DNA from: a virus | Virus record (IMG/VR): IMGVR_UViG_3300012930_000013 | Span: 1-61,994 of that record | Reading direction: 5' to 3' (one strand) | Length of the DNA: 61,994 nucleotides | Part shown: one piece after another, positions 1 to 61,994 of the stretch | Position numbering within the stretch: the first letter of the stretch is position 1 | How the letters are laid out: each line of letters starts with the position of its first letter | The notes under the pieces: model-generated | Told to the model about the DNA's origin: nothing | Database searches by the model: none | The model's input: only the letters and a program-made list of their open reading frames with translations | Translations under genes and position numbers: made by a program

Positions 1-2
1 CG

Positions 3-1193
3 CTCCGCGGAGCGATGCGGCTGACCGGCGGCGACTACTTCGGCTCGACCGCTCGGATGGCGCGCGCGGGTGAGAACCCTGATCCAGACCTCCAGGAGAA
101 TATCCTCGACCAGCTGATGAGCATGTCTGGGGTCCGCGCATGGCTCGCGATGCCGGACGGGCCGGACGCCGACCGCGCGCTCGACCGCATCGCCGGCGTC
201 GCCGCGACCCTCGGCACCGGGCTTTCCCAGCTCAAGATCGCGGCGCTGCTCAAGGCGAAGAAGTCCACGCAGGGTCCGCTGTTCAAGCCGCTGTCGGCCG
301 AGGCGGCTGAGGTCGGTCGCCAGCAAATCGGCTCTTCAGGGGCATCCCCGGAAACAGCGATGGGTCCACGGCGCAGCCAGAGCGAGGCCCAGCGGCCGAG
401 CGGCATCTCATCCATCCAGGAGATCGGGTCGGTTGGGTCGAGCGTGCGAGACCAGGTCAGGCAGTCGCAGGCGGACGAGCTCGTCCGCCAGGCGATCGCT
501 CACCCGCTGGCCGGCGACCCGTTCGGTACTGGTCGCGGCTCTGGCTCTCGGATGGCGCCGATGTCCGGCGGCGCCGCGAGCTCGGGCTACCAGGGGTTCG
601 TGATGCAGAAGTTCGGCAGCCCGCTGGCGGGGCGATCGCCTCACCCTGGGGTCGACCTCGCGTTCCCCCCCGGGACCGCGGTGACGGCTCCGGTCGACGG
701 GGTCATCACTCACATCCGCGACGGGTCGGGCATGGAGGCGGGGAAGGCCGTCCACATCCGCGCGGACGACGGCTCGGAGTGGAAGCTCTACCACATCGAC
801 CCCAAGACTTTCCCGGCCGGGCTGCGCGTCGGTCAGCGGATCGCGAAGGGCACGCCGCTCGGGAAGACGTTCGACTTCCCGGCGTGGAAGGACACCGGCG
901 TCCGCACCCACCTGCACGTCGGCCACGTCGGGGCGTCGGGCGCGCTGCTCGACCCGATGGGGCCCGGTGGGATCTCACCCGGAGCGCTGACCGGAGGAGC
1001 ATCGCCGTCCGCGGCCTCGTTGGGCGGAAGCGGTGGGTCCAGCGGGCTGGCCGGCGGCGCCGCGTCTCACGTGACGGCCGACGTCCACGTCCACGTCCAC
1101 CAGGACCAGTCTGGACGCCCGGTGGCCCGCGTGCGCGCCCCGACACCAGCGATCACCAGCTCGCCGGGTCAGCTCTTCGGGGGCACCAGGTGA
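3..1193 (+). CDS. Tail-associated M23 (LytM-type) peptidoglycan endopeptidase, 5' end off window
   Basis: The frame is open to the left edge, so the first visible ATG (15) need not be the start and the N-terminus may be missing. Counting from that ATG, residues ~195-315 form an M23 zinc metallopeptidase domain: H210 and D214 (HPGVD) and the H299-L-H301 pair are the usual metal-binding and catalytic signatures. Such enzymes cut peptide cross-links in cell-wall peptidoglycan, and in virions they open a local hole for the tail tube. The C-terminus is Gly/Ser-rich and has a run of alternating Val-His (VHVHVH). Position just before the baseplate hub genes suggests the C-terminal end of a tape-measure protein or a tail-lysin. 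It overlaps the next gene by GTGA. Confidence 0.85.
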   Translation, partial: LRGAMRLTGGDYFGSTARMARAGENPDPDLQENILDQLMSMSGVRAWLAMPDGPDADRALDRIAGVAATLGTGLSQLKIAALLKAKKSTQGPLFKPLSAEAAEVGRQQIGSSGASPETAMGPRRSQSEAQRPSGISSIQEIGSVGSSVRDQVRQSQADELVRQAIAHPLAGDPFGTGRGSGSRMAPMSGGAASSGYQGFVMQKFGSPLAGRSPHPGVDLAFPPGTAVTAPVDGVITHIRDGSGMEAGKAVHIRADDGSEWKLYHIDPKTFPAGLRVGQRIAKGTPLGKTFDFPAWKDTGVRTHLHVGHVGASGALLDPMGPGGISPGALTGGASPSAASLGGSGGSSGLAGGAASHVTADVHVHVHQDQSGRPVARVRAPTPAITSSPGQLFGGTR

Positions 1194-2863
1194 CCCGCAA
1201 GGTCGTCGCGTCAACCGGCGACGTGCGCGACGTCAACTGCACGTGCGACGTCCTCCACGTCGCGCGGAGCGCGCAGTTCAACGTCGGTGACGTGCTGAAG
1301 CAGATCGTCGTCGCCCAGGGTCTCCTGGCGACCGGCTCGACCCTGCCGGCGAACGTCAACCAGGCGTACGGCGGTCAGGGAGGTACGGCCTGGCTCGGGG
1401 AGGGCTCGAGCGACGTCATGGCCGCCTCGTGGTCGAAGGACGTCGACGGCGTGGTCGGGACGCTGTCACTCCACCTCAAGCCGCGCACGCGGTACCTGGA
1501 GACGATCCTGCCGGGCGACCTCCTGGTCGTGTTCATGAGCGACGTGGGTGGCTACGACCCGAACCAGCGGTTCGCCGGGACCCTGGTGTCGACCGTGGTG
1601 GTCGACCGCGTCGCCGAGGACACGACCATCCAGAAGATGGCGACCGTCGACACCATCACCGTCACCGCGCGCGACCTCGCCGTCGTGCTGTCGGAGTCGT
1701 CGACGGTGTTCGACCAGGCGTTCGCTCAGATCGAGAACGCCGCGTTCACCGGCGACTTTATCGGGAGGTTGTTCGGCGAGAAGAAGCAGCTCGCCCTGAG
1801 CCCGCTGGAGAACGTGCTCGTCCTCCTCCTGCTGCTCTACGACGCCGACGAGACGGGGAGCAAGCTCACGGGTCTGCAGTGGCGGATGTCGGGGTCCACG
1901 TCTGGTGACCTCTCTCAGCTGGTGTCGCTCATCGACGTCACGACCTTCGTCCAGAAGCCGCTGCCGTTCTACGCCGTCGCCGAGCCACCTGGCATTATTC
2001 AGGCAGGCAACGTGTGGTCGCTGCTCGAGAGCTACTCGAACCCGCTGGTCAACGAGTTCTTCGTCGACGTCAGGGACAACACCTTCTTCGAGCAGGAGTT
2101 CCTGAGCAGCCGAGGGTTCGCCGCGGAGTCGACGTACTTCTCCAGCAACCCCGGCGACGTCGCGTCCCAGCTCACCACGGTGTCCGACGTCCTCGAGAGC
2201 AGGGTGTTCGGGAACACCCCGGCCGCCAACACCTCGACGCCGGCGCTGGTGTTCCGCCAGCGCCCGTACGACGACGACGCGTTCAACATGCTGCCGACGA
2301 CCGCGGTCGACTCGACCGAGGTGGAGGCGTTCTCGATCGCGCGCTCCTCGCACGACGTCGTCAACTGGTTCCGCGTCAAGTTCCCCGGTCTCGACGTCAA
2401 GCTCCAGGAGCTGGTCGCCGGGATCCGGATGGTCCCGCAGTCGGTGGCCAAGTTCGGCTTCCGCCGCATGGAGGCCGAGACGCGGTACATGTTCGCGTCG
2501 AGCGCGGCGTCGACCACGTTCAGCCAGGGCAGCACGAAAGCCGACTTCGGCGACGTGTTCCGCGGGTACATCGGCCTGCTGTCGGCATGGTACGGGCAGA
2601 ACGAGTACTGGTACGCAGGTCAGATCACGACGCGGTTCATACCGGCTATCAGGGTCGGCACGCGCCTCCGCCTGAGCCGCCGCGGCCTGACCTACGACTT
2701 CTACGTCCAGGGCCTGCAGCACAGCTTCAGCAAGGAGCCTGGCGCGAGTCGCAGCTCGTTCACCTTGACGCGCGGCCGGGTGGTCGACGGCGCCACCGTG
2801 CCGTCGGTCTCCGTGGCGGACTTCCAGCACGACGGGTTCGACGTGCAGGCGGGTGCCCAGTGA
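1190..2863 (+). CDS. Baseplate hub-like structural protein
   Basis: 557 aa from a GTG that overlaps the stop of the M23 gene (GTGA); the longer frame upstream is only a shadow of that gene. No catalytic motif is visible. The C-terminal part (GTRLRLSRRGLTYDFYVQG, then a Gly/Ser linker and a beta segment) resembles the end of gpD/gp27-type hub proteins, where a beta-barrel domain precedes the tail spike gene. The order M23 peptidase, hub, spike, gp25, baseplate J is the usual order of contractile-tail baseplate operons, which supports the call more than sequence does. It could also be another baseplate wedge component. Confidence 0.55.
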   Translation: MTRKVVASTGDVRDVNCTCDVLHVARSAQFNVGDVLKQIVVAQGLLATGSTLPANVNQAYGGQGGTAWLGEGSSDVMAASWSKDVDGVVGTLSLHLKPRTRYLETILPGDLLVVFMSDVGGYDPNQRFAGTLVSTVVVDRVAEDTTIQKMATVDTITVTARDLAVVLSESSTVFDQAFAQIENAAFTGDFIGRLFGEKKQLALSPLENVLVLLLLLYDADETGSKLTGLQWRMSGSTSGDLSQLVSLIDVTTFVQKPLPFYAVAEPPGIIQAGNVWSLLESYSNPLVNEFFVDVRDNTFFEQEFLSSRGFAAESTYFSSNPGDVASQLTTVSDVLESRVFGNTPAANTSTPALVFRQRPYDDDAFNMLPTTAVDSTEVEAFSIARSSHDVVNWFRVKFPGLDVKLQELVAGIRMVPQSVAKFGFRRMEAETRYMFASSAASTTFSQGSTKADFGDVFRGYIGLLSAWYGQNEYWYAGQITTRFIPAIRVGTRLRLSRRGLTYDFYVQGLQHSFSKEPGASRSSFTLTRGRVVDGATVPSVSVADFQHDGFDVQAGAQ

Positions 2864-3684
2864 GCGAGTGGTCTCACGACGGGCACCCGATCCAGGCCGG
2901 GCTCGGGCGCGCCGACTACATGCTGACCGGGCAGCGCGCGCACTTCTCGGCCGCCGACCTGCGCGAGATGGTCGTGGTCGCGCGGTACTACGTCGACGAC
3001 CCGCGCAACAGGTCGAAGCGGTTCGTCGAGTACACGTGCCGCGACCTCCACACGGGCGAGCCGTATCCCGGCTGCAGGCAGCTCTCCCAGATGGGAGGAG
3101 TCGAGGACGGTGACGACGACACGCTCCGACCGACGACGTCGTTCCTGCCCGGGACCACGGGGACCACCGGGGCCCTGGTCAACGAGCACACCCCGGCGAA
3201 GGACGTCGACGGCGACCAGGTGCTCGTCGGGTTCATCTCCGGGTCCCGGTCGCGCCCCGTGATCGTCGGCGTGTTCCGGCACTCCGGGTCGCAGTACGGA
3301 GCCTCCGCGACCGAGGGCGAGCGTCGCCTGACCCGGCACAAGGGGACGACCATCGAGGTCAACCAGCTCGGCGAGTACACGATCCGTCACAAGAGCGGAT
3401 CGGTGCTCGCGCTGCTCGACAGCGGCGACGTCCAGGTCCGCCCCGCGGCGAACAAGAAGCTGTTCCACGGCGACGTCGGCGCCACCGAGAACCACATGCT
3501 CGGCCAGCAGACCAAGCAGTTCCTCTCGGACCTCATCGACGCGCTCCTCGCCGCGACCTACCCGACCGGCGTCGGCCCGACTGGGCCGATGCTGCCGCCG
3601 TCGCAGGTCCAGCTGCAGGTGCTGAAGGCCAACCTCGACGACCTCCTGAGCGACATGGCCTTCACGCAGAAGGACCAGACCTGA
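2860..3684 (+). CDS. Baseplate spike protein, gpV/gp5 OB-fold type
   Basis: 274 aa, GTG start overlapping the hub stop (GTGA). The middle holds the pattern of phage spike OB-folds: G-D-Q-V-L-V-G-F followed by R-P-V-I-V-G-V-F. After this comes a beta-rich stretch (TTIEVNQLGEYTIRHKSG) like the start of the triple-stranded beta-helix of gpV or gp5. The C-terminus (last ~65 residues) is helical rather than a metal-tipped needle, which is unusual for the family. It should sit at the tip of the tail tube and pierce the outer cell layer. It is co-translated with both neighbours (GTGA and TGATG overlaps). Confidence 0.75.
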   Translation: MSEWSHDGHPIQAGLGRADYMLTGQRAHFSAADLREMVVVARYYVDDPRNRSKRFVEYTCRDLHTGEPYPGCRQLSQMGGVEDGDDDTLRPTTSFLPGTTGTTGALVNEHTPAKDVDGDQVLVGFISGSRSRPVIVGVFRHSGSQYGASATEGERRLTRHKGTTIEVNQLGEYTIRHKSGSVLALLDSGDVQVRPAANKKLFHGDVGATENHMLGQQTKQFLSDLIDALLAATYPTGVGPTGPMLPPSQVQLQVLKANLDDLLSDMAFTQKDQT

Positions 3685-4160
3685 TGGCGACCTCGTCGTC
3701 CACGCTCGCGGCCCAGCTGCTCACGCTCGTGCCGGCAGCAGACGAGGCCGCCGCGGTGGTCACGCTGTCGAGCGCGTACGCCGTCTTCGCCTCCGGCGCC
3801 GTCGCCGGCGCCGTCCCGATCACCGCCGCCGGGGTCGCTCTCGGGAAGACCGCGATGCAGGCGGCGCTCGTCGGGATGAGCACCTCGGGCAGCGGGGTCT
3901 CCGTGCTGGTGTCCGCGACGCAGGCGTTCTGGAGCGCGGTGGCCGGCGGCCTGGCATCGTCGTTCTCCGGCGCGACCGCGGTCGTGCCGCCTCCGCACGC
4001 CGGGCTCGCCGCGCTGCTGGCGTCGACGTTCTCGACCAACACGGCGTCGAGCGCGTCCCTGCCGTCCGCGACCTCCGCCGTCGCGGACGACCTTTACAGC
4101 CAAGTGATCGTCGGAGGTAGTGTAACGTTCCCGGGCCCGGTGACCTCTCCCATCACGTGA
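3684..4160 (+). CDS. Ala-rich small virion protein
   Basis: 158 aa, very rich in Ala, Ser and Val, with long hydrophobic stretches (around residues 30-60) but no clean membrane-protein pattern. It lies between spike and gp25-like genes and shares the TGATG junction with the spike gene, so it is most likely a baseplate or tail component. I recognise no family. The Ala/Ser-rich composition with a C-terminal VIVGGSVTFPGP tail resembles small structural proteins encoded in the same place in other myoviruses. Confidence 0.5.
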   Translation: MATSSSTLAAQLLTLVPAADEAAAVVTLSSAYAVFASGAVAGAVPITAAGVALGKTAMQAALVGMSTSGSGVSVLVSATQAFWSAVAGGLASSFSGATAVVPPPHAGLAALLASTFSTNTASSASLPSATSAVADDLYSQVIVGGSVTFPGPVTSPIT

Positions 4161-4167
4161 GACCACG

Positions 4168-6324
4168 ATGACGAACACCGCATTCATCTCCGCGCAGCAG
4201 CCCGACGGGTCCGTCGGGAGGCGCTACGCGAAGGCGTTCAGGTACGCGTTCGCGATGCTGCGGGCAGGGGAGGACCTGACGTCGCTGGACTCCGGTGGTG
4301 GACCAGCCGCCGGTCTCATCGACGAGGGCAGGTTCGTCGTGGTCACGATGCCTCAGGAGCTGAGCATGCGCGGTCCGTTCGCGACCGCGGTGACCGTGAT
4401 GCAGGACGGAGGCAAGGTGGTCGAGTCCCGCGGCCAGGTCCTCCGGCCCGGCGCGATCTCCGGCACCACCGGGTTCCTCCCTCCGAGGGCGTCGGTGCCG
4501 CTGCAGGCCACGTCCGGGCGGCTCGTCCCGAACGTCTCGGACCTCGACGGTCAGCTCGGAGCGGTCTCCGGGTACCTGGCGTTCCGGCGGCTCCGCTACT
4601 TGTTCGACCTGTACGGCGACGAGCGCCGCCGCGGTAACCTGGACGTCGCCTTCTACTTCTTCGACTACAAGTCCGACGACTTCTGGCGGATCGAGCCGCA
4701 GACGTTCGACGTGCAGCGGACGAGCCGCCGGCCGATGTCGTACAGCTTCAGCTGCAACTTCGATTGCCTCGAGCGCGCCGACCCGACCGCGAGCCAGGAC
4801 GCGTCCAGCTTCGGGGCCAGCCCGATCTCTTCGTCGAACGCGCGGGTCAACACGAGCAACGCAGGTGGGGCGCTATCCAAGGTCGCCGGTGGCGCCTCGG
4901 CAGCGTCGAAGTCGGCGATCTTGTCGACGGTGTCGCGGTTCGCCGACATGGTCACGAGCGGTCTCGACTTCCTCAAGTTCTGCGACGCGGTCGTCCAGCG
5001 CGCGTTCCAGTCGACGCTCAACCAGCTGGACAACGTAGTCGGATTTTTCGCTAACGTGCACGACACGTTCTTCACGTTGCTGAACACCGCTCCGACGCTG
5101 ATGGCTCAGCTCAGCAGCTCGCTGGCCGGGTTGTTCAGCACCATCCACAAATTTGCGCCAGACAACATCGCGCAGGAGATCAACGCGTGGGCGCTGGAGG
5201 TGACAGTCCTCTCCGACCACATGGCGGTCCAGATCGGCGTCCTCAACGCGTCGCAGCCGCAGCGCGACGTCGTGGCGACCGACCAGCGGTTCTCGCGGGG
5301 CAGGATGAAGCAGGGGGCCCGCACCGACCTCATGCAGGAGCCCGGCGGCGGGTCGCTGGACGCCAACCCGTTCGTCGGCGCCTCGGGCCTGTCGCTGGTC
5401 ACCGACGTCGACGGGGTCGCCAACACGTCGCAGTACGTCACGGTCGTCATCTCTTACGGTGAGGACGTGTACTCGCTCGCCAGGCGCGTGCTCGGGAAGA
5501 TCGAGCGCTTCGTCGACATCGTGCTGCTCAACCAGCTGGAGTTCCCGTTCATCGTCGCGGACCCGGCCTCGAAGCCTCCGAACACCCTGGCCTGGGGGGA
5601 GAGCATCGTGGTCCCCGCCGCGACCTCCGCGCCGTCCGTCGTGGTGCCCGCGGCGGGTCGCGACGTCTCGATCCCGGCTGCGTCTGGCACCGTGGACCTG
5701 GCGTCGCTCCCGAGCCAGCTCTCCGACAGCACGGCGAGCTGGTTGACCAACCAGTGGGTCGGGTACTCGGTCACCGTGGCGACCGGAGCGCTGAGCCAGA
5801 CGCTGATCTGCAATGGCAACACCGACAGCGTGCTCACCTTGAACGGTAACTGGAGCGTGACGGTAACACCCAACGTCACGACGTACTCGATCACCTACGT
5901 CCGCTTCGACCCTCGTCGCCCGGCTGACCAGGAGACGCAGGCGTACGGCGTCGACCTGCTCGCCGTGTTCGGCCCCGACGGCCGCTGCGACGCGGCGCTC
6001 GGCCCGACGGGCGACCTCGCGACCGTGCGCGGCCTCGACAACCTCTTCCAGGCGATCACGATCCGGTCGCGCACGCCGCTCGGCGCGCACCCGTTTCACA
6101 GGCAGTTCGGCACGCCGGCCCCGATCGGCCGACCATTCACCGCAGACGTCGCGGCGCTCTACTCGTTCTTCATCCGCCGGTCGTGGTTGTCTGACCCGCG
6201 GATCGAGAGGGTCCGCAACGTCCAGGTCAACGACGTCGGCGACACGCTGACGCTGAGCGCCGAGCTCCAGCCGGTCGGCACGCGCTCGGCGCGGTCGTTC
6301 AGCGTCCAGGTCGGAGGAGGGTGA
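4168..6324 (+). CDS. Baseplate protein with LysM (gp53-like) and gp25-like wedge domains
   Basis: 718 aa. Three parts are visible. Residues 1-190 are a beta-rich domain. About 190-410 is helical and Ala/Ser-rich. From ~424 to 490 comes a LysM-like segment (GEDVYSLARRVLG, then VLLNQLEFPFI and a closing GESIVVPA), as in gp53-type wedge proteins. Residues ~590-718 match the gp25/gpW family: the IRSRTPLGAHPFHRQFGTP block, then a strand pair ending in SVQVGGG. In P2- or T4-like phages these are usually separate genes, so this is a fusion. It should form part of the inner baseplate ring that contacts the sheath. The next gene starts 2 bases after its stop. Confidence 0.75.
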   Translation: MTNTAFISAQQPDGSVGRRYAKAFRYAFAMLRAGEDLTSLDSGGGPAAGLIDEGRFVVVTMPQELSMRGPFATAVTVMQDGGKVVESRGQVLRPGAISGTTGFLPPRASVPLQATSGRLVPNVSDLDGQLGAVSGYLAFRRLRYLFDLYGDERRRGNLDVAFYFFDYKSDDFWRIEPQTFDVQRTSRRPMSYSFSCNFDCLERADPTASQDASSFGASPISSSNARVNTSNAGGALSKVAGGASAASKSAILSTVSRFADMVTSGLDFLKFCDAVVQRAFQSTLNQLDNVVGFFANVHDTFFTLLNTAPTLMAQLSSSLAGLFSTIHKFAPDNIAQEINAWALEVTVLSDHMAVQIGVLNASQPQRDVVATDQRFSRGRMKQGARTDLMQEPGGGSLDANPFVGASGLSLVTDVDGVANTSQYVTVVISYGEDVYSLARRVLGKIERFVDIVLLNQLEFPFIVADPASKPPNTLAWGESIVVPAATSAPSVVVPAAGRDVSIPAASGTVDLASLPSQLSDSTASWLTNQWVGYSVTVATGALSQTLICNGNTDSVLTLNGNWSVTVTPNVTTYSITYVRFDPRRPADQETQAYGVDLLAVFGPDGRCDAALGPTGDLATVRGLDNLFQAITIRSRTPLGAHPFHRQFGTPAPIGRPFTADVAALYSFFIRRSWLSDPRIERVRNVQVNDVGDTLTLSAELQPVGTRSARSFSVQVGGG

Positions 6325-6325
6325 C

Positions 6326-8446
6326 GTGCCGACTGCCCTGAGGTACCTGACCTACCCGGAGGTCCTGGCGAACATGGTCGCTCACGCCCAGGCTCCGGCC
6401 GCCGCGGGTGGGGTCCAGTCAGTCATCGACCTCACCCCAGGATCCTTCTTCTTGACGTTGCTCGAGTGCGCTGCCCTGTCCGATGCGGACACGTACGTTC
6501 AGATGAGCAGGATCCCGAACCTGTTCTCGCTCGATTCATGTCGCGGGGACGACCTCGACCAGCGCGCGATCGAGATGGGTTCTGACACCCTGACCGTGCT
6601 GCGTCGCCGCCCGGCCAACACGAGCGTCACGGCGATCGTGGTCGGCAACGGCACGTTCCTCCAGACCACCGCGGTGTTCGCCGACGTGGCTTCCGGGGTG
6701 ACGTCGTTCTCGGTGGTTGACGCGTCGGCGTTCCCCGCTTCTGGCGCGCTCACCATCAACGCGGGCGCGCCGAACGAGGAGGACCTGGTCTACACGAGGT
6801 CGGGTAACGTCGTCACGGTGGTGCTGTCCGGGACGACGGCGACGTCCCTGCAGCGGAGCCACGCGGCCGGCGAGGTGGTGGCGAGCGTGTCGATCCGGTC
6901 GACCCTCGCGGCGCCGGTCAACGCCGGCGCCGCGTCCGCTACCCTGCTCGCCGGCACCGGCGCGGCGTGGGCGGCCTCCGGGACGGTCATCTTCGACAGG
7001 TCGTCCGGGACGCAGGAGAAGATCGCGTTCACGCGCGCCGCCGACGTCTTGACGCTCGGGACGACGACCACGTTCGCGCACGTGTCCGGCGCGGTTGTGG
7101 TCCAGAGCACCGACGGGGTTGACCACGCGATCCCGAGCGGCTCTCAGCCGTTCGCCCCGCCCACCGCGTCCAGCGCGCAGGTCAACTTCACGGTGAGGCA
7201 GGCGGGCACGCTGTTCGACGGTGACTTCGTCAGCGGGCTCATCCCGGTCGAGAGCGTGCTGGCGGGCACGTCGACGCGGGTCGGTTCCGGTCAGATCTCA
7301 CAGTGGACGAGCCAGCCGTTCACCGGGGCCACCGTCACGAACCCGACCGCGGCCACCCGCGGCGCAGACCGTGAGAAGGACGACCCGTACCGCCAGCGTC
7401 TCAAGAACTTCATCCAGAGCCTGTCTCGAGGAACACCGCTGGCCATCTTGTCGTTCGTCAACGGGCTGACCGACCCGGACACCGGAGCCTCTGTGTCCTT
7501 CGTGCAGATGGTCGAGCCTGTGAGTGCGGGGCCGTCCCTGCTGTACATCACGAACGACACCTCAGGGTTCTCGCTCGGGCAGCTCCCGTTCCTCGGTCGC
7601 GACGTGGTCATCTCCGACGCCTCAGCCGGTGACCGGAGGGGTCGACTCAGCACGTACGGGCCGCCGTACAACTACTCGGTCGCGTCGCCGGTCGCGCCGC
7701 GCCTGTTCTCCAGCGCGGGGACGGTGCGTGGGCAGTCGACGTCCGTCGGGGTCAACTTCCTGGAAGACACCGCGCAGGCCATGACGACGAACGCGTTCGC
7801 CGGCATGTGGCTCAAGACCGTCGACAACGTGTTCCGACAAGTAGCGTCCAACACGGCCGTCAGGTTCGTCCTCACCAGCGGCGACGTGCCCAGCTCGAGC
7901 AGCTACTCCATATACAACTTCGCGGGTAGTCCACTCGTTCCAGGCACTGATTTCATGTTCAACCAGAGCACCGGAGACCTCGAGCTCACCGCCACCCTCG
8001 CGGCGCACGACGGCCTGGTGGCCGCGTCGGACGGAGCCTCACCGTCTCAGGGCGCTTACCTCTACGCGAGCGGGCTCGCGGCGTTCGTGCAGCGCTCGGT
8101 CAACGGGGACCCCGCCGACTTCAACGACTTCCCTGGGTACAGGTCGGCCGGCACGCAGGTGCTGGTCACGGTGCCGAACACCGTCGCGCAGTCGTACGTG
8201 ATCTCGGTTGTCCCCGCATCTGGGTTCACCGTGGCGCAGCTGGTGGCTCCCGTGCAGGTCGCGACGCAGACCACGGTCAACTCGAGTGGGATCGGCGCGA
8301 CGCAGCAGCTCTCCGACCTGATCGTAGCCATCAAGGCCATCCCCGGGGTCGGGGACTTGACGATCATCACGCCGCCGACGAACGTGTCTGTGCCCAGCGG
8401 CACCCTCATCCGGATCACGGCCGACAACGTGGCGGTGCTCGGGTGA
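6326..8446 (+). CDS. Baseplate J-like protein (gp47/gp6 family)
   Basis: 706 aa, GTG start 2 bases after the previous stop. The N-terminus has the family pattern (PGSFFLTLLECAALSDADTY, then a D-D-L-D-Q-R-A box), and the centre has the diagnostic RGADREKDDPYRQRL plus SRGTPLAILSFV region. Baseplate J proteins dimerise to form the wedge arms that tie the hub to the tail fibres. Inserted between the N-terminal box and the core are two immunoglobulin-like or beta repeats (TSFSVVDASAFPASGAL, and a related ATLLAGTGAAWAASGTV). That makes the protein longer than the P2 type. The next gene overlaps by GTGA. Confidence 0.88.
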   Translation: MPTALRYLTYPEVLANMVAHAQAPAAAGGVQSVIDLTPGSFFLTLLECAALSDADTYVQMSRIPNLFSLDSCRGDDLDQRAIEMGSDTLTVLRRRPANTSVTAIVVGNGTFLQTTAVFADVASGVTSFSVVDASAFPASGALTINAGAPNEEDLVYTRSGNVVTVVLSGTTATSLQRSHAAGEVVASVSIRSTLAAPVNAGAASATLLAGTGAAWAASGTVIFDRSSGTQEKIAFTRAADVLTLGTTTTFAHVSGAVVVQSTDGVDHAIPSGSQPFAPPTASSAQVNFTVRQAGTLFDGDFVSGLIPVESVLAGTSTRVGSGQISQWTSQPFTGATVTNPTAATRGADREKDDPYRQRLKNFIQSLSRGTPLAILSFVNGLTDPDTGASVSFVQMVEPVSAGPSLLYITNDTSGFSLGQLPFLGRDVVISDASAGDRRGRLSTYGPPYNYSVASPVAPRLFSSAGTVRGQSTSVGVNFLEDTAQAMTTNAFAGMWLKTVDNVFRQVASNTAVRFVLTSGDVPSSSSYSIYNFAGSPLVPGTDFMFNQSTGDLELTATLAAHDGLVAASDGASPSQGAYLYASGLAAFVQRSVNGDPADFNDFPGYRSAGTQVLVTVPNTVAQSYVISVVPASGFTVAQLVAPVQVATQTTVNSSGIGATQQLSDLIVAIKAIPGVGDLTIITPPTNVSVPSGTLIRITADNVAVLG

Positions 8447-8769
8447 GCATCCCGGTCATCACGATCGTCACCTCGCTCCCTCCGTCGAGCGCGGCCACGC
8501 CAGTCGTCATCACGGTGGTCGGGACGGCGTCGGTGGCGCTCCGGCGCTCTTGGATCAGCGCGGCGTTCCCGGGGATCATCGGGGATGAGGTCATCCACAA
8601 CAGTGACCGTTTTGGTGCATTCTACACGAACGGCACCAATACCCGCGTCAGCATCACGAACGGTTATCAGTACACGATCCTGAGAGATGGAGGGTGGCCG
8701 GTCGGCGCCTTCCCGCTGGCGTCGTCGTTCGCCATCAGCGCGGTAGACACTCTCGGCAACGGGACGTAG
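8443..8769 (+). CDS. Small beta-rich tail protein
   Basis: 108 aa, GTG start overlapping the baseplate J stop. The sequence is mostly alternating hydrophobic and polar residues (short beta strands) with a VISITNGYQYTI-like strand near the middle and no recognisable motif. Placed between baseplate J and the tailspike, it may be an adaptor that anchors the spike to the baseplate. This is inference from position only. Confidence 0.5.
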   Translation: MSIPVITIVTSLPPSSAATPVVITVVGTASVALRRSWISAAFPGIIGDEVIHNSDRFGAFYTNGTNTRVSITNGYQYTILRDGGWPVGAFPLASSFAISAVDTLGNGT

Positions 8770-8785
8770 ATGAAGGAACAGTGCG

Positions 8786-10597
8786 ATGAACACCCCACCA
8801 CCAAGTGACAGAAACATCATCAGGACAGCCCTGGTGGTCATCGCGATCTGCGGCGGCGGGCCGCTCCTGGCGTCGAACTTCGTCGACAACAACACACCGC
8901 TGCCCGCCGCCAAGATCGACCGCTTTCCTCCGACCAACCCGACCCAGCAGTGGTCTGCGCTCGACGCGAACACGGTCTTCGGCGCGCTGAACGACCTCCG
9001 AACCGTCGCGCAGCGTGTCCCAATCAACGCCCAGGCGTTCGGTGCTACCGGAGCTGGGGTCGTCGACGACTGCCCGGCGATCAACGCGGCGCTCGCCGTG
9101 GCCGGGAGCACAGTCAACGGCGTGTTCGGCGGGTTCGTCGCGCTCCCGAAGGGCACCTACCTCTGCAACACGCAGATCGTCATCCCGAACGGTACCGGGC
9201 TGCGTGGAGACGGCCCAGCCGACACGCTGATCAAGGCCAAGTCGACGTTCAGCGGCACCTCGCTGGTCAAGAACCTGAGCCAAGACGGCACCCAGCAGTA
9301 CGCGTTCCTGGATGGGCTGTCGATCTCGGGCAGTGGTGGGGTGGAGAGCGAGGCGGTCGTGTCGTGGGGCTCCCTGCTGGTCAACAGCTACATCCGAGAC
9401 GTGGTCATCTCCGGTGGCAGCAACGTCGGGCTGCGGATCTTCGCCGACGGCACACCTGGAGGCACCGGGCCAGTCCTGGTCGAGAACACGTGGGTGCTCA
9501 ACAACCTCGGTCACAACGTGCTCGTCGAGGACGCCACGACGAACAGCGGCGCGATCGCCGGGGTCACCTTCGTCAACCTGACGAGCTCGAACCAGGGCAG
9601 CTCGTCTTCCGCGGTCCACCTGAAGGGTCGAGGCCGCCTGGGGCAGACCAACTTCACCAACACGCACATCGAGATGACCAACGGCCACACGAACATGACC
9701 GGGGTCACCATCGACGGGGCGTCGCACCTGCTCTTCGACGGGATCCAGCTGCAGGCCGGGGGCGGGTCGACCTTCGTCGCCGGCGTCAACGTCTTGAACA
9801 ACGCGTTCACCGTGGACGTTCAGCTCCGCGCGGTCACCAACATCAACAGTATCAACCCGGTGGTGCTGGACGCGAAGAACAGCGTAACGATCGGAGCTGT
9901 CAGCGTGCCGTGGTACGTGACGCCTGACGCGACGATACAGGGCGGTGCTCGGTTCCTGCCCAGTTCTGGCGGCGTCAGCGCGGTGTTCCAGAGCTCCGCT
10001 GGCGTCGACCGGGCGTGGTTCGACACCAACGGTCGGATCACGGGGTCGAGCCTCAACGGGGCCGGCGTCGACGCCCTCGGCGACGCGACGAACAACCGAC
10101 CGCTCACCTTCCAGCCGAACGTGTCGAGTGGGTTCACCACGGTGTACGGCTACTACTTCCCGGTCGGTGGCGCCGGCGTGCTGCGCGAGCGCCAGATCAC
10201 CGGGGGCATCGACGTCAGGCAGGTCAACACCGACGGCAGCCAGTCGTTCTTTCAGGCGCTCACGCTGCAGGCCGGCGCGACGTTTCAGGCCAACGCGACG
10301 CTTCAGGCCAAGGTGGTGGCGAGCGGAGGCGTGGCGCCGACGGTGACGTCATGTGGCACGGCGCCGTCGGTCGACGCGACGTCGACGAACTTCGCCGGGT
10401 TCTTCACGACCGGGACCGCCGGGGTCACCTGCACGATCACGTTCTCCGCGACCGGCGGGACCTTCGCGAACCCGCCGACGTGCCTGGTCGACGCGCCGGG
10501 AGCCGCCGTGCCGACCTACACGGAGAGCACCACGGCGATCACATTCACCGTCGTCGTCGCCACCACGAAGTATCGCTACATCTGCGTGGGGCACTGA
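8786..10597 (+). CDS. Tailspike with right-handed beta-helix (pectate-lyase-like) domain
   Basis: 603 aa. After a short hydrophobic N-terminal segment (residues ~13-29), which probably packs into the baseplate rather than acting as a signal, residues ~85-115 carry the classic beta-helix entry (QAFGATGAGVVDDCPAINAAL). Repeated coil-forming turns run to ~400. A C-terminal beta domain starts near 480 and contains three cysteines. Proteins of this shape bind and often cleave surface polysaccharide. No catalytic Asp/Glu set can be assigned by eye. It follows the baseplate J gene and is the likely receptor-recognition or depolymerase protein. Confidence 0.8.
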   Translation: MNTPPPSDRNIIRTALVVIAICGGGPLLASNFVDNNTPLPAAKIDRFPPTNPTQQWSALDANTVFGALNDLRTVAQRVPINAQAFGATGAGVVDDCPAINAALAVAGSTVNGVFGGFVALPKGTYLCNTQIVIPNGTGLRGDGPADTLIKAKSTFSGTSLVKNLSQDGTQQYAFLDGLSISGSGGVESEAVVSWGSLLVNSYIRDVVISGGSNVGLRIFADGTPGGTGPVLVENTWVLNNLGHNVLVEDATTNSGAIAGVTFVNLTSSNQGSSSSAVHLKGRGRLGQTNFTNTHIEMTNGHTNMTGVTIDGASHLLFDGIQLQAGGGSTFVAGVNVLNNAFTVDVQLRAVTNINSINPVVLDAKNSVTIGAVSVPWYVTPDATIQGGARFLPSSGGVSAVFQSSAGVDRAWFDTNGRITGSSLNGAGVDALGDATNNRPLTFQPNVSSGFTTVYGYYFPVGGAGVLRERQITGGIDVRQVNTDGSQSFFQALTLQAGATFQANATLQAKVVASGGVAPTVTSCGTAPSVDATSTNFAGFFTTGTAGVTCTITFSATGGTFANPPTCLVDAPGAAVPTYTESTTAITFTVVVATTKYRYICVGH

Positions 10598-10600
10598 CCG

Positions 10601-10810
10601 ATGAGCAACCTGTCAAGCACGCTCGCGCTCGACCTCGGTGGAACCACCAGCGACAACTACAAGGCGAAGCTCATGCGGCGTATGATGCCACCTCCATATA
10701 ACAGTGACTTCACGTCTGTCGTAGGTCGCATACTCACCGTGATCGGTCAGAGCGACAACCTGATCGGCGGCCTGTTCGGCGCCGCCGACTTCCTGCCGGA
10801 CGGTGTGTAG
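10601..10810 (+). CDS. Short baseplate/tail protein, possibly N-terminal half of the next gene
   Basis: 69 aa, ATG just after the tailspike stop. It is helical and ends ...GLFGAADFLPDGV. The following frame begins 2 bases after this stop with a chain (GSGDAVASMIQQVRQSLLVS) that reads like a direct continuation. Baseplate proteins often have a D-x-A-T-G-x-x-L box exactly there. Either the two are separate coupled proteins, or one protein is made by a frameshift near 10800-10815, or the sequence has an indel. Confidence 0.55.
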   Translation: MSNLSSTLALDLGGTTSDNYKAKLMRRMMPPPYNSDFTSVVGRILTVIGQSDNLIGGLFGAADFLPDGV

Positions 10811-10812
10811 CG

Positions 10813-11841
10813 GTGGGGTCCGGCGACGCCGTCGCGAGCATGATCCAGCAGGTCCGCCAGTCGCTGCTCGTCAGCAGCGCTGCGGGTCCGGCCCTGGACG
10901 TGGTCGGCAACAACCGCGCCGTGCCACGACCTCCGAACACGAGCGACGACGAGCTCTACCGCGGCGTGATCAAGGCGATGGCGTGGTTGCCGAAGACCGT
11001 CCTGCTCTCGTACTACGCGCTGTTCTCGGCCGTGTTCGGCTCCCAGGCGCAGGTCCGCGCGACCTTCGGCCGACCATGGCGGGTCTTCGAGGTCAACCTC
11101 AACGAGGTGGTCGTGGAGCTCCCGGCGGCGCTCCTCGCGGGCAACCTCGAGACCGCCGCCTACCTGCACGGAGCGAGCGGGGTCGCCTTCGTCCCGTCGG
11201 GTCCGTCCAACACGTTCACGACCGACTTCGACCTCTCGACCGCCTCTGCGGTCTCGGTCGTCGGCCTCGCCATCCACGTCGAGACGGTGCCTGGTACGTG
11301 GACCGACTACACGGTGAGCAGCTACTCGTTCAACGCGCTCACGAGCACGGCCACCGTGCAGGTGAGCGCGTCGACGCTGCCTGCTGGCGGCGGGCGGTTC
11401 TACCTGGAGGTCCCCGGCAACGGGACCTCCAGCTACCGCGGCGACTACGTCGCCACCGGAGGAGTCAGCACGTCCTACTCGACCGCCGCCGGACCCCTCA
11501 CGAACACCTTGTCGGTGGTCGGCGACGTCACCGCCGGAGTGTTGCCGGGGTCTCCGGTCCAGGTCAGCATCAACAACGTGTTCCAGTCCCGCGTGGTCGC
11601 GTCTCTCGCGTACAGCTCGGCGACCAACGTGACCACGGTGGTGCTGACGACGACCGACGTGCTCGGCGGGCAGGTGCGGCAGGCGTTCGTCGTCGCCCAG
11701 GAGGTCGCCGACACCGCGACTACCCCGCCACACAACGACAGGATATACTTAACTGGGCAGGGTGCCTACCAGGTCGCGCAGTTCTACCTGGACCTGCTCG
11801 TCCGCGCGGCGAACGTCCGGGTCCGCCTCGAGATCGTGTAG
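10813..11841 (+). CDS. Baseplate/tail structural protein
   Basis: 342 aa from GTG, 2 bases after the previous stop. Residues 1-60 have a pattern seen in baseplate proteins (SAAGPALDVVGNNRAVPRPP followed by D-D-E-L-Y-R). The rest is beta-rich with repeated hydrophobic strands and ends in a helical tail. It probably assembles on the baseplate periphery between the spike and fibre. No family is assigned with certainty; the tail-fibre connector (gpI-like) role is inferred from position. Confidence 0.6.
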   Translation: MGSGDAVASMIQQVRQSLLVSSAAGPALDVVGNNRAVPRPPNTSDDELYRGVIKAMAWLPKTVLLSYYALFSAVFGSQAQVRATFGRPWRVFEVNLNEVVVELPAALLAGNLETAAYLHGASGVAFVPSGPSNTFTTDFDLSTASAVSVVGLAIHVETVPGTWTDYTVSSYSFNALTSTATVQVSASTLPAGGGRFYLEVPGNGTSSYRGDYVATGGVSTSYSTAAGPLTNTLSVVGDVTAGVLPGSPVQVSINNVFQSRVVASLAYSSATNVTTVVLTTTDVLGGQVRQAFVVAQEVADTATTPPHNDRIYLTGQGAYQVAQFYLDLLVRAANVRVRLEIV

Positions 11842-11850
11842 GAGGGTCGA

Positions 11851-13902
11851 ATGTCTGCAGGCGATGTCCTCAACGCAAAACGAGTCCGCACGCAGTCCAA
11901 CGAGCGGCTGGACACCGTAGACGCCGACGCGCTGTCTCGCGAGCCCCGGGAGCACCTGGACGCCTTCTCGCGGGCGATCGAGGCGGCCCCGCGCAACGTC
12001 GGGGCCTCGACCCCGACCGGGCTCATCTTCCAGGGGTTCGGCCTGACGCTGAACCCGACCGGGCCGACGGACGGCAAGGTGCGCGTGCAGTCCCCGCTCG
12101 GGGTCGCCTACGACTCGGACGGCCGGCTGCTGATCAAGGAGAACGGGGTCCAGTCGGATCTGGTGGTCCCGTCCGGCAACTCGCAGGTCTACGCGTACTT
12201 CTTCGAGAGCGCGTCCGACACCACCGTGCGGAGGTTCATCCCGGTCACGTCGCCGTTCACCCCTGAGGGCAGTAACACGATCCCGACGAAGCTCACCGGA
12301 GGGGTCGCCTACTACGTCCGCACCGGAGACCAGACCTCGATCGTGGCGAGCGACGTGGTCAACGGCGCGACGACTGCGCTCTGCTTCCTCGGCGTCGCCA
12401 ACAACGTCGCCGGCGCAGTCACGATGACCGGGTACAACTCGACCACCGCGCCGAACGGCGCGTTCGTCACCAACCGCCACGTCGCCGTGACGGTGCCGAC
12501 CACGCTGCCGACGACGAACACGATGAACGGGTCCGTCGCGACGATGCACGGCCTGACCATCGCGGCGCTCTACATGATCGGTCAGGCGCTGTGGAAGGGG
12601 TCGCACAACACCACTCCGACCGCGGCCAACAACTTCTTGGCCTTCACTCCTCCTGCGCGCGGCCTCGACGCGTTGTTTGACTCGACCGGAGAGTCGACCG
12701 TGACGCCGACCACGGCGTGGCGCGACTGGGCGCAGAACCGGAGGTTCGAGGTCGACCACAACGGCTACCCGATGGGGCAGCTCTCTGTCATCGACGAGAA
12801 CTGGGCGCGCGGCGGGACGCAGGCGATCGTCGTGACGCCTGCGTCGGCGGGGAAAGACGGGGTGGGCGGCGCCGTGAGCACGGTCTCCGGTCTGCGCGGG
12901 TTCGTCTTCACCGCCGGAGTCGCCGGATCCGCGTCGGTCATGCTCCCGGTACCACCTAACAGGTCGCTCCAGGTGAACGCCGCGGCGTTCACCTGGGTCA
13001 AGACGACCGCTGCCAACGTCGTCGCCGGGACGTTGTTCGTTAACGGCTCTAGCAGGAGCACGATCACACCGCCGGGCACCGGGACCGGTACCGTGACCGT
13101 GTCGTTTCCGTCGGCCGACTTCCCGATCGAGGCCAGGACAGTGTCCCCATTTGGTGGCGGTCTGGACGGTGTCACGACGGCCACGCTGTCGATGCTGGTC
13201 TCCGGTACAGTGGCGACCACGAACGAGGAGCTCACGTCGTGCTCCTTGCAGTGCGTTGTGGACCCAGAGGGTTGGATGTGGCAGACCACCAACGGCTCCA
13301 CCTCTGGTGGGTGCACGCACCAGTACAGGGACCCGGACACCAACCTCAACCACCGCGCGCTGCAGATGGTTGGTGTCGGCACTGGGTCCCAGACCGGGCA
13401 GATGACGACTGAGGCATACGAGTGCTTCATGGACGCCAACGTCGCCTATGCGCAAGAGTGGATGTTGCGGACAGGTACGATCACGGACGGTAATAACAAG
13501 CGCTGGTTCTGGGTCGGGGTCCAGAACAACAGCGCAGGGTCGATGAACAAGTTCGTCACGATCTACAACGACTCGACGCTCGCAAACTGGCAGCTGCAGG
13601 TGATCGGGACGACGACGGTGAACACAGACACAGGGGTCGCCATCGCTGCCAACACGGTATATAGGATGAGGCTAGAGATCCTCGGAGCGAACGTCTCGAC
13701 CGCCGGAGCTGGTAGTTTTCGCATCCGCGCCTACATCAACGGTAATAAGGTCGCTGAGGTCGTCACCGCGACGCTGCCGACTGCTGACATGATCCGCCCT
13801 TTCATCCTGTGTGGGACCACTGCTACAGGAGGGCCATATGACTTCTCGGTCGGGCGACTCCGGCGTGCGTGGAACCACGTCGTCAGCGGTGATAACCTGT
13901 AA
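11851..13902 (+). CDS. Tail fibre / receptor-binding protein with C-terminal jelly-roll domain
   Basis: 683 aa, preceded by GGAGGG. The N-terminus is helical and charged (MSAGDVLNAKRVRTQSNERL), likely the attachment to the baseplate. A beta-rich shaft follows. Residues ~480-680 look like a concanavalin/laminin-G type jelly roll (WQLQVIGTTTVNTDTGVAI, VYRMRLEILG, then FRIRAYINGNKVAEV), a fold used to bind glycans. It is the strongest receptor-binding candidate in the operon along with the beta-helix spike. Confidence 0.7.
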   Translation: MSAGDVLNAKRVRTQSNERLDTVDADALSREPREHLDAFSRAIEAAPRNVGASTPTGLIFQGFGLTLNPTGPTDGKVRVQSPLGVAYDSDGRLLIKENGVQSDLVVPSGNSQVYAYFFESASDTTVRRFIPVTSPFTPEGSNTIPTKLTGGVAYYVRTGDQTSIVASDVVNGATTALCFLGVANNVAGAVTMTGYNSTTAPNGAFVTNRHVAVTVPTTLPTTNTMNGSVATMHGLTIAALYMIGQALWKGSHNTTPTAANNFLAFTPPARGLDALFDSTGESTVTPTTAWRDWAQNRRFEVDHNGYPMGQLSVIDENWARGGTQAIVVTPASAGKDGVGGAVSTVSGLRGFVFTAGVAGSASVMLPVPPNRSLQVNAAAFTWVKTTAANVVAGTLFVNGSSRSTITPPGTGTGTVTVSFPSADFPIEARTVSPFGGGLDGVTTATLSMLVSGTVATTNEELTSCSLQCVVDPEGWMWQTTNGSTSGGCTHQYRDPDTNLNHRALQMVGVGTGSQTGQMTTEAYECFMDANVAYAQEWMLRTGTITDGNNKRWFWVGVQNNSAGSMNKFVTIYNDSTLANWQLQVIGTTTVNTDTGVAIAANTVYRMRLEILGANVSTAGAGSFRIRAYINGNKVAEVVTATLPTADMIRPFILCGTTATGGPYDFSVGRLRRAWNHVVSGDNL

Positions 13903-13914
13903 TATGAGGTCCAC

Positions 13915-14265
13915 ATGAACGCAGTGCGAGGTACACCAGTCAGCATCAACGGTCGGACCGGAACCGCTCCGGGTCCAGCCACCACCACGGCCGTGCGGGT
14001 GTCGATGCCGGTCCCAGCAGGTCGGCAGAAGTTGTCCAACCTGACGGGGAACCAGGTGATCGCGCCGTCCACGACGTTCGCCCGCTACCTGCGGGTCCGC
14101 AACCTCGACGCCACCAACAACCTCCTCGTGAGCTTTCTGGACGGGGGCCAGGTTACGGTCCTGAAGGCGAGCGAGGAGGAGTTCAGCGGAAACATCCCGT
14201 GGATCGTGGTGCAGGCGTCGGCTTCCACGGTGCAGTGGGAGGGGTTCGCGATCGTCGCGTCGTAG
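13915..14265 (+). CDS. Small virion protein
   Basis: 116 aa, with GAGG upstream of the ATG. It is beta-rich, with the pattern LRVRNLDATNNLLVSF and a closing VQWEGFAIVAS strand, similar to small fibre-tip or decoration proteins that follow tail fibres. No enzyme motif. The 108 bases after it contain no gene that I can see. Confidence 0.55.
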   Translation: MNAVRGTPVSINGRTGTAPGPATTTAVRVSMPVPAGRQKLSNLTGNQVIAPSTTFARYLRVRNLDATNNLLVSFLDGGQVTVLKASEEEFSGNIPWIVVQASASTVQWEGFAIVAS

Positions 14266-14373
14266 AGGTGCCGCGATCACGGTACTGGTCAAATCGTCGG
14301 CTCGGTGGTACCGATGTGCATGAGGGGTGGGGTTACTCCTTCACACAGCGGGTGACGCTGCGAGGTGGGTCAA

Positions 14374-14880
14374 ATGGCGACGAAGCCGACGATGACTGTG
14401 CCCGAGCTCGTCGACGAGAAGGCAGAGAAGAGCGGGAGGACCGGGCGGTCGTGCCTGCCGGGTCGCGTCGCGCTCGCCAAGGTCGACCAGCTCGTCAGCC
14501 GCTTCGAGGAGCACCTCCGGGCGGACAACGAGCAGCTGACCCAGATCCGCGACGACATCGGCGACATCAGGAGCGAGGACGTCAGCGGGCTCAGGGGTGA
14601 GATCCGCCGGATCGACGACCGGGTCTCCGACCTGCGCGTCGACATGGCCAAGGCGCTCTCCGGCCTGAACAGCATCAGGACCGCGCTCGACGGGCAGGAA
14701 GCCATCAAGCACGTCACGATGGTCGCTCAGGTTGAGACCGGGACCGCGCGGACGCTCGCCGCGATCAGCGACGAGAGCGACAAGAAGAAGTCCCGCCGAC
14801 AGGTCTCCACGACCGCCTTCAAGGTCGTCATCGGCCTGCTCGGCGGCGCGCTCGGCATGATCATCGAGCACTACCGCTGA
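14374..14880 (+). CDS. Coiled-coil protein with C-terminal membrane anchor, lysis-accessory candidate
   Basis: 168 aa from the ATG that has GAGGTGG upstream; a GTG 9 bases earlier is less likely. Residues ~30-110 are a long charged coiled coil (repeated D-D-I-G-D-I and R-I-D-D-R-V heptads). The last ~20 residues form a single hydrophobic helix (FKVVIGLLGGALGMI) ending in basic residues. This architecture, a cytoplasmic coiled coil on a tail anchor, occurs in XhlA-like holin partners and in some spanin-like proteins. No endolysin gene is seen beside it, so a lysis role is only a suggestion. Confidence 0.5.
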   Translation: MATKPTMTVPELVDEKAEKSGRTGRSCLPGRVALAKVDQLVSRFEEHLRADNEQLTQIRDDIGDIRSEDVSGLRGEIRRIDDRVSDLRVDMAKALSGLNSIRTALDGQEAIKHVTMVAQVETGTARTLAAISDESDKKKSRRQVSTTAFKVVIGLLGGALGMIIEHYR

Positions 14881-14911
14881 CCCGACTTGGTGTACCATCC
14901 CGGGTAGTCAA

Positions 14912-15799
14912 GTGAGCTACCCAGGCGTCCGACGCCTTCCTCCGAACGACTGGCAGTTCCAGATCTCGTCGATCGCGGACGGGACCCGGCCGGCGGTCGG
15001 GATGGGCGCGGCCGTGACGCCGGGGAACCTCACGTACGGCACGCCGGTGCAGCTGGTCGGCTCGGCCTCGGCGACCGGGGTGCTCCTCACGACCGACTGC
15101 CTCGAGCTGACGGTCGTGGTCAACAACGTGGCGATCAACGCCACGGCTCATGACGCGTTGACCGGGCTCCTCGTCGACGACAACGGAGGCACCAGCTACC
15201 GGAGCCTGGCCGACCTCCTCTGCGGGTCGGCGTCAGGGTACGTCACCGCCAACGTCGGCATGGTCGGCGTGGTCTACACGTTCCAGATCTGGATCCGGTC
15301 CGGCGCCAGCATCGCGGTCGCCGGGATGGTCAACAGCGCCAACGTCACCGCGTTCAACGCGTTCTGCCGGGTGAAGGGGGCCCCGGTCCGGCCGTGGCGC
15401 GTCCCGTTCGTCGGGACGTTCATCGACCAGTACGGGGTCAACTTGGCGACCGCCGCGGGGACGACGGTCGTCCCCGGAGCCGCCGCGGACGGGACCCCGG
15501 TCTTGCTCGGCACGATCGCGCGCACCTGCTACGCGTGGGAGGTCGGCTACGGGATCAACAACGCGAACATGACCGGGGCGACTATCGACGTCGACGTGAT
15601 GTTCGGCAACGGCACAACCTTCAGGCAGGGTCTCGTGAACGTGCCGTTCGCGACCTCTGCGAACGAGGCGGTCAGCAAGCCCGCCGCCGCGAACACGCTC
15701 GTGACGGGCGTGGCCGGCGACAGCGTCTACGCGCGGTCGCAGAGCAGTGCCGCGGCCATCGCCGGGAACTCGGTTGCTGCCTACGGAGTCGGATCATGA
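14912..15799 (+). CDS. Beta-rich virion protein
   Basis: 295 aa, GTG start without a clear ribosome site. Alternating strands with many Val/Ala/Thr, two nearly repeated blocks (GNLTYGTPVQLVG... and TTVVPGAAADGTPVLLG...) about 140 residues apart, suggesting two copies of one domain. It has no recognised motif. Placed after the fibre genes and overlapping the next gene by ATGA, it is probably a fibre, decoration or capsid-surface protein. Confidence 0.55.
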   Translation: MSYPGVRRLPPNDWQFQISSIADGTRPAVGMGAAVTPGNLTYGTPVQLVGSASATGVLLTTDCLELTVVVNNVAINATAHDALTGLLVDDNGGTSYRSLADLLCGSASGYVTANVGMVGVVYTFQIWIRSGASIAVAGMVNSANVTAFNAFCRVKGAPVRPWRVPFVGTFIDQYGVNLATAAGTTVVPGAAADGTPVLLGTIARTCYAWEVGYGINNANMTGATIDVDVMFGNGTTFRQGLVNVPFATSANEAVSKPAAANTLVTGVAGDSVYARSQSSAAAIAGNSVAAYGVGS

Positions 15800-16662
15800 G
15801 CGTCCCGTTCACACCCATCGCCAACACCGCGACGATCAGCGGCACCGAGATCTCGCTCATCAGCGGCACCACGTCGCTCCAGACGTCGAACGTCGCGGGC
15901 AAGTTCGTGCTGGTCATCGACCTCATCACAGGTGGCATCGCGATCGGGACGAGCTACCAGGTGCGGACCGTCAGCAAGGTCAACGGCGGCGCACAGGCCG
16001 ACGTCCTCAAGGCATACCCAGGAGGACTGCAGAGCGGTTACTGGATCAGCGAGCCGATCTGGCTGTACGACGGCTGGGACATGCGCATGAAGCTGTTCGC
16101 CGGATCAGCCATCCCAGTTAGCTGGGCGATCATCGAGGACATCGGGGATGGCAACGCGCTCACCGCCGGCGCCGCCGCGATCAGCTCGATCCAGGCGGGC
16201 CTGGCTCAGTCCGCGACGGCGCTCAGCAGCGCGGTGTGGACCAACACGCTCGCCGCGATCATCAGCACGGCGCTGGACGCCACGGTCAGCTCGCGCGCGG
16301 ACAAGGCCACCGACGTCGCCACCATCGAGGCGTCCCTCACGAACATCCAGTCCCGGATCCCGACGGCTCTCGACGGTTCCGGCAACATCAAGGCGGGCGT
16401 GCAGTCGCTGGTGACCGATGCGATCACGTCGATCGCCGACGCGGTGATGAACTACGCCACCGAGTCCGGCTGGGTCAACGCGGCGACGTTCATCACGATG
16501 TTTCGCTCCGCGTTCAGCATCATCGCCGGCAAGGCGAGCGGCCTGGCCATCACGACGGCCACCACCGAGCACTTCAGAAACGCGGCCGACACCAAGGACC
16601 GCGCCGTGTTCACGGTCGCCACCGACGGCACGAGGACCCCGACCACGATGGATGGTACCTGA
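15796..16662 (+). CDS. Virion protein with beta head and Ala-rich helical repeat
   Basis: 288 aa from ATG at the ATGA overlap. Residues 1-100 are beta-rich (TISGTEISLISGTTSLQT). Residues ~115-230 are an Ala/Ile helical region with heptad-like spacing, consistent with a trimeric coiled-coil stalk. The last 40 residues look like a short beta tip (FTVATDGTRTP). The layout suits a short tail or head fibre. Function unknown. Confidence 0.55.
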   Translation: MSVPFTPIANTATISGTEISLISGTTSLQTSNVAGKFVLVIDLITGGIAIGTSYQVRTVSKVNGGAQADVLKAYPGGLQSGYWISEPIWLYDGWDMRMKLFAGSAIPVSWAIIEDIGDGNALTAGAAAISSIQAGLAQSATALSSAVWTNTLAAIISTALDATVSSRADKATDVATIEASLTNIQSRIPTALDGSGNIKAGVQSLVTDAITSIADAVMNYATESGWVNAATFITMFRSAFSIIAGKASGLAITTATTEHFRNAADTKDRAVFTVATDGTRTPTTMDGT

Positions 16663-16868
16663 TGCACCTCGGTCAGCATCACGGCCAGCACCTCGGCCAG
16701 CACCTCGGAGGGCTCGGCAGCACCGTCGTCGTCTCTAGCCTCTTGGTCGAGCTGTCCGCCGCGGTGGTCGAGGCCGACGTCCTCCTCGCGGACGTGGAGG
16801 TCGCCGACGAGCTGTCCGCCGCGGTGGTCGAGGCCGACGTCCTCCTCGCGGACGTGGAGGTCGCGTGA
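16662..16868 (+). CDS. Small repeat protein with His/Gln-rich start
   Basis: 68 aa, ATG overlapping the previous stop (TGATG). It begins with a His-Gly-Gln repeat (HLGQHHGQHLGQHL) and continues with two copies of a 20-residue unit (ELSAAVVEADVLLADVEVAD), encoded by the exact tandem duplication at 16748-16864. Start and stop overlap with both neighbours (the next gene starts at 16865), which argues that it is translated. Function unknown. A repeat of this kind could form a short coiled coil or amphipathic helix. Confidence 0.5.
   Translation: MHLGQHHGQHLGQHLGGLGSTVVVSSLLVELSAAVVEADVLLADVEVADELSAAVVEADVLLADVEVA
16748..16864 (+). repeat. Exact tandem duplication, two 57-bp identical copies with a 60-bp period
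   Basis: Bases 16748-16804 and 16808-16864 are identical. Each encodes a 20-residue unit in frame. Perfect identity at third codon positions points to a recent duplication or ongoing slippage or recombination. Confidence 0.95.
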
Positions 16869-17284
16869 GCTGCGCCAGCCCGAGCATCGCGCTGCCGCCG
16901 CTTCGCGTGACCCGCGGGGCGAGCAGGGCGTGGTTGTTCACGGTCAACCTGGTCGCTACCGGCGCCCCGCAGGACCTCACCGGGGCCCTCGTGTGGTTCA
17001 CGGTGAAGGGTCGGCTCGAGGACGTCGCCGCCGCGATCACCAAGGCGAACTCGGCCGCGGGCGGGGTCGACAACCAGGTCCTCATCATCACCCCGCAGAC
17101 CGGGATCTCAGTCGGGGCGTTCAAGGTGTTCCTCACCCCGGCCGACACCTCCCCGCTCAGCCCGAGGACGTACTGGTGCGACGCGTTCGTGCAGCTGCCC
17201 GGCAGCGCGCCGATCAACCGCCAGCAGGTGATGGCGAACAGGCAGCTGGTCGTCGACCCGGCGGTCACCACCGTGTTCACGTAG
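16865..17284 (+). CDS. Baseplate/fibre protein resembling BppU N-terminal domain
   Basis: 139 aa, GTG overlapping the previous stop. The chain has a beta-sandwich pattern like N-terminal domains of phage baseplate upper proteins: an RGASRAWLFTV strand, then L-T-G-A-L-V-W-F-T-V-K, then F-K-V-F-L-T-P-A-D-T and a Y-W-C-D-A strand. Those domains fix fibres to the baseplate. Two cysteines are present. Family assignment by eye only. Confidence 0.55.
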   Translation: MSCASPSIALPPLRVTRGASRAWLFTVNLVATGAPQDLTGALVWFTVKGRLEDVAAAITKANSAAGGVDNQVLIITPQTGISVGAFKVFLTPADTSPLSPRTYWCDAFVQLPGSAPINRQQVMANRQLVVDPAVTTVFT

Positions 17285-17294
17285 GAGGACCTCG

Positions 17295-17744
17295 ATGACG
17301 ACCTCAGGCACCGCCCAGCTCTCCGGCCGGTTCAAGTACTCCCCTCCGGCCAGCAGCGTCGACAGCTCGTCGAACCCGACGTGGCTGTCGGACGTGATCG
17401 AGAGCATGGCGTGCTCGGGTCGCAAGGAGGAGGAGTACACGCTGATCGCGGACGGAGACGTCGCGGTCAGCTTCGGCTCGCTGTCGTCGGCGAGCCTGGT
17501 CATCATCAAGGTGGTCCCGAACCTCGGGATCCCTCCGTCTCCCGGGTTCCCGAACGGGGTGCTCGCCGCGCCGAACCCGGTCACCGTCAAGCTGACCTCC
17601 GCCGCCGGCGCAGCTGCGCCGGTCCCGGCGGACGGGTTCATGTTCCTGATCAGCGAGGACGTGCCGTTCACGGCGCTGTCGCTCTCGCGCGCGGCGGGTG
17701 TGCAGACGGTCGTGCGGGTTCAGCTGTTCTCGCTCGGGTCCTGA
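17295..17744 (+). CDS. Small virion protein, last gene of the tail operon
   Basis: 149 aa, ATG with GGAGG upstream. Beta-rich with one pair of Cys-Ser/Gly near residue 40 and a Pro-rich loop (GIPPSPGFPNG). No motif recognised. It closes the structural operon: the next gene has its own promoter at 17753-17783. Confidence 0.55.
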   Translation: MTTSGTAQLSGRFKYSPPASSVDSSSNPTWLSDVIESMACSGRKEEEYTLIADGDVAVSFGSLSSASLVIIKVVPNLGIPPSPGFPNGVLAAPNPVTVKLTSAAGAAAPVPADGFMFLISEDVPFTALSLSRAAGVQTVVRVQLFSLGS

Positions 17745-17752
17745 CAGTTTCC

Positions 17753-17783
17753 GTTGACGATGTCAACTGGAAATTGCTAGGGT
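17753..17783 (+). promoter_or_regulatory. Promoter with perfect palindromic operator (site 1 of 7)
   Basis: GTTGAC-GAT-GTCAAC is a perfect 15-bp palindrome; its left arm supplies the -35 box TTGACG. An 18-base spacer leads to TAGGGT (17778-17783). The start codon of the UvsW-like gene lies 11 bases after the -10 box, leaving little or no leader and no ribosome site. It separates late tail genes from replication genes. Confidence 0.8.
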
Positions 17784-17794
17784 GTCCTGAGCGC

Positions 17795-19396
17795 ATGAAT
17801 GAGGACCGCCGGGCTACGATCACGCTGCTGAGCAACACGCGGTGCTCGGTCTCGTTCCGGCACCCCGGGCTCTCCGGCAAGGCTCGGGAGAAGGCGCGCA
17901 AGCGCGTCGTCGGCCTCCTGGACGACGCCCTCGCCATCGAGCAGAAGGGATCGCACTTCATGGCGACCGTCCAGGCAGGGCGGTGGGACGGTCGCCGGCA
18001 CATGTTCCTGAAGGAGGGCTGCACCTTCCCGAAGGGGCTGGTGCCGCGCGTAAAGGACCTGCTGCGCGAGGCGGGCTACCGGGTGATGAAGACCAGAGAC
18101 CGGCGGGCCACCGATCGCCGCGGCGCCGGCGAGGTGGAGGTGTCGGACGACATGCTCGCCGGGATCACGCTGCGCCCCGACCAGCTCGACGTAGTCGTGG
18201 CTGCGCTGGAGAGCGGGTGCGGCCTCCTGCACGTCGCCACCGGAGGAGGCAAGACAGCCATCGCCGCCGCCCTCATCAAGGCGCTGCGGGGCATGCGGTG
18301 CCTGTTCATCGTCCACACCAAGCAGCTGCTGAGGCAGGGGCGCGAGCAGCTGGCGAGGTTCTTGGGGACGATCGAGGAGCACGTCGGCGTCATCGGTGAC
18401 GGCCGGTTCGACCCGAAACACGTTACGGTCGCGACCATGCAGAGCCTCACTCGGGCACGAGGTGACGCTCAGAAGCGCGTCATCGCGAAGTACCTCAAGA
18501 CGGTCGTCTTGCTGTTCTTGGACGAGACCCACCACGCGTCCGCGAAGTCGTTCTACCGGCTCGTGCAGCGCGTCGACGCGCCGTTCCGGTTCGGCCTGTC
18601 CGGCACGCCGTTCGGCCTCGCGGACGGCAAGGGCCTCATGGTCGAGGCCGCCTTCGGCCCGGTGGTCGCGCGCGTGACCAACGCCGAGCTGATCGACCTC
18701 GGCGTCAACGCCCGACCGACCATCCGCATGCTCGAGGTCACCGAGCCGAAGCTCGAGGACGGGCTGTCTTGGCAGGACGTGTACAAGAGCGGGGTCGTGC
18801 TGAACGACGCCAGGAACGCGATGGTCGCCCGCGAGGTCACGGCGTTCGCGCGCAAGAAGTGGCCGACGCTCGTCCTCGTCCGCGAGCTCTGGCACGGCGA
18901 CCGCATCGCCGAGCTCCTGCACGAGGAGATGGTCCCGCACGCGTTCGTCCACGGGCAGATGCCGACCGACGAGGTCGAGCGCCAGAAGGACCGGCTGGTC
19001 GAGGGCAAGATCCTGGTGCTGATCGCGTCGCCGATCTTCGGCGAGGGTGTGGACATCCCGTCTGCACCTGGCTTCCCCGGCATCAAGGCGCTCGTCATCG
19101 CGGACGGCGGGCAGTCGGTCGCGAACGTCTTGCAGAAGCTAGGTCGGAGCTTGCGAAAGAAGCAGGGAGACAACCGGGTCGAGGTGGTCGACTTCGCCGA
19201 CCTGACCCACAAGTGGCTTGCAGTTCATAGTCAAAATAGGCTACAGCTGTACGAAGATGAAGGTTTCAAGGTCATCACTGCCGATTCCGGGAAAGAAGAC
19301 GCCGGTATTCGCTCCAAGAACGTGCGTGACTTGTCTCCAAAGGTTCGCTCCAAACTCGGGACCGCAGAAATTTTGCGTAGATTGTCGCAAGATTGA
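17795..19396 (+). CDS. uvsW: UvsW-like superfamily 2 helicase
   Basis: 533 aa from ATG 17795; the longer upstream frame overlaps the tail gene and crosses the promoter, so it was discarded. SF2 motifs: Walker A ATGGGKT (residues 148-154), DETHH at 243-247 (DExH), SGTP at 269-272, and a C-terminal helicase half with GEGVDIP and QKLGRSLR. Phage UvsW-type enzymes unwind branched DNA and R-loops and link replication to recombination, consistent with UvsX, SSB and SbcCD homologues downstream. The final ~60 residues (from 19230) are AT-rich and encoded by the inserted HNH element, not by the ancestral gene; see the HNH entry. Confidence 0.9.
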   Translation: MNEDRRATITLLSNTRCSVSFRHPGLSGKAREKARKRVVGLLDDALAIEQKGSHFMATVQAGRWDGRRHMFLKEGCTFPKGLVPRVKDLLREAGYRVMKTRDRRATDRRGAGEVEVSDDMLAGITLRPDQLDVVVAALESGCGLLHVATGGGKTAIAAALIKALRGMRCLFIVHTKQLLRQGREQLARFLGTIEEHVGVIGDGRFDPKHVTVATMQSLTRARGDAQKRVIAKYLKTVVLLFLDETHHASAKSFYRLVQRVDAPFRFGLSGTPFGLADGKGLMVEAAFGPVVARVTNAELIDLGVNARPTIRMLEVTEPKLEDGLSWQDVYKSGVVLNDARNAMVAREVTAFARKKWPTLVLVRELWHGDRIAELLHEEMVPHAFVHGQMPTDEVERQKDRLVEGKILVLIASPIFGEGVDIPSAPGFPGIKALVIADGGQSVANVLQKLGRSLRKKQGDNRVEVVDFADLTHKWLAVHSQNRLQLYEDEGFKVITADSGKEDAGIRSKNVRDLSPKVRSKLGTAEILRRLSQD

Positions 19397-19988
19397 ATAT
19401 GGGTTGAAGGGACCAACGGAGTGTTTGGGGTGTGGTTTGATGATCATCGATCGCACTCATCGAGCAAGATACTGTCTTAAATGTAGAAAAGAGCGTACAC
19501 GTCAGTTGAGGAATGAATCATTCGCTCGTGCATATGCTGATCCAAAACGAAAAAAGAAGCTCAAGTATCAGAGCCGTGAATCTCAGCGTCGTTGGATCAA
19601 GGCGCCTGGTAACCGAGAAGATTTACGGGCTCGTGAGCGTGCTCGGCACTTGAATTTGAAACTAGAAGCGATCAAGCGGTTCGGAGGAAGATGCGCATGT
19701 TGCGGTGAAACGCGTTATCAGTTCTTGTCGTTTGATCATGTTGATGGCGACGGTGCACAGCATCGTCGTGAGGCGGGTGGATTTTGGCCCGCGCGTAGCA
19801 GTTCATTTCTTCGTTATCTGAAGAAAAATGACTGGAAGTCGAAGTACAGGATCCGCGTGTTGTGCATGAATTGCCACATCGCGGAAGATCTTTGGGGAGC
19901 CTGCCCACACCGGTTGGAACGCTGCGCGGCAAGTCAAGAGCGGGTCGCGCTGTACGAGTCGGAGGGTTTTGAGGTCGTTGCCGAGTGA
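19229..19988 (+). mobile_element. HNH-containing insertion between duplicated helicase tail sequences
   Basis: The six bases AGTCAA begin both homologous tail copies (19229 and 19932), 703 bases apart. 703 mod 3 is 1, so removing one interval joins the helicase frame to the second tail copy in frame. The element could thus be an HNH insertion that brought its own replacement tail, or an intron-like element that is spliced out. The two tail copies differ at many codons, the first being AT-richer. No ribozyme core could be confirmed by eye. Confidence 0.65.
19257..19988 (+). CDS. HNH homing-type endonuclease inserted at the 3' end of the helicase gene
   Basis: 243 aa from ATG 19257 (an in-frame start at 19218 is possible). 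It overlaps the helicase end in another frame. Two zinc ribbons come first (CVTCLQ...FCVDC, CLGCG...YCLKC). Next is an Arg/Lys-rich linker, then the HNH core CACCGETRYQFLSFDHVDGDG with a closing CMNCH. These enzymes cut DNA at recombinational target sites. GC content is visibly lower than in all neighbours, a sign of transfer. Its last ~18 residues (SQERVALYESEGFEVVAE) are not HNH: they match the helicase tail (SQNRLQLYEDEGFKVI) encoded at 19229-19276. The ancestral helicase end therefore now forms the HNH C-terminus. Confidence 0.85.
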   Translation: MKVSRSSLPIPGKKTPVFAPRTCVTCLQRFAPNSGPQKFCVDCRKIEYGLKGPTECLGCGLMIIDRTHRARYCLKCRKERTRQLRNESFARAYADPKRKKKLKYQSRESQRRWIKAPGNREDLRARERARHLNLKLEAIKRFGGRCACCGETRYQFLSFDHVDGDGAQHRREAGGFWPARSSSFLRYLKKNDWKSKYRIRVLCMNCHIAEDLWGACPHRLERCAASQERVALYESEGFEVVAE

Positions 19989-20008
19989 GTTCCGGCGCAT
20001 CACTCGGT

Positions 20009-20083
20009 TGTGGATAATGCTGTGGATCTTGTGGACAAACCGACGAGCGGAACGCGACCTGCCTCCACTGTAAGTGTGGATGC
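20009..20083 (+). promoter_or_regulatory. Cluster of DnaA-box-like sequences, candidate replication origin
   Basis: TGTGGATAA (20009-20017) is the exact reverse complement of the DnaA box TTATCCACA. TGTGGATCT (20021), TGTGGACAA (20030) and TGTGGATGC (20075) are one- to two-base variants on the same strand. All lie in the 146-base gap between the HNH element and the next gene, at the head of the helicase-primase-polymerase operon. Confidence 0.5.
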
Positions 20084-20098
20084 TGGCATCCCAGCATC
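20079..20098 (+). terminator. 8-bp perfect stem-loop (hairpin), terminator or origin structure
   Basis: GATGCTGG / CATC loop / CCAGCATC forms a perfect 8-bp stem followed by TT. There is no long U-tract, so it may be a weak terminator for the HNH transcript or part of the candidate origin. Confidence 0.4.
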
Positions 20099-20134
20099 TT
20101 GACGTCAGCGCCCAGCGCGCGGTACTGACTCAGT

Positions 20135-20719
20135 GTGCATCGTGCGCCCAAGACACAGATCGGCGGACGGGGTCGCGGGAAGACGAGGAAGGTCGAGGTC
20201 GCCGAAGAGCTCTGCGTCCTCTACCACGAGGCGGTGCGGGCCGAGGTCGCGACCCTGACCAAGGGAGGTCACCGCATGCCGTCGCAGACGCTGGACGACG
20301 TCGACGAGTCGGACCGCAGCTGGTTCTTGAAGGCCGCGGTCGCGTGCCTCGAGCTCGAGGCCGACGCGCGGGAGTTCATCGTGGCGCAGTTCGCGGTCTG
20401 GCGAGCGGCCAGCACCTACTACCAGAAGCTCCTCCTGCCGCAACCGCACCACCTCGGCAAGCTCGGCGCGCGCGTGCGCTACCTGCAGCACAAGGTGGTC
20501 GAGGAGACCCGGAAGTCGAGGGTCGTCACGCTCGACGCTCAGGAGGACCGCAAGCGGTTCTACGTTGAGGAGCGGCAGCTCAAGGGGCTCGCGCGGGAGC
20601 TGCGCCTGGACCAGGCCGACGTCCTGGCCGGCCTGCCGGAACGGTTCTCGCGCGCGTTCCTCGAGCACAAGGGAGCGTGGGCCGTCGTGAAGGACGTCTG
20701 GGAAGAGAGGGCCCGGTGA
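20135..20719 (+). CDS. Unknown replication-operon protein
   Basis: 194 aa, GTG start. It is helical and charged; the N-terminus is basic (GGRGRGKTRKVEVAEEL) and may bind nucleic acid. It is the first gene after the DnaA-box cluster and overlaps the UDG-like gene by GTGA. No family recognised. Its place next to the putative origin makes an origin-binding or loader role possible but unproven. Confidence 0.6.
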   Translation: MHRAPKTQIGGRGRGKTRKVEVAEELCVLYHEAVRAEVATLTKGGHRMPSQTLDDVDESDRSWFLKAAVACLELEADAREFIVAQFAVWRAASTYYQKLLLPQPHHLGKLGARVRYLQHKVVEETRKSRVVTLDAQEDRKRFYVEERQLKGLARELRLDQADVLAGLPERFSRAFLEHKGAWAVVKDVWEERAR

Positions 20720-21288
20720 CCGACCTGGTGCAGGAGGTCGTCGGGCGCGCCCTCACGCAGAGCCGCCTTGCGGCCTGGAACCTCGGCATGCGCCGCTTCG
20801 GGGTGATGGACGACCTGCCGCGTGCGCGCGGCCTGCTCGTCGGCGAGGCGCCTGGCTCGAACACCGACGTGACGATCCCGCTGTTCCCGGAGCCCGGGAA
20901 CAGCGCCGACAGGCTGCTGCGGTACTCCGGCGTGAGCCATGCGGACTGGCTCGGCAAGCTCGTGAAAATCAACCTGTGCGAAGGGTCCTGGTCGGTGCGG
21001 CGCGCTGTGGTCGGTCGTGCCCGCGCGCTCGCCTACCTGCTCGACCGAGAGAACTACTACGGTGGCCAGCCGCTGCGCGTTCTGCTGCTCGGGGTCCGGG
21101 CGGCGCGCGCGTGGTCCTGCTACGGGCCGTTCGGCTACGAGGAGATGGTGTTCGACCGTGGGACGACGCTGCGCGCGGCGTGGATCCCTCACCCGTCCGG
21201 CAGGAACCGCCTCTACAACGAGCGCGCGAACCAGCTGCGCGCCCGCCGCGCGGTGCTCTGGGCGATCGGCGAGAGGGCGACTCCTTGA
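20716..21288 (+). CDS. Uracil-DNA-glycosylase-superfamily protein
   Basis: 190 aa from GTG at the GTGA overlap. UDG-fold signatures are seen in order: LLVGEAPG (motif 1 region), IPLFPEPG, a KINLCEG strand, LRVLLLGVRAARAW, and HPSGRN near the C-terminus, which matches the HPSGxNR motif 2 of family-4-like and related UDGs. No catalytic Asp is evident in GEAPG. The four cysteines that form the iron-sulfur cluster of family 4 are not present. It may remove uracil or act as a phage-adapted binding variant. The next gene overlaps its stop (TTGA). Confidence 0.75.
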   Translation: MTDLVQEVVGRALTQSRLAAWNLGMRRFGVMDDLPRARGLLVGEAPGSNTDVTIPLFPEPGNSADRLLRYSGVSHADWLGKLVKINLCEGSWSVRRAVVGRARALAYLLDRENYYGGQPLRVLLLGVRAARAWSCYGPFGYEEMVFDRGTTLRAAWIPHPSGRNRLYNERANQLRARRAVLWAIGERATP

Positions 21289-21557
21289 GCGTCTACGTCG
21301 ACGCCTCGATCTATGGCTACGGGCGCATGAAGATGTGCCACATGCTCGCTGACACACCCGAGGAGCTCCACGCGATGGCCGCCCGGATCGGCGTAGCGCG
21401 CCGCTGGTTTCAAACGCCACCCAAGGCATCGTTCTGGCACTACGACGTGTGTAAGAGTAAGCGTGCTCTGGCCGTGGCCGCAGGCGCCATCGAGTGTGGT
21501 CGCGAAGCATTCGTCACCGCGCTCAGGCGCATTCGTGAGTCTAAGGTGTTCATGTGA
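21285..21557 (+). CDS. DUF4031 family protein
   Basis: 90 aa, TTG start overlapping the UDG-like stop. It has the family pattern: SVYVD at the start, ADTPEELHAMAARIG, RRWFQTPP, and HYDVCKSKRALAVAAGAIE. DUF4031 proteins are small, common in phages and bacteria, and of unknown function. Overlap with both neighbours (UDG-like, DnaB-type) indicates co-translation with replication proteins. Confidence 0.85.
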   Translation: MSVYVDASIYGYGRMKMCHMLADTPEELHAMAARIGVARRWFQTPPKASFWHYDVCKSKRALAVAAGAIECGREAFVTALRRIRESKVFM

Positions 21558-22876
21558 GCGGCGACGAAGGGGTAGCCCCATCTTGGAAGATCGGTTACTC
21601 GAAAGATTTCGAGAAGCGGATGCTCCGCACGCTGTTCGTGGACCAGGAGTTCGCGACGACTTCCGGCGTGCACCTCGACCACCAGATGTTCTCGACGCCC
21701 GCGTTGCGGTGGCTGGCGCAGAAAGTCGTCGGCTACGCGCGGGACAACGGTTCTGGGATCAGCAAGGACGCGCTGCGGATCGAGCTCGAACGCGACCTCA
21801 AGGTCGGCCGGCTTGTCGCGAAGAACCGCGAGGCGGCCGAGGCGCTGGTCGACACCATCGATCAGACGGTCAAGGACCGAACCTACGTCAAGGGCGAGCT
21901 GTTCAAGTTCATCAAGAATCAGGTCACCGACCGCGCCGTCCGCGCCTGCCTCGACCACCTCGACGCCCAGGACTTCGACGCGATCGACGGCGAGCTCAAG
22001 AAGGTGCTCGACGTCCAGGCGTCGCTCAACGGTGGCCTCGGGCACTTCTTCGTGCGCGACCGCGGTCAGCGCCGCGAACGCCGCAGGAAGTACGAGTACA
22101 ACGGGATCTCAACTGGACTGTTCTTAGATGAGTTCCTGAAACCGAAGGGCACACCGCCGAAGTCTCTTACGACGATAGTCGCCCCGTCAGGGGTCGGAAA
22201 GTCGGGCGTGCTACTATACATGTGTCGTAGTGCTGTTGTTAACAGCCGAGCGCGGTGCTTGTACATCACCACCGAGTTGTCCGAAGAGATAATTTGTGAC
22301 CGTCTCGACGCATCGTTCACCGGCGTGTCGATCAACATGCTCGAGAAGGAACGCAAGAAGGTCAGCGGCAAGGTCCGCAACCTCGGTCTGAAGTACGGGG
22401 AGTTCCTCGTCGTCAAGGAGTTCCCGCCTGCGACGCTCACGCCGAGCGGGCTGCGCGCGTACATCCGGCAGCTGGAGCGCGTCGGGTTCTACCCGAGCTC
22501 GTTCTACGTCGACTCGGCCGACGACATGGTGCCGGACGCCGGGGACCGCGGGCGCGACCGGGACGGGTACGAGGACTACGGCGCGGTCTGGCGTGGCCTG
22601 CGCCGGCTGAGCTACGAGATCTTGGCTCCGGGTCACACCGCGAGCCAGACCCAGCGTGGCGCCCTGAACAAGGAGCACGTCGACTGGGATCAGATCGCCG
22701 ACAGCGCCAAGAAGGTCATGGTCTCCGACGTCGTCGCGATCCTCCAGCAGACCCGGGAGGAGCACAAGCAGGGCGTCGGCAGGTTTTACGTCGGGAAGAA
22801 CCGCTTCGGGACAGCGAAGCGGGAGTGGAAGGTTCGCCTCGACTGGGCGAAGATCGACATCCGCACGATCGGGTGA
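21554..22876 (+). CDS. DnaB-type replicative DNA helicase
   Basis: 440 aa, GTG start overlapping DUF4031. The N-terminal ~170 residues are helical (DnaB-like N-domain). The RecA-like core has Walker A APSGVGKS (residues 210-217), Walker B region FYVDSADDM, and the following strand VAILQQTREEHKQ, then a conserved GKNRFG stretch near the C-terminus. It should unwind the template at the fork as a hexamer and load with the primase encoded two genes downstream. The N-domain sequence is diverged from bacterial DnaB, typical of phage replicative helicases. Confidence 0.88.
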   Translation: MSGDEGVAPSWKIGYSKDFEKRMLRTLFVDQEFATTSGVHLDHQMFSTPALRWLAQKVVGYARDNGSGISKDALRIELERDLKVGRLVAKNREAAEALVDTIDQTVKDRTYVKGELFKFIKNQVTDRAVRACLDHLDAQDFDAIDGELKKVLDVQASLNGGLGHFFVRDRGQRRERRRKYEYNGISTGLFLDEFLKPKGTPPKSLTTIVAPSGVGKSGVLLYMCRSAVVNSRARCLYITTELSEEIICDRLDASFTGVSINMLEKERKKVSGKVRNLGLKYGEFLVVKEFPPATLTPSGLRAYIRQLERVGFYPSSFYVDSADDMVPDAGDRGRDRDGYEDYGAVWRGLRRLSYEILAPGHTASQTQRGALNKEHVDWDQIADSAKKVMVSDVVAILQQTREEHKQGVGRFYVGKNRFGTAKREWKVRLDWAKIDIRTIG

Positions 22877-22890
22877 GGAGCACAAAATAG

Positions 22891-23502
22891 ATGGCACCGA
22901 AGAAGAACAAGTCGACCTCAGGTGAGAGCAACCGTGTGTCGATTTCGCGGGAGGAGCACGAGACGCTCTTATCGCTCTACGACAGCATCGCCCTGGCGAA
23001 GGGAGACAGCGAGCGCGCCAAGCTCCGCTTCCAGGACCTCAGCATCACCTGCGAGGCGCAGGCGCGGCGCCTCCTGGAGCTGGACTCGAGCGCCCGTCAC
23101 CTGGAGCGCATCGCCGGGCTCCAGAAGGTGCTCATCGACCTGCTGCGATCCGAGCACAAGATCGCGTCGATGGAGGACCTCTCCGAGTTCTGGCACAGGT
23201 GGGTCGTCTGCGCGGAGAACCTCGTCAAGGCCAACCCGGACCTGCGGGCCACCATCGCTCAGGCGCAGCCGGAGCTGTTCCGGTCGTGGAGCTTGTGGCT
23301 GAAGGAGGACGGCCGCGCCGTCCACCTGCCCGCCGCGGGTGACACGAGGACGGAGGCTGAGGCCCGAGTACCCGCGTCGCAGGACCAGGTGCAAGACCGC
23401 GCGGTCGACCAGCTCCGCAGCACGAACGCGTCCCAGGCGGCGCGCATCCGGGAGCTCGAGGGTGAGATCGAGGTCTACAAGAAGAGCAAGGGCCTCCGCT
23501 GA
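22891..23502 (+). CDS. Coiled-coil protein between helicase and primase
   Basis: 203 aa. Helical, with a coiled coil at ~30-75 and another at the C-terminus (QAARIRELEGEIEVYKKS). A Trp-rich central segment (FWHRWVV, WSLWL) may be a binding surface. No motif recognised. Lying between DnaB-type helicase and primase, it could be a helicase loader or a bridging protein, by position only. Confidence 0.6.
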   Translation: MAPKKNKSTSGESNRVSISREEHETLLSLYDSIALAKGDSERAKLRFQDLSITCEAQARRLLELDSSARHLERIAGLQKVLIDLLRSEHKIASMEDLSEFWHRWVVCAENLVKANPDLRATIAQAQPELFRSWSLWLKEDGRAVHLPAAGDTRTEAEARVPASQDQVQDRAVDQLRSTNASQAARIRELEGEIEVYKKSKGLR

Positions 23503-23505
23503 GAG

Positions 23506-24624
23506 ATGTCGCTGAACTTCCGAGCCATCGACCGCGCGTTCGACGCTGAGCGCTACGTGCTCGACCTCTGCCCCGACGCTCAGCGCAGCGGCGGTAACCT
23601 GGTGGTCACGTGCCCGCGCTGCGACAAGCCGAAGCTCTCGGTCCTCGTGGTCGACCGCGACGACGTGCGCGCTCCGGCGTGGCGCTGCTTCGCCGCCGAG
23701 TGCAGCGACGCCGGCCGCACGGCGCTGTCGCTGGTCCGCCGGCTCGAGGACTGCGACATGTTCCGCGCCCTGGAGCAGATCGCCCGGTACGCGAAGGGCA
23801 ACCAGCCGATCATCGACCTGCGTAAGCTGGTCGAGGACCGCCTCGCAGGACAGGCCGAGGTCTGGAGCGCCAGCCCGGAGCACATAGCTCTCCCCGACGA
23901 GTTCATCGCCGCGCGCGCCGACCACAGGCGGTCCGACCTGCCGTCGTACTTCCGCGAGCGCGGCATCGGCCCGAAGACGGCGACGCGCTACGGGATCGGG
24001 TGGTGTGAGAGCGGGTACTTCAGGAACCGGATCGTGGTCCCTGTCATGCACGAAGACGAGGTCGCCTTCTTCGTCGCCCGCTACATGAGGGCGATCCCGC
24101 CCATGTGCAGGGCCGACCGCCTGCCGTGCAAGCGGTGCGGAGGGACCGACGAGCACAAGCGCCTGAAGAAGACCCTCTACCCCAAGGGTGCGAAGCCGGG
24201 GCACTTCCTGTACAACTACGAGCGCGCTCGCTACTGCCGGACCATCCGCGTCGTCGAGGGCGTGCTCGACGCGATCCACGTCGGCCGGTCGGCGGTGGCG
24301 ACGTTCGGCACCAGCTTGTCGCAGTACCAGCTGGAGCTCCTGATGCGGACGGCAGCGGAGGAGATCGTGATCATCTGGGACCGCGACCCGGGAGCCGAGC
24401 CCGGCGCGAGCGGGTACGAGAAGGCGCTGGTGCTGGCTGACAGGCTGGCTGACCTCTGGCGCGTGCGCGTCGTCAAGCTGCCGGACGCCCGCGACCCGGA
24501 TGAGCACACCCGGCGAGACCTCATGGAGATGGAGCGGCTGACCCCTGTGCTCGACGCGTCGGGAGCGCGTAGGTCATACGTGCTCGGCAGGCTGGAGACC
24601 AGGATGCGGGTGCGGTCCTCGTAG
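23506..24624 (+). CDS. DnaG-type primase
   Basis: 372 aa. The N-terminal zinc module is CPRC (36-39) with C61-x4-C66. The catalytic TOPRIM part has VVEG (249-252) and the acidic pair in WDRDP (D292, D294). A CKRCGG pair lies in between. Primases lay short RNA primers for lagging-strand synthesis. At 372 aa it is smaller than bacterial DnaG (about 580 aa), with the C-terminal helicase-binding domain replaced by a short tail. Last gene of its transcription unit: a new promoter follows at 24641. Confidence 0.88.
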   Translation: MSLNFRAIDRAFDAERYVLDLCPDAQRSGGNLVVTCPRCDKPKLSVLVVDRDDVRAPAWRCFAAECSDAGRTALSLVRRLEDCDMFRALEQIARYAKGNQPIIDLRKLVEDRLAGQAEVWSASPEHIALPDEFIAARADHRRSDLPSYFRERGIGPKTATRYGIGWCESGYFRNRIVVPVMHEDEVAFFVARYMRAIPPMCRADRLPCKRCGGTDEHKRLKKTLYPKGAKPGHFLYNYERARYCRTIRVVEGVLDAIHVGRSAVATFGTSLSQYQLELLMRTAAEEIVIIWDRDPGAEPGASGYEKALVLADRLADLWRVRVVKLPDARDPDEHTRRDLMEMERLTPVLDASGARRSYVLGRLETRMRVRSS

Positions 24625-24640
24625 GTCACTCAGCATTTCT

Positions 24641-24669
24641 GTTGACATTGTCATCACACACGTTAGAGT
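24641..24669 (+). promoter_or_regulatory. Promoter with operator-like element (site 2 of 7)
   Basis: GTTGAC-ATT-GTCATC; -35 TTGACA and, 16 bases on, TAGAGT (24664-24669). The downstream gene starts at GTG 24705 with a good AGGAG site, so this promoter, unlike sites 1 and 4-7, has a normal leader of about 30 bases. Confidence 0.75.
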
Positions 24670-24704
24670 CCTGGTCCGCGCACCACGGACCGCTAGGAGC
24701 CATC

Positions 24705-25490
24705 GTGAACAAGACCGGAAAGTCCAAGACCAAGTCGAAGTCTAAAGGGAAGCTCTCACCGAAGGCAGAGATCACCACCGCAGAGGCATCCAAGGTGCAG
24801 AAGCCGACCAAGGGCAAGCCAGCGGAGACGATGGATCGTGCCGCGCTGCGATCCATCGTCAGCCAGCTGAAGAGCGCCGGAGGAGACATCAAGGTCTTCA
24901 AGAGCGACACGGACGACGTGTTGCAGCGCCGGGTGAACGACGCGATCCAGGCGCTCCCGTCGGATGAGGTCCTGGCCCGGCTCGAGGCGGTAGACCCGGT
25001 GAAGCTGGTAGCAGTCGCCAAGCGCGACTGCCTCGGGATCTTCGTCGACTTTCGGGACATCTCCTGCGTCAGGTGCCCGGACGCGGTGAAGTGCGCCAGC
25101 ACGTTCATCGCGAACCTGCGCAGCGGTTTCCGAGACCTCCCCGACAGCGTGAGGTCACCGCTGGTAGCCACCAAGGAAGAGGCACCGGAGAAGAAGCCTG
25201 GGATCCTCAAGTATGACCCGAAGGCGCTCGTCTTCGTGCGCGACGTCAAGAACCCGAATCCCAAGGGCGACGAGTACCACGACGCGTTTCAGCGCATCCT
25301 GGACGAGCAGCCGGAGACCATGGTCGAGGTGAAGAAGATCCTGGAAGAGGACTTCGACTTCGACGACGACTCCGACTTCATGAAGTTCATCGCCGCGCTG
25401 CGGGACCCGAAGCAGGGTCTCATCAAACTCGTCACCGACCTCACTGACAAGGATCGAGCTGTGTTGCGCGACGCAGGCTACAGCATCTGA
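24705..25490 (+). CDS. Lys-rich unknown protein upstream of the polymerase
   Basis: 261 aa from GTG 24705, preceded by AGGAG; the frame could start further upstream, but that would cross the promoter. The N-terminus (~45 residues) is a Lys/Ser/Thr-rich tail that may bind nucleic acid. A cysteine trio CVRCPDAVKC preceded by another Cys ten residues earlier could coordinate zinc. The C-terminus is acidic. It heads the unit that includes the acidic repeat protein and DNA polymerase, so an accessory replication role is possible. Function not recognised. Confidence 0.65.
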   Translation: MNKTGKSKTKSKSKGKLSPKAEITTAEASKVQKPTKGKPAETMDRAALRSIVSQLKSAGGDIKVFKSDTDDVLQRRVNDAIQALPSDEVLARLEAVDPVKLVAVAKRDCLGIFVDFRDISCVRCPDAVKCASTFIANLRSGFRDLPDSVRSPLVATKEEAPEKKPGILKYDPKALVFVRDVKNPNPKGDEYHDAFQRILDEQPETMVEVKKILEEDFDFDDDSDFMKFIAALRDPKQGLIKLVTDLTDKDRAVLRDAGYSI

Positions 25491-25528
25491 GTCTCTAACC
25501 AACCTAAACCAGAAGAGAGAGAAGACAC

Positions 25529-25912
25529 ATGGCAAAGAGTCTGTTCGTTGGAACCGTACCGGCGACCATCAGCGTGATCGTGGAGGCGAAGGACGAGGAG
25601 TCGGCGTCCGAGGCGATCAAGGTCGCCGTCCGGGCTGCGCTCGGGTCGACCCTCGGCGTCATCAGCATCATCGGTGAACCCAAGGTCGCGTCGATGCCAA
25701 TCGCCGGCAAGAAGGCGAAGGTCGATGACAAGGAGGAAGAGGACGACGAGGAGGAGGAAGAGGACGACGAGGAGGAGGAAGAGGACGACGAGGAGGAGGA
25801 AGAGGACGACGAGGAGGAGGAAGAGGAGGAGAAACCTGCTCCGAAGAAGACCGACAAGAAGCCGGTCAAGGACGACGGCAAGAAGAAGATCAAGATCAAA
25901 CTGAAAGGATAA
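25529..25912 (+). CDS. Acidic tandem-repeat protein
   Basis: 127 aa, with AGAAGAGAGAGAAG before the ATG. Residues 1-60 form a small beta/alpha domain (TVPATISVIVEAKDEESASE). Then come repeats of DDEEEEE with a total of about 35 consecutive acidic residues, and the end is Lys-rich (KKIKIKLKG). A long acidic stretch on a small domain is typical of DNA mimics or of partners that bind basic DNA-binding proteins. It lies directly before the polymerase gene. Function unknown. Confidence 0.7.
   Translation: MAKSLFVGTVPATISVIVEAKDEESASEAIKVAVRAALGSTLGVISIIGEPKVASMPIAGKKAKVDDKEEEDDEEEEEDDEEEEEDDEEEEEDDEEEEEEEKPAPKKTDKKPVKDDGKKKIKIKLKG
25740..25830 (+). repeat. 21-bp tandem repeat encoding DDEEEEE
   Basis: The unit GACGACGAGGAGGAGGAAGA (plus G) recurs about four times without change inside the acidic repeat gene. 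Such runs are prone to slippage, so copy number may vary between isolates. Confidence 0.85.
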
Positions 25913-25920
25913 CTAAGAAG

Positions 25921-28900
25921 ATGAGCGACCGCGCGCCCGTACAGTTCGCTGAGACGCCGAAGCAAGCTCGGCGTTTCATGGATGAGCTTTACCGAGAGGC
26001 ATACCTCCCGGGGAAGATCACCGCGGTCGACACCGAGTTCGTCCCGATCTCGAACGAGCCGGTCCTGCTGTCCTACTCGTGGGGCCGCGGGGTCCGGCGC
26101 GTCGTCCGCTCCGAGCTGGTCAAGGACCACTTCGGCGACTGGCTGGTCGACCCTCAGACCAAGCTCGCCTACCAGAACTACAAGGCGGATGTCGAGACGA
26201 TGGAGAGGCTCGGCATCCCGCCGACCGAGCTCATCCACAGCTTCTACATCGACACGATGGTCACCGGGGTGCTCCGCGACGAGACCCTGATGCAGCATGG
26301 GCTCAAGGCGCAGATGTTCCACTTCTTGAAGTGGTTTCGCCGCGAGTACGGGCAGCTGTTCTGCTATGTACCACCCGGCAAGAAGAAGGCGATCGTCATG
26401 GACCCGAGGCAGGTCATGGATGGTCTGCCTGACGACGCGCTCACCGACGCGGTGACCAAGTGGGGTGGAGCGAAGGGAGGACACAAGGTCGGCCCGCGGA
26501 GCGCTGAGCAGTGGCGCCAGATGATGATCGACTATGCCGGCGACGACGCCGAGGGGACCCAGATCCTCGCGGTCGACCACCGCAGGTACCTCAGGAAGAC
26601 CGACTACTGGGACAAGTATGTCGACGTCGACCGAGTGTTCACGAGTACCCTGATGCAGTGTGGGGTAAGCGGGGCGTTCCTCGACCAGCCGGTCCTGCGC
26701 AAGATCCTGCGCAAGCAGGACATCCGCATCATGCGCGCCGAGCATTGTTTCCGCGCCGCGGCGGGAGACCCAAAGCTCAAGCTGCGCTCTCGCCCTCAGA
26801 TGAAGAAGCTGTTGTTCGACGAGTGGGGTTGGCCGGAGCACCCGACGATCGAGACCGACAGCGGCGGAGTCTCGATGGACGGGGAGGTCCTCACCTGGTG
26901 GTTGAACGAGCACAAGCTCGCGATGGCAGGAGTTAAGCTCGCGTTCAACAACGCGGCTACCATGAAGGGTACGTTCCTTGAAGGACTTCTTTCAGGAGTA
27001 AGTGATGATGGACGTCTGCGAAGTGATCTGAATCAGATCGGTGCGAAGACATCTGGAAGAATTAGTTCACGTAAGTTTGAGAAGTTGATCGAGATCACTA
27101 AGACACTCAAGAATGGAGAAGTAAGGACGCAAGTCAAGAAGAAGAAGGTCGGCGCCAACCTTCAGAATATAATCGCTCGGAAGGAGAAGGACCCCGATGG
27201 GGTCCGCGGTGCGTTCCGGGCGCCACAACTTGGAGAGGTCACCGCATGGGGTGTACCGGCTACCGAGTCACACAAGCTGATCGTCGCGGATTACTCAGGG
27301 TTCCACCTCGTGCTTGTCATCCACTTCACAGCGAAGCTGACCAAGAAGTCGGCAATGCTGGAGATCATGCGGAAGTACAAGACGCCGAGCGCGGTGCACG
27401 TGTACACGACGATTCAGATGTTCAAGCACACGGCTCCACACAGATGTGACTCGGACTCGTACTCGTGCAAGGACAAGAAGACCGGCGAGTGGAAGAAGTT
27501 CCACGGCGAGAACAAGGTGTACTCCTTGAGCGAGTTCACCATGGATGACTGGAAGCTAGTCAAGCCGCTCTTCCCGGACCAATATACCTATAGTAAAAAC
27601 TGCGTCACCGGCGAGACGATGATCCTCACTGATCATGGATACAAGAGGATTGACGAGCTGTGCGTCGGCGCTCCTCTTGGTCGCTCGAAGCCGGCGACAC
27701 CCATCCGGATCGTAACGCGGGACGGGATTCGCGACGTCGCGGACGTCTACCGGGGTGGCAAGCAGCCGGTGAAGAAGCTGACGACTGAGCTCGGGTTCGC
27801 AGTGCGCGCGAACGACTCACATGACATGCCGGTGGTGCGCGGAGGTAAGATCGAGATGGTGAAGGTCGGCGACATGGTGGTCGGAGACATCTGCGTGATT
27901 AAGTTCGGCAGCAACACCCACGGGCGGGTAACTCAGATTCCAGCGATGGCGCAGGGAGGCATGACGAGCTACAAGCCGCTCGACCTTCCTCGTGAGCTTA
28001 CGCCGGAGGTTGCCAGGTTGCTCGGGTACTATGTGTCGGAGGGTTTCTCGATGAAGTCAAACACGATGTACATCACATCGTTCGGCTTCGGTTATCAGGA
28101 CGATGACATGGTGCTCGACGTCGAGCGGTGCTTGCGATTGGTGGCTGGTTCCCGTCTCAAGCAGCACGATGGTGCGAAAGCGCGCAGGTACTACATCACC
28201 AGCAAGGACCTCTACGAGTGGTGGCGGTTCCTCGGATGTGGCACGTCATCGGCGGACAAGCAGATCCCGCCCTGCGTGCTCGGTGCACCATGGCCAGTCA
28301 AGCGGGAATTCTTGCGCGCATACTTTGCTGGAGACGGAAGCATCTGCGACGGTGTCATCAAGGCAACGAGCAAGTCAGAGCTTCTCATTAGGCAGATCCA
28401 AGGCGAGTTGATCAACATCGGCATCGCGTGCTCTGTGTTCTCTGGTGAAGTTGGTGAATACGGGATTTATTGGTCGATCCAGATATCGAGCAGCAGCTAC
28501 GTCAAGAGGTTCTCCGAGTACATTGGATTTTCCTGTAAGCGCAAGCAGGATCTGGCGGAGCGGGTGGTGATCGCTAACCCGCGTTCCACACTGGTCATCG
28601 AAGGGTTCGACGTCGAGTACGAGCTGATCCAGAAGAAACTGTTTGGTGGTGTGAGGAGTCGGATGTCACAGGTGACCCGCGGTACGTGCAGGCTCGGTGA
28701 AGTCGTGGTTCAAAAAATCGACCCTGAAGCACTCGTTGGGACCGAGATCGAGAAGATGCTCAACGATGGGTTGTGGACGGTTCGCGTCACGTCGATCGAG
28801 CCTGATGGTGATGCAGAGGTTTTTGACCTCTATGAGCCAGTTCATAAGATGATGGTTGCTAGCGGTCTTCTTGTAGGTGACACCAACTTTGCCCTTATCT

Positions 28901-29457
28901 TCATGGGATCTCCTTGGACGCTGGCATACAACACAGGACGAGATGCTAACGACGAGGAACAGCTCGATGAGTGCAAACGACACTATGATGACTGGTACGA
29001 GCTGTACCCGGAGATCAAGCAGTACCAAAACTGGGCAGTCGATCACGGGTATGAGCATGGTTGGGTTCCGACCATCGGCGGCAGGCGTGGCCACGTCCGT
29101 AAGATGCTCGAGGGGTGCGATCGAGACGGCAGGTATATCCAAGACGACGACAAGCGGAAGAAGATGATTAAGCACGGTGAGCGTGTGTGCACGAATACCG
29201 TCGCTCAAGGATCCGAGGCTGACATCGTGAAGATGGCGCTCAACCTCATCCGCCTATCGCCGAAGATGATCGAGTTCCGTTGTGCACCGCTGTTTCCTGT
29301 CCACGACGAGATCGTGAGCGAGGGTCCCGAGCGGACCTCCGTCGCCAGCCTCGAAGAGCAGATCCGCCTGATGAAGGAGCCGTACAAGGACGAGATGGAG
29401 GTCGAGCTAGCAGTGGAGGGTGGAATCGGGGACAACTGGATTAGTGGCAAACCGTAG
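25921..29457 (+). CDS. polA: Family A DNA polymerase with 3'-5' exonuclease domain and an intein
   Basis: 1178 aa, of which 427 (561-987) are an intein; the spliced protein would be about 751 aa, close to phage family A enzymes. Exo motifs: D37-T-E39, a NYKAD segment, and YAGDD. Polymerase motif A is DYSGFH (D457), motif B is split by the intein (SKN, then TNFALIFMG), and motif C is H1128-D-E1130. In motif A the usual steric-gate Glu is His (H462), and the Gln of DYSQIE is Gly. It should be the replicative polymerase. Codons from ~26960 to 27170 and in the intein are AT-richer than neighbours. Confidence 0.92.
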   Translation: MSDRAPVQFAETPKQARRFMDELYREAYLPGKITAVDTEFVPISNEPVLLSYSWGRGVRRVVRSELVKDHFGDWLVDPQTKLAYQNYKADVETMERLGIPPTELIHSFYIDTMVTGVLRDETLMQHGLKAQMFHFLKWFRREYGQLFCYVPPGKKKAIVMDPRQVMDGLPDDALTDAVTKWGGAKGGHKVGPRSAEQWRQMMIDYAGDDAEGTQILAVDHRRYLRKTDYWDKYVDVDRVFTSTLMQCGVSGAFLDQPVLRKILRKQDIRIMRAEHCFRAAAGDPKLKLRSRPQMKKLLFDEWGWPEHPTIETDSGGVSMDGEVLTWWLNEHKLAMAGVKLAFNNAATMKGTFLEGLLSGVSDDGRLRSDLNQIGAKTSGRISSRKFEKLIEITKTLKNGEVRTQVKKKKVGANLQNIIARKEKDPDGVRGAFRAPQLGEVTAWGVPATESHKLIVADYSGFHLVLVIHFTAKLTKKSAMLEIMRKYKTPSAVHVYTTIQMFKHTAPHRCDSDSYSCKDKKTGEWKKFHGENKVYSLSEFTMDDWKLVKPLFPDQYTYSKNCVTGETMILTDHGYKRIDELCVGAPLGRSKPATPIRIVTRDGIRDVADVYRGGKQPVKKLTTELGFAVRANDSHDMPVVRGGKIEMVKVGDMVVGDICVIKFGSNTHGRVTQIPAMAQGGMTSYKPLDLPRELTPEVARLLGYYVSEGFSMKSNTMYITSFGFGYQDDDMVLDVERCLRLVAGSRLKQHDGAKARRYYITSKDLYEWWRFLGCGTSSADKQIPPCVLGAPWPVKREFLRAYFAGDGSICDGVIKATSKSELLIRQIQGELINIGIACSVFSGEVGEYGIYWSIQISSSSYVKRFSEYIGFSCKRKQDLAERVVIANPRSTLVIEGFDVEYELIQKKLFGGVRSRMSQVTRGTCRLGEVVVQKIDPEALVGTEIEKMLNDGLWTVRVTSIEPDGDAEVFDLYEPVHKMMVASGLLVGDTNFALIFMGSPWTLAYNTGRDANDEEQLDECKRHYDDWYELYPEIKQYQNWAVDHGYEHGWVPTIGGRRGHVRKMLEGCDRDGRYIQDDDKRKKMIKHGERVCTNTVAQGSEADIVKMALNLIRLSPKMIEFRCAPLFPVHDEIVSEGPERTSVASLEEQIRLMKEPYKDEMEVELAVEGGIGDNWISGKP
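27601..28881 (+). mobile_element. LAGLIDADG intein inside the polymerase gene
   Basis: 427 residues, starting at Cys (CVTGETMIL) and ending ...SGLLVGD, followed by Thr. Splicing block A is clear and a B-like block appears in NDSHDMP. The DOD endonuclease has two LAGLIDADG-type helices, LLGYYVSEG and LRAYFAGDG, each with an acidic catalytic residue. Block F is VFDLYEPVHKMMVASG. The C-terminal residue is Asp with Gly before it, instead of the usual His-Asn; some inteins with C-terminal Asp do splice. It sits in motif B (O-helix), next to the Lys that contacts dNTP, a typical intein insertion site. Confidence 0.92.
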
Positions 29458-29478
29458 AACTGTGAGGATAAAGTTGGT

Positions 29479-30075
29479 ATGAGGAAGAAAGATGAGCTCT
29501 CGCTGGAGAACACCTGCATGTCTCACGGTCATCCAGAGGAGATGGTGTTCGTGCTGCTCGGCCGAGACCCGGCGGCTCCACTGGCGCTGCGCGCGTGGGC
29601 TGACGAACGAGTCCGCCTCGGCAAGAACACCCACACCGACGTGCAGATCACGGAAGCTCGCGAGATCGCGGACACCATGGAGCTCGAGGGGCGCCGTTGG
29701 GTCGACGTCCCTCGGGATGCCGCGGGGCCTACGCGCGCCGAGCTGACCAAGGCGCTCGATGAGTCGGTGAAGCTCCAGAGCCACTACGCCACGCTCCTTA
29801 ACCAGTACGATGGCGGTGAGCGCGTGATGTTCGCAGATTCAGACGACTGGATCCGTCGCCTGAGCGACATCAAGTGCAGCCATGTACACGTCGTCCGCGG
29901 CGAGGACGCGCCGCGGGTCTACGGATCCTGGCGGACGCAGGTCTGCCTCGACTGCGGGGCGTTCCGCGAGCACGGACACAACGACCGCCCGGTCCCATCG
30001 AGGCCGTGGCCGGGCCACGACTGGCGGCCGGCGAGCGAGTACGAGGATGCGGTCGCCAAGCGCGAGGACGACTGA
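29479..30075 (+). CDS. Unknown phage protein with C-terminal Cys pair
   Basis: 198 aa, frame starting at a weak ATG after the polymerase stop. The N-terminal half (HPEEMVFVLLGRDPAAPLAL...AREIADTMELEGRRW) is a pattern common in phage proteins whose job is unknown. The C-terminal part has CLDCGAFREHG, which may bind zinc. It overlaps the next gene by TGATG, so it is co-translated with the candidate UvsY. Confidence 0.6.
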   Translation: MRKKDELSLENTCMSHGHPEEMVFVLLGRDPAAPLALRAWADERVRLGKNTHTDVQITEAREIADTMELEGRRWVDVPRDAAGPTRAELTKALDESVKLQSHYATLLNQYDGGERVMFADSDDWIRRLSDIKCSHVHVVRGEDAPRVYGSWRTQVCLDCGAFREHGHNDRPVPSRPWPGHDWRPASEYEDAVAKREDD

Positions 30076-30530
30076 TGAAGTTCTGGGAGCGGCGCGACCC
30101 CGGTCCAGTCAAGGCGATCCACCCCTTCACCAAGAAGGTCATCACGGTGCACCCGCTGAAGGACGCGCGCATCTCGAATGACCTCGACGCGGAGTTGCGC
30201 CGACTTCCCGGAGTGCTGAGCTGGTGGATATCGCTCCGCGACGAGGCCGAGAAGCATGCTAAGGAAGCGCGCCACGACGAGCACAACGCCGGCGAGGACC
30301 TCTACGAGGAGTATCGCGGAAAAGCTGCCAAGGCCGCCACCGAGACCTCGATCAAGATGGCTGTCAAGCGCGACCCGCGGATGCGCGAGGCGTTCCGCGC
30401 CCGGATGGACGCGGAGAACATGCACCGCCGACTAAAGGGCGCGGTGGAGGCGATCAGCGAGAAGCGGTGGAGCCTGCAAGGGCTCTGCAAGACCGCCGCG
30501 ATGGAACGCGGAGCAAAGGATCACGCCTGA
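30075..30530 (+). CDS. Candidate UvsY-like recombination mediator
   Basis: 151 aa from ATG at the TGATG overlap; the longer upstream frame was rejected as a shadow. The last ~55 residues (RFRARMDAENMHRRLKGAV region, then ISEKRWSLQGL) resemble the C-terminal coiled segment of UvsY, which loads UvsX on SSB-coated ssDNA. The preceding half is charged and helical. SSB and UvsX genes follow within 1.3 kb. Similarity was judged by eye, so this is an inference, not a recognition. Confidence 0.5.
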   Translation: MKFWERRDPGPVKAIHPFTKKVITVHPLKDARISNDLDAELRRLPGVLSWWISLRDEAEKHAKEARHDEHNAGEDLYEEYRGKAAKAATETSIKMAVKRDPRMREAFRARMDAENMHRRLKGAVEAISEKRWSLQGLCKTAAMERGAKDHA

Positions 30531-30802
30531 TGCGCGAGAACTCGATGAACACTGATAACAACCTCCACTGGCACGACGGCACCACGTGTCACGGACACCC
30601 GACCTTGGACGACTGCACTGCGCAGGCGATCGCCTGCCAGTGGGTCGGCAGGGTGCTGGAGCATGTCGACACCTACCCAGACGGGTCCGAGGTGAGGTGC
30701 TACAGCTTGGTCGCCAGCAGCTTCGACACCCACGGCAAGCGAGGCAGGTACGTGGCCGAGGTGAAGGTGGTCGCGGTCATCATCCCGATCAAGGAGAACT
30801 GA
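30530..30802 (+). CDS. Small unknown protein
   Basis: 90 aa, ATG overlapping the previous stop by one base. Begins MRENSMNTDNN. The middle is beta-rich (EVRCYSLVASSF, RYVAEVKVVAVIIPI), and three cysteines are scattered. No motif. It ends 1 base before the SSB start, so it is probably co-translated with it. Confidence 0.6.
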   Translation: MRENSMNTDNNLHWHDGTTCHGHPTLDDCTAQAIACQWVGRVLEHVDTYPDGSEVRCYSLVASSFDTHGKRGRYVAEVKVVAVIIPIKEN

Positions 30803-30803
30803 C

Positions 30804-31757
30804 GTGAAGAGCAGCAAGGAGAGCAAGAAGCACAAGCACGACGACTCCGACGACCTCGACGAGATGCGCGAGGCGTTCAAGAACCACCAGAACCGAGCCA
30901 AGGGTGGAGGAGGTTCTGGTAACACCTTCGCCAAGCTCGAGAAGGGGAAGAACCTCTGCTACTTCCTCCCGATACCCGGTCAGCGCAAGTTCTACGCGGA
31001 GGGCTGGACCCACTTCCAGGTCGGCCCGAACGAGCGCGCCGTCCGGTGCGTCGACGAGGCGCACATCGACGCAGAGCGGGGCCTGCCGCAGTCGGGCACG
31101 AAGTGCCCTCGCTGCAAGCGGTTCCTGCGCGAGCAGGCCCGGATCAACAGCGAGTATGAGAAGGGAGACGAGGATGGTCGTGCGGAGTGGAAGGCCGCGA
31201 AGGACAAGTACGTCCCGCGTCACCAGTACTACAGCAACGTCCTCCGCGAGGACGACGACGGCGACTTCGAGGTGAAGATCCTCCCATATGGTCCTCAGGT
31301 CTGGGGGCAACTGATGAACTTCTACATCGGCTCCGACACCGACGTCGGTGACTTCACGGACCCGAAGTCTGGGAAGTGGCTGAACATCAAGAAGGTGGAC
31401 AAGGGTGGGCGGAACCGCCGCAACGTCGAGTACCAGGTGTTCCCGGTCGACGGTCCTAGCATCTCGAGTACGTGGGCAACGATCAAGGACGCCCTCCACG
31501 ACCTGGACGCGGCGCGCGGCAAGGTCCTGTCTCTGGAGGAGTTCGTCGCCGTCGAGAAGGGTGTCGACGTCGACAAGGACTCTGACGACGATGACGACGG
31601 TAAGCATCGCCGCAAGCGCTCTCGCGCGGAAGACGATGAGGACGAAGACGCCGAGAGCGACGATGGTGATGATGAAGAAGAGGAGGAGGAAGACGCGGTC
31701 CGCACCGAGCGGTCCAAGCTCGCCGTCAAGATGAAGAAGCGCCGGCGGGACGACTGA
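30804..31757 (+). CDS. gp32-like single-stranded DNA-binding protein
   Basis: 317 aa, GTG start. After a charged N-terminal tail, the central OB-fold region opens with GKNLCYFLPIP, a pattern of phage gp32-like SSBs, and has CPRCKRF in its zinc-binding position. The last ~75 residues are a long acidic Asp/Glu stretch, as in other SSBs, where it recruits partner proteins. It is unusual in ending with a basic patch (KMKKRRRDD). It coats ssDNA at replication forks and recombination intermediates, next to UvsX and the candidate UvsY. Confidence 0.85.
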   Translation: MKSSKESKKHKHDDSDDLDEMREAFKNHQNRAKGGGGSGNTFAKLEKGKNLCYFLPIPGQRKFYAEGWTHFQVGPNERAVRCVDEAHIDAERGLPQSGTKCPRCKRFLREQARINSEYEKGDEDGRAEWKAAKDKYVPRHQYYSNVLREDDDGDFEVKILPYGPQVWGQLMNFYIGSDTDVGDFTDPKSGKWLNIKKVDKGGRNRRNVEYQVFPVDGPSISSTWATIKDALHDLDAARGKVLSLEEFVAVEKGVDVDKDSDDDDDGKHRRKRSRAEDDEDEDAESDDGDDEEEEEEDAVRTERSKLAVKMKKRRRDD

Positions 31758-31760
31758 GCC

Positions 31761-32729
31761 GTGCTCGACGCTAAGCGAGAGCAGGCCGTCCGAACCCTCC
31801 GCGCCACCCACAGCGCGGAGGCTCGGTCGCGCCTGGCGGCGAGTGGTAAGAAGCTCGCGATCCTGCGCACCCACCTCGCCAAGAAGTACAAGGGCGAGGT
31901 GTTCACGCCGATCGCGAGCGGTGCGCGAGCAGCGAACATCAGCGCGGTCAGGAGCGGCTGGCAGGAGCTCGACGACCTCATCACCGGGGAGAACGACGCC
32001 GACTGCAGGACGGTCGCCGGGACCGGGCTCGGTTGGCCGCGCGGACGCATCATCGAGATCTACGGTGCTGAAGGTATGGGTAAGACGACGTGTACCTTAC
32101 AGTTAATCGCCGCGTTCCAGCGCGCCGGTGAGCTGTGCGCGTTCGTTGACGCGGAGCACTCCCTCGACGTGTCCTACGCGGCCAAGCTCGGCATCGACCT
32201 GACCACGATGGTGTTCCACCAACCGGACGCCGGCGGCGAGCGCGCGCTCGACATCGTCACGAGCATGTGCGAGAGCGGGGCGTTCGGGTGCGTGGTGGTC
32301 GACTCGGTCGCCGCGCTCACCCCGCTCGCCGAGCTCGAGCTCGACTTCGAGGACTCAGCCCAGCCCGGCGGTCACGCCCGCCTGATGTCCCGAGCGCTCC
32401 GCAAGCTCGCCGCGATCTGCGCGCGCACCAACACGCTGCTCGTGTTCGTAAATCAGACGAGAGTTAAAATTGGTGTGCGGTTCGGTAACCCGACCACAAC
32501 TACCGGAGGGAACGCGCTCAAGTTCTACGCGTCCGTTCGCCTGGAGATGGTGAACGTGAAGACGAAGAAGAAGGGCGACCGGGTCATCTTCCGCCGGACC
32601 AGGATCCGGACGGTCAAGAACAAGGTCGCCCCGCCGTTCCGGGACGTGTACGCGGACATCGTCCCGGGGAAGGGGATCACCGTCGTGCACGGCGACCCAG
32701 ACCTCGGCGGCGGTTCCGATGACGAGTGA
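31761..32729 (+). CDS. uvsX: UvsX/RecA-family recombinase
   Basis: 322 aa, GTG start 3 bases after the SSB stop. Walker A GAEGMGKT (102-109), Walker B CVVVDSVAAL, the L1/L2-adjacent HARLMSRALRKLA (RecA-type) and the VFVNQTRVKIG strand. RecA proteins form filaments on ssDNA and catalyse strand exchange. The C-terminal region is short compared with bacterial RecA. It forms a unit with SSB and the UvsY candidate. Confidence 0.9.
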   Translation: MLDAKREQAVRTLRATHSAEARSRLAASGKKLAILRTHLAKKYKGEVFTPIASGARAANISAVRSGWQELDDLITGENDADCRTVAGTGLGWPRGRIIEIYGAEGMGKTTCTLQLIAAFQRAGELCAFVDAEHSLDVSYAAKLGIDLTTMVFHQPDAGGERALDIVTSMCESGAFGCVVVDSVAALTPLAELELDFEDSAQPGGHARLMSRALRKLAAICARTNTLLVFVNQTRVKIGVRFGNPTTTTGGNALKFYASVRLEMVNVKTKKKGDRVIFRRTRIRTVKNKVAPPFRDVYADIVPGKGITVVHGDPDLGGGSDDE

Positions 32730-32755
32730 CAACTCGAAACGTAGAGAGGATCCCC

Positions 32756-33088
32756 ATGACGACACCGCTATCTGATAGTGACCTAGGCAGCTTCTACAGC
32801 ATGCTTCGGCACTATCTCGACGGGTTTAAAGATTCTGATCTCAAGCGCCTTGATGAAGAGCGTGACTTGAGATGGGAGAGGCGGATCGCATATGTCACGA
32901 TCGATGGTTTGAAGTCGGATTCGGAAGTTGTTACCGAGCGTATATTGCGGGTGACGCTGGCCATGGAGTCCGACCACACGGTGTGCAAGCGGTGTTATCA
33001 AGATCTCGGAACAGCTCACGCAGATCAGTGCGCGAATGGTCCAGGGTTAATTACAGGAACGCAGGGACCTCTAACGAAGGATGAGTAA
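32756..33088 (+). CDS. Small unknown protein with Cys pair
   Basis: 110 aa from ATG 32756, which has AGAGAGG just upstream; a GTG at 32726 in the same frame is less likely. Helical N-terminus, CKRC at about residue 80 and two more His/Cys residues further on (HADQC), a likely zinc site. AT-richer than the neighbours. It overlaps the KTSC gene by 8 bases. Confidence 0.55.
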   Translation: MTTPLSDSDLGSFYSMLRHYLDGFKDSDLKRLDEERDLRWERRIAYVTIDGLKSDSEVVTERILRVTLAMESDHTVCKRCYQDLGTAHADQCANGPGLITGTQGPLTKDE

Positions 33089-33365
33089 GATGAGACTACT
33101 CACGGTAACAGACAGCGACATCATCGAGGCCATCGGGTTCGGTACGCTGATGGAGAATCCGGGAGGTGTACCTGGAACGTTCGGCACCCTTGGAGTCGTG
33201 TTCAAGTCATCGCAGGACACTATCTATGAGTACAAGGACGTGGCCATCGACACGTTCGCCAAGCTCATCGCTGGGGACAGCATCGGCAAGGTGTTCCATG
33301 AGCTGTTCAGGAGGACCAAGTACCCGTTCACGAAGAGTGCGAGGACGCCGACGCTCAAGAAGTAG
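33081..33365 (+). CDS. KTSC-domain-like protein
   Basis: 94 aa. The segment YEYKDVAIDTFAKLIAGDSI with a following VFHELFRRTKYPF resembles the KTSC domain (short lysine-tRNA-synthetase-associated domain), common as a single small protein in phages and bacteria. Function unknown. It ends just before the promoter at 33365. Confidence 0.6.
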   Translation: MSKMRLLTVTDSDIIEAIGFGTLMENPGGVPGTFGTLGVVFKSSQDTIYEYKDVAIDTFAKLIAGDSIGKVFHELFRRTKYPFTKSARTPTLKK

Positions 33366-33395
33366 TTGACAACGTCACCACGATTTTCATAGGAT
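33365..33395 (+). promoter_or_regulatory. Promoter with operator-like element (site 3 of 7)
   Basis: GTTGAC-AAC-GTCACC, -35 TTGACA, 18-base spacer, -10 TAGGAT (33390-33395). The next start (ATG 33415) has GGAGG at 33402-33406, so translation is leadered with a ribosome site. Confidence 0.8.
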
Positions 33396-33414
33396 GCGCT
33401 TGGAGGACTCGCAG

Positions 33415-33828
33415 ATGACGGATAACAAAAACGACGGTGACCATCAACGACGTTTCGTCGACGCATACCATCATCTACGCGACGTGGCGCGAGCTGCGGT
33501 TCACCCACTTCACCGCCAAGTCCTCGCGGCTCGGCTACACTCGCCGTGGCGGCAGTTACTGGTGTGGGCGACGCGCTCGGCGCGCCTCGCCGCGATCGCG
33601 GGCGGTATCTACTTCGTGGTCCTCGGGTGTCGGTCATGCGATCGACGACGCGAGCAGCGCATCAGCAGCGCCGTCGTCCAGGAGCTTCGGTACGAGGCTG
33701 CGCTCAGGCACTTCCACTTGCCGGACGGCGACTATCCACTCATCGCCGGGTGCGCTGCGCTCGACGCAGGCTTTTGGTTTCCGTGCACCACTGCGGTCGT
33801 CTCGTTCACGAGGAACCCGAAGCGATGA
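33415..33828 (+). CDS. Single-span membrane protein upstream of SbcD
   Basis: 137 aa, ATG with a good GGAGG site. A charged N-terminus is followed by one hydrophobic stretch (LAAIAGGIYFVVLG, ~58-75), then GCRSC and a cytoplasmic or periplasmic tail. It overlaps the SbcD start by ATGA, so it is co-translated with the nuclease. Another frame across this stretch was rejected because this one carries the start next to the ribosome site. Function unknown. Confidence 0.55.
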   Translation: MTDNKNDGDHQRRFVDAYHHLRDVARAAVHPLHRQVLAARLHSPWRQLLVWATRSARLAAIAGGIYFVVLGCRSCDRRREQRISSAVVQELRYEAALRHFHLPDGDYPLIAGCAALDAGFWFPCTTAVVSFTRNPKR

Positions 33829-34970
33829 GGATCGTGATCTTCAGTGACTTGCATGTCCACACGTGGCAGGAGTTCTCTCGTGATGATGACGGTGTGCCAT
33901 CGCGGCTCCGTCACTGTCTGCTCGTGCTGCGGAAGGTTCGCGAGTACTGCCTCGCCAACGACATAACGAACGTTCTCTTCGGCGGCGACCTATTTCACAA
34001 GCGAGGGGTCCTCTACACGCAGCCGTACAACCTCGTGGTGGCCGAGCTGGCGGCGTGGAGGTCGTTCGGTCTAAAGCTCTACGCGAACGTCGGCAACCAC
34101 GACGCCGCGGACCGCCTCGGCAAGGTCCACGCTCTCCAGGCGCTCGCGAGCGCCGACCTGCTCAAGACGGTCGGTGATGATGGGTGGGCGAACTGGATCC
34201 TGGTGGATGACGCGTCCAGCATTACCAAGCAGAACATCATCGTCACGGCTGTGGCGTATTGCCCGGGTGCCGACGAGCTGCGTCGGCGCGTAGACGCGGC
34301 GCTCGAGGAGCGCCTGTTTATCGGCGACGGTCTGTGGATCCACCACACCCACGACTGGTTCACGGTCGGCCTGTTCCACCATGGGTTCAAGGGCGCTCGG
34401 GTCGGGACGTCGCTCGAGTACACCATCAAGGAGGAGGTGGACCCCGACGAGTACGCAAAGAGCTTCGACGCAAAATTTTCCGGTCACTACCATGCTCATC
34501 AAGAGATCGGCTCCCAGGGGAACGCATGGTACGTCGGGTCTCCGATGGAGTTCGTACGCGGGGAGACCTCTCCCAAGGGCTTCCTCATGCTGGACACCGA
34601 CCGCGCCGAGATCGAGCGCGTCGACCTGGACCTGCCGCGGTTCGTGAAGCTCACCGGCGGGCAGATCGGTGACCGGGACTTCGACGTCGCGGCGCACGTG
34701 CGCGGGAACTACGTCGACGTCGTGTTCGACGAGCTGCCGATGCCATGGGACAAGCTCGACAGCACGCTGCGCAAGCTCGGCGCCGAGGGTGTCCGCGCCT
34801 GCCCGACGCGTGCGGACAAGCTGCCGAAGTCGTCTCGGCTGGAGGTCGACCCGACCGCTGGCGACCGGCAGCTGCTGGAAGCGTACATGGAGCACGTCGG
34901 GGTGAGCATCTCCGAGAGGGAGGACCTGCTCCAAACAGGGCTACAATTCCTGGAGGAGGGTGCCAAATGA
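33825..34970 (+). CDS. sbcD: SbcD/gp47-like metallophosphoesterase nuclease subunit
   Basis: 381 aa from ATG at the ATGA overlap. Calcineurin-like motifs: SDLHVHTW (D8, H10), GGDLFH, and GNHD. A later HHTHDW and HYHAHQ pair supply the remaining metal-binding residues. With SbcC (37851) it forms the nuclease that processes DNA ends for recombination (T4 gp46/gp47, bacterial SbcCD). The two subunits are separated by six genes here rather than being adjacent. Confidence 0.9.
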   Translation: MRIVIFSDLHVHTWQEFSRDDDGVPSRLRHCLLVLRKVREYCLANDITNVLFGGDLFHKRGVLYTQPYNLVVAELAAWRSFGLKLYANVGNHDAADRLGKVHALQALASADLLKTVGDDGWANWILVDDASSITKQNIIVTAVAYCPGADELRRRVDAALEERLFIGDGLWIHHTHDWFTVGLFHHGFKGARVGTSLEYTIKEEVDPDEYAKSFDAKFSGHYHAHQEIGSQGNAWYVGSPMEFVRGETSPKGFLMLDTDRAEIERVDLDLPRFVKLTGGQIGDRDFDVAAHVRGNYVDVVFDELPMPWDKLDSTLRKLGAEGVRACPTRADKLPKSSRLEVDPTAGDRQLLEAYMEHVGVSISEREDLLQTGLQFLEEGAK

Positions 34971-35044
34971 AACCACTCGATGACCAGAGCAAGCAGCCAT
35001 GTTCTCAGTACCTCGACATGACCACAGTAACCGGAGGTCGATAG
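34967..35044 (+). CDS. 25-residue microprotein bridging two genes
   Basis: ATG at the ATGA overlap with SbcD, with GGAGGAGGG upstream, and TAG overlapping the GTG of the next gene; it ends ...TTVTGGR. It may be a real small protein or a coupling ORF whose translation brings ribosomes to the next start. Two Cys/Tyr residues, no motif. Confidence 0.45.
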   Translation: MKPLDDQSKQPCSQYLDMTTVTGGR

Positions 35045-35991
35045 TGAGCCAAGTGAACTACAAGAGCACGAGGCTGCTGGTCGAGGCAGTCAACCGAGAG
35101 ATGGAGATCGTCAGGAAGGCAGCGATGGGGAACATGGCGCTCGGCTCGCTGAACGAGCTCCGCGACCTGGTCGCCGAGCTCGCTGAGAAGGCGACGAGGA
35201 CGGCGGTAGAGGACGTCCCGGAGCTGGTGCCAGCCGAGTACGTCGCGACCATGAAGCCGCTCGTCGCCACCTACCACCGACTACTCATGAACGCCGACCA
35301 GCTCGCGCCGTGCCTGTGCATGGACCTGAAGGTGGCCGCCTGCGTGGTGATCCTCGTGGGCGACGAGAAGTCCTCCGTCAAGACCGCGCACGACCCGAGC
35401 CGGCCGGAAGCCGCGCTCGTGGTCGAGACGCTCCTCGCGTCGCTCGACGGCGGTACGAAGCGGGTCGCGGTCGAGGCCGAGACGGTGAACCTGATGGGGG
35501 GTGCCTGGGAGGTCTACCGCTGCGACCAGGCCGATCCAGACCAGGCATGCGGGATCCGCCGCGTTGGTCCGCCGGACCCGGGAGGGTGTGACTTCGTCGT
35601 GCGCGACACTAACCGCGACGAGTGTTGTCATGACATGCGGCTCGCAGACGCCGAGCACATCGTCGGAGCTCACAACAATCTGGTCGCAGACGACCTTGCA
35701 GCAGTCAAGGTGAAGACGAGTGATGATGGGTTGGTGACCATGACCACGACAACGCTCACCACCGATCGTCTGGCTGAGATTGAGGCGCTGTGCAAGCGTG
35801 TGACCCTCGGACCGCGGCGCTGGGGAGACCCGGCTGATGCACTCCTCGTTGCCACATGCCGTATCATCATCCCAGAACTCCTCGCCGAGATCCGTCGGTT
35901 GCGCGCAGACCTCGATCCGTGCGGCTCCGAGGATTGCTACGTGCTCGCCTCCATCAGGCGCAACGCTAGGATCGACGAGGACGAGGTGTGA
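35044..35991 (+). CDS. Unknown protein with two Cys clusters
   Basis: 315 aa, GTG start overlapping the microprotein stop. The first ~110 residues are helical; further on a Cys-rich segment (CDQADPDQACGIRR ... DECCH) could bind zinc. The C-terminal ~80 residues (LAEIEALCKRV... LLAEIRRLRADL) are like a phage domain found in many small proteins. Function unknown. It overlaps the SLOG-type gene. Confidence 0.6.
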   Translation: MSQVNYKSTRLLVEAVNREMEIVRKAAMGNMALGSLNELRDLVAELAEKATRTAVEDVPELVPAEYVATMKPLVATYHRLLMNADQLAPCLCMDLKVAACVVILVGDEKSSVKTAHDPSRPEAALVVETLLASLDGGTKRVAVEAETVNLMGGAWEVYRCDQADPDQACGIRRVGPPDPGGCDFVVRDTNRDECCHDMRLADAEHIVGAHNNLVADDLAAVKVKTSDDGLVTMTTTTLTTDRLAEIEALCKRVTLGPRRWGDPADALLVATCRIIIPELLAEIRRLRADLDPCGSEDCYVLASIRRNARIDEDEV

Positions 35992-36446
35992 AGCGGCCGA
36001 ACCAGATGGACTCGCGTAACCGCGACGCGAAGGAGGTCCTCGCGGACCTGGTGGGGATGGGATCCAAGCCGTGCAGGCTGACCATCGCGGGGTCGAACAG
36101 GCTCGACGCGTCCGCCACGGCAGCGGTGCTCCGGGAGCAGTGGTCGGCGATCGTCGACCTGGTCGGGTTCGAGCCCAGACGCATCGTCACCGGATGCTGC
36201 CCGGCCGGGGTTGAGAAGGCGGCGCGTATCGTCGCCAAGAGCGTGACCGGAAAGCTCGCGGCGGTGTTCCACCGCCCGGAGCTGATCCTCAGCGTGAAGA
36301 CGGCGGAGATGCTCATGAACATCATGCTGTCGAAGGGTGGCGACGCGCTGCTCGTCCTCGCGCGCGGGTCGAAGCCCGCGTGCGCGAACCTCCGCCAGCA
36401 GTTCATCGGATGGCAGAAGAAGGTCTACCAGGTCGAGGTCGGCTGA
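35988..36446 (+). CDS. SLOG/DUF2493-like Rossmann protein
   Basis: 152 aa, GTG start overlapping. The pattern LTIAGSNRLDASATAA, then RIVTGCCPAGVEKAAR, then ALLVLARGSKPACANL is that of SLOG-superfamily proteins (DprA, LOG, YspA), which bind nucleotides or nucleotide-derived ligands. Phage members are usually uncharacterised. Note the Gly-Cys-Cys in the nucleotide-binding loop where GGA is typical. Confidence 0.65.
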   Translation: MKRPNQMDSRNRDAKEVLADLVGMGSKPCRLTIAGSNRLDASATAAVLREQWSAIVDLVGFEPRRIVTGCCPAGVEKAARIVAKSVTGKLAAVFHRPELILSVKTAEMLMNIMLSKGGDALLVLARGSKPACANLRQQFIGWQKKVYQVEVG

Positions 36447-36467
36447 CCTCGGGAAGGAGCGAGTGGT

Positions 36468-36683
36468 ATGAGCGAACTGCTGGACAACAACAAGCTGAGG
36501 TCGGTGCTCGGCGCACATGCCGTCAACGCCGACGATCCCGCCGGCGACGGCATCTACGCGCTCCAGTGGAGGAGCACCGAGACGTTCCTTCGGATGACGG
36601 AGGAGTACGTCGCGCCGGAGAAGCGCGCGGCGTACAGGCGGGCGCTGGAGATGGCGTTCCCGGGAAAGAAGGCGGTCCTGTGA
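36468..36683 (+). CDS. Small unknown protein
   Basis: 71 aa, preceded by GGAAGGAGCGAG, a good ribosome site. Helical, charged, with no motif. It overlaps the cupin-like gene start by GTGA. Confidence 0.55.
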   Translation: MSELLDNNKLRSVLGAHAVNADDPAGDGIYALQWRSTETFLRMTEEYVAPEKRAAYRRALEMAFPGKKAVL

Positions 36684-37528
36684 GCGAGCGCGATCCGAAG
36701 ACGGTGACGGCGTCGGAGCTGAGGTTCGCCACCACGGCCGACCCGTTCCTCGGTGGTCAGGCGGTGGCGGACGTCGTGGTCGACGTGCCGTCCGGTACGG
36801 TCACGAAGAACAGGCTCGGCAAGAGGCTCATCGACAGCCAGGACGCCGGGCCGCGGGAGGCCCGGCCCCTCGATCCATACAAGGTGTCGCTCACCGAGCA
36901 CCTCGCGAACAGCACCCGCAAGCTGGTCGTCGCGCAGTACGTCCACCCGCTCGTGCTCGGTGTCCTGCGCAACCACGCCAGGTACGAGTGGACGCTGCAG
37001 GGCTTCGGCATGCTCCGCACGTACCTCACCAAGGAGCTCAGGCTCCACGTGTGGAACTCGAGCTTCGCGGTCCCGAGGGTGACGACGACCCATGACCACC
37101 CGTGGAACTTCGAGTCGCTGGTCATCGTCGGGCGGATCACGAACTCGCGGTACAGGCAGTGGCCGTGTACGCACACGCCGGAGCAGGTCGACGCGCTCAA
37201 GATCCGCCGCCCATTCATCAGGGCGAGGATCGTCTGCGGCACCGGCGGTGGGGTCGTGGACGACCTCGACCGGAAGCGGGTGTGGCTCGACCCGTTGCGC
37301 CCGGAGGTCTACGGCCCCGGCGAGTCGTACACGCAGCTCGCGGCCGAGGTCCACCACACGTCGTACGAGGACGGGACCGTGACCCTCGTCCGCCGGGAGT
37401 TCCTGCCCGACACGGAGCACGCCCACGTGTTCTACCGAGACGGCGAGGAGTGGGTGAGCGCCGAGCCGCGCCCGGCGTCGCCGGACGAGGTCGAGGCGGT
37501 CGTTACCCGGGCCCTGCTGAACTTCTGA
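36680..37528 (+). CDS. Cupin-like protein
   Basis: 282 aa, GTG start at the GTGA overlap. The THDHPWNFE segment (two His plus Glu) followed by a strand ending in GRI, then AEVHHTSY, looks like the two metal-binding motifs of a cupin/RmlC barrel. The N-terminal ~90 residues are a separate helical part. Phage cupins may modify small molecules or be structural. No substrate can be named. Its metal-binding residues are the best evidence. Confidence 0.5.
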   Translation: MSERDPKTVTASELRFATTADPFLGGQAVADVVVDVPSGTVTKNRLGKRLIDSQDAGPREARPLDPYKVSLTEHLANSTRKLVVAQYVHPLVLGVLRNHARYEWTLQGFGMLRTYLTKELRLHVWNSSFAVPRVTTTHDHPWNFESLVIVGRITNSRYRQWPCTHTPEQVDALKIRRPFIRARIVCGTGGGVVDDLDRKRVWLDPLRPEVYGPGESYTQLAAEVHHTSYEDGTVTLVRREFLPDTEHAHVFYRDGEEWVSAEPRPASPDEVEAVVTRALLNF

Positions 37529-37530
37529 CC

Positions 37531-37857
37531 ATGGTTCGCCGAGGCACCACGAACCGCAACCAGCGCGGCAACACGCGCGACTGGCGGGCCCGGCGGCGGT
37601 GGTTGGTCGCGACGTTCCGGGCGAACCGCGACCTCAGGTGGCGAGACGGCCGAGGCGACTACTCCGCCCCGCGCGGGAGCGCGGACCCTGCGTGTCGGTG
37701 CTACCGCTGCGGGAAGCTCCTCAGCGAGGCCACCGTTACGGTCGACCGGATCGTCCCTGGAGCCCGAGGCGGCACGTACCAGCGCAATAATATTCGTCCT
37801 GCCTGCCCGCGTTGCAATAGCGAGGCCGGAGCCACCATTCGGAGGGTGCGATGCTGA
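37531..37857 (+). CDS. HNH endonuclease
   Basis: 108 aa, ATG 2 bases after the previous stop. The HNH pattern is clear: CYRCGKL, TVDRIVPGARGG, then NNIRPACPRCN. It starts with a very basic region (MVRRGTTNRNQRGN). Overlaps SbcC by 7 bases. It may be a free-standing homing enzyme or a DNA-packaging or repair nuclease; context does not decide. Confidence 0.8.
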   Translation: MVRRGTTNRNQRGNTRDWRARRRWLVATFRANRDLRWRDGRGDYSAPRGSADPACRCYRCGKLLSEATVTVDRIVPGARGGTYQRNNIRPACPRCNSEAGATIRRVRC

Positions 37858-39698
37858 GGATCATGTCGATGCACGTCGAGAACTTCCTGTCGTTCGGCGA
37901 GGCCGACTTCGACTTCGCCGATGCCGGGCTCGTGCTCGTGGAGGGTGACAACCGAGACGACGACAGCGCTCGATCAAACGGCTCAGGGAAGTCCGCTATG
38001 ATAGATGCGCTGGTGTGGTGTCTGTTCGGCACCACGCTGCGCGGATACCAGCATGACGACGTCGTCAACCGCCGGTCCGGTGACGCTGGTTGCGTCGTCA
38101 CCACCTACCTGTCGAGCGGTGCTGAGAAGTGGGCGGTGACGCGTGCGCGCCGCCACAAGAAGCTGAAGAACACCCTCACGGTAGAGGATGCCAGCGGGGT
38201 CGGCTTCGTGTACGCGAGCGACAAGGACGCGCAGGCCGAGGTCGAGCGCCGCCTGGGTTGCTCCGAGAGGACGTTCCTGTCGAGCGTCGTGTTCGGTCAG
38301 GACCGCGCCTACAGGTTCAGCTCGCTCACGGACGGCGAGCAGAAGAAGATCCTGGACGAGGTGCTCGGCGTCGAGCGCTTCGCGGACGCGTGCACGGCGG
38401 CGCGCAAAGCGACGGCGGCGGCCGGCGCCGAGCTCGAGACCGCGCGCCGCGAGCTCAAGGCCGTCGAGCACTTGCGAGGCGAGCTCGAGGAGGAGATCGG
38501 GGACCTCGATGCCAAGCACACCTCCTTCGAGGAGGCGCAGGCGAGCAAGGTCGAGGCCGAGCGCGAGAAGCTGGCTCGGTGGAAGGCTCAGCTCGGCAAG
38601 ACCCGCAAGTTCCCGAACATCCCGGTGCTGAAGCTCGCCGCGGAGGTGGCCCTGAAGGCCCTCGCGGCGAGTGAGAAGCGGAGCGAGAAGTGGGTCGGCG
38701 TGGATGCGGAGGCCCGCGCGGCCGTCGCCGGGAGCAAGACCAAGCTCGACCTCACCGTCGCGGAGCTGCGGAGGCGGCGGGCGGCTCCTGGGAAGTGCCC
38801 GACCTGCGGCCAGAAGGTCGCGGGGAAGGTCGGCACCGACGCGGTCGCGGAGCTCCGCGACGAGGTGGAGAAGCTGCAGGTGGCCAACGCCGGGTGGGTC
38901 AAGATCGCGGAGGAGGCCGCCGCCACCATGACCAGCTGCCGCGCCGAGCTCAAGGCCGCGCGCCAGGCGATGGCCGACGCCCAAAATGCGTGGAACGCCG
39001 GCGTGGCGCTCGAGGCCGACGCGTCGTCCTTGCGCCGGCGCCGCGCGGACTGCGAGGAGCGGATCGCCGAGCTCGAGGGAGAGGTCAGCCCGTACGCGGA
39101 GCTCGCCGGCGCCGCTAGAGTCAAGCACGCGCGGTATGAGAAGGAGGCGAAGGCGCTCGCCGTCGACGTGGCTGTCCACGAGGTGGACCTCAAGCGGGCG
39201 CAGTTCTGGGTCCAGGCGTTCGGCGCGGCCGGCTTGCGGTCCCTGCTGCTCGACACCTCGCTCCCGATCCTCAACGAGGAGGCGTCGCGGGTCTCGCGCG
39301 CGGTCACCGGCGGCTCGATCAGCATCGAGTTCAGCGCGACGTCCGAGCAGAAGTCGGGCAAGGTCGTCGACCGCTTCGAGGTCAGGGTGGACAACAGGCA
39401 CGGGGCCGGCACCTACGAGGGCAACAGCGCCGGCGAGCGCGCCAAGGTCGACCTGTGCGTCGGCCTGGCGCTCCAGCGGCTCGTCGCGTCTCGGTCGACC
39501 GCGTCGTTCAACATCGCATTCTACGACGAGGTGTTCGACCACCTCGACTCTGCGGCGCACGAGCGCGTGGTAGGCGTCCTGTCCGACCTCGACAAGGAGA
39601 GCGTCTTCGTCGTGAGCCACGACGATGACCTCAAGGCGTGGTTCCCGGCCACGCTGCGGGTGGTCAAGGAGGGCGGGATGTCGAGGGTGGAGACCTGA
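37851..39698 (+). CDS. sbcC: SbcC/gp46-like ATPase
   Basis: 615 aa. Walker A SNGSGKS (42-48), a long coiled coil from ~180 to ~430, a CPTC (316-319) zinc-hook apex, then the ABC signature region near 525 (YEGNSAGERAK) and Walker B FYDEVFDHLD with a following VVSHDDD. Rad50-type subunit of the SbcCD nuclease with the metallophosphoesterase at 33825. The coiled coil is shorter than in bacterial SbcC, as in T4 gp46. Last gene before promoter 4. Confidence 0.92.
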   Translation: MLRIMSMHVENFLSFGEADFDFADAGLVLVEGDNRDDDSARSNGSGKSAMIDALVWCLFGTTLRGYQHDDVVNRRSGDAGCVVTTYLSSGAEKWAVTRARRHKKLKNTLTVEDASGVGFVYASDKDAQAEVERRLGCSERTFLSSVVFGQDRAYRFSSLTDGEQKKILDEVLGVERFADACTAARKATAAAGAELETARRELKAVEHLRGELEEEIGDLDAKHTSFEEAQASKVEAEREKLARWKAQLGKTRKFPNIPVLKLAAEVALKALAASEKRSEKWVGVDAEARAAVAGSKTKLDLTVAELRRRRAAPGKCPTCGQKVAGKVGTDAVAELRDEVEKLQVANAGWVKIAEEAAATMTSCRAELKAARQAMADAQNAWNAGVALEADASSLRRRRADCEERIAELEGEVSPYAELAGAARVKHARYEKEAKALAVDVAVHEVDLKRAQFWVQAFGAAGLRSLLLDTSLPILNEEASRVSRAVTGGSISIEFSATSEQKSGKVVDRFEVRVDNRHGAGTYEGNSAGERAKVDLCVGLALQRLVASRSTASFNIAFYDEVFDHLDSAAHERVVGVLSDLDKESVFVVSHDDDLKAWFPATLRVVKEGGMSRVET

Positions 39699-39712
39699 TC
39701 CTTGGTATTACT

Positions 39713-39743
39713 GTTGACAACGTCATCACGAGCGCGGTAGGAT
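39713..39743 (+). promoter_or_regulatory. Promoter with operator-like element (site 4 of 7)
   Basis: GTTGAC-AAC-GTCATC, -35 TTGACA, 18-base spacer, -10 TAGGAT (39738-39743). The next ATG (39753) is only 9 bases past the -10 box, so the transcript may be leaderless. Confidence 0.8.
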
Positions 39744-39752
39744 AGCTGGGAG

Positions 39753-40322
39753 ATGGCCGAGATCATCACGAAGCGTTTCATAGTCTGTCCGGGTTGCGGC
39801 AAGTACCATCACCCAGTCGAGCATCTGTTCGACGGCACCGAGCGGACGTTCTGGAGCTGGAATTGCGGGACTGAAGATTGCTCGACTGAGATATCGGGCG
39901 CGGTTCATCCCGATGGCACGATCGACGTCAAGTCTGAGATCAAGGAGAAGCGTCAGCGCGGGTTCGCGCTGCTCAAGCTCCGCGACCTGTACCTCGTGAT
40001 GGAAGAAAGGTATTGTCGCATCCTGCCTGATCGAGCCGACTACTTCTACCACTCGCACAAGTGCCCGACCAACCTCTTGCATGACGTGGTCGAGGTGTAT
40101 GGGACGAGCGGCGAGAACGACCCGCATGGCTTGATCCGGTACGTCGCGGGCATCGACAGCACGCCTGAGACACGCGAAATTCTTCGCAACTCGTCGCTTC
40201 GCCAAGTCATGGAGTTGTTCGGCACCGACGGCGAGCCGATCGCCACAGACTGGCCGGAATCGAATGAAGGCGTGATCCCATGGATCGCTGAGATACGGCG
40301 AGAAGACGCCAAAAAGTCGTAG
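39753..40322 (+). CDS. Zinc-ribbon protein of unknown function
   Basis: 189 aa. CPGCGKYHH at the start and CGTEDC near residue 35 form a zinc ribbon. The central part is hydrophobic/charged helix and the C-terminus ends IRREDAKKS. No enzyme motif. It is the first gene of a unit driven by promoter 4. Confidence 0.6.
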   Translation: MAEIITKRFIVCPGCGKYHHPVEHLFDGTERTFWSWNCGTEDCSTEISGAVHPDGTIDVKSEIKEKRQRGFALLKLRDLYLVMEERYCRILPDRADYFYHSHKCPTNLLHDVVEVYGTSGENDPHGLIRYVAGIDSTPETREILRNSSLRQVMELFGTDGEPIATDWPESNEGVIPWIAEIRREDAKKS

Positions 40323-40353
40323 CGGGTGGTGGAGTAGTCAACCGGGCAAGTTC

Positions 40354-40647
40354 ATGCGCCGACGCGATCCCTTTCGTAGCCCTCGCGGATCCAAGAGCCA
40401 CAGCGCCAGGTGGCGCCGGGTCGTCCGAGCCATCGTCCAGAGAGACGGGATGCTCTGCTCGATCTGCTGCTACCCGATGAAGATGGGTGCCCGCCCGGGC
40501 AGCGACCCGGACGCCATTACAATCGACCACCGCGTCCCGAGGGCTAGAGGAGGGGACGACCGCATGGACAACCTGCAGCTCGCCCACAGAAGGTGTAACG
40601 GAGACCGCGGCACTGCGCCGTGGTCTGGCGGACCGGAGGCACCATGA
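40354..40647 (+). CDS. HNH endonuclease
   Basis: 97 aa. Basic N-terminus, then CSICCYPM, DAITIDHRVPRARGG, and a closing NLQLAHRRCN: a complete HNH fold. Similar to the HNH protein at 37531. It overlaps the next gene by ATGA. Confidence 0.75.
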   Translation: MRRRDPFRSPRGSKSHSARWRRVVRAIVQRDGMLCSICCYPMKMGARPGSDPDAITIDHRVPRARGGDDRMDNLQLAHRRCNGDRGTAPWSGGPEAP

Positions 40648-40922
40648 AACAACGACTTCTAAAATTTCGCTCCGACGACGGGACGAGCAAAACCGGAGGA
40701 GGACCTCGCGGCGTTGACGTCGCTGTGGCTCTCACCGAGAGTGAGCGGTTCAGGCGTGCCATCTGGAAGGTCATGCGGGAGTTCACCCACGTCGCGTTAT
40801 CCGACCTGATCCGGAACGGTTTGTATGAGATCGCCGCCGGGTACCACTACTGGCGTCAGGAAGAGCGAGACGTGGAGCGCGCCGCCAAACGACTCCGAGA
40901 CCTGCGTAAGAAGTGGTCATGA
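40644..40922 (+). CDS. Small unknown protein
   Basis: 92 aa, ATG overlapping the HNH stop. Helical and charged, with a Trp-Arg-Gln pair near the C-terminus and a basic end (RLRDLRKKWS). No motif. Overlaps the next gene by ATGA. Confidence 0.55.
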   Translation: MKQRLLKFRSDDGTSKTGGGPRGVDVAVALTESERFRRAIWKVMREFTHVALSDLIRNGLYEIAAGYHYWRQEERDVERAAKRLRDLRKKWS

Positions 40923-41557
40923 CCATCAAGCCGTTGCGGGACGACCTGATCCGGAAGATGCGGCACGAGCACTGCGTCGCCGCTCAGCGCGCGGTGACGC
41001 GGGTGTGGGTGGACAGCCAGCTGGAGCAGGTAAACGGCGGTGGGTACCCGGTCACCGGACCATGGTCGTTCCGCGAGACGTGCGAGCACCACAACTGGGA
41101 CGATCTCGATGGTCGGTGGTTGCGGTGTTCTCGGTGCTGGTGGTGCAAGCCCGTGCTCGGGGTCCCGCCGAAGCTCGAGAAGCTGCCGGCGCTCCTGAAG
41201 GGGCGGGTGCTCCCGCCGCTGTCCGGCAAGGTCGATCTGCACGCGCTCTACTGCAACGCCGGGTTCGTCCTGGACGACGATCGCCGGTCGGTGCTGTCCG
41301 CCGTGCGCGTCCGCGTCGTCCAGCACTCGTGGGGCTCCGGCGCCGACATCCGGCGGTGTGGAGCGGAGGTCAGGTTCCGGGACCGTGGGTGGCGCGAGGC
41401 CGCGGTGTTCATGGAGACGTGGACGCACCGCCTCGTCTCCGCGCTGAGCGTGGCCGAGCCGAGGCGCCCGAAGGCGCTGTGGCGGGCGGTCCAGGAGGCT
41501 ATGGAGTGCCGCTGGGCGCCGCCGTGGGAACGGGAATCATGGAAGGAGACGACGTGA
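40919..41557 (+). CDS. Unknown protein with Trp-rich Cys motif
   Basis: 212 aa from ATG at the ATGA overlap (a GTG 6 bases earlier is possible). Contains CEHHNWDDLDGRWLRCSRCWWC, an unusual His/Cys/Trp-rich zinc-like site near residue 55. No family recognised. Co-translated with its neighbours. Confidence 0.55.
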   Translation: MTIKPLRDDLIRKMRHEHCVAAQRAVTRVWVDSQLEQVNGGGYPVTGPWSFRETCEHHNWDDLDGRWLRCSRCWWCKPVLGVPPKLEKLPALLKGRVLPPLSGKVDLHALYCNAGFVLDDDRRSVLSAVRVRVVQHSWGSGADIRRCGAEVRFRDRGWREAAVFMETWTHRLVSALSVAEPRRPKALWRAVQEAMECRWAPPWERESWKETT

Positions 41558-42039
41558 GCATCATCAAGGTACATAGACCAGTGTTCTGCCTCTACCACGA
41601 CATGCCTGTGGTGACGTGGCAGGTAGGCGACGGGCCGATCCGCACCGACGTCAACATGCTCGCCCAGTACCGAAGCTGGCGCTCCGGCAGTTGCGGGAAG
41701 CACGAGCCTGCGCCTGTGTTCTGGGAGTCGCGCGGGCCAGAGGTTGTCCGCGCCCTGGAGTTCTGCGGCGCCGCGGCGGTCATCCTCGAGCACGTCGGCG
41801 ACCGGCGGGTCGCATACCTCTGGTTCGCGCGCGAGCGGGGGTTATTCTCAGGATCGGAGGAGTTCCGCGTCTGCTCGGTCAGCGTCGAGGGTGGCACCAG
41901 GGGTTTAGCATCCCGCGTGACGGTCACCCTGCCGACGGATGAGGACGTCATGTTCACGTTCAGCTGGAACCAGATGCAGCTCTGGCGCAAGCCGGACGTG
42001 GCAGACGGCGTCGCGGTGTCACAGGTGCAGGCCCCGTGA
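41554..42039 (+). CDS. Unknown protein
   Basis: 161 aa, GTG start at the GTGA overlap. Mixed alpha/beta with several Cys; no motif. Overlaps the methyltransferase gene by GTGA. Confidence 0.55.
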   Translation: MSIIKVHRPVFCLYHDMPVVTWQVGDGPIRTDVNMLAQYRSWRSGSCGKHEPAPVFWESRGPEVVRALEFCGAAAVILEHVGDRRVAYLWFARERGLFSGSEEFRVCSVSVEGGTRGLASRVTVTLPTDEDVMFTFSWNQMQLWRKPDVADGVAVSQVQAP

Positions 42040-42695
42040 TCACCAAGCCGAGCGTCATGGCTCGCATCCTGGCCGCCACCGCGGGCGCGCCATACGAGCT
42101 CGAGCACCCGGAGCTGACCCGGCACGCGCCGTTCAAGGTCGTGTGCGCAGATCCTCCGTGGCCGTTCGGGGACTCTCTTCCCGGACCAGGGCGCGGCGCT
42201 GCGAAGCACTACGGCGTGCTCAGCTTGGACGACATCAGGAACCACAGGTTCGTCGGAGGCGAGGTGCTCGACCCGCGGCGCGACCTCGTCGCGGACGACG
42301 CATACCTGTTCCTGTGGCGCGTGAGTGCCGGGGCCGACATCGCCACGCTCACCTTCGCGGAGGAGGCATACCAGGTCGCCCGCGCGTGGGGCTTCGCGCC
42401 GAAGACCGAGGTCGTGCTGCGCAAGCAGACGAAGAACGGGAAGCGTCACTTCGGGATGGGCTGGCACATCCGCAACGAGCACGAGACCTGTGTCCTCGCG
42501 GTCCGCGGCAAGCCGAAGCCGCTGGTGCAGAACATCCGGTCGGTGATCGAGGCGCGGGTCTCGCGTCGTCACAGCGCCAAGCCCGAGGTGTTCTACACAG
42601 ACATCGTGGAGAAGATCAGCGACGGGCCGTACGTCGAGCTGTTCGCGAGGAGCACGCGTCCCGGCTGGACCTGCCTCGGCGACGAGGTGCCGTGA
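42036..42695 (+). CDS. MT-A70-family DNA adenine methyltransferase
   Basis: 219 aa, GTG start. DPPW (39-42) is the catalytic motif. The SAM-binding part and the closing GPYVELFARSTRPGW are typical of the family. It should methylate adenine N6, as phage enzymes of this family often do to escape host restriction. No partner restriction enzyme is seen. Confidence 0.88.
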   Translation: MITKPSVMARILAATAGAPYELEHPELTRHAPFKVVCADPPWPFGDSLPGPGRGAAKHYGVLSLDDIRNHRFVGGEVLDPRRDLVADDAYLFLWRVSAGADIATLTFAEEAYQVARAWGFAPKTEVVLRKQTKNGKRHFGMGWHIRNEHETCVLAVRGKPKPLVQNIRSVIEARVSRRHSAKPEVFYTDIVEKISDGPYVELFARSTRPGWTCLGDEVP

Positions 42696-42889
42696 TGGCG
42701 ACGTGGCAGGTCCTCCTGCTGCTCGGCCTGCTGTCGGCGGTCGTCTGGACCACGTCGACGCTGTTCGGAGGTCGGCGGCGCCTGCGCGGGGACAGCCGGG
42801 TCGGCCAGCTGGGCGCACCGAGCTGCTGGTGGTGCGGCGCCCGGCACGACGGCAGGATGTTCATCGACTGTCCGAGCCGCGAGGATTGA
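42695..42889 (+). CDS. Small membrane protein with Cys pair
   Basis: 64 aa, ATG overlapping the methyltransferase stop. One N-terminal membrane span (VLLLLGLLSAVVWTTSTLF) followed by CWWCGARHDG and a Cys near the C-terminus. Function unknown. Ends before promoter 5. Confidence 0.55.
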   Translation: MATWQVLLLLGLLSAVVWTTSTLFGGRRRLRGDSRVGQLGAPSCWWCGARHDGRMFIDCPSRED

Positions 42890-42901
42890 CGTCATCTTTC
42901 T

Positions 42902-42931
42902 GTTGACGACGTCACCAGGATGAGGTAGCGT
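42902..42931 (+). promoter_or_regulatory. Promoter with operator-like element (site 5 of 7)
   Basis: GTTGAC-GAC-GTCACC, -35 TTGACG, 17-base spacer, -10 TAGCGT (42926-42931). ATG 42939 is 7 bases after the -10 box: leaderless initiation likely. A second TTGACGTCATC lies just upstream (42887). Confidence 0.75.
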
Positions 42932-42938
42932 CTCCCGG

Positions 42939-43196
42939 ATGAAGATATTCGGAGAAGAAGAGGTCGAGTGGCTCGACGGCATGTGCCAATTCCGGCACGT
43001 CCTCGTCGCCACCAGTCGAGGTAGCTGGAGCAGGCTGTGCTACGCCCTGCCCTCGGAGTACGAGACGGTCGAGCCGTCGCCGAGGCCGACGACGGATCCG
43101 GTCGTCTGGAAGCACGACCGGAGCAAGATCACCTGCGCCGGCTGCCTCGCGGTCCTCGACGGTGCCGTCGTCGAGCGCGTCCCGGTGCCGCTGTGA
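42939..43196 (+). CDS. Small Trp/Cys protein
   Basis: 85 aa. Starts MKIFGEEEVEWLDG and has CAGC near the C-terminus. No motif recognised. Driven by promoter 5; overlaps the next gene by GTGA. Confidence 0.55.
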   Translation: MKIFGEEEVEWLDGMCQFRHVLVATSRGSWSRLCYALPSEYETVEPSPRPTTDPVVWKHDRSKITCAGCLAVLDGAVVERVPVPL

Positions 43197-43534
43197 CCGA
43201 CGCCAGCGCGGCTGACGACCTGGTGGTGGCGGCGCAGCAGCAGCTCGACGAGCACAAGGCATGGCTCTGCCTGGAGATCTCCAGGATCCCATCCGACGTC
43301 GGGGTGGACGGCTCCAAGCCTGTGCTCTGCGCTCAGGCGCTCAGCATCGGGCTCCGCGTCGCGCGGACCAACGGGCGCGTCGTGTCCCTGATGTTTGAGT
43401 ACCCGGACGAGCTGTACGCGTTCCTCATCTCCGGTCTCGCGCCACAGCACCTCCGCGCGTCGCTCGCCGGCGGCCACGTGGTCGACCTGAACAAGCCCGC
43501 GTCCACGCTCCGGCGCGCGCCGGACGGGGAGTAG
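43193..43534 (+). CDS. Small unknown protein
   Basis: 113 aa, GTG start overlapping. Helical N-terminus, then short strands. Has two Cys residues. No motif. Followed by the resolvase-like gene, with no promoter between. Confidence 0.55.
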   Translation: MTDASAADDLVVAAQQQLDEHKAWLCLEISRIPSDVGVDGSKPVLCAQALSIGLRVARTNGRVVSLMFEYPDELYAFLISGLAPQHLRASLAGGHVVDLNKPASTLRRAPDGE

Positions 43535-43542
43535 CGGGAGTT

Positions 43543-44214
43543 ATGTCTTCCGTAGACGACATCGAGCAGGTGAAGAAGCGCCTCCGCGAGCACGCCGGCA
43601 AGGGTGCGAGCAAAGGCAAGGCCGGCCGCGCGCCCATCACCTCGATCGCCAAGGTCGAGTCCGACCGCGGGCGCAAGAACAGCCGGGTCAAGGGTAACCG
43701 GGCCGAGCTCGACGTCGCCGAGATGTTCTCGCGGTGGAGCGGCGAGGTCGTCCGCCGCACGCCGGGCTCCGGCGGGTGGTCGAACGCGAAGTTCGGCGTG
43801 ACCGCCGACCTCGTGTGCGCGAACCGAGCCTTCCCGTACTCAGTTGAGGTCAAACACAGGGAAAACTGGGTCCTCGACGACCTGGTCACTGGTGTTCGCC
43901 GTGAGCATGACAAGAGCATCGTCCAGTGGTGGAAGCAGTGCGTCGACTCGTGCCCGCGAGATGCTGCGCGTCAGCGCGATGGCATCCGCAGGGACGCCCC
44001 TTTCGCGAAGCTGCCGCTGCTCGTGTTCCGACGCAACCGGCAGCCGTGGCTCGTGATGATGAGCGAGGACACCACGTGCCAGGGAGGCGTCGGGGTCGGC
44101 CTGTTCGAGGTCCCGTGCTCGCCGCTCATCCGCATCGTGAAGGTGATGCTGCTCGAGGTGTTCCTCGACCTCGAGCCCGTCCCCGAGGGTCTCAAGAACT
44201 ACAAAGAAGATTGA
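43543..44214 (+). CDS. Holliday-junction resolvase-like PD-(D/E)XK nuclease
   Basis: 223 aa. A Lys-rich N-terminus is followed by KGNRAELDVA (E55), a RTPGSGGW loop, D89 in GVTADL, and VEVKHRE (E102-x-K104): the order and spacing of Hjc-like or RusA-independent resolvases. With the phage RuvB (57471) it could resolve recombination junctions before packaging. Confidence 0.7.
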   Translation: MSSVDDIEQVKKRLREHAGKGASKGKAGRAPITSIAKVESDRGRKNSRVKGNRAELDVAEMFSRWSGEVVRRTPGSGGWSNAKFGVTADLVCANRAFPYSVEVKHRENWVLDDLVTGVRREHDKSIVQWWKQCVDSCPRDAARQRDGIRRDAPFAKLPLLVFRRNRQPWLVMMSEDTTCQGGVGVGLFEVPCSPLIRIVKVMLLEVFLDLEPVPEGLKNYKED

Positions 44215-44236
44215 CGCGAAGCTGTTCTCGAATACA
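44210..44236 (+). promoter_or_regulatory. Possible promoter for the Cys-rich lipoprotein
   Basis: TTGACG (44211-44216) and TACAAC 16 bases on, just after the resolvase stop; a clear ribosome site (GAGAAGGAGAAC) precedes the ATG at 44257. It lacks the GTCA arm of the seven-site family. Confidence 0.35.
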
Positions 44237-44256
44237 ACTGAGAGAAGGAGAACGAC

Positions 44257-44643
44257 ATGAACCGGATCATCGTGCTACTCACCGCAACGCTGTTCGCCTG
44301 CTACTACGAGCCGAACACAGAGGAGGTCGAACAGAATACCGTGTGTGCCCCGGCGGCGAGGTGCAACCCGATCATCTGCGTCAGGATCTTCAACGGGGTC
44401 CACTGCGACACACGAGATGAAGAGGCGAACGTCCAGTGCCGCAGGTCATCGTGCGGTCAGGCGTCGTTCTGCCCGACTCCTGTGTCGTTCACCAGCATGA
44501 TCGACGACATCTCGTACACGTGCGAGCACACCGGGTGCGCCGGAAACCCTTGCCCGTTTCCAAGCGAGGACTACTGGAACTGCATGTACAACATATCGAA
44601 CGCCAAGACGTTTCAGTGTCAGTACCAGGCTGAAGCTAAGTAA
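44257..44643 (+). CDS. Cys-rich secreted lipoprotein
   Basis: 128 aa. Signal of ~14 residues (MNRIIVLLTATLFAC) ends in a lipobox-like LFAC. After it, about twelve further Cys residues appear (for example CAPAARCNPIICV and CRRSSCGQASFC), likely disulfide-bonded outside the cytoplasm. AT content is higher than in the neighbours. This composition is reminiscent of Myxococcota lipoproteins. In a phage, surface lipoproteins often exclude superinfection or act as morons. Confidence 0.65.
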   Translation: MNRIIVLLTATLFACYYEPNTEEVEQNTVCAPAARCNPIICVRIFNGVHCDTRDEEANVQCRRSSCGQASFCPTPVSFTSMIDDISYTCEHTGCAGNPCPFPSEDYWNCMYNISNAKTFQCQYQAEAK

Positions 44644-44678
44644 CACACGACGTTAGCGCTGCACATGACTAGGAAGAG

Positions 44679-45191
44679 ATGGGAGCCATGAGCACGAAGA
44701 GGATCGCCGAGATCCTGCACGTCGACGAGGTCAAGCTCTCGCACGGGCCCGATGGTGTCCTGATCTCCACTCGGGTCGACGACCTGTGGAAGCACATGGC
44801 GATCGACCACGAGGACCTCGGGACCGGCAAGCACAGGCTCGAGGTCCTCGTCAAGCACCTGGTGATCGCGGCTGACGAGAGCATTAAGCAGGACAACATC
44901 CGCAAGGGCCTCCCTCCATTCGCGTTCGACGGCGCCACGCGAGCGGCGGTGCGCGCCGACCAGGAAGCCAACCAGCGTCGCTGGGTCGAGCGGGCCGAGG
45001 CGGCAGTGCAGCAGGCCAATGAGCGCTTCGAGCGCAGAACCCAGGTTACGGGAGTCGATCAGTTTGCGTCGATGACTTCACTCGCCGCACTCCCCGAGCG
45101 CAATGAGGTTCCAGAGACTCAGGAGCGCGTCGCGATCGACCAGCTACCGAGCCGGTTCCACGCCATCATGGCTGAGCTCGAGGACCTGTGA
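44679..45191 (+). CDS. Unknown helical protein
   Basis: 170 aa, ATG following AGGAAGAG; an ATG at 44688 is also possible. Central helical segment with alternating charged residues (ANQRRWVERAEAAVQQANERF). No motif. Overlaps the next start by GTGA. Confidence 0.55.
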   Translation: MGAMSTKRIAEILHVDEVKLSHGPDGVLISTRVDDLWKHMAIDHEDLGTGKHRLEVLVKHLVIAADESIKQDNIRKGLPPFAFDGATRAAVRADQEANQRRWVERAEAAVQQANERFERRTQVTGVDQFASMTSLAALPERNEVPETQERVAIDQLPSRFHAIMAELEDL

Positions 45192-45550
45192 GCTGGCGAG
45201 AGCTGTTCGGCGACGCGACCCCGGAGGACCTCGCCATCATGCTCGGCGTGGACGAGGTTACGTTGCTTGCGACGCAATCGATGGATATCGTGCTACGAGT
45301 TCGTCTGGGAGTGAACTTTACCCAGAGCAGTATAAGTTACCTAGAACTAGAGAAGAGCTTTACGGTATACCGCGTCAGGAGCATCGTGATCGACACGCTA
45401 AAAATCATGGCGCGGAAGCTTCGCCGCGGTCCTGTTCCTGAGCCGGTCCAGAGTGTGTTAACATATGTGCTCCCTGAGCAAGACACGACGCCGGGTGAGC
45501 AACATGCAGATCGGTTCGCGGCGATCGCGGAGGAGATGAAGGACACATGA
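45188..45550 (+). CDS. Unknown protein
   Basis: 120 aa, GTG start at the overlap. Helical with short strands; ends AAIAEEMKDT, and the previous protein also ends ...AIMAELEDL. No motif. Overlaps the next gene by ATGA. Confidence 0.5.
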   Translation: MSWRELFGDATPEDLAIMLGVDEVTLLATQSMDIVLRVRLGVNFTQSSISYLELEKSFTVYRVRSIVIDTLKIMARKLRRGPVPEPVQSVLTYVLPEQDTTPGEQHADRFAAIAEEMKDT

Positions 45551-45906
45551 GGCAGCTGAGGTACATCGACTACGACTGTCCGTCTTGCGGTGACGCATGC
45601 ACGCGGTTCGTCTACTTCGACACAGAAGCTAGCGTGCCGACCGAGGCGCAGACCTGCCTCGAGCATGTGCAGCCAGAGGGTCACGCCATAGAGGGGACCT
45701 GCAGCAGCGTGCTCGTTCCGCGCGAGATGTCCGGGGTCGGCTACATGAAGACCATCACGAAGGGCAACGAGGACTTCTCCGAGCGCGAGCGCGAGCGCCT
45801 CGAGAAGCGGCAGGACGACCACTGGCGCCGGCAGGGTCGGGACGAGGCCATCGACCGCGAGCGCGCGTTCTTGAAGAAGAACGGCGCGGTCGGCGGGGTC
45901 CGGTGA
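45547..45906 (+). CDS. Zinc-ribbon protein
   Basis: 119 aa. DYDCPSCGD at the N-terminus with CLEHVQ near residue 40 makes a zinc ribbon, like FmdB/regulatory ribbons. The C-terminal half is a charged helix (RERERLEKRQDDH). Function unknown. Confidence 0.55.
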   Translation: MRQLRYIDYDCPSCGDACTRFVYFDTEASVPTEAQTCLEHVQPEGHAIEGTCSSVLVPREMSGVGYMKTITKGNEDFSERERERLEKRQDDHWRRQGRDEAIDRERAFLKKNGAVGGVR

Positions 45907-46157
45907 GCCGAGCGTCCGAGAGCCGACCGCTGCGCGGCCATCGGGTCCTGAAGCACCACTACTACATCTCCGACGAGGACCTCCTGCGGGTCTGGGTCGA
46001 GTCGGCGACGCTGGAAGAGGTCGCGGACATGTGTGGCATCACCGTCAGCACCGTCTTGAACCGCATGACCAAGATGCGGAACCGAGGGGTCGAGGTCCCG
46101 AGGTGGCGCGACCTCCAGCGTCAGCGGCTGCTGGTCAGTCTTGGCGCCACGCCTTGA
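45903..46157 (+). CDS. Helix-turn-helix DNA-binding protein
   Basis: 84 aa, GTG start overlapping. SATLEEVADMCGITVSTVLN is a good HTH (recognition helix near VSTVLNRMT). It ends close to the convergent - strand gene, with a 23-base overlap. Likely a regulator, and a possible candidate for the seven-site operator family. Confidence 0.65.
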   Translation: MSRASESRPLRGHRVLKHHYYISDEDLLRVWVESATLEEVADMCGITVSTVLNRMTKMRNRGVEVPRWRDLQRQRLLVSLGATP

Positions 46158-46542
46158 CGGTGACCTGGACCGTCTGCCCGGTAGACGGCTGTGTCCCGGT
46201 GGGGTCGATCCACAGCGCCACGAACTGACGCTCGTGGAATTCGATGTACATCTGGTCCTGGTCGGTCGGCGAGTTCATCTGCAGAACACCGTGCGGCTTC
46301 GCGGTCGGCGGAGGCGGCGCGCCGAACCCGGTGACGTACTCGTAGTCGAACGTGTAGAGCACGCGAAGTCCGATCGGTGGCGCGGTTGTCCCGAACTCGA
46401 GGGAGAGGCGCTGGCCCTGCGCGACGAAGCCGAAGTAGCACTGGCCGCGCGGGTCGCGCGGGTCGAGGACCGGGGCGAACGGGGTGGGCGGGTTGAGGTC
46501 AACGAGGCGGAAGTAGTCGTTGGTGTGGTTCGTGGCTGTCAT
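46135..46542 (-). CDS. Unknown protein, convergent with the HTH gene
   Basis: 135 aa. Mostly beta strands, with a Pro-rich loop (GFGAPPPPTAKP). TACCTT 10 bases upstream of its ATG is a -10-like box, so it may also be leaderless. It may be a small virion protein; no family recognised. Confidence 0.5.
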   Translation of the reverse strand: MTATNHTNDYFRLVDLNPPTPFAPVLDPRDPRGQCYFGFVAQGQRLSLEFGTTAPPIGLRVLYTFDYEYVTGFGAPPPPTAKPHGVLQMNSPTDQDQMYIEFHERQFVALWIDPTGTQPSTGQTVQVTVKAWRQD

Positions 46543-46735
46543 TTCGCGCGGGAAGGTACACGCAGGACCCGTTCTCCGCAGCTCGGCCTGGCACGAATGT
46601 AGGTAAATCTACCTGGTTCAGGTGGGGTGCACCGCTGGTGCACCTGCACCACTATGGGAAGTGGCCGAATATGCTGGATACCTGGTACAGATCGTGCCGG
46701 TTGCATGCGCCCTGACGCCCAGTTACGCTGGACTG
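46543..46735. promoter_or_regulatory. Divergent regulatory region with paired operators
   Basis: Non-coding space between the - strand gene (start 46542) and the + strand HTH gene (start 46736). It holds AGGTA-AATC-TACCT (46601-46614, inverted repeat) and two copies of GGTGCACC (46626-46633, 46637-46644), a perfect 8-bp palindrome repeated 3 bases apart. It looks like a repressor-binding cluster for a divergent switch. Confidence 0.6.
46701..46729 (+). promoter_or_regulatory. Promoter of the leaderless HTH gene
   Basis: TTGCAT, 17 bases, TACGCT. The GTG start (46736) is 6 bases after the -10 box and in frame with the HTH protein, so the mRNA probably begins at the start codon. Confidence 0.6.
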
Positions 46736-46993
46736 GTGAGCAGGCGAAGACGCCGGAGACCTGTGGTGAAGATGGACCTCTACCGCAAGGCGAAGTGGAT
46801 GGTGGCGAACGGCCTGCCGCCGGCGCACGTCGCCGCGCGCCTCGGCATCTCCCGCACAACCGGGCTGCGCTGGCGCCAGCTCATGGACCACGACGCGACC
46901 GTCAGCGAGCTCCGGCGCCGGGTGCTGCAGCTGCCGCCGCATTGCCGAGAGCAGATCGCCACGGCGATCCAGGACGCGAGGAGAGCAGCGTGA
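46736..46993 (+). CDS. Helix-turn-helix protein, leaderless
   Basis: 85 aa from GTG 46736. A longer frame (from 46622) would cross the operators and the promoter, so it was not used. Basic N-terminus (VSRRRRRRPVVK), then HTH: VAARLGISRTTGLRWRQLM. A likely transcription regulator that controls the divergent region it sits beside. Overlaps the next gene by GTGA. Confidence 0.6.
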   Translation: MSRRRRRRPVVKMDLYRKAKWMVANGLPPAHVAARLGISRTTGLRWRQLMDHDATVSELRRRVLQLPPHCREQIATAIQDARRAA

Positions 46994-47253
46994 ACGACGA
47001 TTTGCATCTTGTGCCGTGCAGGCTGAGCGACTTAGGTCGTGGCGTTACCCTCCTCGTCTCGAGCAGCGCCGACGAACCGCTGCGCCCAGCTACGCGGTGG
47101 GAGCGCTTGAAGTACGCGGTGCTTCAGCCGCTGTTTCACACCACTCGTTGGTTTCGACCTCGGGTTACTGTGGTTAGGATCGGGGACGACGGGTGCGAGC
47201 TGACTTACGAGCGCTGGTCTTGGCTCCGCTGGTGCTGGGAGCAGGTGTCATGA
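46990..47253 (+). CDS. Small unknown protein
   Basis: 87 aa, GTG at the overlap. Trp/Arg-rich C-terminus (ERWSWLRWCWEQV). No motif. Overlaps the terminase-like gene by ATGA. Confidence 0.5.
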   Translation: MNDDLHLVPCRLSDLGRGVTLLVSSSADEPLRPATRWERLKYAVLQPLFHTTRWFRPRVTVVRIGDDGCELTYERWSWLRWCWEQVS

Positions 47254-48269
47254 GCTCGTCGAAGAAGGACCGGACCACGGCGCCTCGCATGGGATCGCGC
47301 CCGTCCAAGGCGAAGCACGTCGACGATCGCAACGTGGCGCCGCCGGCGGGCTACCGCGCCGCCGGCAAGCCCAAGCCGGGTGAGCACGCCATGCGCGATC
47401 AGCTCGCCCGGCGCTTGCCCCGCGTCAACGCCAACCTCTGCCAGAACCTGGACTGCGGTCACGCCCACGAGGCGCACGACCTGGACGACTCGTGCTCGGA
47501 ATGCGAGTGCCGGGTCTGGACGCCGGTGGTACCTTCAGACGTCACCGAGGGCGGCTCCGAGCTTCCTTCGTCGCCGGCAGCATCACCAGGTGCTGCCGGC
47601 ATCCTCGTCCTGGCCGACCTGGACGCACCTCCTCCGGCCGACCCGTGGTGGACGCCGGAGCGCGAGCGCGCGTTCTCCCTCACCCTCCAGGGCGCGCCTC
47701 AACACGTCGTCGCCGGCGAGCTCGGTCGCGACCGCCACACGGTCGCCCGGTGGGTGGAGGACGACCGCTTCGTGCAGCGGCTGTTCGACGAGAACGCGTC
47801 GCGGTTCAAGGCGTCGCGCCAGCGCCGAGCGGTCCAGACCGTGCGGCTCACCGACAAGGCTGAGAGCCTCGCGGTCAAGATGCTCGACAAGGCGATCAAG
47901 CTGGCCGAGAAGGGCGAGGACCAGCTCGGGGTCCGCCTCGCCGCGCGCGACTGGCTGCAGGAGTTTCGTGAGAACTCGCGGCGCGAGGACGAGATCTACG
48001 GGATCGCCGGCTCGAAGGTCGACGTCAACGTGCACGGCAACGTCCAGCACCAGCACCGCGGCAAGGTCGACGTGAGCTTCAAGGCGTTCCTGACGACGTC
48101 ACTGGAGAACGTCGGCGTCGACCTGGGCAAGGAGGAGGTCGCCGCCGACCGCGCGGACGCGGCGCTGGTCGCGGTCACCGAGCGGGCGCTGCTCGAGGGG
48201 ACCTTCCTGGACGAGCTGGTCGAGCGCGAGAAGGAGCAGAGGCTCGCGCCCATGCTCGCCGACCGCTAG
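47250..48269 (+). CDS. Probable small terminase subunit
   Basis: 339 aa from ATG at the ATGA overlap. Residues ~60-130 have CxxC/CxC motifs (NLDCGHAHE, CSECECR). An HTH region near 150-180 (LTLQGAPQHVVAGELGRDRH, TVARWVEDD) resembles small terminase N-terminal DNA-binding domains. The rest is helical oligomerisation. Small terminases recognise the packaging site. The large subunit is on the other strand at 52392. Ends exactly at a 12-bp palindrome. Confidence 0.55.
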   Translation: MSSSKKDRTTAPRMGSRPSKAKHVDDRNVAPPAGYRAAGKPKPGEHAMRDQLARRLPRVNANLCQNLDCGHAHEAHDLDDSCSECECRVWTPVVPSDVTEGGSELPSSPAASPGAAGILVLADLDAPPPADPWWTPERERAFSLTLQGAPQHVVAGELGRDRHTVARWVEDDRFVQRLFDENASRFKASRQRRAVQTVRLTDKAESLAVKMLDKAIKLAEKGEDQLGVRLAARDWLQEFRENSRREDEIYGIAGSKVDVNVHGNVQHQHRGKVDVSFKAFLTTSLENVGVDLGKEEVAADRADAALVAVTERALLEGTFLDELVEREKEQRLAPMLADR

Positions 48270-48273
48270 CGGT
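48262..48273. repeat. 12-bp palindrome carrying two overlapping stop codons
   Basis: ACCGCTAGCGGT is a perfect palindrome. Its central CTAG contains the TAG of the + gene and, read on the other strand, the TAG of the - gene. It may form a shared transcription end. Confidence 0.6.
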
Positions 48274-48577
48274 TGCACCAGCACTCGCAGCCGGTCACGA
48301 AGCACCTCGGCTGCAACGCGCCGGCCGCGTGCTCAGCGCTGCACGTCTTGCACTTGAGCTGTGCTTCTTCCCGCAAGCCTGCACCTCGCAGCTTCATGGC
48401 CGCCGCTCGGCAGACGTTGCAGTCCGGCTCGAGGTCGTTGTTGTCGGGTTCGAGCGTCGCCGCGCTGGAGACCAGTCGTCCACACAGCGTGCGGTGCTGG
48501 TCTACCGTCTCGTGCGAGATGCACGGCGCTGTGTCACTGCGGAACGAGCTCGTGAACACCACGTAGAAGCGGGTCAC
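48266..48577 (-). CDS. Cys-rich zinc-binding protein
   Basis: 103 aa, GTG start; the longer frame upstream is a shadow. Cys/His clusters include a CISH...C region, CNVC, CKTC and CFVTGCECWC at the C-terminus. Looks like a treble-clef or multi-zinc structure. Convergent with the terminase-like gene. Confidence 0.55.
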   Translation of the reverse strand: MTRFYVVFTSSFRSDTAPCISHETVDQHRTLCGRLVSSAATLEPDNNDLEPDCNVCRAAAMKLRGAGLREEAQLKCKTCSAEHAAGALQPRCFVTGCECWCNR

Positions 48578-48582
48578 CGGAG

Positions 48583-48825
48583 CTACTCGGTAGGTGTCCG
48601 CGGCTCGGCCGCCGGTTGCCAGAGAGGGTCGAGGAGGACGCGGCACGCGTCGGCGAAGTCCACCCACTCAGGCAGATCCGGGTCGCAGGCCCCGCGCGCC
48701 CTCGCGCGGAGCAGCTTGAAGTGCCGGTGGAACCAGTCCCCGTCCCATGGCATCCCAGGACACGAGAGCCGGTACGAGACCACGGACATCCGGGCGATGC
48801 GCCCGGCGAACAGGTCGGCCGTCAC
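48583..48825 (-). CDS. Small unknown protein
   Basis: 80 aa, GTG start coupled to the upstream stop (GTGA). Trp/Phe-rich segment WDGDWFHRHFKLLRARARG. No motif. Confidence 0.5.
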   Translation of the reverse strand: MTADLFAGRIARMSVVSYRLSCPGMPWDGDWFHRHFKLLRARARGACDPDLPEWVDFADACRVLLDPLWQPAAEPRTPTE

Positions 48826-49004
48826 CACCGCTGACCCATCGCCGCGGAGTGGCGGACCTTCGCCGAGATCCGGCACTCATCAACGACCCGCGCGACCTCC
48901 CCGTTCGCGTGGGCCGCCCACCGGGCGACCGACTTGGCTCGGTGCATCAGCTTGAGGTCGGACGCCATCTTCATGTCGACGCCGATCTTCTTCCAGTAGT
49001 TCAT
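48822..49004 (-). CDS. Small basic helical protein
   Basis: 60 aa, ATG. Positive charge, helical (MASDLKLMHRAKSVARWAAH). Too short for a family call. Co-translated by overlaps at both ends. Confidence 0.5.
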   Translation of the reverse strand: MNYWKKIGVDMKMASDLKLMHRAKSVARWAAHANGEVARVVDECRISAKVRHSAAMGQRW

Positions 49005-49168
49005 CGTGTTCCTTTCGCGGGGCAGAGCTTGTTGCCCGCGTTGTGCCCCAGCACCCCGCAGGCTCGGCAGGTGATCTTTGCCCGGTGAGGAGCCGGACCC
49101 TTCGGTTTGACCTCGCTGACGAGGCCGGAACTGATCTTCCACGAGGATGACGGCTTCGGGAGCGTCAC
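49001..49168 (-). CDS. Zinc-knuckle microprotein
   Basis: 55 aa, GTG overlapping the upstream stop (GTGA) and ending in ATGA overlap with the next gene. The centre is CRACGVLGHNAGNKLC, a CCHC zinc knuckle (Cys-x2-Cys-x4-His-x6-Cys). It is short and easily missed, but the clear motif and tight coupling argue that it is real. It may bind ssDNA or RNA. Confidence 0.65.
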   Translation of the reverse strand: MTLPKPSSSWKISSGLVSEVKPKGPAPHRAKITCRACGVLGHNAGNKLCPAKGTR

Positions 49169-49722
49169 CGCGGCCTCGGGTGCCCGCCGACCACGTGGTC
49201 GACGACCACCGTGCAGGCTCGCGTGGGCTCTTCCCAGCGCGCCGCCGGGACCTCCTGCAGGGCATTCGCGGTCCTGGCCTGCTCCGTCGCGAGCTGGCCG
49301 CGGAGCAGGTCGTTGTCCCTCGCGAGCTGACCCGCGTCGTACTTCGCGACGTCGAGCTCGCCTCGGAGGCTCTTGACCTCGTGGTCAGCCGCGTCGAGCA
49401 GCGTGAGCACCGTGAGCAGCTGGGAGCAGAGCGCGGAGACGTCGGCCTGGTGGTAGAGGTGCGTCGCCGCCGCCATCCGGTCGAGCCCGTCGCACAGGCG
49501 CGCCACCAGGCGACCGCCGCGGGACTCGTCGCCGCGCAGGAGCTCCGTGCCTCGGCGCGCGAGCACGCGCAGCCGGCGCACGTCGTCGCGGTCGACGGCG
49601 GTGATCCGCCTCGCCTCCTGGTCAGCCTGGGCGACGAGCGCGGCTGACCGGCGGAGGCGGCCCCGCGGGGTCTCGGCCGGCACGCGGGTCGCGAATAGGT
49701 CGGTTCGGGTGTGTACTGACAT
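49165..49722 (-). CDS. Coiled-coil protein
   Basis: 185 aa from ATG 49722. Basic N-terminus (MSVHTRTDLFATRVPAETPRGR), then coiled coil in two stretches (EARRITAVDRDDVRRL and LRGELDVAKYDAGQLARD). No enzyme motif. Next to the zinc-knuckle gene. Confidence 0.55.
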   Translation of the reverse strand: MSVHTRTDLFATRVPAETPRGRLRRSAALVAQADQEARRITAVDRDDVRRLRVLARRGTELLRGDESRGGRLVARLCDGLDRMAAATHLYHQADVSALCSQLLTVLTLLDAADHEVKSLRGELDVAKYDAGQLARDNDLLRGQLATEQARTANALQEVPAARWEEPTRACTVVVDHVVGGHPRPR

Positions 49723-49736
49723 CTGGTCTTGGTCCT

Positions 49737-50807
49737 TTACTTCTGTCTGTCTGCTTGCAACCGGAGCGCATCGTCGATGCGCCGGTCTAATATGATGTCC
49801 CCAGTGCCACGGTCCAGGACAGCGTGGTCTACGAAGAGGTACGTCGAGGCGACGTTCAGTGACCTGCGGACACCGAGCACGTTTCTCGGGAACGGCACGC
49901 CCAGCCGCTGTCGCCACCCTCTCACCAGCTCCCGCATCTCTAGCTCATGTGCGGCAGAGGTCCCGCACACGATCATTGTAGGTAGGTTGTCCCTGAGACA
50001 CTCGGCGAACGCGCGCACGAGGCCGCGCCACGTTCTTCCGGTTCTGCGACCGACTCCAGAATCCCATGGGTATGGTCCAGCCATGTACCTATTATTCTGG
50101 TCCGCGGCGAACACGTCGAAGTCCACCAGGTCGAGCTGGTCGCGGATCTCGTCAGCTAGCGCGTCGATCTCGGCACGTCTGCGGTCATTGCGGGTGAACC
50201 GCGGGCGGGTTGTGCGGGACACGTCGAAGACCCGGACACCGGGTACCTCCACTTCTGGTTTCGCGGTTATGGGCAGCTTCGGCGGCGGGAACATCGTGTG
50301 GAGCGTGAGCTGGCGGCACACCACGCAGTGCAGGTTGAGCTCTGACAAGCTCATCGTGACCAGCTCCCGTCGACCGCACCTGCCGCACCTGTACTCCGCG
50401 CACCTCGTCGACGGGGAGATCTTGTAGGTCGGTCCCGGCGGAGGGCACCCGAGGCACACAGCGATGGTTGCAACGGGCTCGAGGGCGCGGCGCAGCGCGA
50501 ACGCTCCCCCCTCGCATCTCGGGCACATAGGATAATCGGTCTGATCGCGCAGCACGGTTTCAGTCGGGGGAAGAGTTGAGCTCAACTCTTCGTCCACCAC
50601 GATCTGGGCGCTCGGCACCGGCGGAGGTTCGGACGTGGTGAGCAGGTCGATGAGGGAGAAGGCGACCCCTCCGGTGAGCTTCGTAGGGATCTGCTCCAGG
50701 TATGCGCGGGCCTCGACCAGCAGAGGCTCGGACCTGGTCGGCATCTCGGGCGGAGAGTTGAGCTCCTCCGCGATCATCGTGAACCTGAGGTCCTTGTCGT
50801 CCGGCAT
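49737..50807 (-). CDS. Unknown protein with zinc ribbons
   Basis: 356 aa from ATG 50807, which the -10 box at 50822-50817 would place within 10 bases of the transcription start; a GTG at 50831 would extend it by 8 residues. Contains CPRCEGG, CLGC, CGRCGRR and CVVC, indicating zinc ribbons at ~90-180. The C-terminal third (RMRELVRGWRQRLGVPFP-like region) is helical. No family recognised. Confidence 0.55.
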   Translation of the reverse strand: MPDDKDLRFTMIAEELNSPPEMPTRSEPLLVEARAYLEQIPTKLTGGVAFSLIDLLTTSEPPPVPSAQIVVDEELSSTLPPTETVLRDQTDYPMCPRCEGGAFALRRALEPVATIAVCLGCPPPGPTYKISPSTRCAEYRCGRCGRRELVTMSLSELNLHCVVCRQLTLHTMFPPPKLPITAKPEVEVPGVRVFDVSRTTRPRFTRNDRRRAEIDALADEIRDQLDLVDFDVFAADQNNRYMAGPYPWDSGVGRRTGRTWRGLVRAFAECLRDNLPTMIVCGTSAAHELEMRELVRGWRQRLGVPFPRNVLGVRRSLNVASTYLFVDHAVLDRGTGDIILDRRIDDALRLQADRQK

Positions 50808-50816
50808 CTTGAGGTC

Positions 50817-50846
50817 ATCTTGCCGGTTCACGTTGACGTTGTCAAC
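50817..50846 (-). promoter_or_regulatory. Promoter with perfect palindromic operator (site 6 of 7)
   Basis: GTTGAC-AAC-GTCAAC on the - strand is a perfect 15-bp palindrome (50832-50846). It fills most of the 51 bases between the two genes' most likely start and stop. -35 TTGACA and a weak -10 CAAGAT (17-base spacer). The ATG at 50807 is 9 bases beyond it. Confidence 0.7.
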
Positions 50847-50858
50847 GTTAATTGTCGG

Positions 50859-51602
50859 TCACGCGGCCGCGTCGAGCACAGCCTGGCGCAGTATCCTGAC
50901 GATCGCCTTCGCCTCCTCGATGCTGATCTCGCGGGCGATGCAGACGCTCGTCGTCGCACCGGCGACGAACCCGAGCTCGAACTCGAACTTGATGGTCACG
51001 GTCTCGTCATCCTCGTCGCCGGTGATCGTGAACCCACGCACGCTGTCAACGTCGCTCTCGGACGTGGCGACGCTGGCACCCATCAGCTTCCTGCCGACCT
51101 GGCTCTCGATGACCTGCGCTGGACGGCGGAGGTTGCGGGTGACCGCGGACGCGCTGGGCATCACCTTCGGCGCGGCCGGGTCCGACTTCTTCGTCCCACC
51201 TCCGTCCTCCGCCTTCTTGATCGCGTCCACGACGTCATCCTCATCCGGGAGCTCCAGCATCCGGGCAGGCTCCTCCTTCTGCCGGCGGCCCCGGAGCTCG
51301 TACCGGACGTCGGCGAAGCGGGTCTGCGCGACCTGGTCGTCGGGGTCCACGTCGAGCCGCTCGGACATCTGGCGCAGCTGGGCCTCCAGCTCCGTGGTGG
51401 TCATCTTCTTGAGAGTAACCGCCTGGGTCGGAGTCACCGCCGGTCCGGGACGGAGCGTGAACTCCTCGCCGCGACGCTTCAGCTCGCCCTTGAGCGCGTT
51501 CACGCGGTCGGTCTGCTCCCAGGGCACCCCGTCGGGCCAGGTCAGGAAGATGGTCTGCAGGTCGTTCTTGAGGTCGTCGACTGACATCAGCTTCACGGAC
51601 AT
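50859..51602 (-). CDS. Charged protein with repeated helical motif
   Basis: 247 aa from ATG 51602; a GTG at 51608 is possible. Two copies of a ~40-residue helical unit occur (MSVDDLKNDLQ...ELKRRG; MTTTELEAQLRQMSERL...ELRGRR), and the next protein has a third copy. The middle is a flexible linker; the C-terminus has a Thr/Val/Glu-rich beta-like block. Function unknown. Confidence 0.55.
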   Translation of the reverse strand: MSVKLMSVDDLKNDLQTIFLTWPDGVPWEQTDRVNALKGELKRRGEEFTLRPGPAVTPTQAVTLKKMTTTELEAQLRQMSERLDVDPDDQVAQTRFADVRYELRGRRQKEEPARMLELPDEDDVVDAIKKAEDGGGTKKSDPAAPKVMPSASAVTRNLRRPAQVIESQVGRKLMGASVATSESDVDSVRGFTITGDEDDETVTIKFEFELGFVAGATTSVCIAREISIEEAKAIVRILRQAVLDAAA

Positions 51603-51638
51603 GTTCACTCGCTTCTTCTGGTAGCTTTTTGTGAGATG

Positions 51639-52130
51639 TTACTTGCTGGCTTCGATGAGGGCGAAGATCATCCAGTCCTCGACGAACGCATTGTCTGGCT
51701 TCGTGTTTTTGATCATGTTGAGGAGAAGCTCACGCGCCTCGTCCCAGGACAACGGTTTGTGGACTCGTGCCGCCGCGATCGCCGCGGAGAACGCAACCTT
51801 GTAATGCTTGCAGGTCAGCGCCAGGCGCTCCTCGGCCTGGTGCTGCGCGAACAGCGCCGCGCCGAGCTCGAGCGTGAGCTTGGCCTGCTCCGCCTCCATG
51901 GCGGTGATCTTCAGGACCAGGTTCGTGTCGAGCTCGTTCGCGCGGACGAGTGCGGCGGCCCGGCGCTCGTCGTCGGTCATCTGGCGCGGCTGCTCATCCC
52001 CGATAGACCGGCGCAGCTTCAGCTCCTCGCTGATCTGGTGGAACAGCACCTTGTCGCTCTCGATCTGCTCGGACTTGTCGCGGAGGTTGCGCTCCAGTGC
52101 CTCGGTGCTCATGTTTTTGGTGTCGATCAT
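51639..52130 (-). CDS. Coiled-coil protein with shared N-terminal helical motif
   Basis: 163 aa. N-terminal ~40 residues (MSTEALERNLRDKSEQIE ... ELKLRR) match the repeated unit of the neighbour at 50859. A long helix follows; no catalytic motif. Both genes are under the same - strand unit. Confidence 0.55.
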   Translation of the reverse strand: MIDTKNMSTEALERNLRDKSEQIESDKVLFHQISEELKLRRSIGDEQPRQMTDDERRAAALVRANELDTNLVLKITAMEAEQAKLTLELGAALFAQHQAEERLALTCKHYKVAFSAAIAAARVHKPLSWDEARELLLNMIKNTKPDNAFVEDWMIFALIEASK

Positions 52131-52160
52131 TTTTCTTGCTTTCTTGGCAGAGTTTCTTAG

Positions 52161-52382
52161 CTACAGAGCTTCTACGTTGATTGTAATCAACCCACATGAG
52201 GTGGCGACGCTAAAGCTAGTAGCTTTGGTGTCGACCGGAATGCCGAATCTCATGGCAAGTTCAGCGGTGATGGTGATGCTCTTGATCCCGAATTTAAGAG
52301 TTAGTTCACCAACACAGTTTGCCAGGTCGTTGAGTTGTTCACCGAACTTGTTGAAGTTGTCGGTCAACATTAGTTCCCTCAT
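52161..52382 (-). CDS. Small unknown protein
   Basis: 73 aa, ATG with GGAGG upstream. Helical/hydrophobic with one Cys and a beta end (SVATSCGLITINVEAL). It is AT-richer than neighbours. Sits between terminase and coiled-coil gene. Function unknown. Confidence 0.5.
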   Translation of the reverse strand: MRELMLTDNFNKFGEQLNDLANCVGELTLKFGIKSITITAELAMRFGIPVDTKATSFSVATSCGLITINVEAL

Positions 52383-52391
52383 GATGCCTCC

Positions 52392-54146
52392 CTACTCGAA
52401 GCTGAACCCGAACCTTGACGACTTGGAGAGCTTCTCTAGGCCGAGGAGGGCCGACGCGAGCGCGTGTGCCAGGTGGTCGTCGCCGCTCGACTTGACCGTC
52501 TCGACGATCTCCTTGGTCTCCTCGTCGATCTCCTTGAATGGGGCGAGCGCCTTCAGGTGCTTGGTCAGGAGCTGCATCTCCGGGAGCTCCAGGTTCGGCA
52601 GCCCGAACTCGCGCTCCCGGATCGCCCGGCACACGTTCTTGAGCGTGAGCGTGCGGTCTACGGTTACTCGCGCGCGCTCCGGGTCGCTCCACTCCGGGAC
52701 GAACGTCTTGCCGTGCTTGGCGCTCGAGTTGTACCACTGCGCCCAGAACTTGCCCTCGTCGCCGTTCGGCGACAGCCTGCGCAGCAGGAGGGAGTTGCGG
52801 TCCTTACCGTACCCGGCGTCGGCGATGGTGATGTCGGGGTTGAATGCAGAGAGGTACTTGTAGACGAGCTCTGCGCTCTCCATCTCTCGGTCGGTGTCTT
52901 CGACGATTCCGATCCCGATGAGGTACGGGCGCTGGTTGACAGAGTTGCGCCCAACGACAACCACCCAATTGAACTGGCCCCAATCTACGCCGACTGCCAC
53001 TTGTGTCCATCCTCGCGTGCGCGCCGTCTTCAGCTCGTGCCCGGAGCACGCGCGTACGAAGTCAGCGTCGCTGAGCATCTCGAGCTCACCCGCCGCTGGG
53101 ATGCCGATTACATAGCAAAGCCAAATTTCTTTGAAGCGAAGATCGATCTTGTCTTGCATCACCTGCGTCGCGCTGATCCACGGCGCGATCAGCTGAGGCA
53201 GGTGGTACCCGCGGATGAGCTTCCGGTCCGGGTACCGCGCGACCCACTGGCCGGTGAACACGCGGTCGAGCTTGCCGCGGCACGTCCGCTTCCTGCACAG
53301 GTACTCGTAGCTCTCCGGCGGCAGCTCGCGCGCGCCGAGCGGGATGTCCTTGACCTGGATGATGTTGTCCGTGTGCGAGATCTCCTGCCACTCGCTGCAC
53401 CGTTGGCACCGCACCATCCACAGCCGCTGGTCGGACGCGCGGAACGGGATGTCGATCCCCTGGTTCGGTAGGGTCGGCGTGGAGATCTCGCGGAACAGCC
53501 GCCACTTCGAGCTCTTGAGGGACTCCTTGAACGCGAACTCGACCTTGTCGCGCATCCGGTCCTTCTCGTCGAGGACGACGACGTCCGCGTCGATGCCCTC
53601 GCCGAGGTTGCTCTCCCAAGCGGACCGGAACAACCAGTAGCTGTCGCCGACCCGCCGGGTGAACACCTGGTTCGGCGTGCCGGCGAGCGCGGCCATGCGC
53701 GGCGACTCCGCGAAGGAGGCCGCGACGCGCGTGTTGCTGAAGTCGATGAGCTGCTTGTCACGTGGGAACGTGGTCACGGCCTTCGTTCCCGGGTGCGTGG
53801 CCAGGAAGTGCCACACCTCGGCCGCCATGACCTCCGTACCTCCTGTCTGCCGGCCCTTCTCGTAGACCTTGTGGCGGTGCTGGTCGCGCAGAGGTTCGCG
53901 CAGGAACGGGCGGTGATGGAGCAACCGGCTGTACAGCTCGTTCTCGTAGTCGCTCTGGATGAGCGTCTGCCTGACCTTGCCGAGTGACTCCTCCGACAGC
54001 TTGCGCGAGTTGTCGAAGACGAGTGGCTCGCCCTTGACTCGCCGGTTGAGCATGCACCACACGACTGGGTCGCGCTCAGCCATGGCCTCCAGGCCGGACA
54101 TCGCGTCGGTGTCCGGGGGCAACTCGATGAGATCGGAGACCTTCAT
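52392..54146 (-). CDS. Terminase large subunit, GpA type
   Basis: 584 aa. The ATPase has a deviant Walker A K97-G-R-Q-T-G-G-T-E105 (the Lys is at the start, as in lambda gpA-type enzymes, not before the Thr/Ser) and Walker B VVVLDEK. A zinc-like pair of CQRC and CRKRTC lies in the middle. The nuclease region has AVGVDWG, TIADAGYGK and GDDHLAHAL, which supply acidic residues of the RNase H-like nuclease. It translocates and cuts DNA during packaging. It sits on the opposite strand from the probable small subunit at 47250. Confidence 0.85.
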   Translation of the reverse strand: MKVSDLIELPPDTDAMSGLEAMAERDPVVWCMLNRRVKGEPLVFDNSRKLSEESLGKVRQTLIQSDYENELYSRLLHHRPFLREPLRDQHRHKVYEKGRQTGGTEVMAAEVWHFLATHPGTKAVTTFPRDKQLIDFSNTRVAASFAESPRMAALAGTPNQVFTRRVGDSYWLFRSAWESNLGEGIDADVVVLDEKDRMRDKVEFAFKESLKSSKWRLFREISTPTLPNQGIDIPFRASDQRLWMVRCQRCSEWQEISHTDNIIQVKDIPLGARELPPESYEYLCRKRTCRGKLDRVFTGQWVARYPDRKLIRGYHLPQLIAPWISATQVMQDKIDLRFKEIWLCYVIGIPAAGELEMLSDADFVRACSGHELKTARTRGWTQVAVGVDWGQFNWVVVVGRNSVNQRPYLIGIGIVEDTDREMESAELVYKYLSAFNPDITIADAGYGKDRNSLLLRRLSPNGDEGKFWAQWYNSSAKHGKTFVPEWSDPERARVTVDRTLTLKNVCRAIREREFGLPNLELPEMQLLTKHLKALAPFKEIDEETKEIVETVKSSGDDHLAHALASALLGLEKLSKSSRFGFSFE

Positions 54147-54171
54147 TCCCTTCGAGGCTACAGGAAAACGC

Positions 54172-54501
54172 TCACAGGTTCTTGAGGATCTCCGGCGCGA
54201 GGCCGACGAGCCACTCGTACTCCTCGAGCGTGAGCAGCATCCTCGTGACCTGCTTGCGGTGGCGAGCGTCGACGCTGCCGACGCGCTCCGGCAGCGTGAC
54301 CTCGTCGACGACGTTGACGAGGCCGCTGTCGTCCACCTCGACCCTGAGCCGGCGACCCGGCTCCTCGTCCTGGTCCTCCTTGGGGCGGACGGCGACGAAG
54401 GTCCCGTCGTCGGTCCGCGCGCTCACCATCGGGTCGGTGCCGTCGCGGTCGTACTCATCGGTGCTGATCAGCTCCACGTCTTCTGGATCGTTCCCCATCA
54501 T
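54172..54501 (-). CDS. Small acidic unknown protein
   Basis: 109 aa, ATG overlapping the upstream stop. Acidic overall, with a short hydrophobic C-terminus (LVGLAPEILKNL). No motif. Immediately upstream of the terminase gene. Confidence 0.5.
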   Translation of the reverse strand: MMGNDPEDVELISTDEYDRDGTDPMVSARTDDGTFVAVRPKEDQDEEPGRRLRVEVDDSGLVNVVDEVTLPERVGSVDARHRKQVTRMLLTLEEYEWLVGLAPEILKNL

Positions 54502-54827
54502 CTCCCTCCGGTCGGTGTGGTGTGTTCGTCGACGAAGTCGCAGCTCTCGGCGGCGGCGAGCACCGCCGCCACCTCGACCGGCATCAGCTGCATGGTGGTC
54601 CTGATGTGCGGGTCCCTGGCGCAGTCCAGTGATGTCACGATCGGCTGCGCCACCGTCAGCTCGGACGTCGTCGGCTCTGCCTCGTCGTCGTACCCACGGT
54701 ACAGCCGGGAGAGGTTGGGGAGCCCGCTGAACTCTGAGACGTCGACCCCGACCTCACCGGGTCTCATGGGAGGGTCGACCTCGACGTCGACCACGACGCC
54801 ACCGCACAAGATCCTCCGGTACTTCAC
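54498..54827 (-). CDS. Small unknown protein
   Basis: 109 aa, GTG at the overlap; the longer upstream frame is a shadow of the RHH and helical genes. Beta-rich start (RRILCGGVVVDVEVD) and Pro-rich loops. Three Cys. Function unknown. Confidence 0.5.
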   Translation of the reverse strand: MKYRRILCGGVVVDVEVDPPMRPGEVGVDVSEFSGLPNLSRLYRGYDDEAEPTTSELTVAQPIVTSLDCARDPHIRTTMQLMPVEVAAVLAAAESCDFVDEHTTPTGGR

Positions 54828-55006
54828 GGCGCGCGGCCGGCGTACTGGCCGTGGATCGCCAGGAGGAACGCGCAGTCCGTCAGGGTGCGCCGTCTGAGCT
54901 CGGCGTTCTCCACCGCGAGCCTGGTGAGGAGCTCTCGGAGCCGCGTCGACTCGGCGAGCTCGTCGCCGTACATCCACTGGTAGTGCTCTGCGAGGTCCAG
55001 TGTCAT
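54824..55006 (-). CDS. Small leucine-zipper-like protein
   Basis: 60 aa. Leu heptads in ESTRLRELLTRLAVENAELR suggest a parallel coiled coil. Coupled by overlaps on both sides. Function unknown. Confidence 0.5.
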   Translation of the reverse strand: MTLDLAEHYQWMYGDELAESTRLRELLTRLAVENAELRRRTLTDCAFLLAIHGQYAGRAP

Positions 55007-55350
55007 CAGAGTTTCCGTGGGTTGGTGACCCTGTCGATGAGCCGCCGGATGCGGGCTGTCTGCTCGGTCATCCTCGGCACGTCGAGCTCATAGAAGCGAG
55101 CCTCGGCATCCCTGCCGCCGGGGATCTTGGTCACCTGGACCAGGGCCGTAGATAGCGCGAATAACAGCTCGTCGAGCTCCTCCGGCGTGTAGCCGCGGGG
55201 CGGCGCGGCGGCGTCCTGGTCGTCGGCGTTGACCACGATCCGGAACGCCCTGGCAACCTGTCCATCGAGCTCGGTCCTCGGGTCTCCGCGGACCGCGCGG
55301 CACTCGTCGCACCCGCACGACGGGGAGCAGGACCGGGTCAGGGTCGTCAC
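55006..55350 (-). CDS. Unknown protein with Cys cluster
   Basis: 114 aa, GTG start coupled to the RHH stop. N-terminal CSPSCGCDEC (4 Cys in 10 residues) looks like a small zinc or metal site. The rest is helical. Co-transcribed with the RHH regulator. Confidence 0.5.
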   Translation of the reverse strand: MTTLTRSCSPSCGCDECRAVRGDPRTELDGQVARAFRIVVNADDQDAAAPPRGYTPEELDELLFALSTALVQVTKIPGGRDAEARFYELDVPRMTEQTARIRRLIDRVTNPRKL

Positions 55351-55571
55351 CTCGTCGCCCGCTTGAGCTCGTCGTTGATGACCTTCCGGATCCAGGAGCT
55401 CACGTTCGGGAACCCGAGCGCCTGAGAGCGCTCCACCCAGGAGTCGAGGTCCCTGGACGAGCACCGGAGCTGGTGCCTCTTGTCAAGGTCCGGCGACAAG
55501 ACGCGCGGTCTTCCGGGAGCCTTGCCGCCGTCCGCCTCGTCGACGGTTGGTCTGCGTTTCTTCTGTGCCAT
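55347..55571 (-). CDS. Ribbon-helix-helix DNA-binding protein, candidate regulator
   Basis: 74 aa from ATG 55571, which the -10 box at 55582-55577 places 6 bases downstream; two earlier ATGs in frame (55586, 55577) overlap that -10 box. Basic N-terminus (MAQKKRRP), then KRHQLRCSSRDLDSW and FPNVSSWIRKVINDEL, the strand-helix-helix pattern of Arc/CopG-type RHH proteins, which bind palindromic operators as dimers. A perfect 15-bp palindromic operator lies right upstream (55592-55606), so autoregulation is likely. Confidence 0.75.
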   Translation of the reverse strand: MAQKKRRPTVDEADGGKAPGRPRVLSPDLDKRHQLRCSSRDLDSWVERSQALGFPNVSSWIRKVINDELKRATR

Positions 55572-55576
55572 GGACA

Positions 55577-55606
55577 TACCTATCATTTCCTGTTGACGAC
55601 GTCAAC
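55577..55606 (-). promoter_or_regulatory. Promoter with perfect palindromic operator (site 7 of 7)
   Basis: On the - strand GTTGAC-GTC-GTCAAC, perfect palindrome (55592-55606), followed after 17 bases by TAGGTA (55582-55577). It drives the RHH regulator, whose ATG 55571 is 6 bases beyond the -10 box. Confidence 0.75.
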
Positions 55607-55634
55607 TCCTACCCGTTTTCAGGGCGACCTCCTC

Positions 55635-56054
55635 CTACTCGGCGGTCGTGGTGTACGTCGAGCCTCGCATGAAGACGTCCTTCAGCTGGTTGCTGACGAT
55701 GACCAGGTCGGCCACGCGGCGAGGTCCGACGATGGTGCTCTGCACGTCGACGTCGTCGTGTCGGACTCCGCGTCCACACGGCCTGAGCCCAGCGCACTCG
55801 GCGTACGCGATCGACGTGTCCAGCGGGTCGCTCGTGCGGACGCAGAACAGCACCTGCGTGCTCGGGTCGTTGCACCGGAAGTCGACGCTGGCGCCGAGTA
55901 GCCGGGTCCCGGAGTCGGCGACGACCGGGGCGACCAGCTGCCCGTCCAGCTCGTGGAACGCCGACGGGCCGCCGACGGTCTCGACGTCCTGTTCTGTCGT
56001 GGAGTCGCCGCACGCGGTGACGGCGATGCACAAGGTGATCATGATCTTGTTCAT
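55635..56054 (-). CDS. Lipoprotein
   Basis: 139 aa. Short signal (MNKIMITLCIAVTACG) with lipobox TACG, giving a lipidated Cys and a GDSTTEQD mature N-terminus. Beta-rich with Cys pairs (CNDPS, LFCVR, CAGLRPCG). Composition resembles Myxococcota lipoproteins. Coupled to the upstream gene by ATGA. Confidence 0.65.
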   Translation of the reverse strand: MNKIMITLCIAVTACGDSTTEQDVETVGGPSAFHELDGQLVAPVVADSGTRLLGASVDFRCNDPSTQVLFCVRTSDPLDTSIAYAECAGLRPCGRGVRHDDVDVQSTIVGPRRVADLVIVSNQLKDVFMRGSTYTTTAE

Positions 56055-56515
56055 GACTCTCGGCTCCTCTTGATGGCGGCGCGGACGCGCTCGCGCTCGA
56101 CGTCCTCGCACGCCACGACGGCGTCCATCAGCTTCTTGTCGACGTTGCCCGTGATCGCCAGCTCGACGAGCCGGTTGAGCTCCCTCGGCGGGAGCGCGTC
56201 CAGCTCCCAGCTCTGGTCGCCGTACTTGGCGATGTAAGCCCGCGCTCTCGAGTCGGTGACCTTGGCTGGGTTCGGCGGCGGCTTGAACTTCTTGATCTGG
56301 GTCATGAGCCCGGCGTACCGCGCGTCGGTGAGCACGCTCGTGAGGTTCTGGTAGCTGCGCGGCGTGTTCGGAATCAGGTCGCGCGCTACGAACTGGTAGT
56401 AGACCTGCCGGGCGGTGAGCTTCTGACCGCCGTACTCGGAGATGATCTCGTCCGCCTTGCTGATGGTCGACATGGTCTCGGATCGGAAGTTGGTGATGCG
56501 GAACTGCTGCTTCAT
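56051..56515 (-). CDS. Internally deleted TOPRIM-family protein (TopoVI-A/Spo11-like)
   Basis: 154 aa. The start (QKLTARQVYYQFVARDLIPN, then a YQNL...DARYAGL block) is the N-terminal winged-helix pattern of a protein family whose full-length members continue with a TOPRIM domain. The end (PPPNPAKVTDSRARAY, then SWELDALPP) matches the C-terminus of the same family. About 130-150 residues between them, including the catalytic part, are missing; the join lies near residue 72 (~56300). Reading frame is intact, so it is expressed as a short form. Role unknown. Confidence 0.65.
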   Translation of the reverse strand: MKQQFRITNFRSETMSTISKADEIISEYGGQKLTARQVYYQFVARDLIPNTPRSYQNLTSVLTDARYAGLMTQIKKFKPPPNPAKVTDSRARAYIAKYGDQSWELDALPPRELNRLVELAITGNVDKKLMDAVVACEDVERERVRAAIKRSRES

Positions 56516-56970
56516 GGCATGTCATCCAAGATCTTGGTGATTGTTCGAGTGCTCGTCTTGCACACGCTTGGTACGGGTCGGACACCCGTCTGACTCGACG
56601 GCTGAGTGTTCATGGCGTCGAGGCAGTCTTCAAGGTCGACCGCCGAGACGACCGCGTGCGCGCCGGTGTGGCAGCGCTGGGCACGCCACGCGTCTCGGCA
56701 CGTGATGGCCTGCGCTTCTGGCCGCACGAGGGCACAGTACGTGAACGCCTGCGCCTCGCACGCCTCCGACGCCGGTACGTCGTCACCTCTGCACGCCGCC
56801 TCCTTGAGGTGCTCGCACTCCTGGGTGGTCAGCGCCGAGGTGGAGATCGGATCGGCCGAGCAGTGGTCGACCGCCTGCGCCCGGCAGTCGTCGTCACCGA
56901 CCGTGCACCCTGCGAATAACATCATCGCCGTCATCACAGTCAACCACAGATGAATGCTGTTGGTGTTCAT
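56512..56970 (-). CDS. Cys-rich lipoprotein
   Basis: 152 aa. Signal with lipobox FAGC (MNTNSIHLWLTVMTAMMLFAGC), followed by TVGDDDC and about ten more Cys (for example EHLKEAACRG, ALVRPEAQAITC). Extracellular, disulfide-stabilised. Start overlaps the end of the gene at 56894. Confidence 0.65.
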   Translation of the reverse strand: MNTNSIHLWLTVMTAMMLFAGCTVGDDDCRAQAVDHCSADPISTSALTTQECEHLKEAACRGDDVPASEACEAQAFTYCALVRPEAQAITCRDAWRAQRCHTGAHAVVSAVDLEDCLDAMNTQPSSQTGVRPVPSVCKTSTRTITKILDDMP

Positions 56971-57196
56971 GGTGCCATCTCCCAGATGACTTCGTTTCCA
57001 GCCATGCGGGCCGGTAGAAGCGCGTCTCGCGCTTATCGAGGGGCCACCCGACCCAGCGCCTCTGGCGGAGGAGGAACAGGAACCCGGACACCGGATACCT
57101 CACATCCTGGTTCCAGGGTGCGATGGGACAGTCCGGCGCGCAGTAGCCCATGCGCTGGCAGTCGCCGCAACGGAAACTACGTAGGTTGTACTCCAC
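56894..57196 (-). CDS. Unknown protein with N-terminal Cys motif
   Basis: 100 aa, ATG overlapping the upstream stop. CGDCQRMGYCAPDC at the start is a dense Cys site. The centre is Arg/Trp-rich (GFLFLLRQRRWVGW). It overlaps the lipoprotein gene by 77 bases, which is unusual, so the end may be different. Confidence 0.5.
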   Translation of the reverse strand: MEYNLRSFRCGDCQRMGYCAPDCPIAPWNQDVRYPVSGFLFLLRQRRWVGWPLDKRETRFYRPAWLETKSSGRWHHEHQQHSSVVDCDDGDDVIRRVHGR

Positions 57197-57474
57197 TATG
57201 ATCCTCCGTATTCAATGACCGCACCGTGCTGCAAGACGCGCGGTTTGTCCTTCACCAACTCATCACGGAAAAAATGCCGGTCGCGCTTGATGTCGAGGTT
57301 AGCGCGCTTGGTAGCGTGGCGCTCCTGCGTCGTGTAGCTGCGCTTGCAGACGACGAGCGGGTAGCGCTCATTGACCGCGAGCTCGACCGCCTCGGCCTTA
57401 CTCGCGGCGATCACGCACACCACGCCGCCGGTGTAGTCGCCGAGCGACTTCGGGTACCAGACGTACATCCTCAC
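57196..57474 (-). CDS. Unknown protein
   Basis: 92 aa, GTG coupled to the RuvB stop. MYVWYPKSLGDYTGGVV then a helical part (SKAEAVELAV) and a basic C-terminal half (RANLDIKRDRHFFRDEL). No motif recognised. Confidence 0.5.
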   Translation of the reverse strand: MRMYVWYPKSLGDYTGGVVCVIAASKAEAVELAVNERYPLVVCKRSYTTQERHATKRANLDIKRDRHFFRDELVKDKPRVLQHGAVIEYGGS

Positions 57475-58469
57475 GACGTCATCTCCGGCGATGGGTCCAC
57501 GCCGAGCTGCTGGACGCGAGTGCGCTCGGCGTGCGCGTGGAGATGCTTGACCGCGGCCGGCAGCACGATCCTCCCCTTCTGGGTCCGCATGATGAGGCCG
57601 AGCTCGAGGAGCACGGGCTCGATGATGCCCTCGATCTGGCCGCGCTCGATGCCGAGCTGCGCGGCGATGGTGAGCACGCCGACCGGCGAGCCGAGTCGCT
57701 CGCACAGGACCCCGAGGTACTCGCGGTCCTTGGCGTCGAGCCCGAGCGCGTCGAGCCCGAGCGCGTCGAACGTGGCCTCGGCGACCTCGAGCGTAAGCGT
57801 CGCCTCGCCGGCGCTCTCCATAAAGTCGCGGCAGTTGCGCACGAGGCGGTTGGCGACGCGCGGCGTGCCGCGGCTGCGCCGGCCGATCGCGTCGGCGATG
57901 TTGTCGCAGAACACGTTCGTGCGCATCCCGAGCCGCTCCATGGTCTTTCGAGCGATGGTCGCGAGGTCCGGGACCGAGTAGTGCCCGAGCTGGAACGTGT
58001 ACGCGAAACGGTCCCGGAGCGGCCCGGTCAGCAGGTGCGCGCGCGTGGTCGCGCCGACCAGGGTGAAAGGCTGCAGCGGCAGGCGGACGGTGCGCTTGCC
58101 TGCGGACAGGTCGACGTGGCCGTCTTCCATGGCGGTGTACAGGAGCTCCTGCATCGCGGACTTGAGCCCATGGACCTCGTCCAGGAACAGCACGTCGTGG
58201 CGGCCGAGCGTGGTGAGCAGGCCGGTCAGCTCGCCCTTGTGCTCGATCGCCGTGGCGACCGCGGCGTGGAGCTTGGTACCCATTTCCGAGGCGATGATGT
58301 TCGACAAGCTCGTCTTACCACATCCTGCTAATCCGCTTAAGAGGACGTGGCTACACGCACGATCGCCGTGGCGGGCCGCGACCACGGCACGCCGGAGCAC
58401 GTCGATCGTCGCTCGCTGGCCGACGTAGTCGTCGAATGAGGCGGGGCGGATGTCCTGGTCCTTGCTCAT
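57471..58469 (-). CDS. ruvB: RuvB-like Holliday-junction branch-migration ATPase
   Basis: 332 aa from ATG 58469 (the longer upstream frame is a shadow). RuvB motifs throughout: FDDYVGQ, HVLLSG, Walker A GLAGCGKT (46-53), DVLFLDEVHGL (Walker B, D97-E98), VGATTRAHLLTGPLRDRF (sensor/Arg-finger region, 138-155) and RSRGTPRVANRL. Length matches bacterial RuvB (about 335 aa). RuvA is not seen, so it may use the host RuvA or a phage substitute. A tandem LGLDALGLDA is unusual. It fits with the resolvase-like nuclease at 43543. Confidence 0.92.
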   Translation of the reverse strand: MSKDQDIRPASFDDYVGQRATIDVLRRAVVAARHGDRACSHVLLSGLAGCGKTSLSNIIASEMGTKLHAAVATAIEHKGELTGLLTTLGRHDVLFLDEVHGLKSAMQELLYTAMEDGHVDLSAGKRTVRLPLQPFTLVGATTRAHLLTGPLRDRFAYTFQLGHYSVPDLATIARKTMERLGMRTNVFCDNIADAIGRRSRGTPRVANRLVRNCRDFMESAGEATLTLEVAEATFDALGLDALGLDAKDREYLGVLCERLGSPVGVLTIAAQLGIERGQIEGIIEPVLLELGLIMRTQKGRIVLPAAVKHLHAHAERTRVQQLGVDPSPEMTS

Positions 58470-58909
58470 GTGGTCCTCTTTTTTTCCTCTGTCTGCTTGA
58501 CCGCCTCGCCGATGCGATGAGCGTTCGTGATCTTCTCGAAGACCGGGAAACGCGTGGGCTCCTCGTGAGGCCTCGTCGACTCCTCTGGCAGGACCCCCGC
58601 GCGACGCGCGATCTCGAGTGCCTCCGCCCTCGATGCTCTGGTCTTGTTGGCGGCGAAGCGCTCCATCTGGTACAGCTGGCGCGCTTTGAACAACCAGGCT
58701 CGGATCGCCGCGAGGCGGTCGTGAGGTGCATCGCGGGTTCCGGCGAGCAACTTGTACTGCTCGTAGACCCGAACCGCATGCTCGACGTGTCCCGGCTCTG
58801 GCTTGCGCTCGGGTGGCGACCGCCACCAGTCCTTCGGTGGCAAGACTGACTCGACCGTCAGCTCTAGCTTGTGCTTGTAGTCTACCCACCACCCTGCAGC
58901 GTTTGCCAT
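58466..58909 (-). CDS. Unknown protein next to RuvB
   Basis: 147 aa from ATG 58909. Begins GWWVDYKHKLELTVESVLPP; helical with Lys/Arg-rich C-terminus. Four bases separate its ATG from the gene at 58914 on the same strand. The RuvB start overlaps its stop. By position a RuvA substitute is conceivable, but no RuvA-like OB or HhH motif is visible. Confidence 0.5.
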   Translation of the reverse strand: MANAAGWWVDYKHKLELTVESVLPPKDWWRSPPERKPEPGHVEHAVRVYEQYKLLAGTRDAPHDRLAAIRAWLFKARQLYQMERFAANKTRASRAEALEIARRAGVLPEESTRPHEEPTRFPVFEKITNAHRIGEAVKQTEEKKRTT

Positions 58910-58913
58910 AGCA

Positions 58914-59159
58914 TCACCGTCTCTTCGCCTTATTGCACATGACCTCATCGAGTAGTGGATCATGTCGTAGCTTGACATAGACGTGTTCGACGCCGAACTG
59001 GTGGTTGATTTTCTCGAAGGTGGTGGCGAGGTGATTGGCTCCGCGCTTCGTCTTGCGGGTCCCGACGCGAATGCTAGCCGTGTTGCACAGGAAGTCGGCA
59101 AACACATCCCAGCGATACCCGTTGCGTGTCATGTTGCGTTCACCAGTCATCTTAATCAC
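58914..59159 (-). CDS. Small basic protein
   Basis: 81 aa, GTG overlapping the upstream stop; an ATG 9 bases on is possible. Basic, with RVGTRKTKRGANHLATTFEK and a C-terminal KRR. Possibly nucleic-acid binding. Function unknown. Confidence 0.5.
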   Translation of the reverse strand: MIKMTGERNMTRNGYRWDVFADFLCNTASIRVGTRKTKRGANHLATTFEKINHQFGVEHVYVKLRHDPLLDEVMCNKAKRR

Positions 59160-59935
59160 CGCTTCTTGGTACGAGTGCGTTTCTCCTTCGACTTCGACTT
59201 AGAGGTGGCAGGCTTGGCAGCCAACTTGGCCTTGAGCTTCTTGACCTCCGCGGTGAGCCGGTCACGTTGTTGCGTGAACCAGGTGAGCTCAGTACCACGC
59301 ACCTCAGCCTGCTCATGGAAGAAATCGCGGTCGCGCCGGCACTGATCGTACTCCTTCTTCAGCGTCGATGCCGACTCGAGCGCGTCGGCGACCGACTCGG
59401 CGCCGAACATCTCCCGGAGCTTGATGTGGAGCGAGAACAGGTTAGCTTCGGCTGCGTCACAAGACTCGACGGCCTCGCGCCCGATGTTGGAGTTACCGAC
59501 GGCCTGCCGGGTCGCATCATCGCGCCCGCTCATCAGCAGCCGGACCCGGTTGGGCAGGCTGATCTCGATGTTGATGCCGGCGCCATCGCGCGGCACCGTG
59601 CGCGGGACGCCTGCGGCGTCGAGGATGTTGGTCAACTCGAGCATGATGTTCTCTTCTCGTGTGTTTTCAGGGTTCTCAATCATGATGTGCTCCTGCTCTC
59701 GCATGTTTTCTGGTTTATTAAACATCGGGCGATCATCGACCGCACTACGTGCACGTCGCTCGGCGAGCTTCTTGGCGACGGCATCGATCACTCCTTGGTC
59801 GACGGAGATCTCGTTACACCGGCGGCGGATCCACTCCGAGAGCTGAAGGCCTTCGGCGCCCGCGGTTACGCGCCAGCGCTTGAGATCATCGCTGGGAACG
59901 CGCAGTTCCACTCGCTCATCGTCTCTGGGTGACAT
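59156..59935 (-). CDS. RHH-like protein with long helical tail
   Basis: 259 aa. The first ~45 residues (RVELRVPSDDLKRWRVTA, then LSEWIRRRCNEI) have the RHH/Arc pattern, followed by a long coiled-coil tail with Lys-rich end (KSKSKEKRTRTKKR). The family often regulates transcription, but the tail suggests scaffold or DNA-compaction roles. Confidence 0.6.
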   Translation of the reverse strand: MSPRDDERVELRVPSDDLKRWRVTAGAEGLQLSEWIRRRCNEISVDQGVIDAVAKKLAERRARSAVDDRPMFNKPENMREQEHIMIENPENTREENIMLELTNILDAAGVPRTVPRDGAGINIEISLPNRVRLLMSGRDDATRQAVGNSNIGREAVESCDAAEANLFSLHIKLREMFGAESVADALESASTLKKEYDQCRRDRDFFHEQAEVRGTELTWFTQQRDRLTAEVKKLKAKLAAKPATSKSKSKEKRTRTKKR

Positions 59936-59943
59936 GGTAACCG

Positions 59944-60249
59944 TTACTCTCTACACTTCGGGAACTTGTCGGTGTTCCAGCCGCTGACGTCGGTCTTGTC
60001 TCTGCGCCAGAGAACGCCGAGCCGCTGCATGTGGCAGCGCTGGCACTCCTCGACGGCAGCCATCGGGTAGGTGGGCGCCCAGTCATGACTCTCCTCCGGG
60101 CCATATGACACGGCGATCCCGTGCATGTCGACCACGCCATCGTAGAACACGTGGTCGTAGCCAGCCTCGCGGAGCTTCTCGCTGATCTCATCCACCGCGC
60201 TCTTGCTGAGCTCGAGGATCGCGTAGGTGCGTGTCTGTCGGATGCTCAT
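59944..60249 (-). CDS. Small protein with Cys pair
   Basis: 101 aa. Starts MSIRQTRTYAILELSKSAVD, and has CQRCHMQ near the C-terminus plus a final CRE. Divergent to the lipoprotein gene at 60297 across a 47-base gap, in which I could not identify a clear operator. Confidence 0.5.
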   Translation of the reverse strand: MSIRQTRTYAILELSKSAVDEISEKLREAGYDHVFYDGVVDMHGIAVSYGPEESHDWAPTYPMAAVEECQRCHMQRLGVLWRRDKTDVSGWNTDKFPKCRE

Positions 60250-60296
60250 CTGCGTGTCTCCTCGTGGTAGGTTGGTCCGAAGGGGGATCCATCACC

Positions 60297-61559
60297 ATGA
60301 CCAGAAATCTGTGTGGGTTGTTCTCGTTGCTGCTCGCCTGCGTCTCGCCGCCCGCTCCGGTCTTCGACCTGTCGACGACCGCACTGCAGGTCGACTGCTC
60401 GTCGGGAGGCGACGACACCGTCGCCGTCCAAGCGGCGATCAACGCCGGTCAGTGCCTGCCCGCGGGTACGTTCCGCGTCGACGCGCCGGCGCTCGGCGCG
60501 AACGGCCGGAGGCGGGACGCGATGCTCACCGGGGCGAAGCTCTGCGGCGCCGGCGAGGAGCTCACCACGGTCCTGTTCCGCGGCGACGCTCACCTGCTCT
60601 ACTGGGTCGGGGTGAACTTGACCGCCAACGCCGAGGTCCACCACGTCACCCTGGACACGACGTGCCTCACCGACGTCGTCGAGCAGACCCACGTGACGCG
60701 CGCGTGGACGGGCGCGGACCACGCGTACATCCACGACGCGCTGTTCCGCCACCCGAAGCGGGCGAACGGAGTCAAGCCGGGCGACTGCGTCAACGTCGTC
60801 GGTCCCGGGTACGTCGCGGGCCAGCCGTACACCCCGATCCAGGGCATGACGATCGACCACGTGGCGTTCGAGTCGTGCGGTCGAGGCGGCGTGCAGGTGA
60901 GCCGCGGCCTGGACCATCTCAAGGTCTCGAACAGCACGTTCGGTGCCTGCGGCTTCGACGTCGGGTCGGAAGGGGCCGGTTTCAAGGACTCGGCCACAGG
61001 AACCATCGTCAGGACGCTCACCAACGTGGAGCTCGACCACAACCACTTCGGATCCCCGTACACCAGCGGCTACTCGCTGGAGTTCGAGTGGGTCGGCGGG
61101 GCGAGCGTCCACGACAACGTCAGCGATGCTCGCCCGTGGTTCATCTACTACTCCGACGACGTCGCGACGGCGTCCAATGTGGTCACGAACGTCACGAGCG
61201 CACCGGTCGTCAACCTCGCTGACGAGAACCACAGGTTCTCCTCGACGAACGACCTGCTGACGCAGGCGGTGGCGAACTTCGAGGTCGTCCGAGCCGCTGC
61301 GCTCGACACGAATCGGCAGGCGGACCTCGGCGGGCTGTCGATCACCGGGTCCCAGCTCAACCAGGGAGGTGCAGCCGATTTCGTCGTGCTGTCGGGCGTC
61401 GTGGGTGCCGCGGTGACTGGCGTGACGATGGTCTACATCGGACCGAGCACGCGGGTACCCGCCTCGGTCGTCCAGAGGACGTCGGGTGGCGTCGCACCGG
61501 CCGTCGCCGTGCCGACGTCTGCTGTGGTGGAGACCGGGACCATCCGCGTCGGCTGGTGA
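60297..61559 (+). CDS. Lipoprotein with right-handed beta-helix domain
   Basis: 420 aa from ATG 60297, preceded by GGGGGATCC. Signal with lipobox LLLAC (MTRNLCGLFSLLLAC). The rest has a beta-helix entry (DDTVAVQAAINAGQCLP) and repeated turns (DHVAFESCGRGGVQVSR, LDHNHFG), like the tailspike at 8786, but it is exported and lipid-anchored rather than virion-bound. It stands alone on the + strand in a - strand region. Possibly a cell-surface protein made by the phage; no catalytic residues can be named. Confidence 0.65.
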   Translation: MTRNLCGLFSLLLACVSPPAPVFDLSTTALQVDCSSGGDDTVAVQAAINAGQCLPAGTFRVDAPALGANGRRRDAMLTGAKLCGAGEELTTVLFRGDAHLLYWVGVNLTANAEVHHVTLDTTCLTDVVEQTHVTRAWTGADHAYIHDALFRHPKRANGVKPGDCVNVVGPGYVAGQPYTPIQGMTIDHVAFESCGRGGVQVSRGLDHLKVSNSTFGACGFDVGSEGAGFKDSATGTIVRTLTNVELDHNHFGSPYTSGYSLEFEWVGGASVHDNVSDARPWFIYYSDDVATASNVVTNVTSAPVVNLADENHRFSSTNDLLTQAVANFEVVRAAALDTNRQADLGGLSITGSQLNQGGAADFVVLSGVVGAAVTGVTMVYIGPSTRVPASVVQRTSGGVAPAVAVPTSAVVETGTIRVGW

Positions 61560-61567
61560 CACTTCGC

Positions 61568-61993
61568 TCAGCCCTGCCCGGCCAGCTCCCTGAGCGCCCG
61601 GAGTGCCTCGTCGTCACCCGCGAAGAACAGGTGGGCGAGGGCTGGGAGGTGCCTGATCCCCGCCTCGTAGGCGCGGTCCTCGTTGACCCGCTCACCATCC
61701 CGGATCACCTGGCACCAGCCGGCCAGGCAGTGGGTGGTCTCGCAGGTGTGGTACCGCGCCATCGCGAGGTGACCACCCTGATCGACCTGGGCGAGGATCT
61801 CGCGGGCGAGTTCCCGCTGGTCCTCGATCGGAGGCGCGGAAGCATCACCCCACGTCCACCCCGACCCGTAGACCCGGGCCTGGCCGGAGACCCAGGCCTG
61901 GCCGAAGACCCTGGCCTCGCCGTAGACCCGAGCATAGTCGGAGACCACGGCCTTGCCGTAGACCCTGGCCTCGCCGAAGACCCTGGCCTCGCC
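61568..61993 (-). CDS. Beta-helix repeat protein, 5' end off window
   Basis: Reading frame is open to the right edge, so the N-terminus is missing. The visible end begins with six-residue repeats (GEARVFGEARVYGKAVVSDY), the pattern of left-handed parallel beta-helix (hexapeptide) proteins. The C-terminal ~90 residues (EDQRELAREILAQVDQGG, then a CETTHCLAGWC segment) form a helical domain with two Cys pairs. Phage proteins of this type often are tail or surface components. Confidence 0.6.
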   Translation of the reverse strand, partial: GEARVFGEARVYGKAVVSDYARVYGEARVFGQAWVSGQARVYGSGWTWGDASAPPIEDQRELAREILAQVDQGGHLAMARYHTCETTHCLAGWCQVIRDGERVNEDRAYEAGIRHLPALAHLFFAGDDEALRALRELAGQG

Positions 61994-61994
61994 G

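Follow-up and report, generated by a model that had tools for sequence, protein, structure and literature searches.

A 74-amino-acid protein encoded in a viral DNA of 61,994 bp is probably an Arc/Mnt-type ribbon-helix-helix (RHH) autorepressor that blocks host polymerase from the promoters driving operons for replication, recombination and accessory functions. The whole stretch of DNA that was analysed, a complete IMG/VR record, is referred to as the window. An operator overlapping a promoter lies directly upstream of the RHH gene, the same operator recurs elsewhere in the window, and among related phages the operator and the RHH gene are found together. One operator is thus shared by the RHH promoter and further promoters of the phage, the arrangement by which multi-promoter autoregulation is recognised.

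The RHH reading frame ends at 55347 and has candidate starts at 55586, 55577 and 55571, the last being the ATG of the 74-residue form. The palindrome upstream of it reads GTTGACGACGTCAAC, in which the arms GTTGACG and CGTCAAC surround a central A, the sole asymmetry. The initial annotation had described a perfect palindrome 21 bases, and a −10 box 6 bases, before the gene. The palindrome and the layout were confirmed, while the counts are trivially off, the measured distances to the ATG being 20 bp from the palindrome and 5 bp from the −10 hexamer TAGGTA. The −35 hexamer TTGACG sits within the palindrome. The RHH mRNA of the window is predicted to be leaderless or almost so. The gene that follows (55006–55350) overlaps the RHH stop codon.

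Table 1. Operator sites, RHH gene and its predicted promoter in the window
Feature	Position	Strand	Description
Operator copy with promoter	17753..17767	+	Precedes helicase – DnaB helicase – primase operon; same position in G018, G017
Operator copy	24641..24655	+	Precedes gene 26 – DNA polymerase – UvsY – UvsX operon; same position in G018, G017
Operator copy with promoter	33365..33379	+	Precedes SbcD/SbcC operon; same position in G002, G018
Operator copy with promoter	39713..39727	+	Precedes operon with HNH and DNA methyltransferase genes; same position in G004
Operator copy with promoter	42902..42916	+	Precedes operon with RusA-like resolvase
Operator copy	50832..50846	−	Upstream of gene 62; same position in G001/G004, G002, G003, L013, L014
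RHH regulator gene	55347..55571	−	74 aa (MAQKKRRP...); opens an operon that extends to terL
Predicted sigma70-type promoter of RHH gene	55577..55605	−	−35 TTGACG, 17-bp spacer, −10 TAGGTA
Autoregulatory operator core	55592..55606	−	GTTGACGTCGTCAAC in gene direction; perfect palindrome

The six further operator copies that had been claimed for the window were all recovered (Table 1), and they fit GTTGACnnnGTCAHC. Matches with at most two mismatches numbered 15 in the window, compared with 3.0 ± 1.6 in shuffled sequence. A scoring matrix built only from the perfect sites of the relatives, with the window left out, found precisely the seven window sites, at 20.1–36.5 bits, the maximum in 60 shuffled windows being 15.3 bits. 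Several one-mismatch core matches, which either contain GTCGAC or lie within genes, were judged to be due to chance. An open reading frame lies downstream of every site (7/7), and a clear −10 hexamer with the −35 hexamer inside the site was seen at five of the seven; the site at 24641 needs a 16-bp spacer to reach a −10 hexamer, and the −10 hexamer at 50832 is poor. Gene 62, downstream of the latter site (49737–50831, 364 aa), has a weak zinc-ribbon match. For most window sites, a counterpart occupies the corresponding gene junction in other lineages. The first 17.7 kb of the window, which carries the baseplate, tail fibre and tail spike genes, contains no operator site. The predicted regulon includes the replication and recombination operons and also the operon leading to terL. 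The earlier suggestion of one repressor for early genes is supported as far as the shared operator is concerned, and holds only in part for the word ‘early’, since the presence of terL inside the RHH operon is a poor fit with a strictly early regulon.

The core of the operator is flanked by TT and AA, which extends the palindrome to 25 bp, TTnnnGTTGACnnnGTCAACnnnAA (34 oriented sites). Of 42 sites, 34 have the TT and 30 have the AA, the dinucleotide background being 1–4%. The left half of the 25-bp site holds the −35 hexamer, TTGACR, and the −10 hexamer is mostly TAnGnT, with a spacer of 17 bp at most sites and 18 bp at most others. Where one half of a site is degenerate, it is the half supplying the −35 hexamer to the downstream gene that stays intact, as expected if a single sequence doubles as promoter and operator. 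The start codon follows the −10 hexamer by 6–10 bp at many sites, the RHH gene of most lineages among them (about 7 bp), so that transcription would begin at or beside the ATG; a leaderless RHH mRNA is our prediction for most lineages. The prediction fails for the G001/G004 lineage, where the 31-bp gap contains a Shine–Dalgarno-like AAAGGAG. G001 also carries symmetrically degenerate sites, GGTGACnnnGTCACC, at 35250, 36077 and 40823, which are perhaps weaker operators.

Related contigs were collected from IMG/VR by searches with the 74-aa protein, TerL and the neighbouring RuvB-like gene. Nine distinct orthologues were compared (the window, the L003/G002 group, L007/G001, L009/G003, L036, L037/G010, L038, L039/G009 and G020), those aligned being 36–61% identical to the window protein. 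A comparison of operator and RHH gene across homologues had been proposed as a check, and the two co-occurred with near-fixed spacing in 9/9 orthologues: each had a perfect palindrome 20–31 bp upstream of its ATG, the distance being 22 bp in seven of the nine, with the window (20 bp) and G001 (31 bp) as the exceptions. With 28 perfect sites in 357 kb of orthologue contigs, the chance of such a placement is about 0.001 per slot. The converse case, an operator without an RHH gene, was sought among the operator-bearing contigs and none was found; those contigs that do lack the RHH gene are fragments that either miss the terL locus or start within it. More distant relatives, with TerL at 48–55% identity (G013, G014, G015 and G016), had neither an orthologue nor a site above 13.4 bits. 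G013, of 118 kb, encodes a distant RHH protein at another locus, in which the strand differs and at which there is no such palindrome. Autoregulation through a shared operator is thus strongly supported by sequence comparison, the distant TerL relatives being without both elements.

A scan with the operator alone gave an independent view of its distribution. When TTnnnGTTGACnnnGTCAACnnnAA was searched against all 2.9 million viral contigs, 48 stretches were returned. Window-gene homologues are present in each of the contigs that the scan added and that have several promoter-type sites (G017, G018, G019, G020, G021 and G022). In G020, which encodes TerL, the RHH gene follows its palindrome at a distance of 22 bp; the other five have no TerL match, indicating that the terL locus is not covered. 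G025 (IMGVR_UViG_3300011443_000399), a 47-kb contig of an unrelated phage, was rejected as a family member because its similar palindromes come with neither window-gene homologues nor the promoter layout. It has three perfect GTTGACnnnGTCAAC sites, e.g. 528, 31340, 46044, as well as four near copies with different centres, and possibly encodes another regulator with a similar site.

Assignment of the 74-aa protein to the RHH fold has good but indirect support, through its orthologues. The window protein itself had no direct match in Pfam, PHROGs, NCBIfam or PDB sequences. The orthologue L039 matched the NikA-like family at 1.9e-5 (25.2 bits, just under the cut-off of 27) and MobA at 3.5e-5, and a profile of the family also picked up a G013 protein scoring above the NikA-like cut-off, together with an RHH-like domain at the N terminus of another window protein (59156–59935). 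A GRP motif, invariant across the family, lies in a basic N-terminal arm and is followed by the core R-x-[QA]-[LI]-R-C and then two helices. The alternating strand residues that serve for base contacts in RHH proteins are present: a gapless alignment of the core places R32-x-Q34-x-R36 on Q-x-N-x-R of Arc and H-x-N-x-R of Mnt. R32 and R36 are invariant across the orthologues, and Q34 is found in all except L036, where Ala replaces it with the operator unchanged. The Arc profile PF03869 matched none of the eight members scanned, whereas it matched Arc and Mnt themselves at about 1e-30, and hhalign of the family profile against Arc and Mnt was not significant. Matches to Arc and Mnt in one profile search were discarded, since both proteins were rows of that profile. 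Two AlphaFold2 monomer models had helices at 39–52 and 57–73 and no strand, at a poor pLDDT of 67; two Foldseek searches with these low-confidence models gave nothing significant.

Because the gene 62 operon carries the operator just as regularly, and gene 56 shows the same distribution to the extent that the contigs cover it, co-occurrence alone cannot name the protein that binds. A different phage protein could be the binder, with the RHH gene merely a member of its regulon, and gene 56 (46763–46990, 76 aa) is the most plausible such protein: it has an HTH_23 match above the cut-off and is 58–75% conserved in operator-bearing lineages, none having been seen in operator-less ones. We nevertheless regard this as unlikely. 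No operator lies directly before gene 56 in the mapped contigs, while the RHH gene always has a perfect copy, which makes the RHH protein the better candidate; members of the RHH fold, moreover, mostly repress, often their own gene. Three other candidates were rejected as binders: gene 57 is also present in operator-less relatives, and a clear homologue of gene 54, like the RHH-like domain of 59156–59935, was found only in the window. The latter domain, encoded on the (−) strand, is fused to a longer protein, the remainder of which is conserved in relatives.

It is also very unlikely that the phage encodes no regulator for these sites, which would then be plain host-type promoters or the targets of a host transcription factor. 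The left half of the site is indeed a consensus −35 box, and searches of bacterial genomes for a host gave no match. However, the conservation of the second half, GTCAMC, and of the TT/AA flanks goes beyond what a −35 box explains, related phages with TerL at 48–55% identity are without the motif, and the constant association with the RHH gene would have no explanation. If the RHH protein is the binder, it could instead act as an activator or dual regulator, as do AmrZ and NikR of H. pylori, among the few RHH proteins known both to activate and to repress (PMC3325190). Such a role is highly improbable here, since the site covers the −35 box, the classic position for occlusion rather than activation. 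A partition or packaging function (ParG-like or TerS-like), with the palindromes as centromere or packaging sites, is suggested by the RHH gene lying shortly upstream of terL in all mapped lineages, yet is scarcely credible, since the sites are single and dispersed over promoters rather than clustered, and gene 57 is a better TerS candidate. Gene 57 (47250–48269, + strand) has HTH_23 and weak Terminase_5 matches as a candidate small terminase subunit; it adjoins terL in G013 and lies several kb from it in the window.

Occlusion of the −35 box by the RHH protein, including at its own promoter, is the simplest reading, and it matches the behaviour of most RHH proteins. These are mostly repressors and bind as dimers or tetramers (PMC3325190), and those of viruses commonly occlude their own promoter (PMC5569661). 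We infer binding, its stoichiometry and its consequences as follows. Two RHH dimers probably occupy the two half sites of TTnnnGTTGACnnnGTCAACnnnAA, one per half site with centres 9 bp apart, and the near symmetry of each hexamer, GTYRAC, fits one dimer per half site. The two-stranded ribbons, through R32, Q34 and R36, would enter the major groove and recognise GTTGAC, while the basic N-terminal arm with its GRP motif may reach the flanking TT/AA. Since TTGACR, the −35 hexamer, is part of the left half, RNA polymerase with host sigma70 should be kept off the DNA by bound repressor. Promoters that bear the site would fire immediately on infection, and repressor made from a mostly leaderless mRNA of the same promoter type would accumulate. 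It would then shut off the replication, recombination and accessory operons as well as its own operon through terL, and the site-free tail and baseplate genes would escape.

The window is a fragment of a larger genome. Near-identical overlapping contigs occur in separate records (G001/G018 and G000/G021), and the 40-kb overlap between G001 (65 kb) and G018 (80 kb) puts genomes of the family at more than 100 kb. G021 is >99.9% identical to the window across 25 kb, and the overlaps of G018 and G022 with G001 and G004 are nearly identical as well. The family is known solely from metagenomes; the nearest isolates by window TerL are SPO1-like phages, at about 36%, and bacterial genomes searched for a host with RHH and TerL profiles gave no matches. 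No integrase or resolvase above the family cut-off was detected in eight records, which suggests a virulent life style. Close to the RHH gene, 57471–58469 (−) encodes a RuvB-like Holliday junction helicase that is 71–85% conserved in relatives, and two small predicted lipoproteins, recognised by a signal-peptide-like start plus Cys, are encoded directly upstream of the RHH operator (55635–56054 and 56512–56970, both −). The contig end (61849–61994) consists of 18-bp tandem repeats encoding a hexapeptide-like repeat (VYGEARVFGQAWVSGQARVYG).

In tailed phages, operators common to many promoters are best known from HTH repressors such as that of the L5 type. The mycobacteriophage L5-type repressor also acts at many sites throughout the genome (PMC9283540), but it is a monomer with HTH and stoperator domains that binds a 13-bp asymmetric site and blocks elongation as well. 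The window site is a 25-bp palindrome at promoters and so differs from the asymmetric 13-bp stoperators of Cluster A. Arc and Mnt of P22 are likewise small phage RHH proteins, with an aligning pattern of strand residues, operators within the promoter region serving Arc's own gene and, for Mnt, a palindrome of similar size. In contrast to the sites described here, up to 12 per record and genome-wide, their action is confined to one locus, immI, of a temperate phage, and their profile similarity to the window family is not significant. A parallel in logic comes from archaeal viruses, whose RHH proteins AvtR, F55 and SvtR act at several viral promoters including their own, AvtR having eight potential sites and F55 covering immediate-early promoters (PMC5569661); these viruses and promoters are archaeal, the operator sequence and layout differ, and the comparison is one of regulatory logic. 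In rudiviruses, an Aca8-type sequence combines a strong promoter and a regulator site before early genes and the regulator gene (PMC11065993), but Aca8 is a predicted winged HTH protein of archaeal viruses, and the window regulon includes core replication operons. RHH control of several promoters in archaeal viruses, Arc and Mnt of P22 and L5-like genome-wide operators are therefore already known; a limited search of the open-access literature found no report of the present protein family or operator.

The analysis provides a proposed regulator–operator pair for a phage family known from metagenomes only, with a 25-bp site conserved over nine lineages. An RHH protein acting at composite promoter–operators, with a leaderless repressor mRNA, would extend the logic of AvtR and F55 to tailed phages. 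A bolder form of the proposal, which we hold to be possible though somewhat doubtful, is that, in a phage family in which no integrase was detected, a single self-limiting RHH repressor made from a leaderless mRNA pulses and then shuts essentially all replication and accessory promoters used by host polymerase, that late genes escape, and that the operator marks uncharacterised accessory-region genes for host takeover or anti-defence. The operator has served as a search tag, having found another family member and further genome fragments, and it lists small uncharacterised genes under the same control; the same approach in archaeal viruses led to anti-defence genes (PMC11065993).
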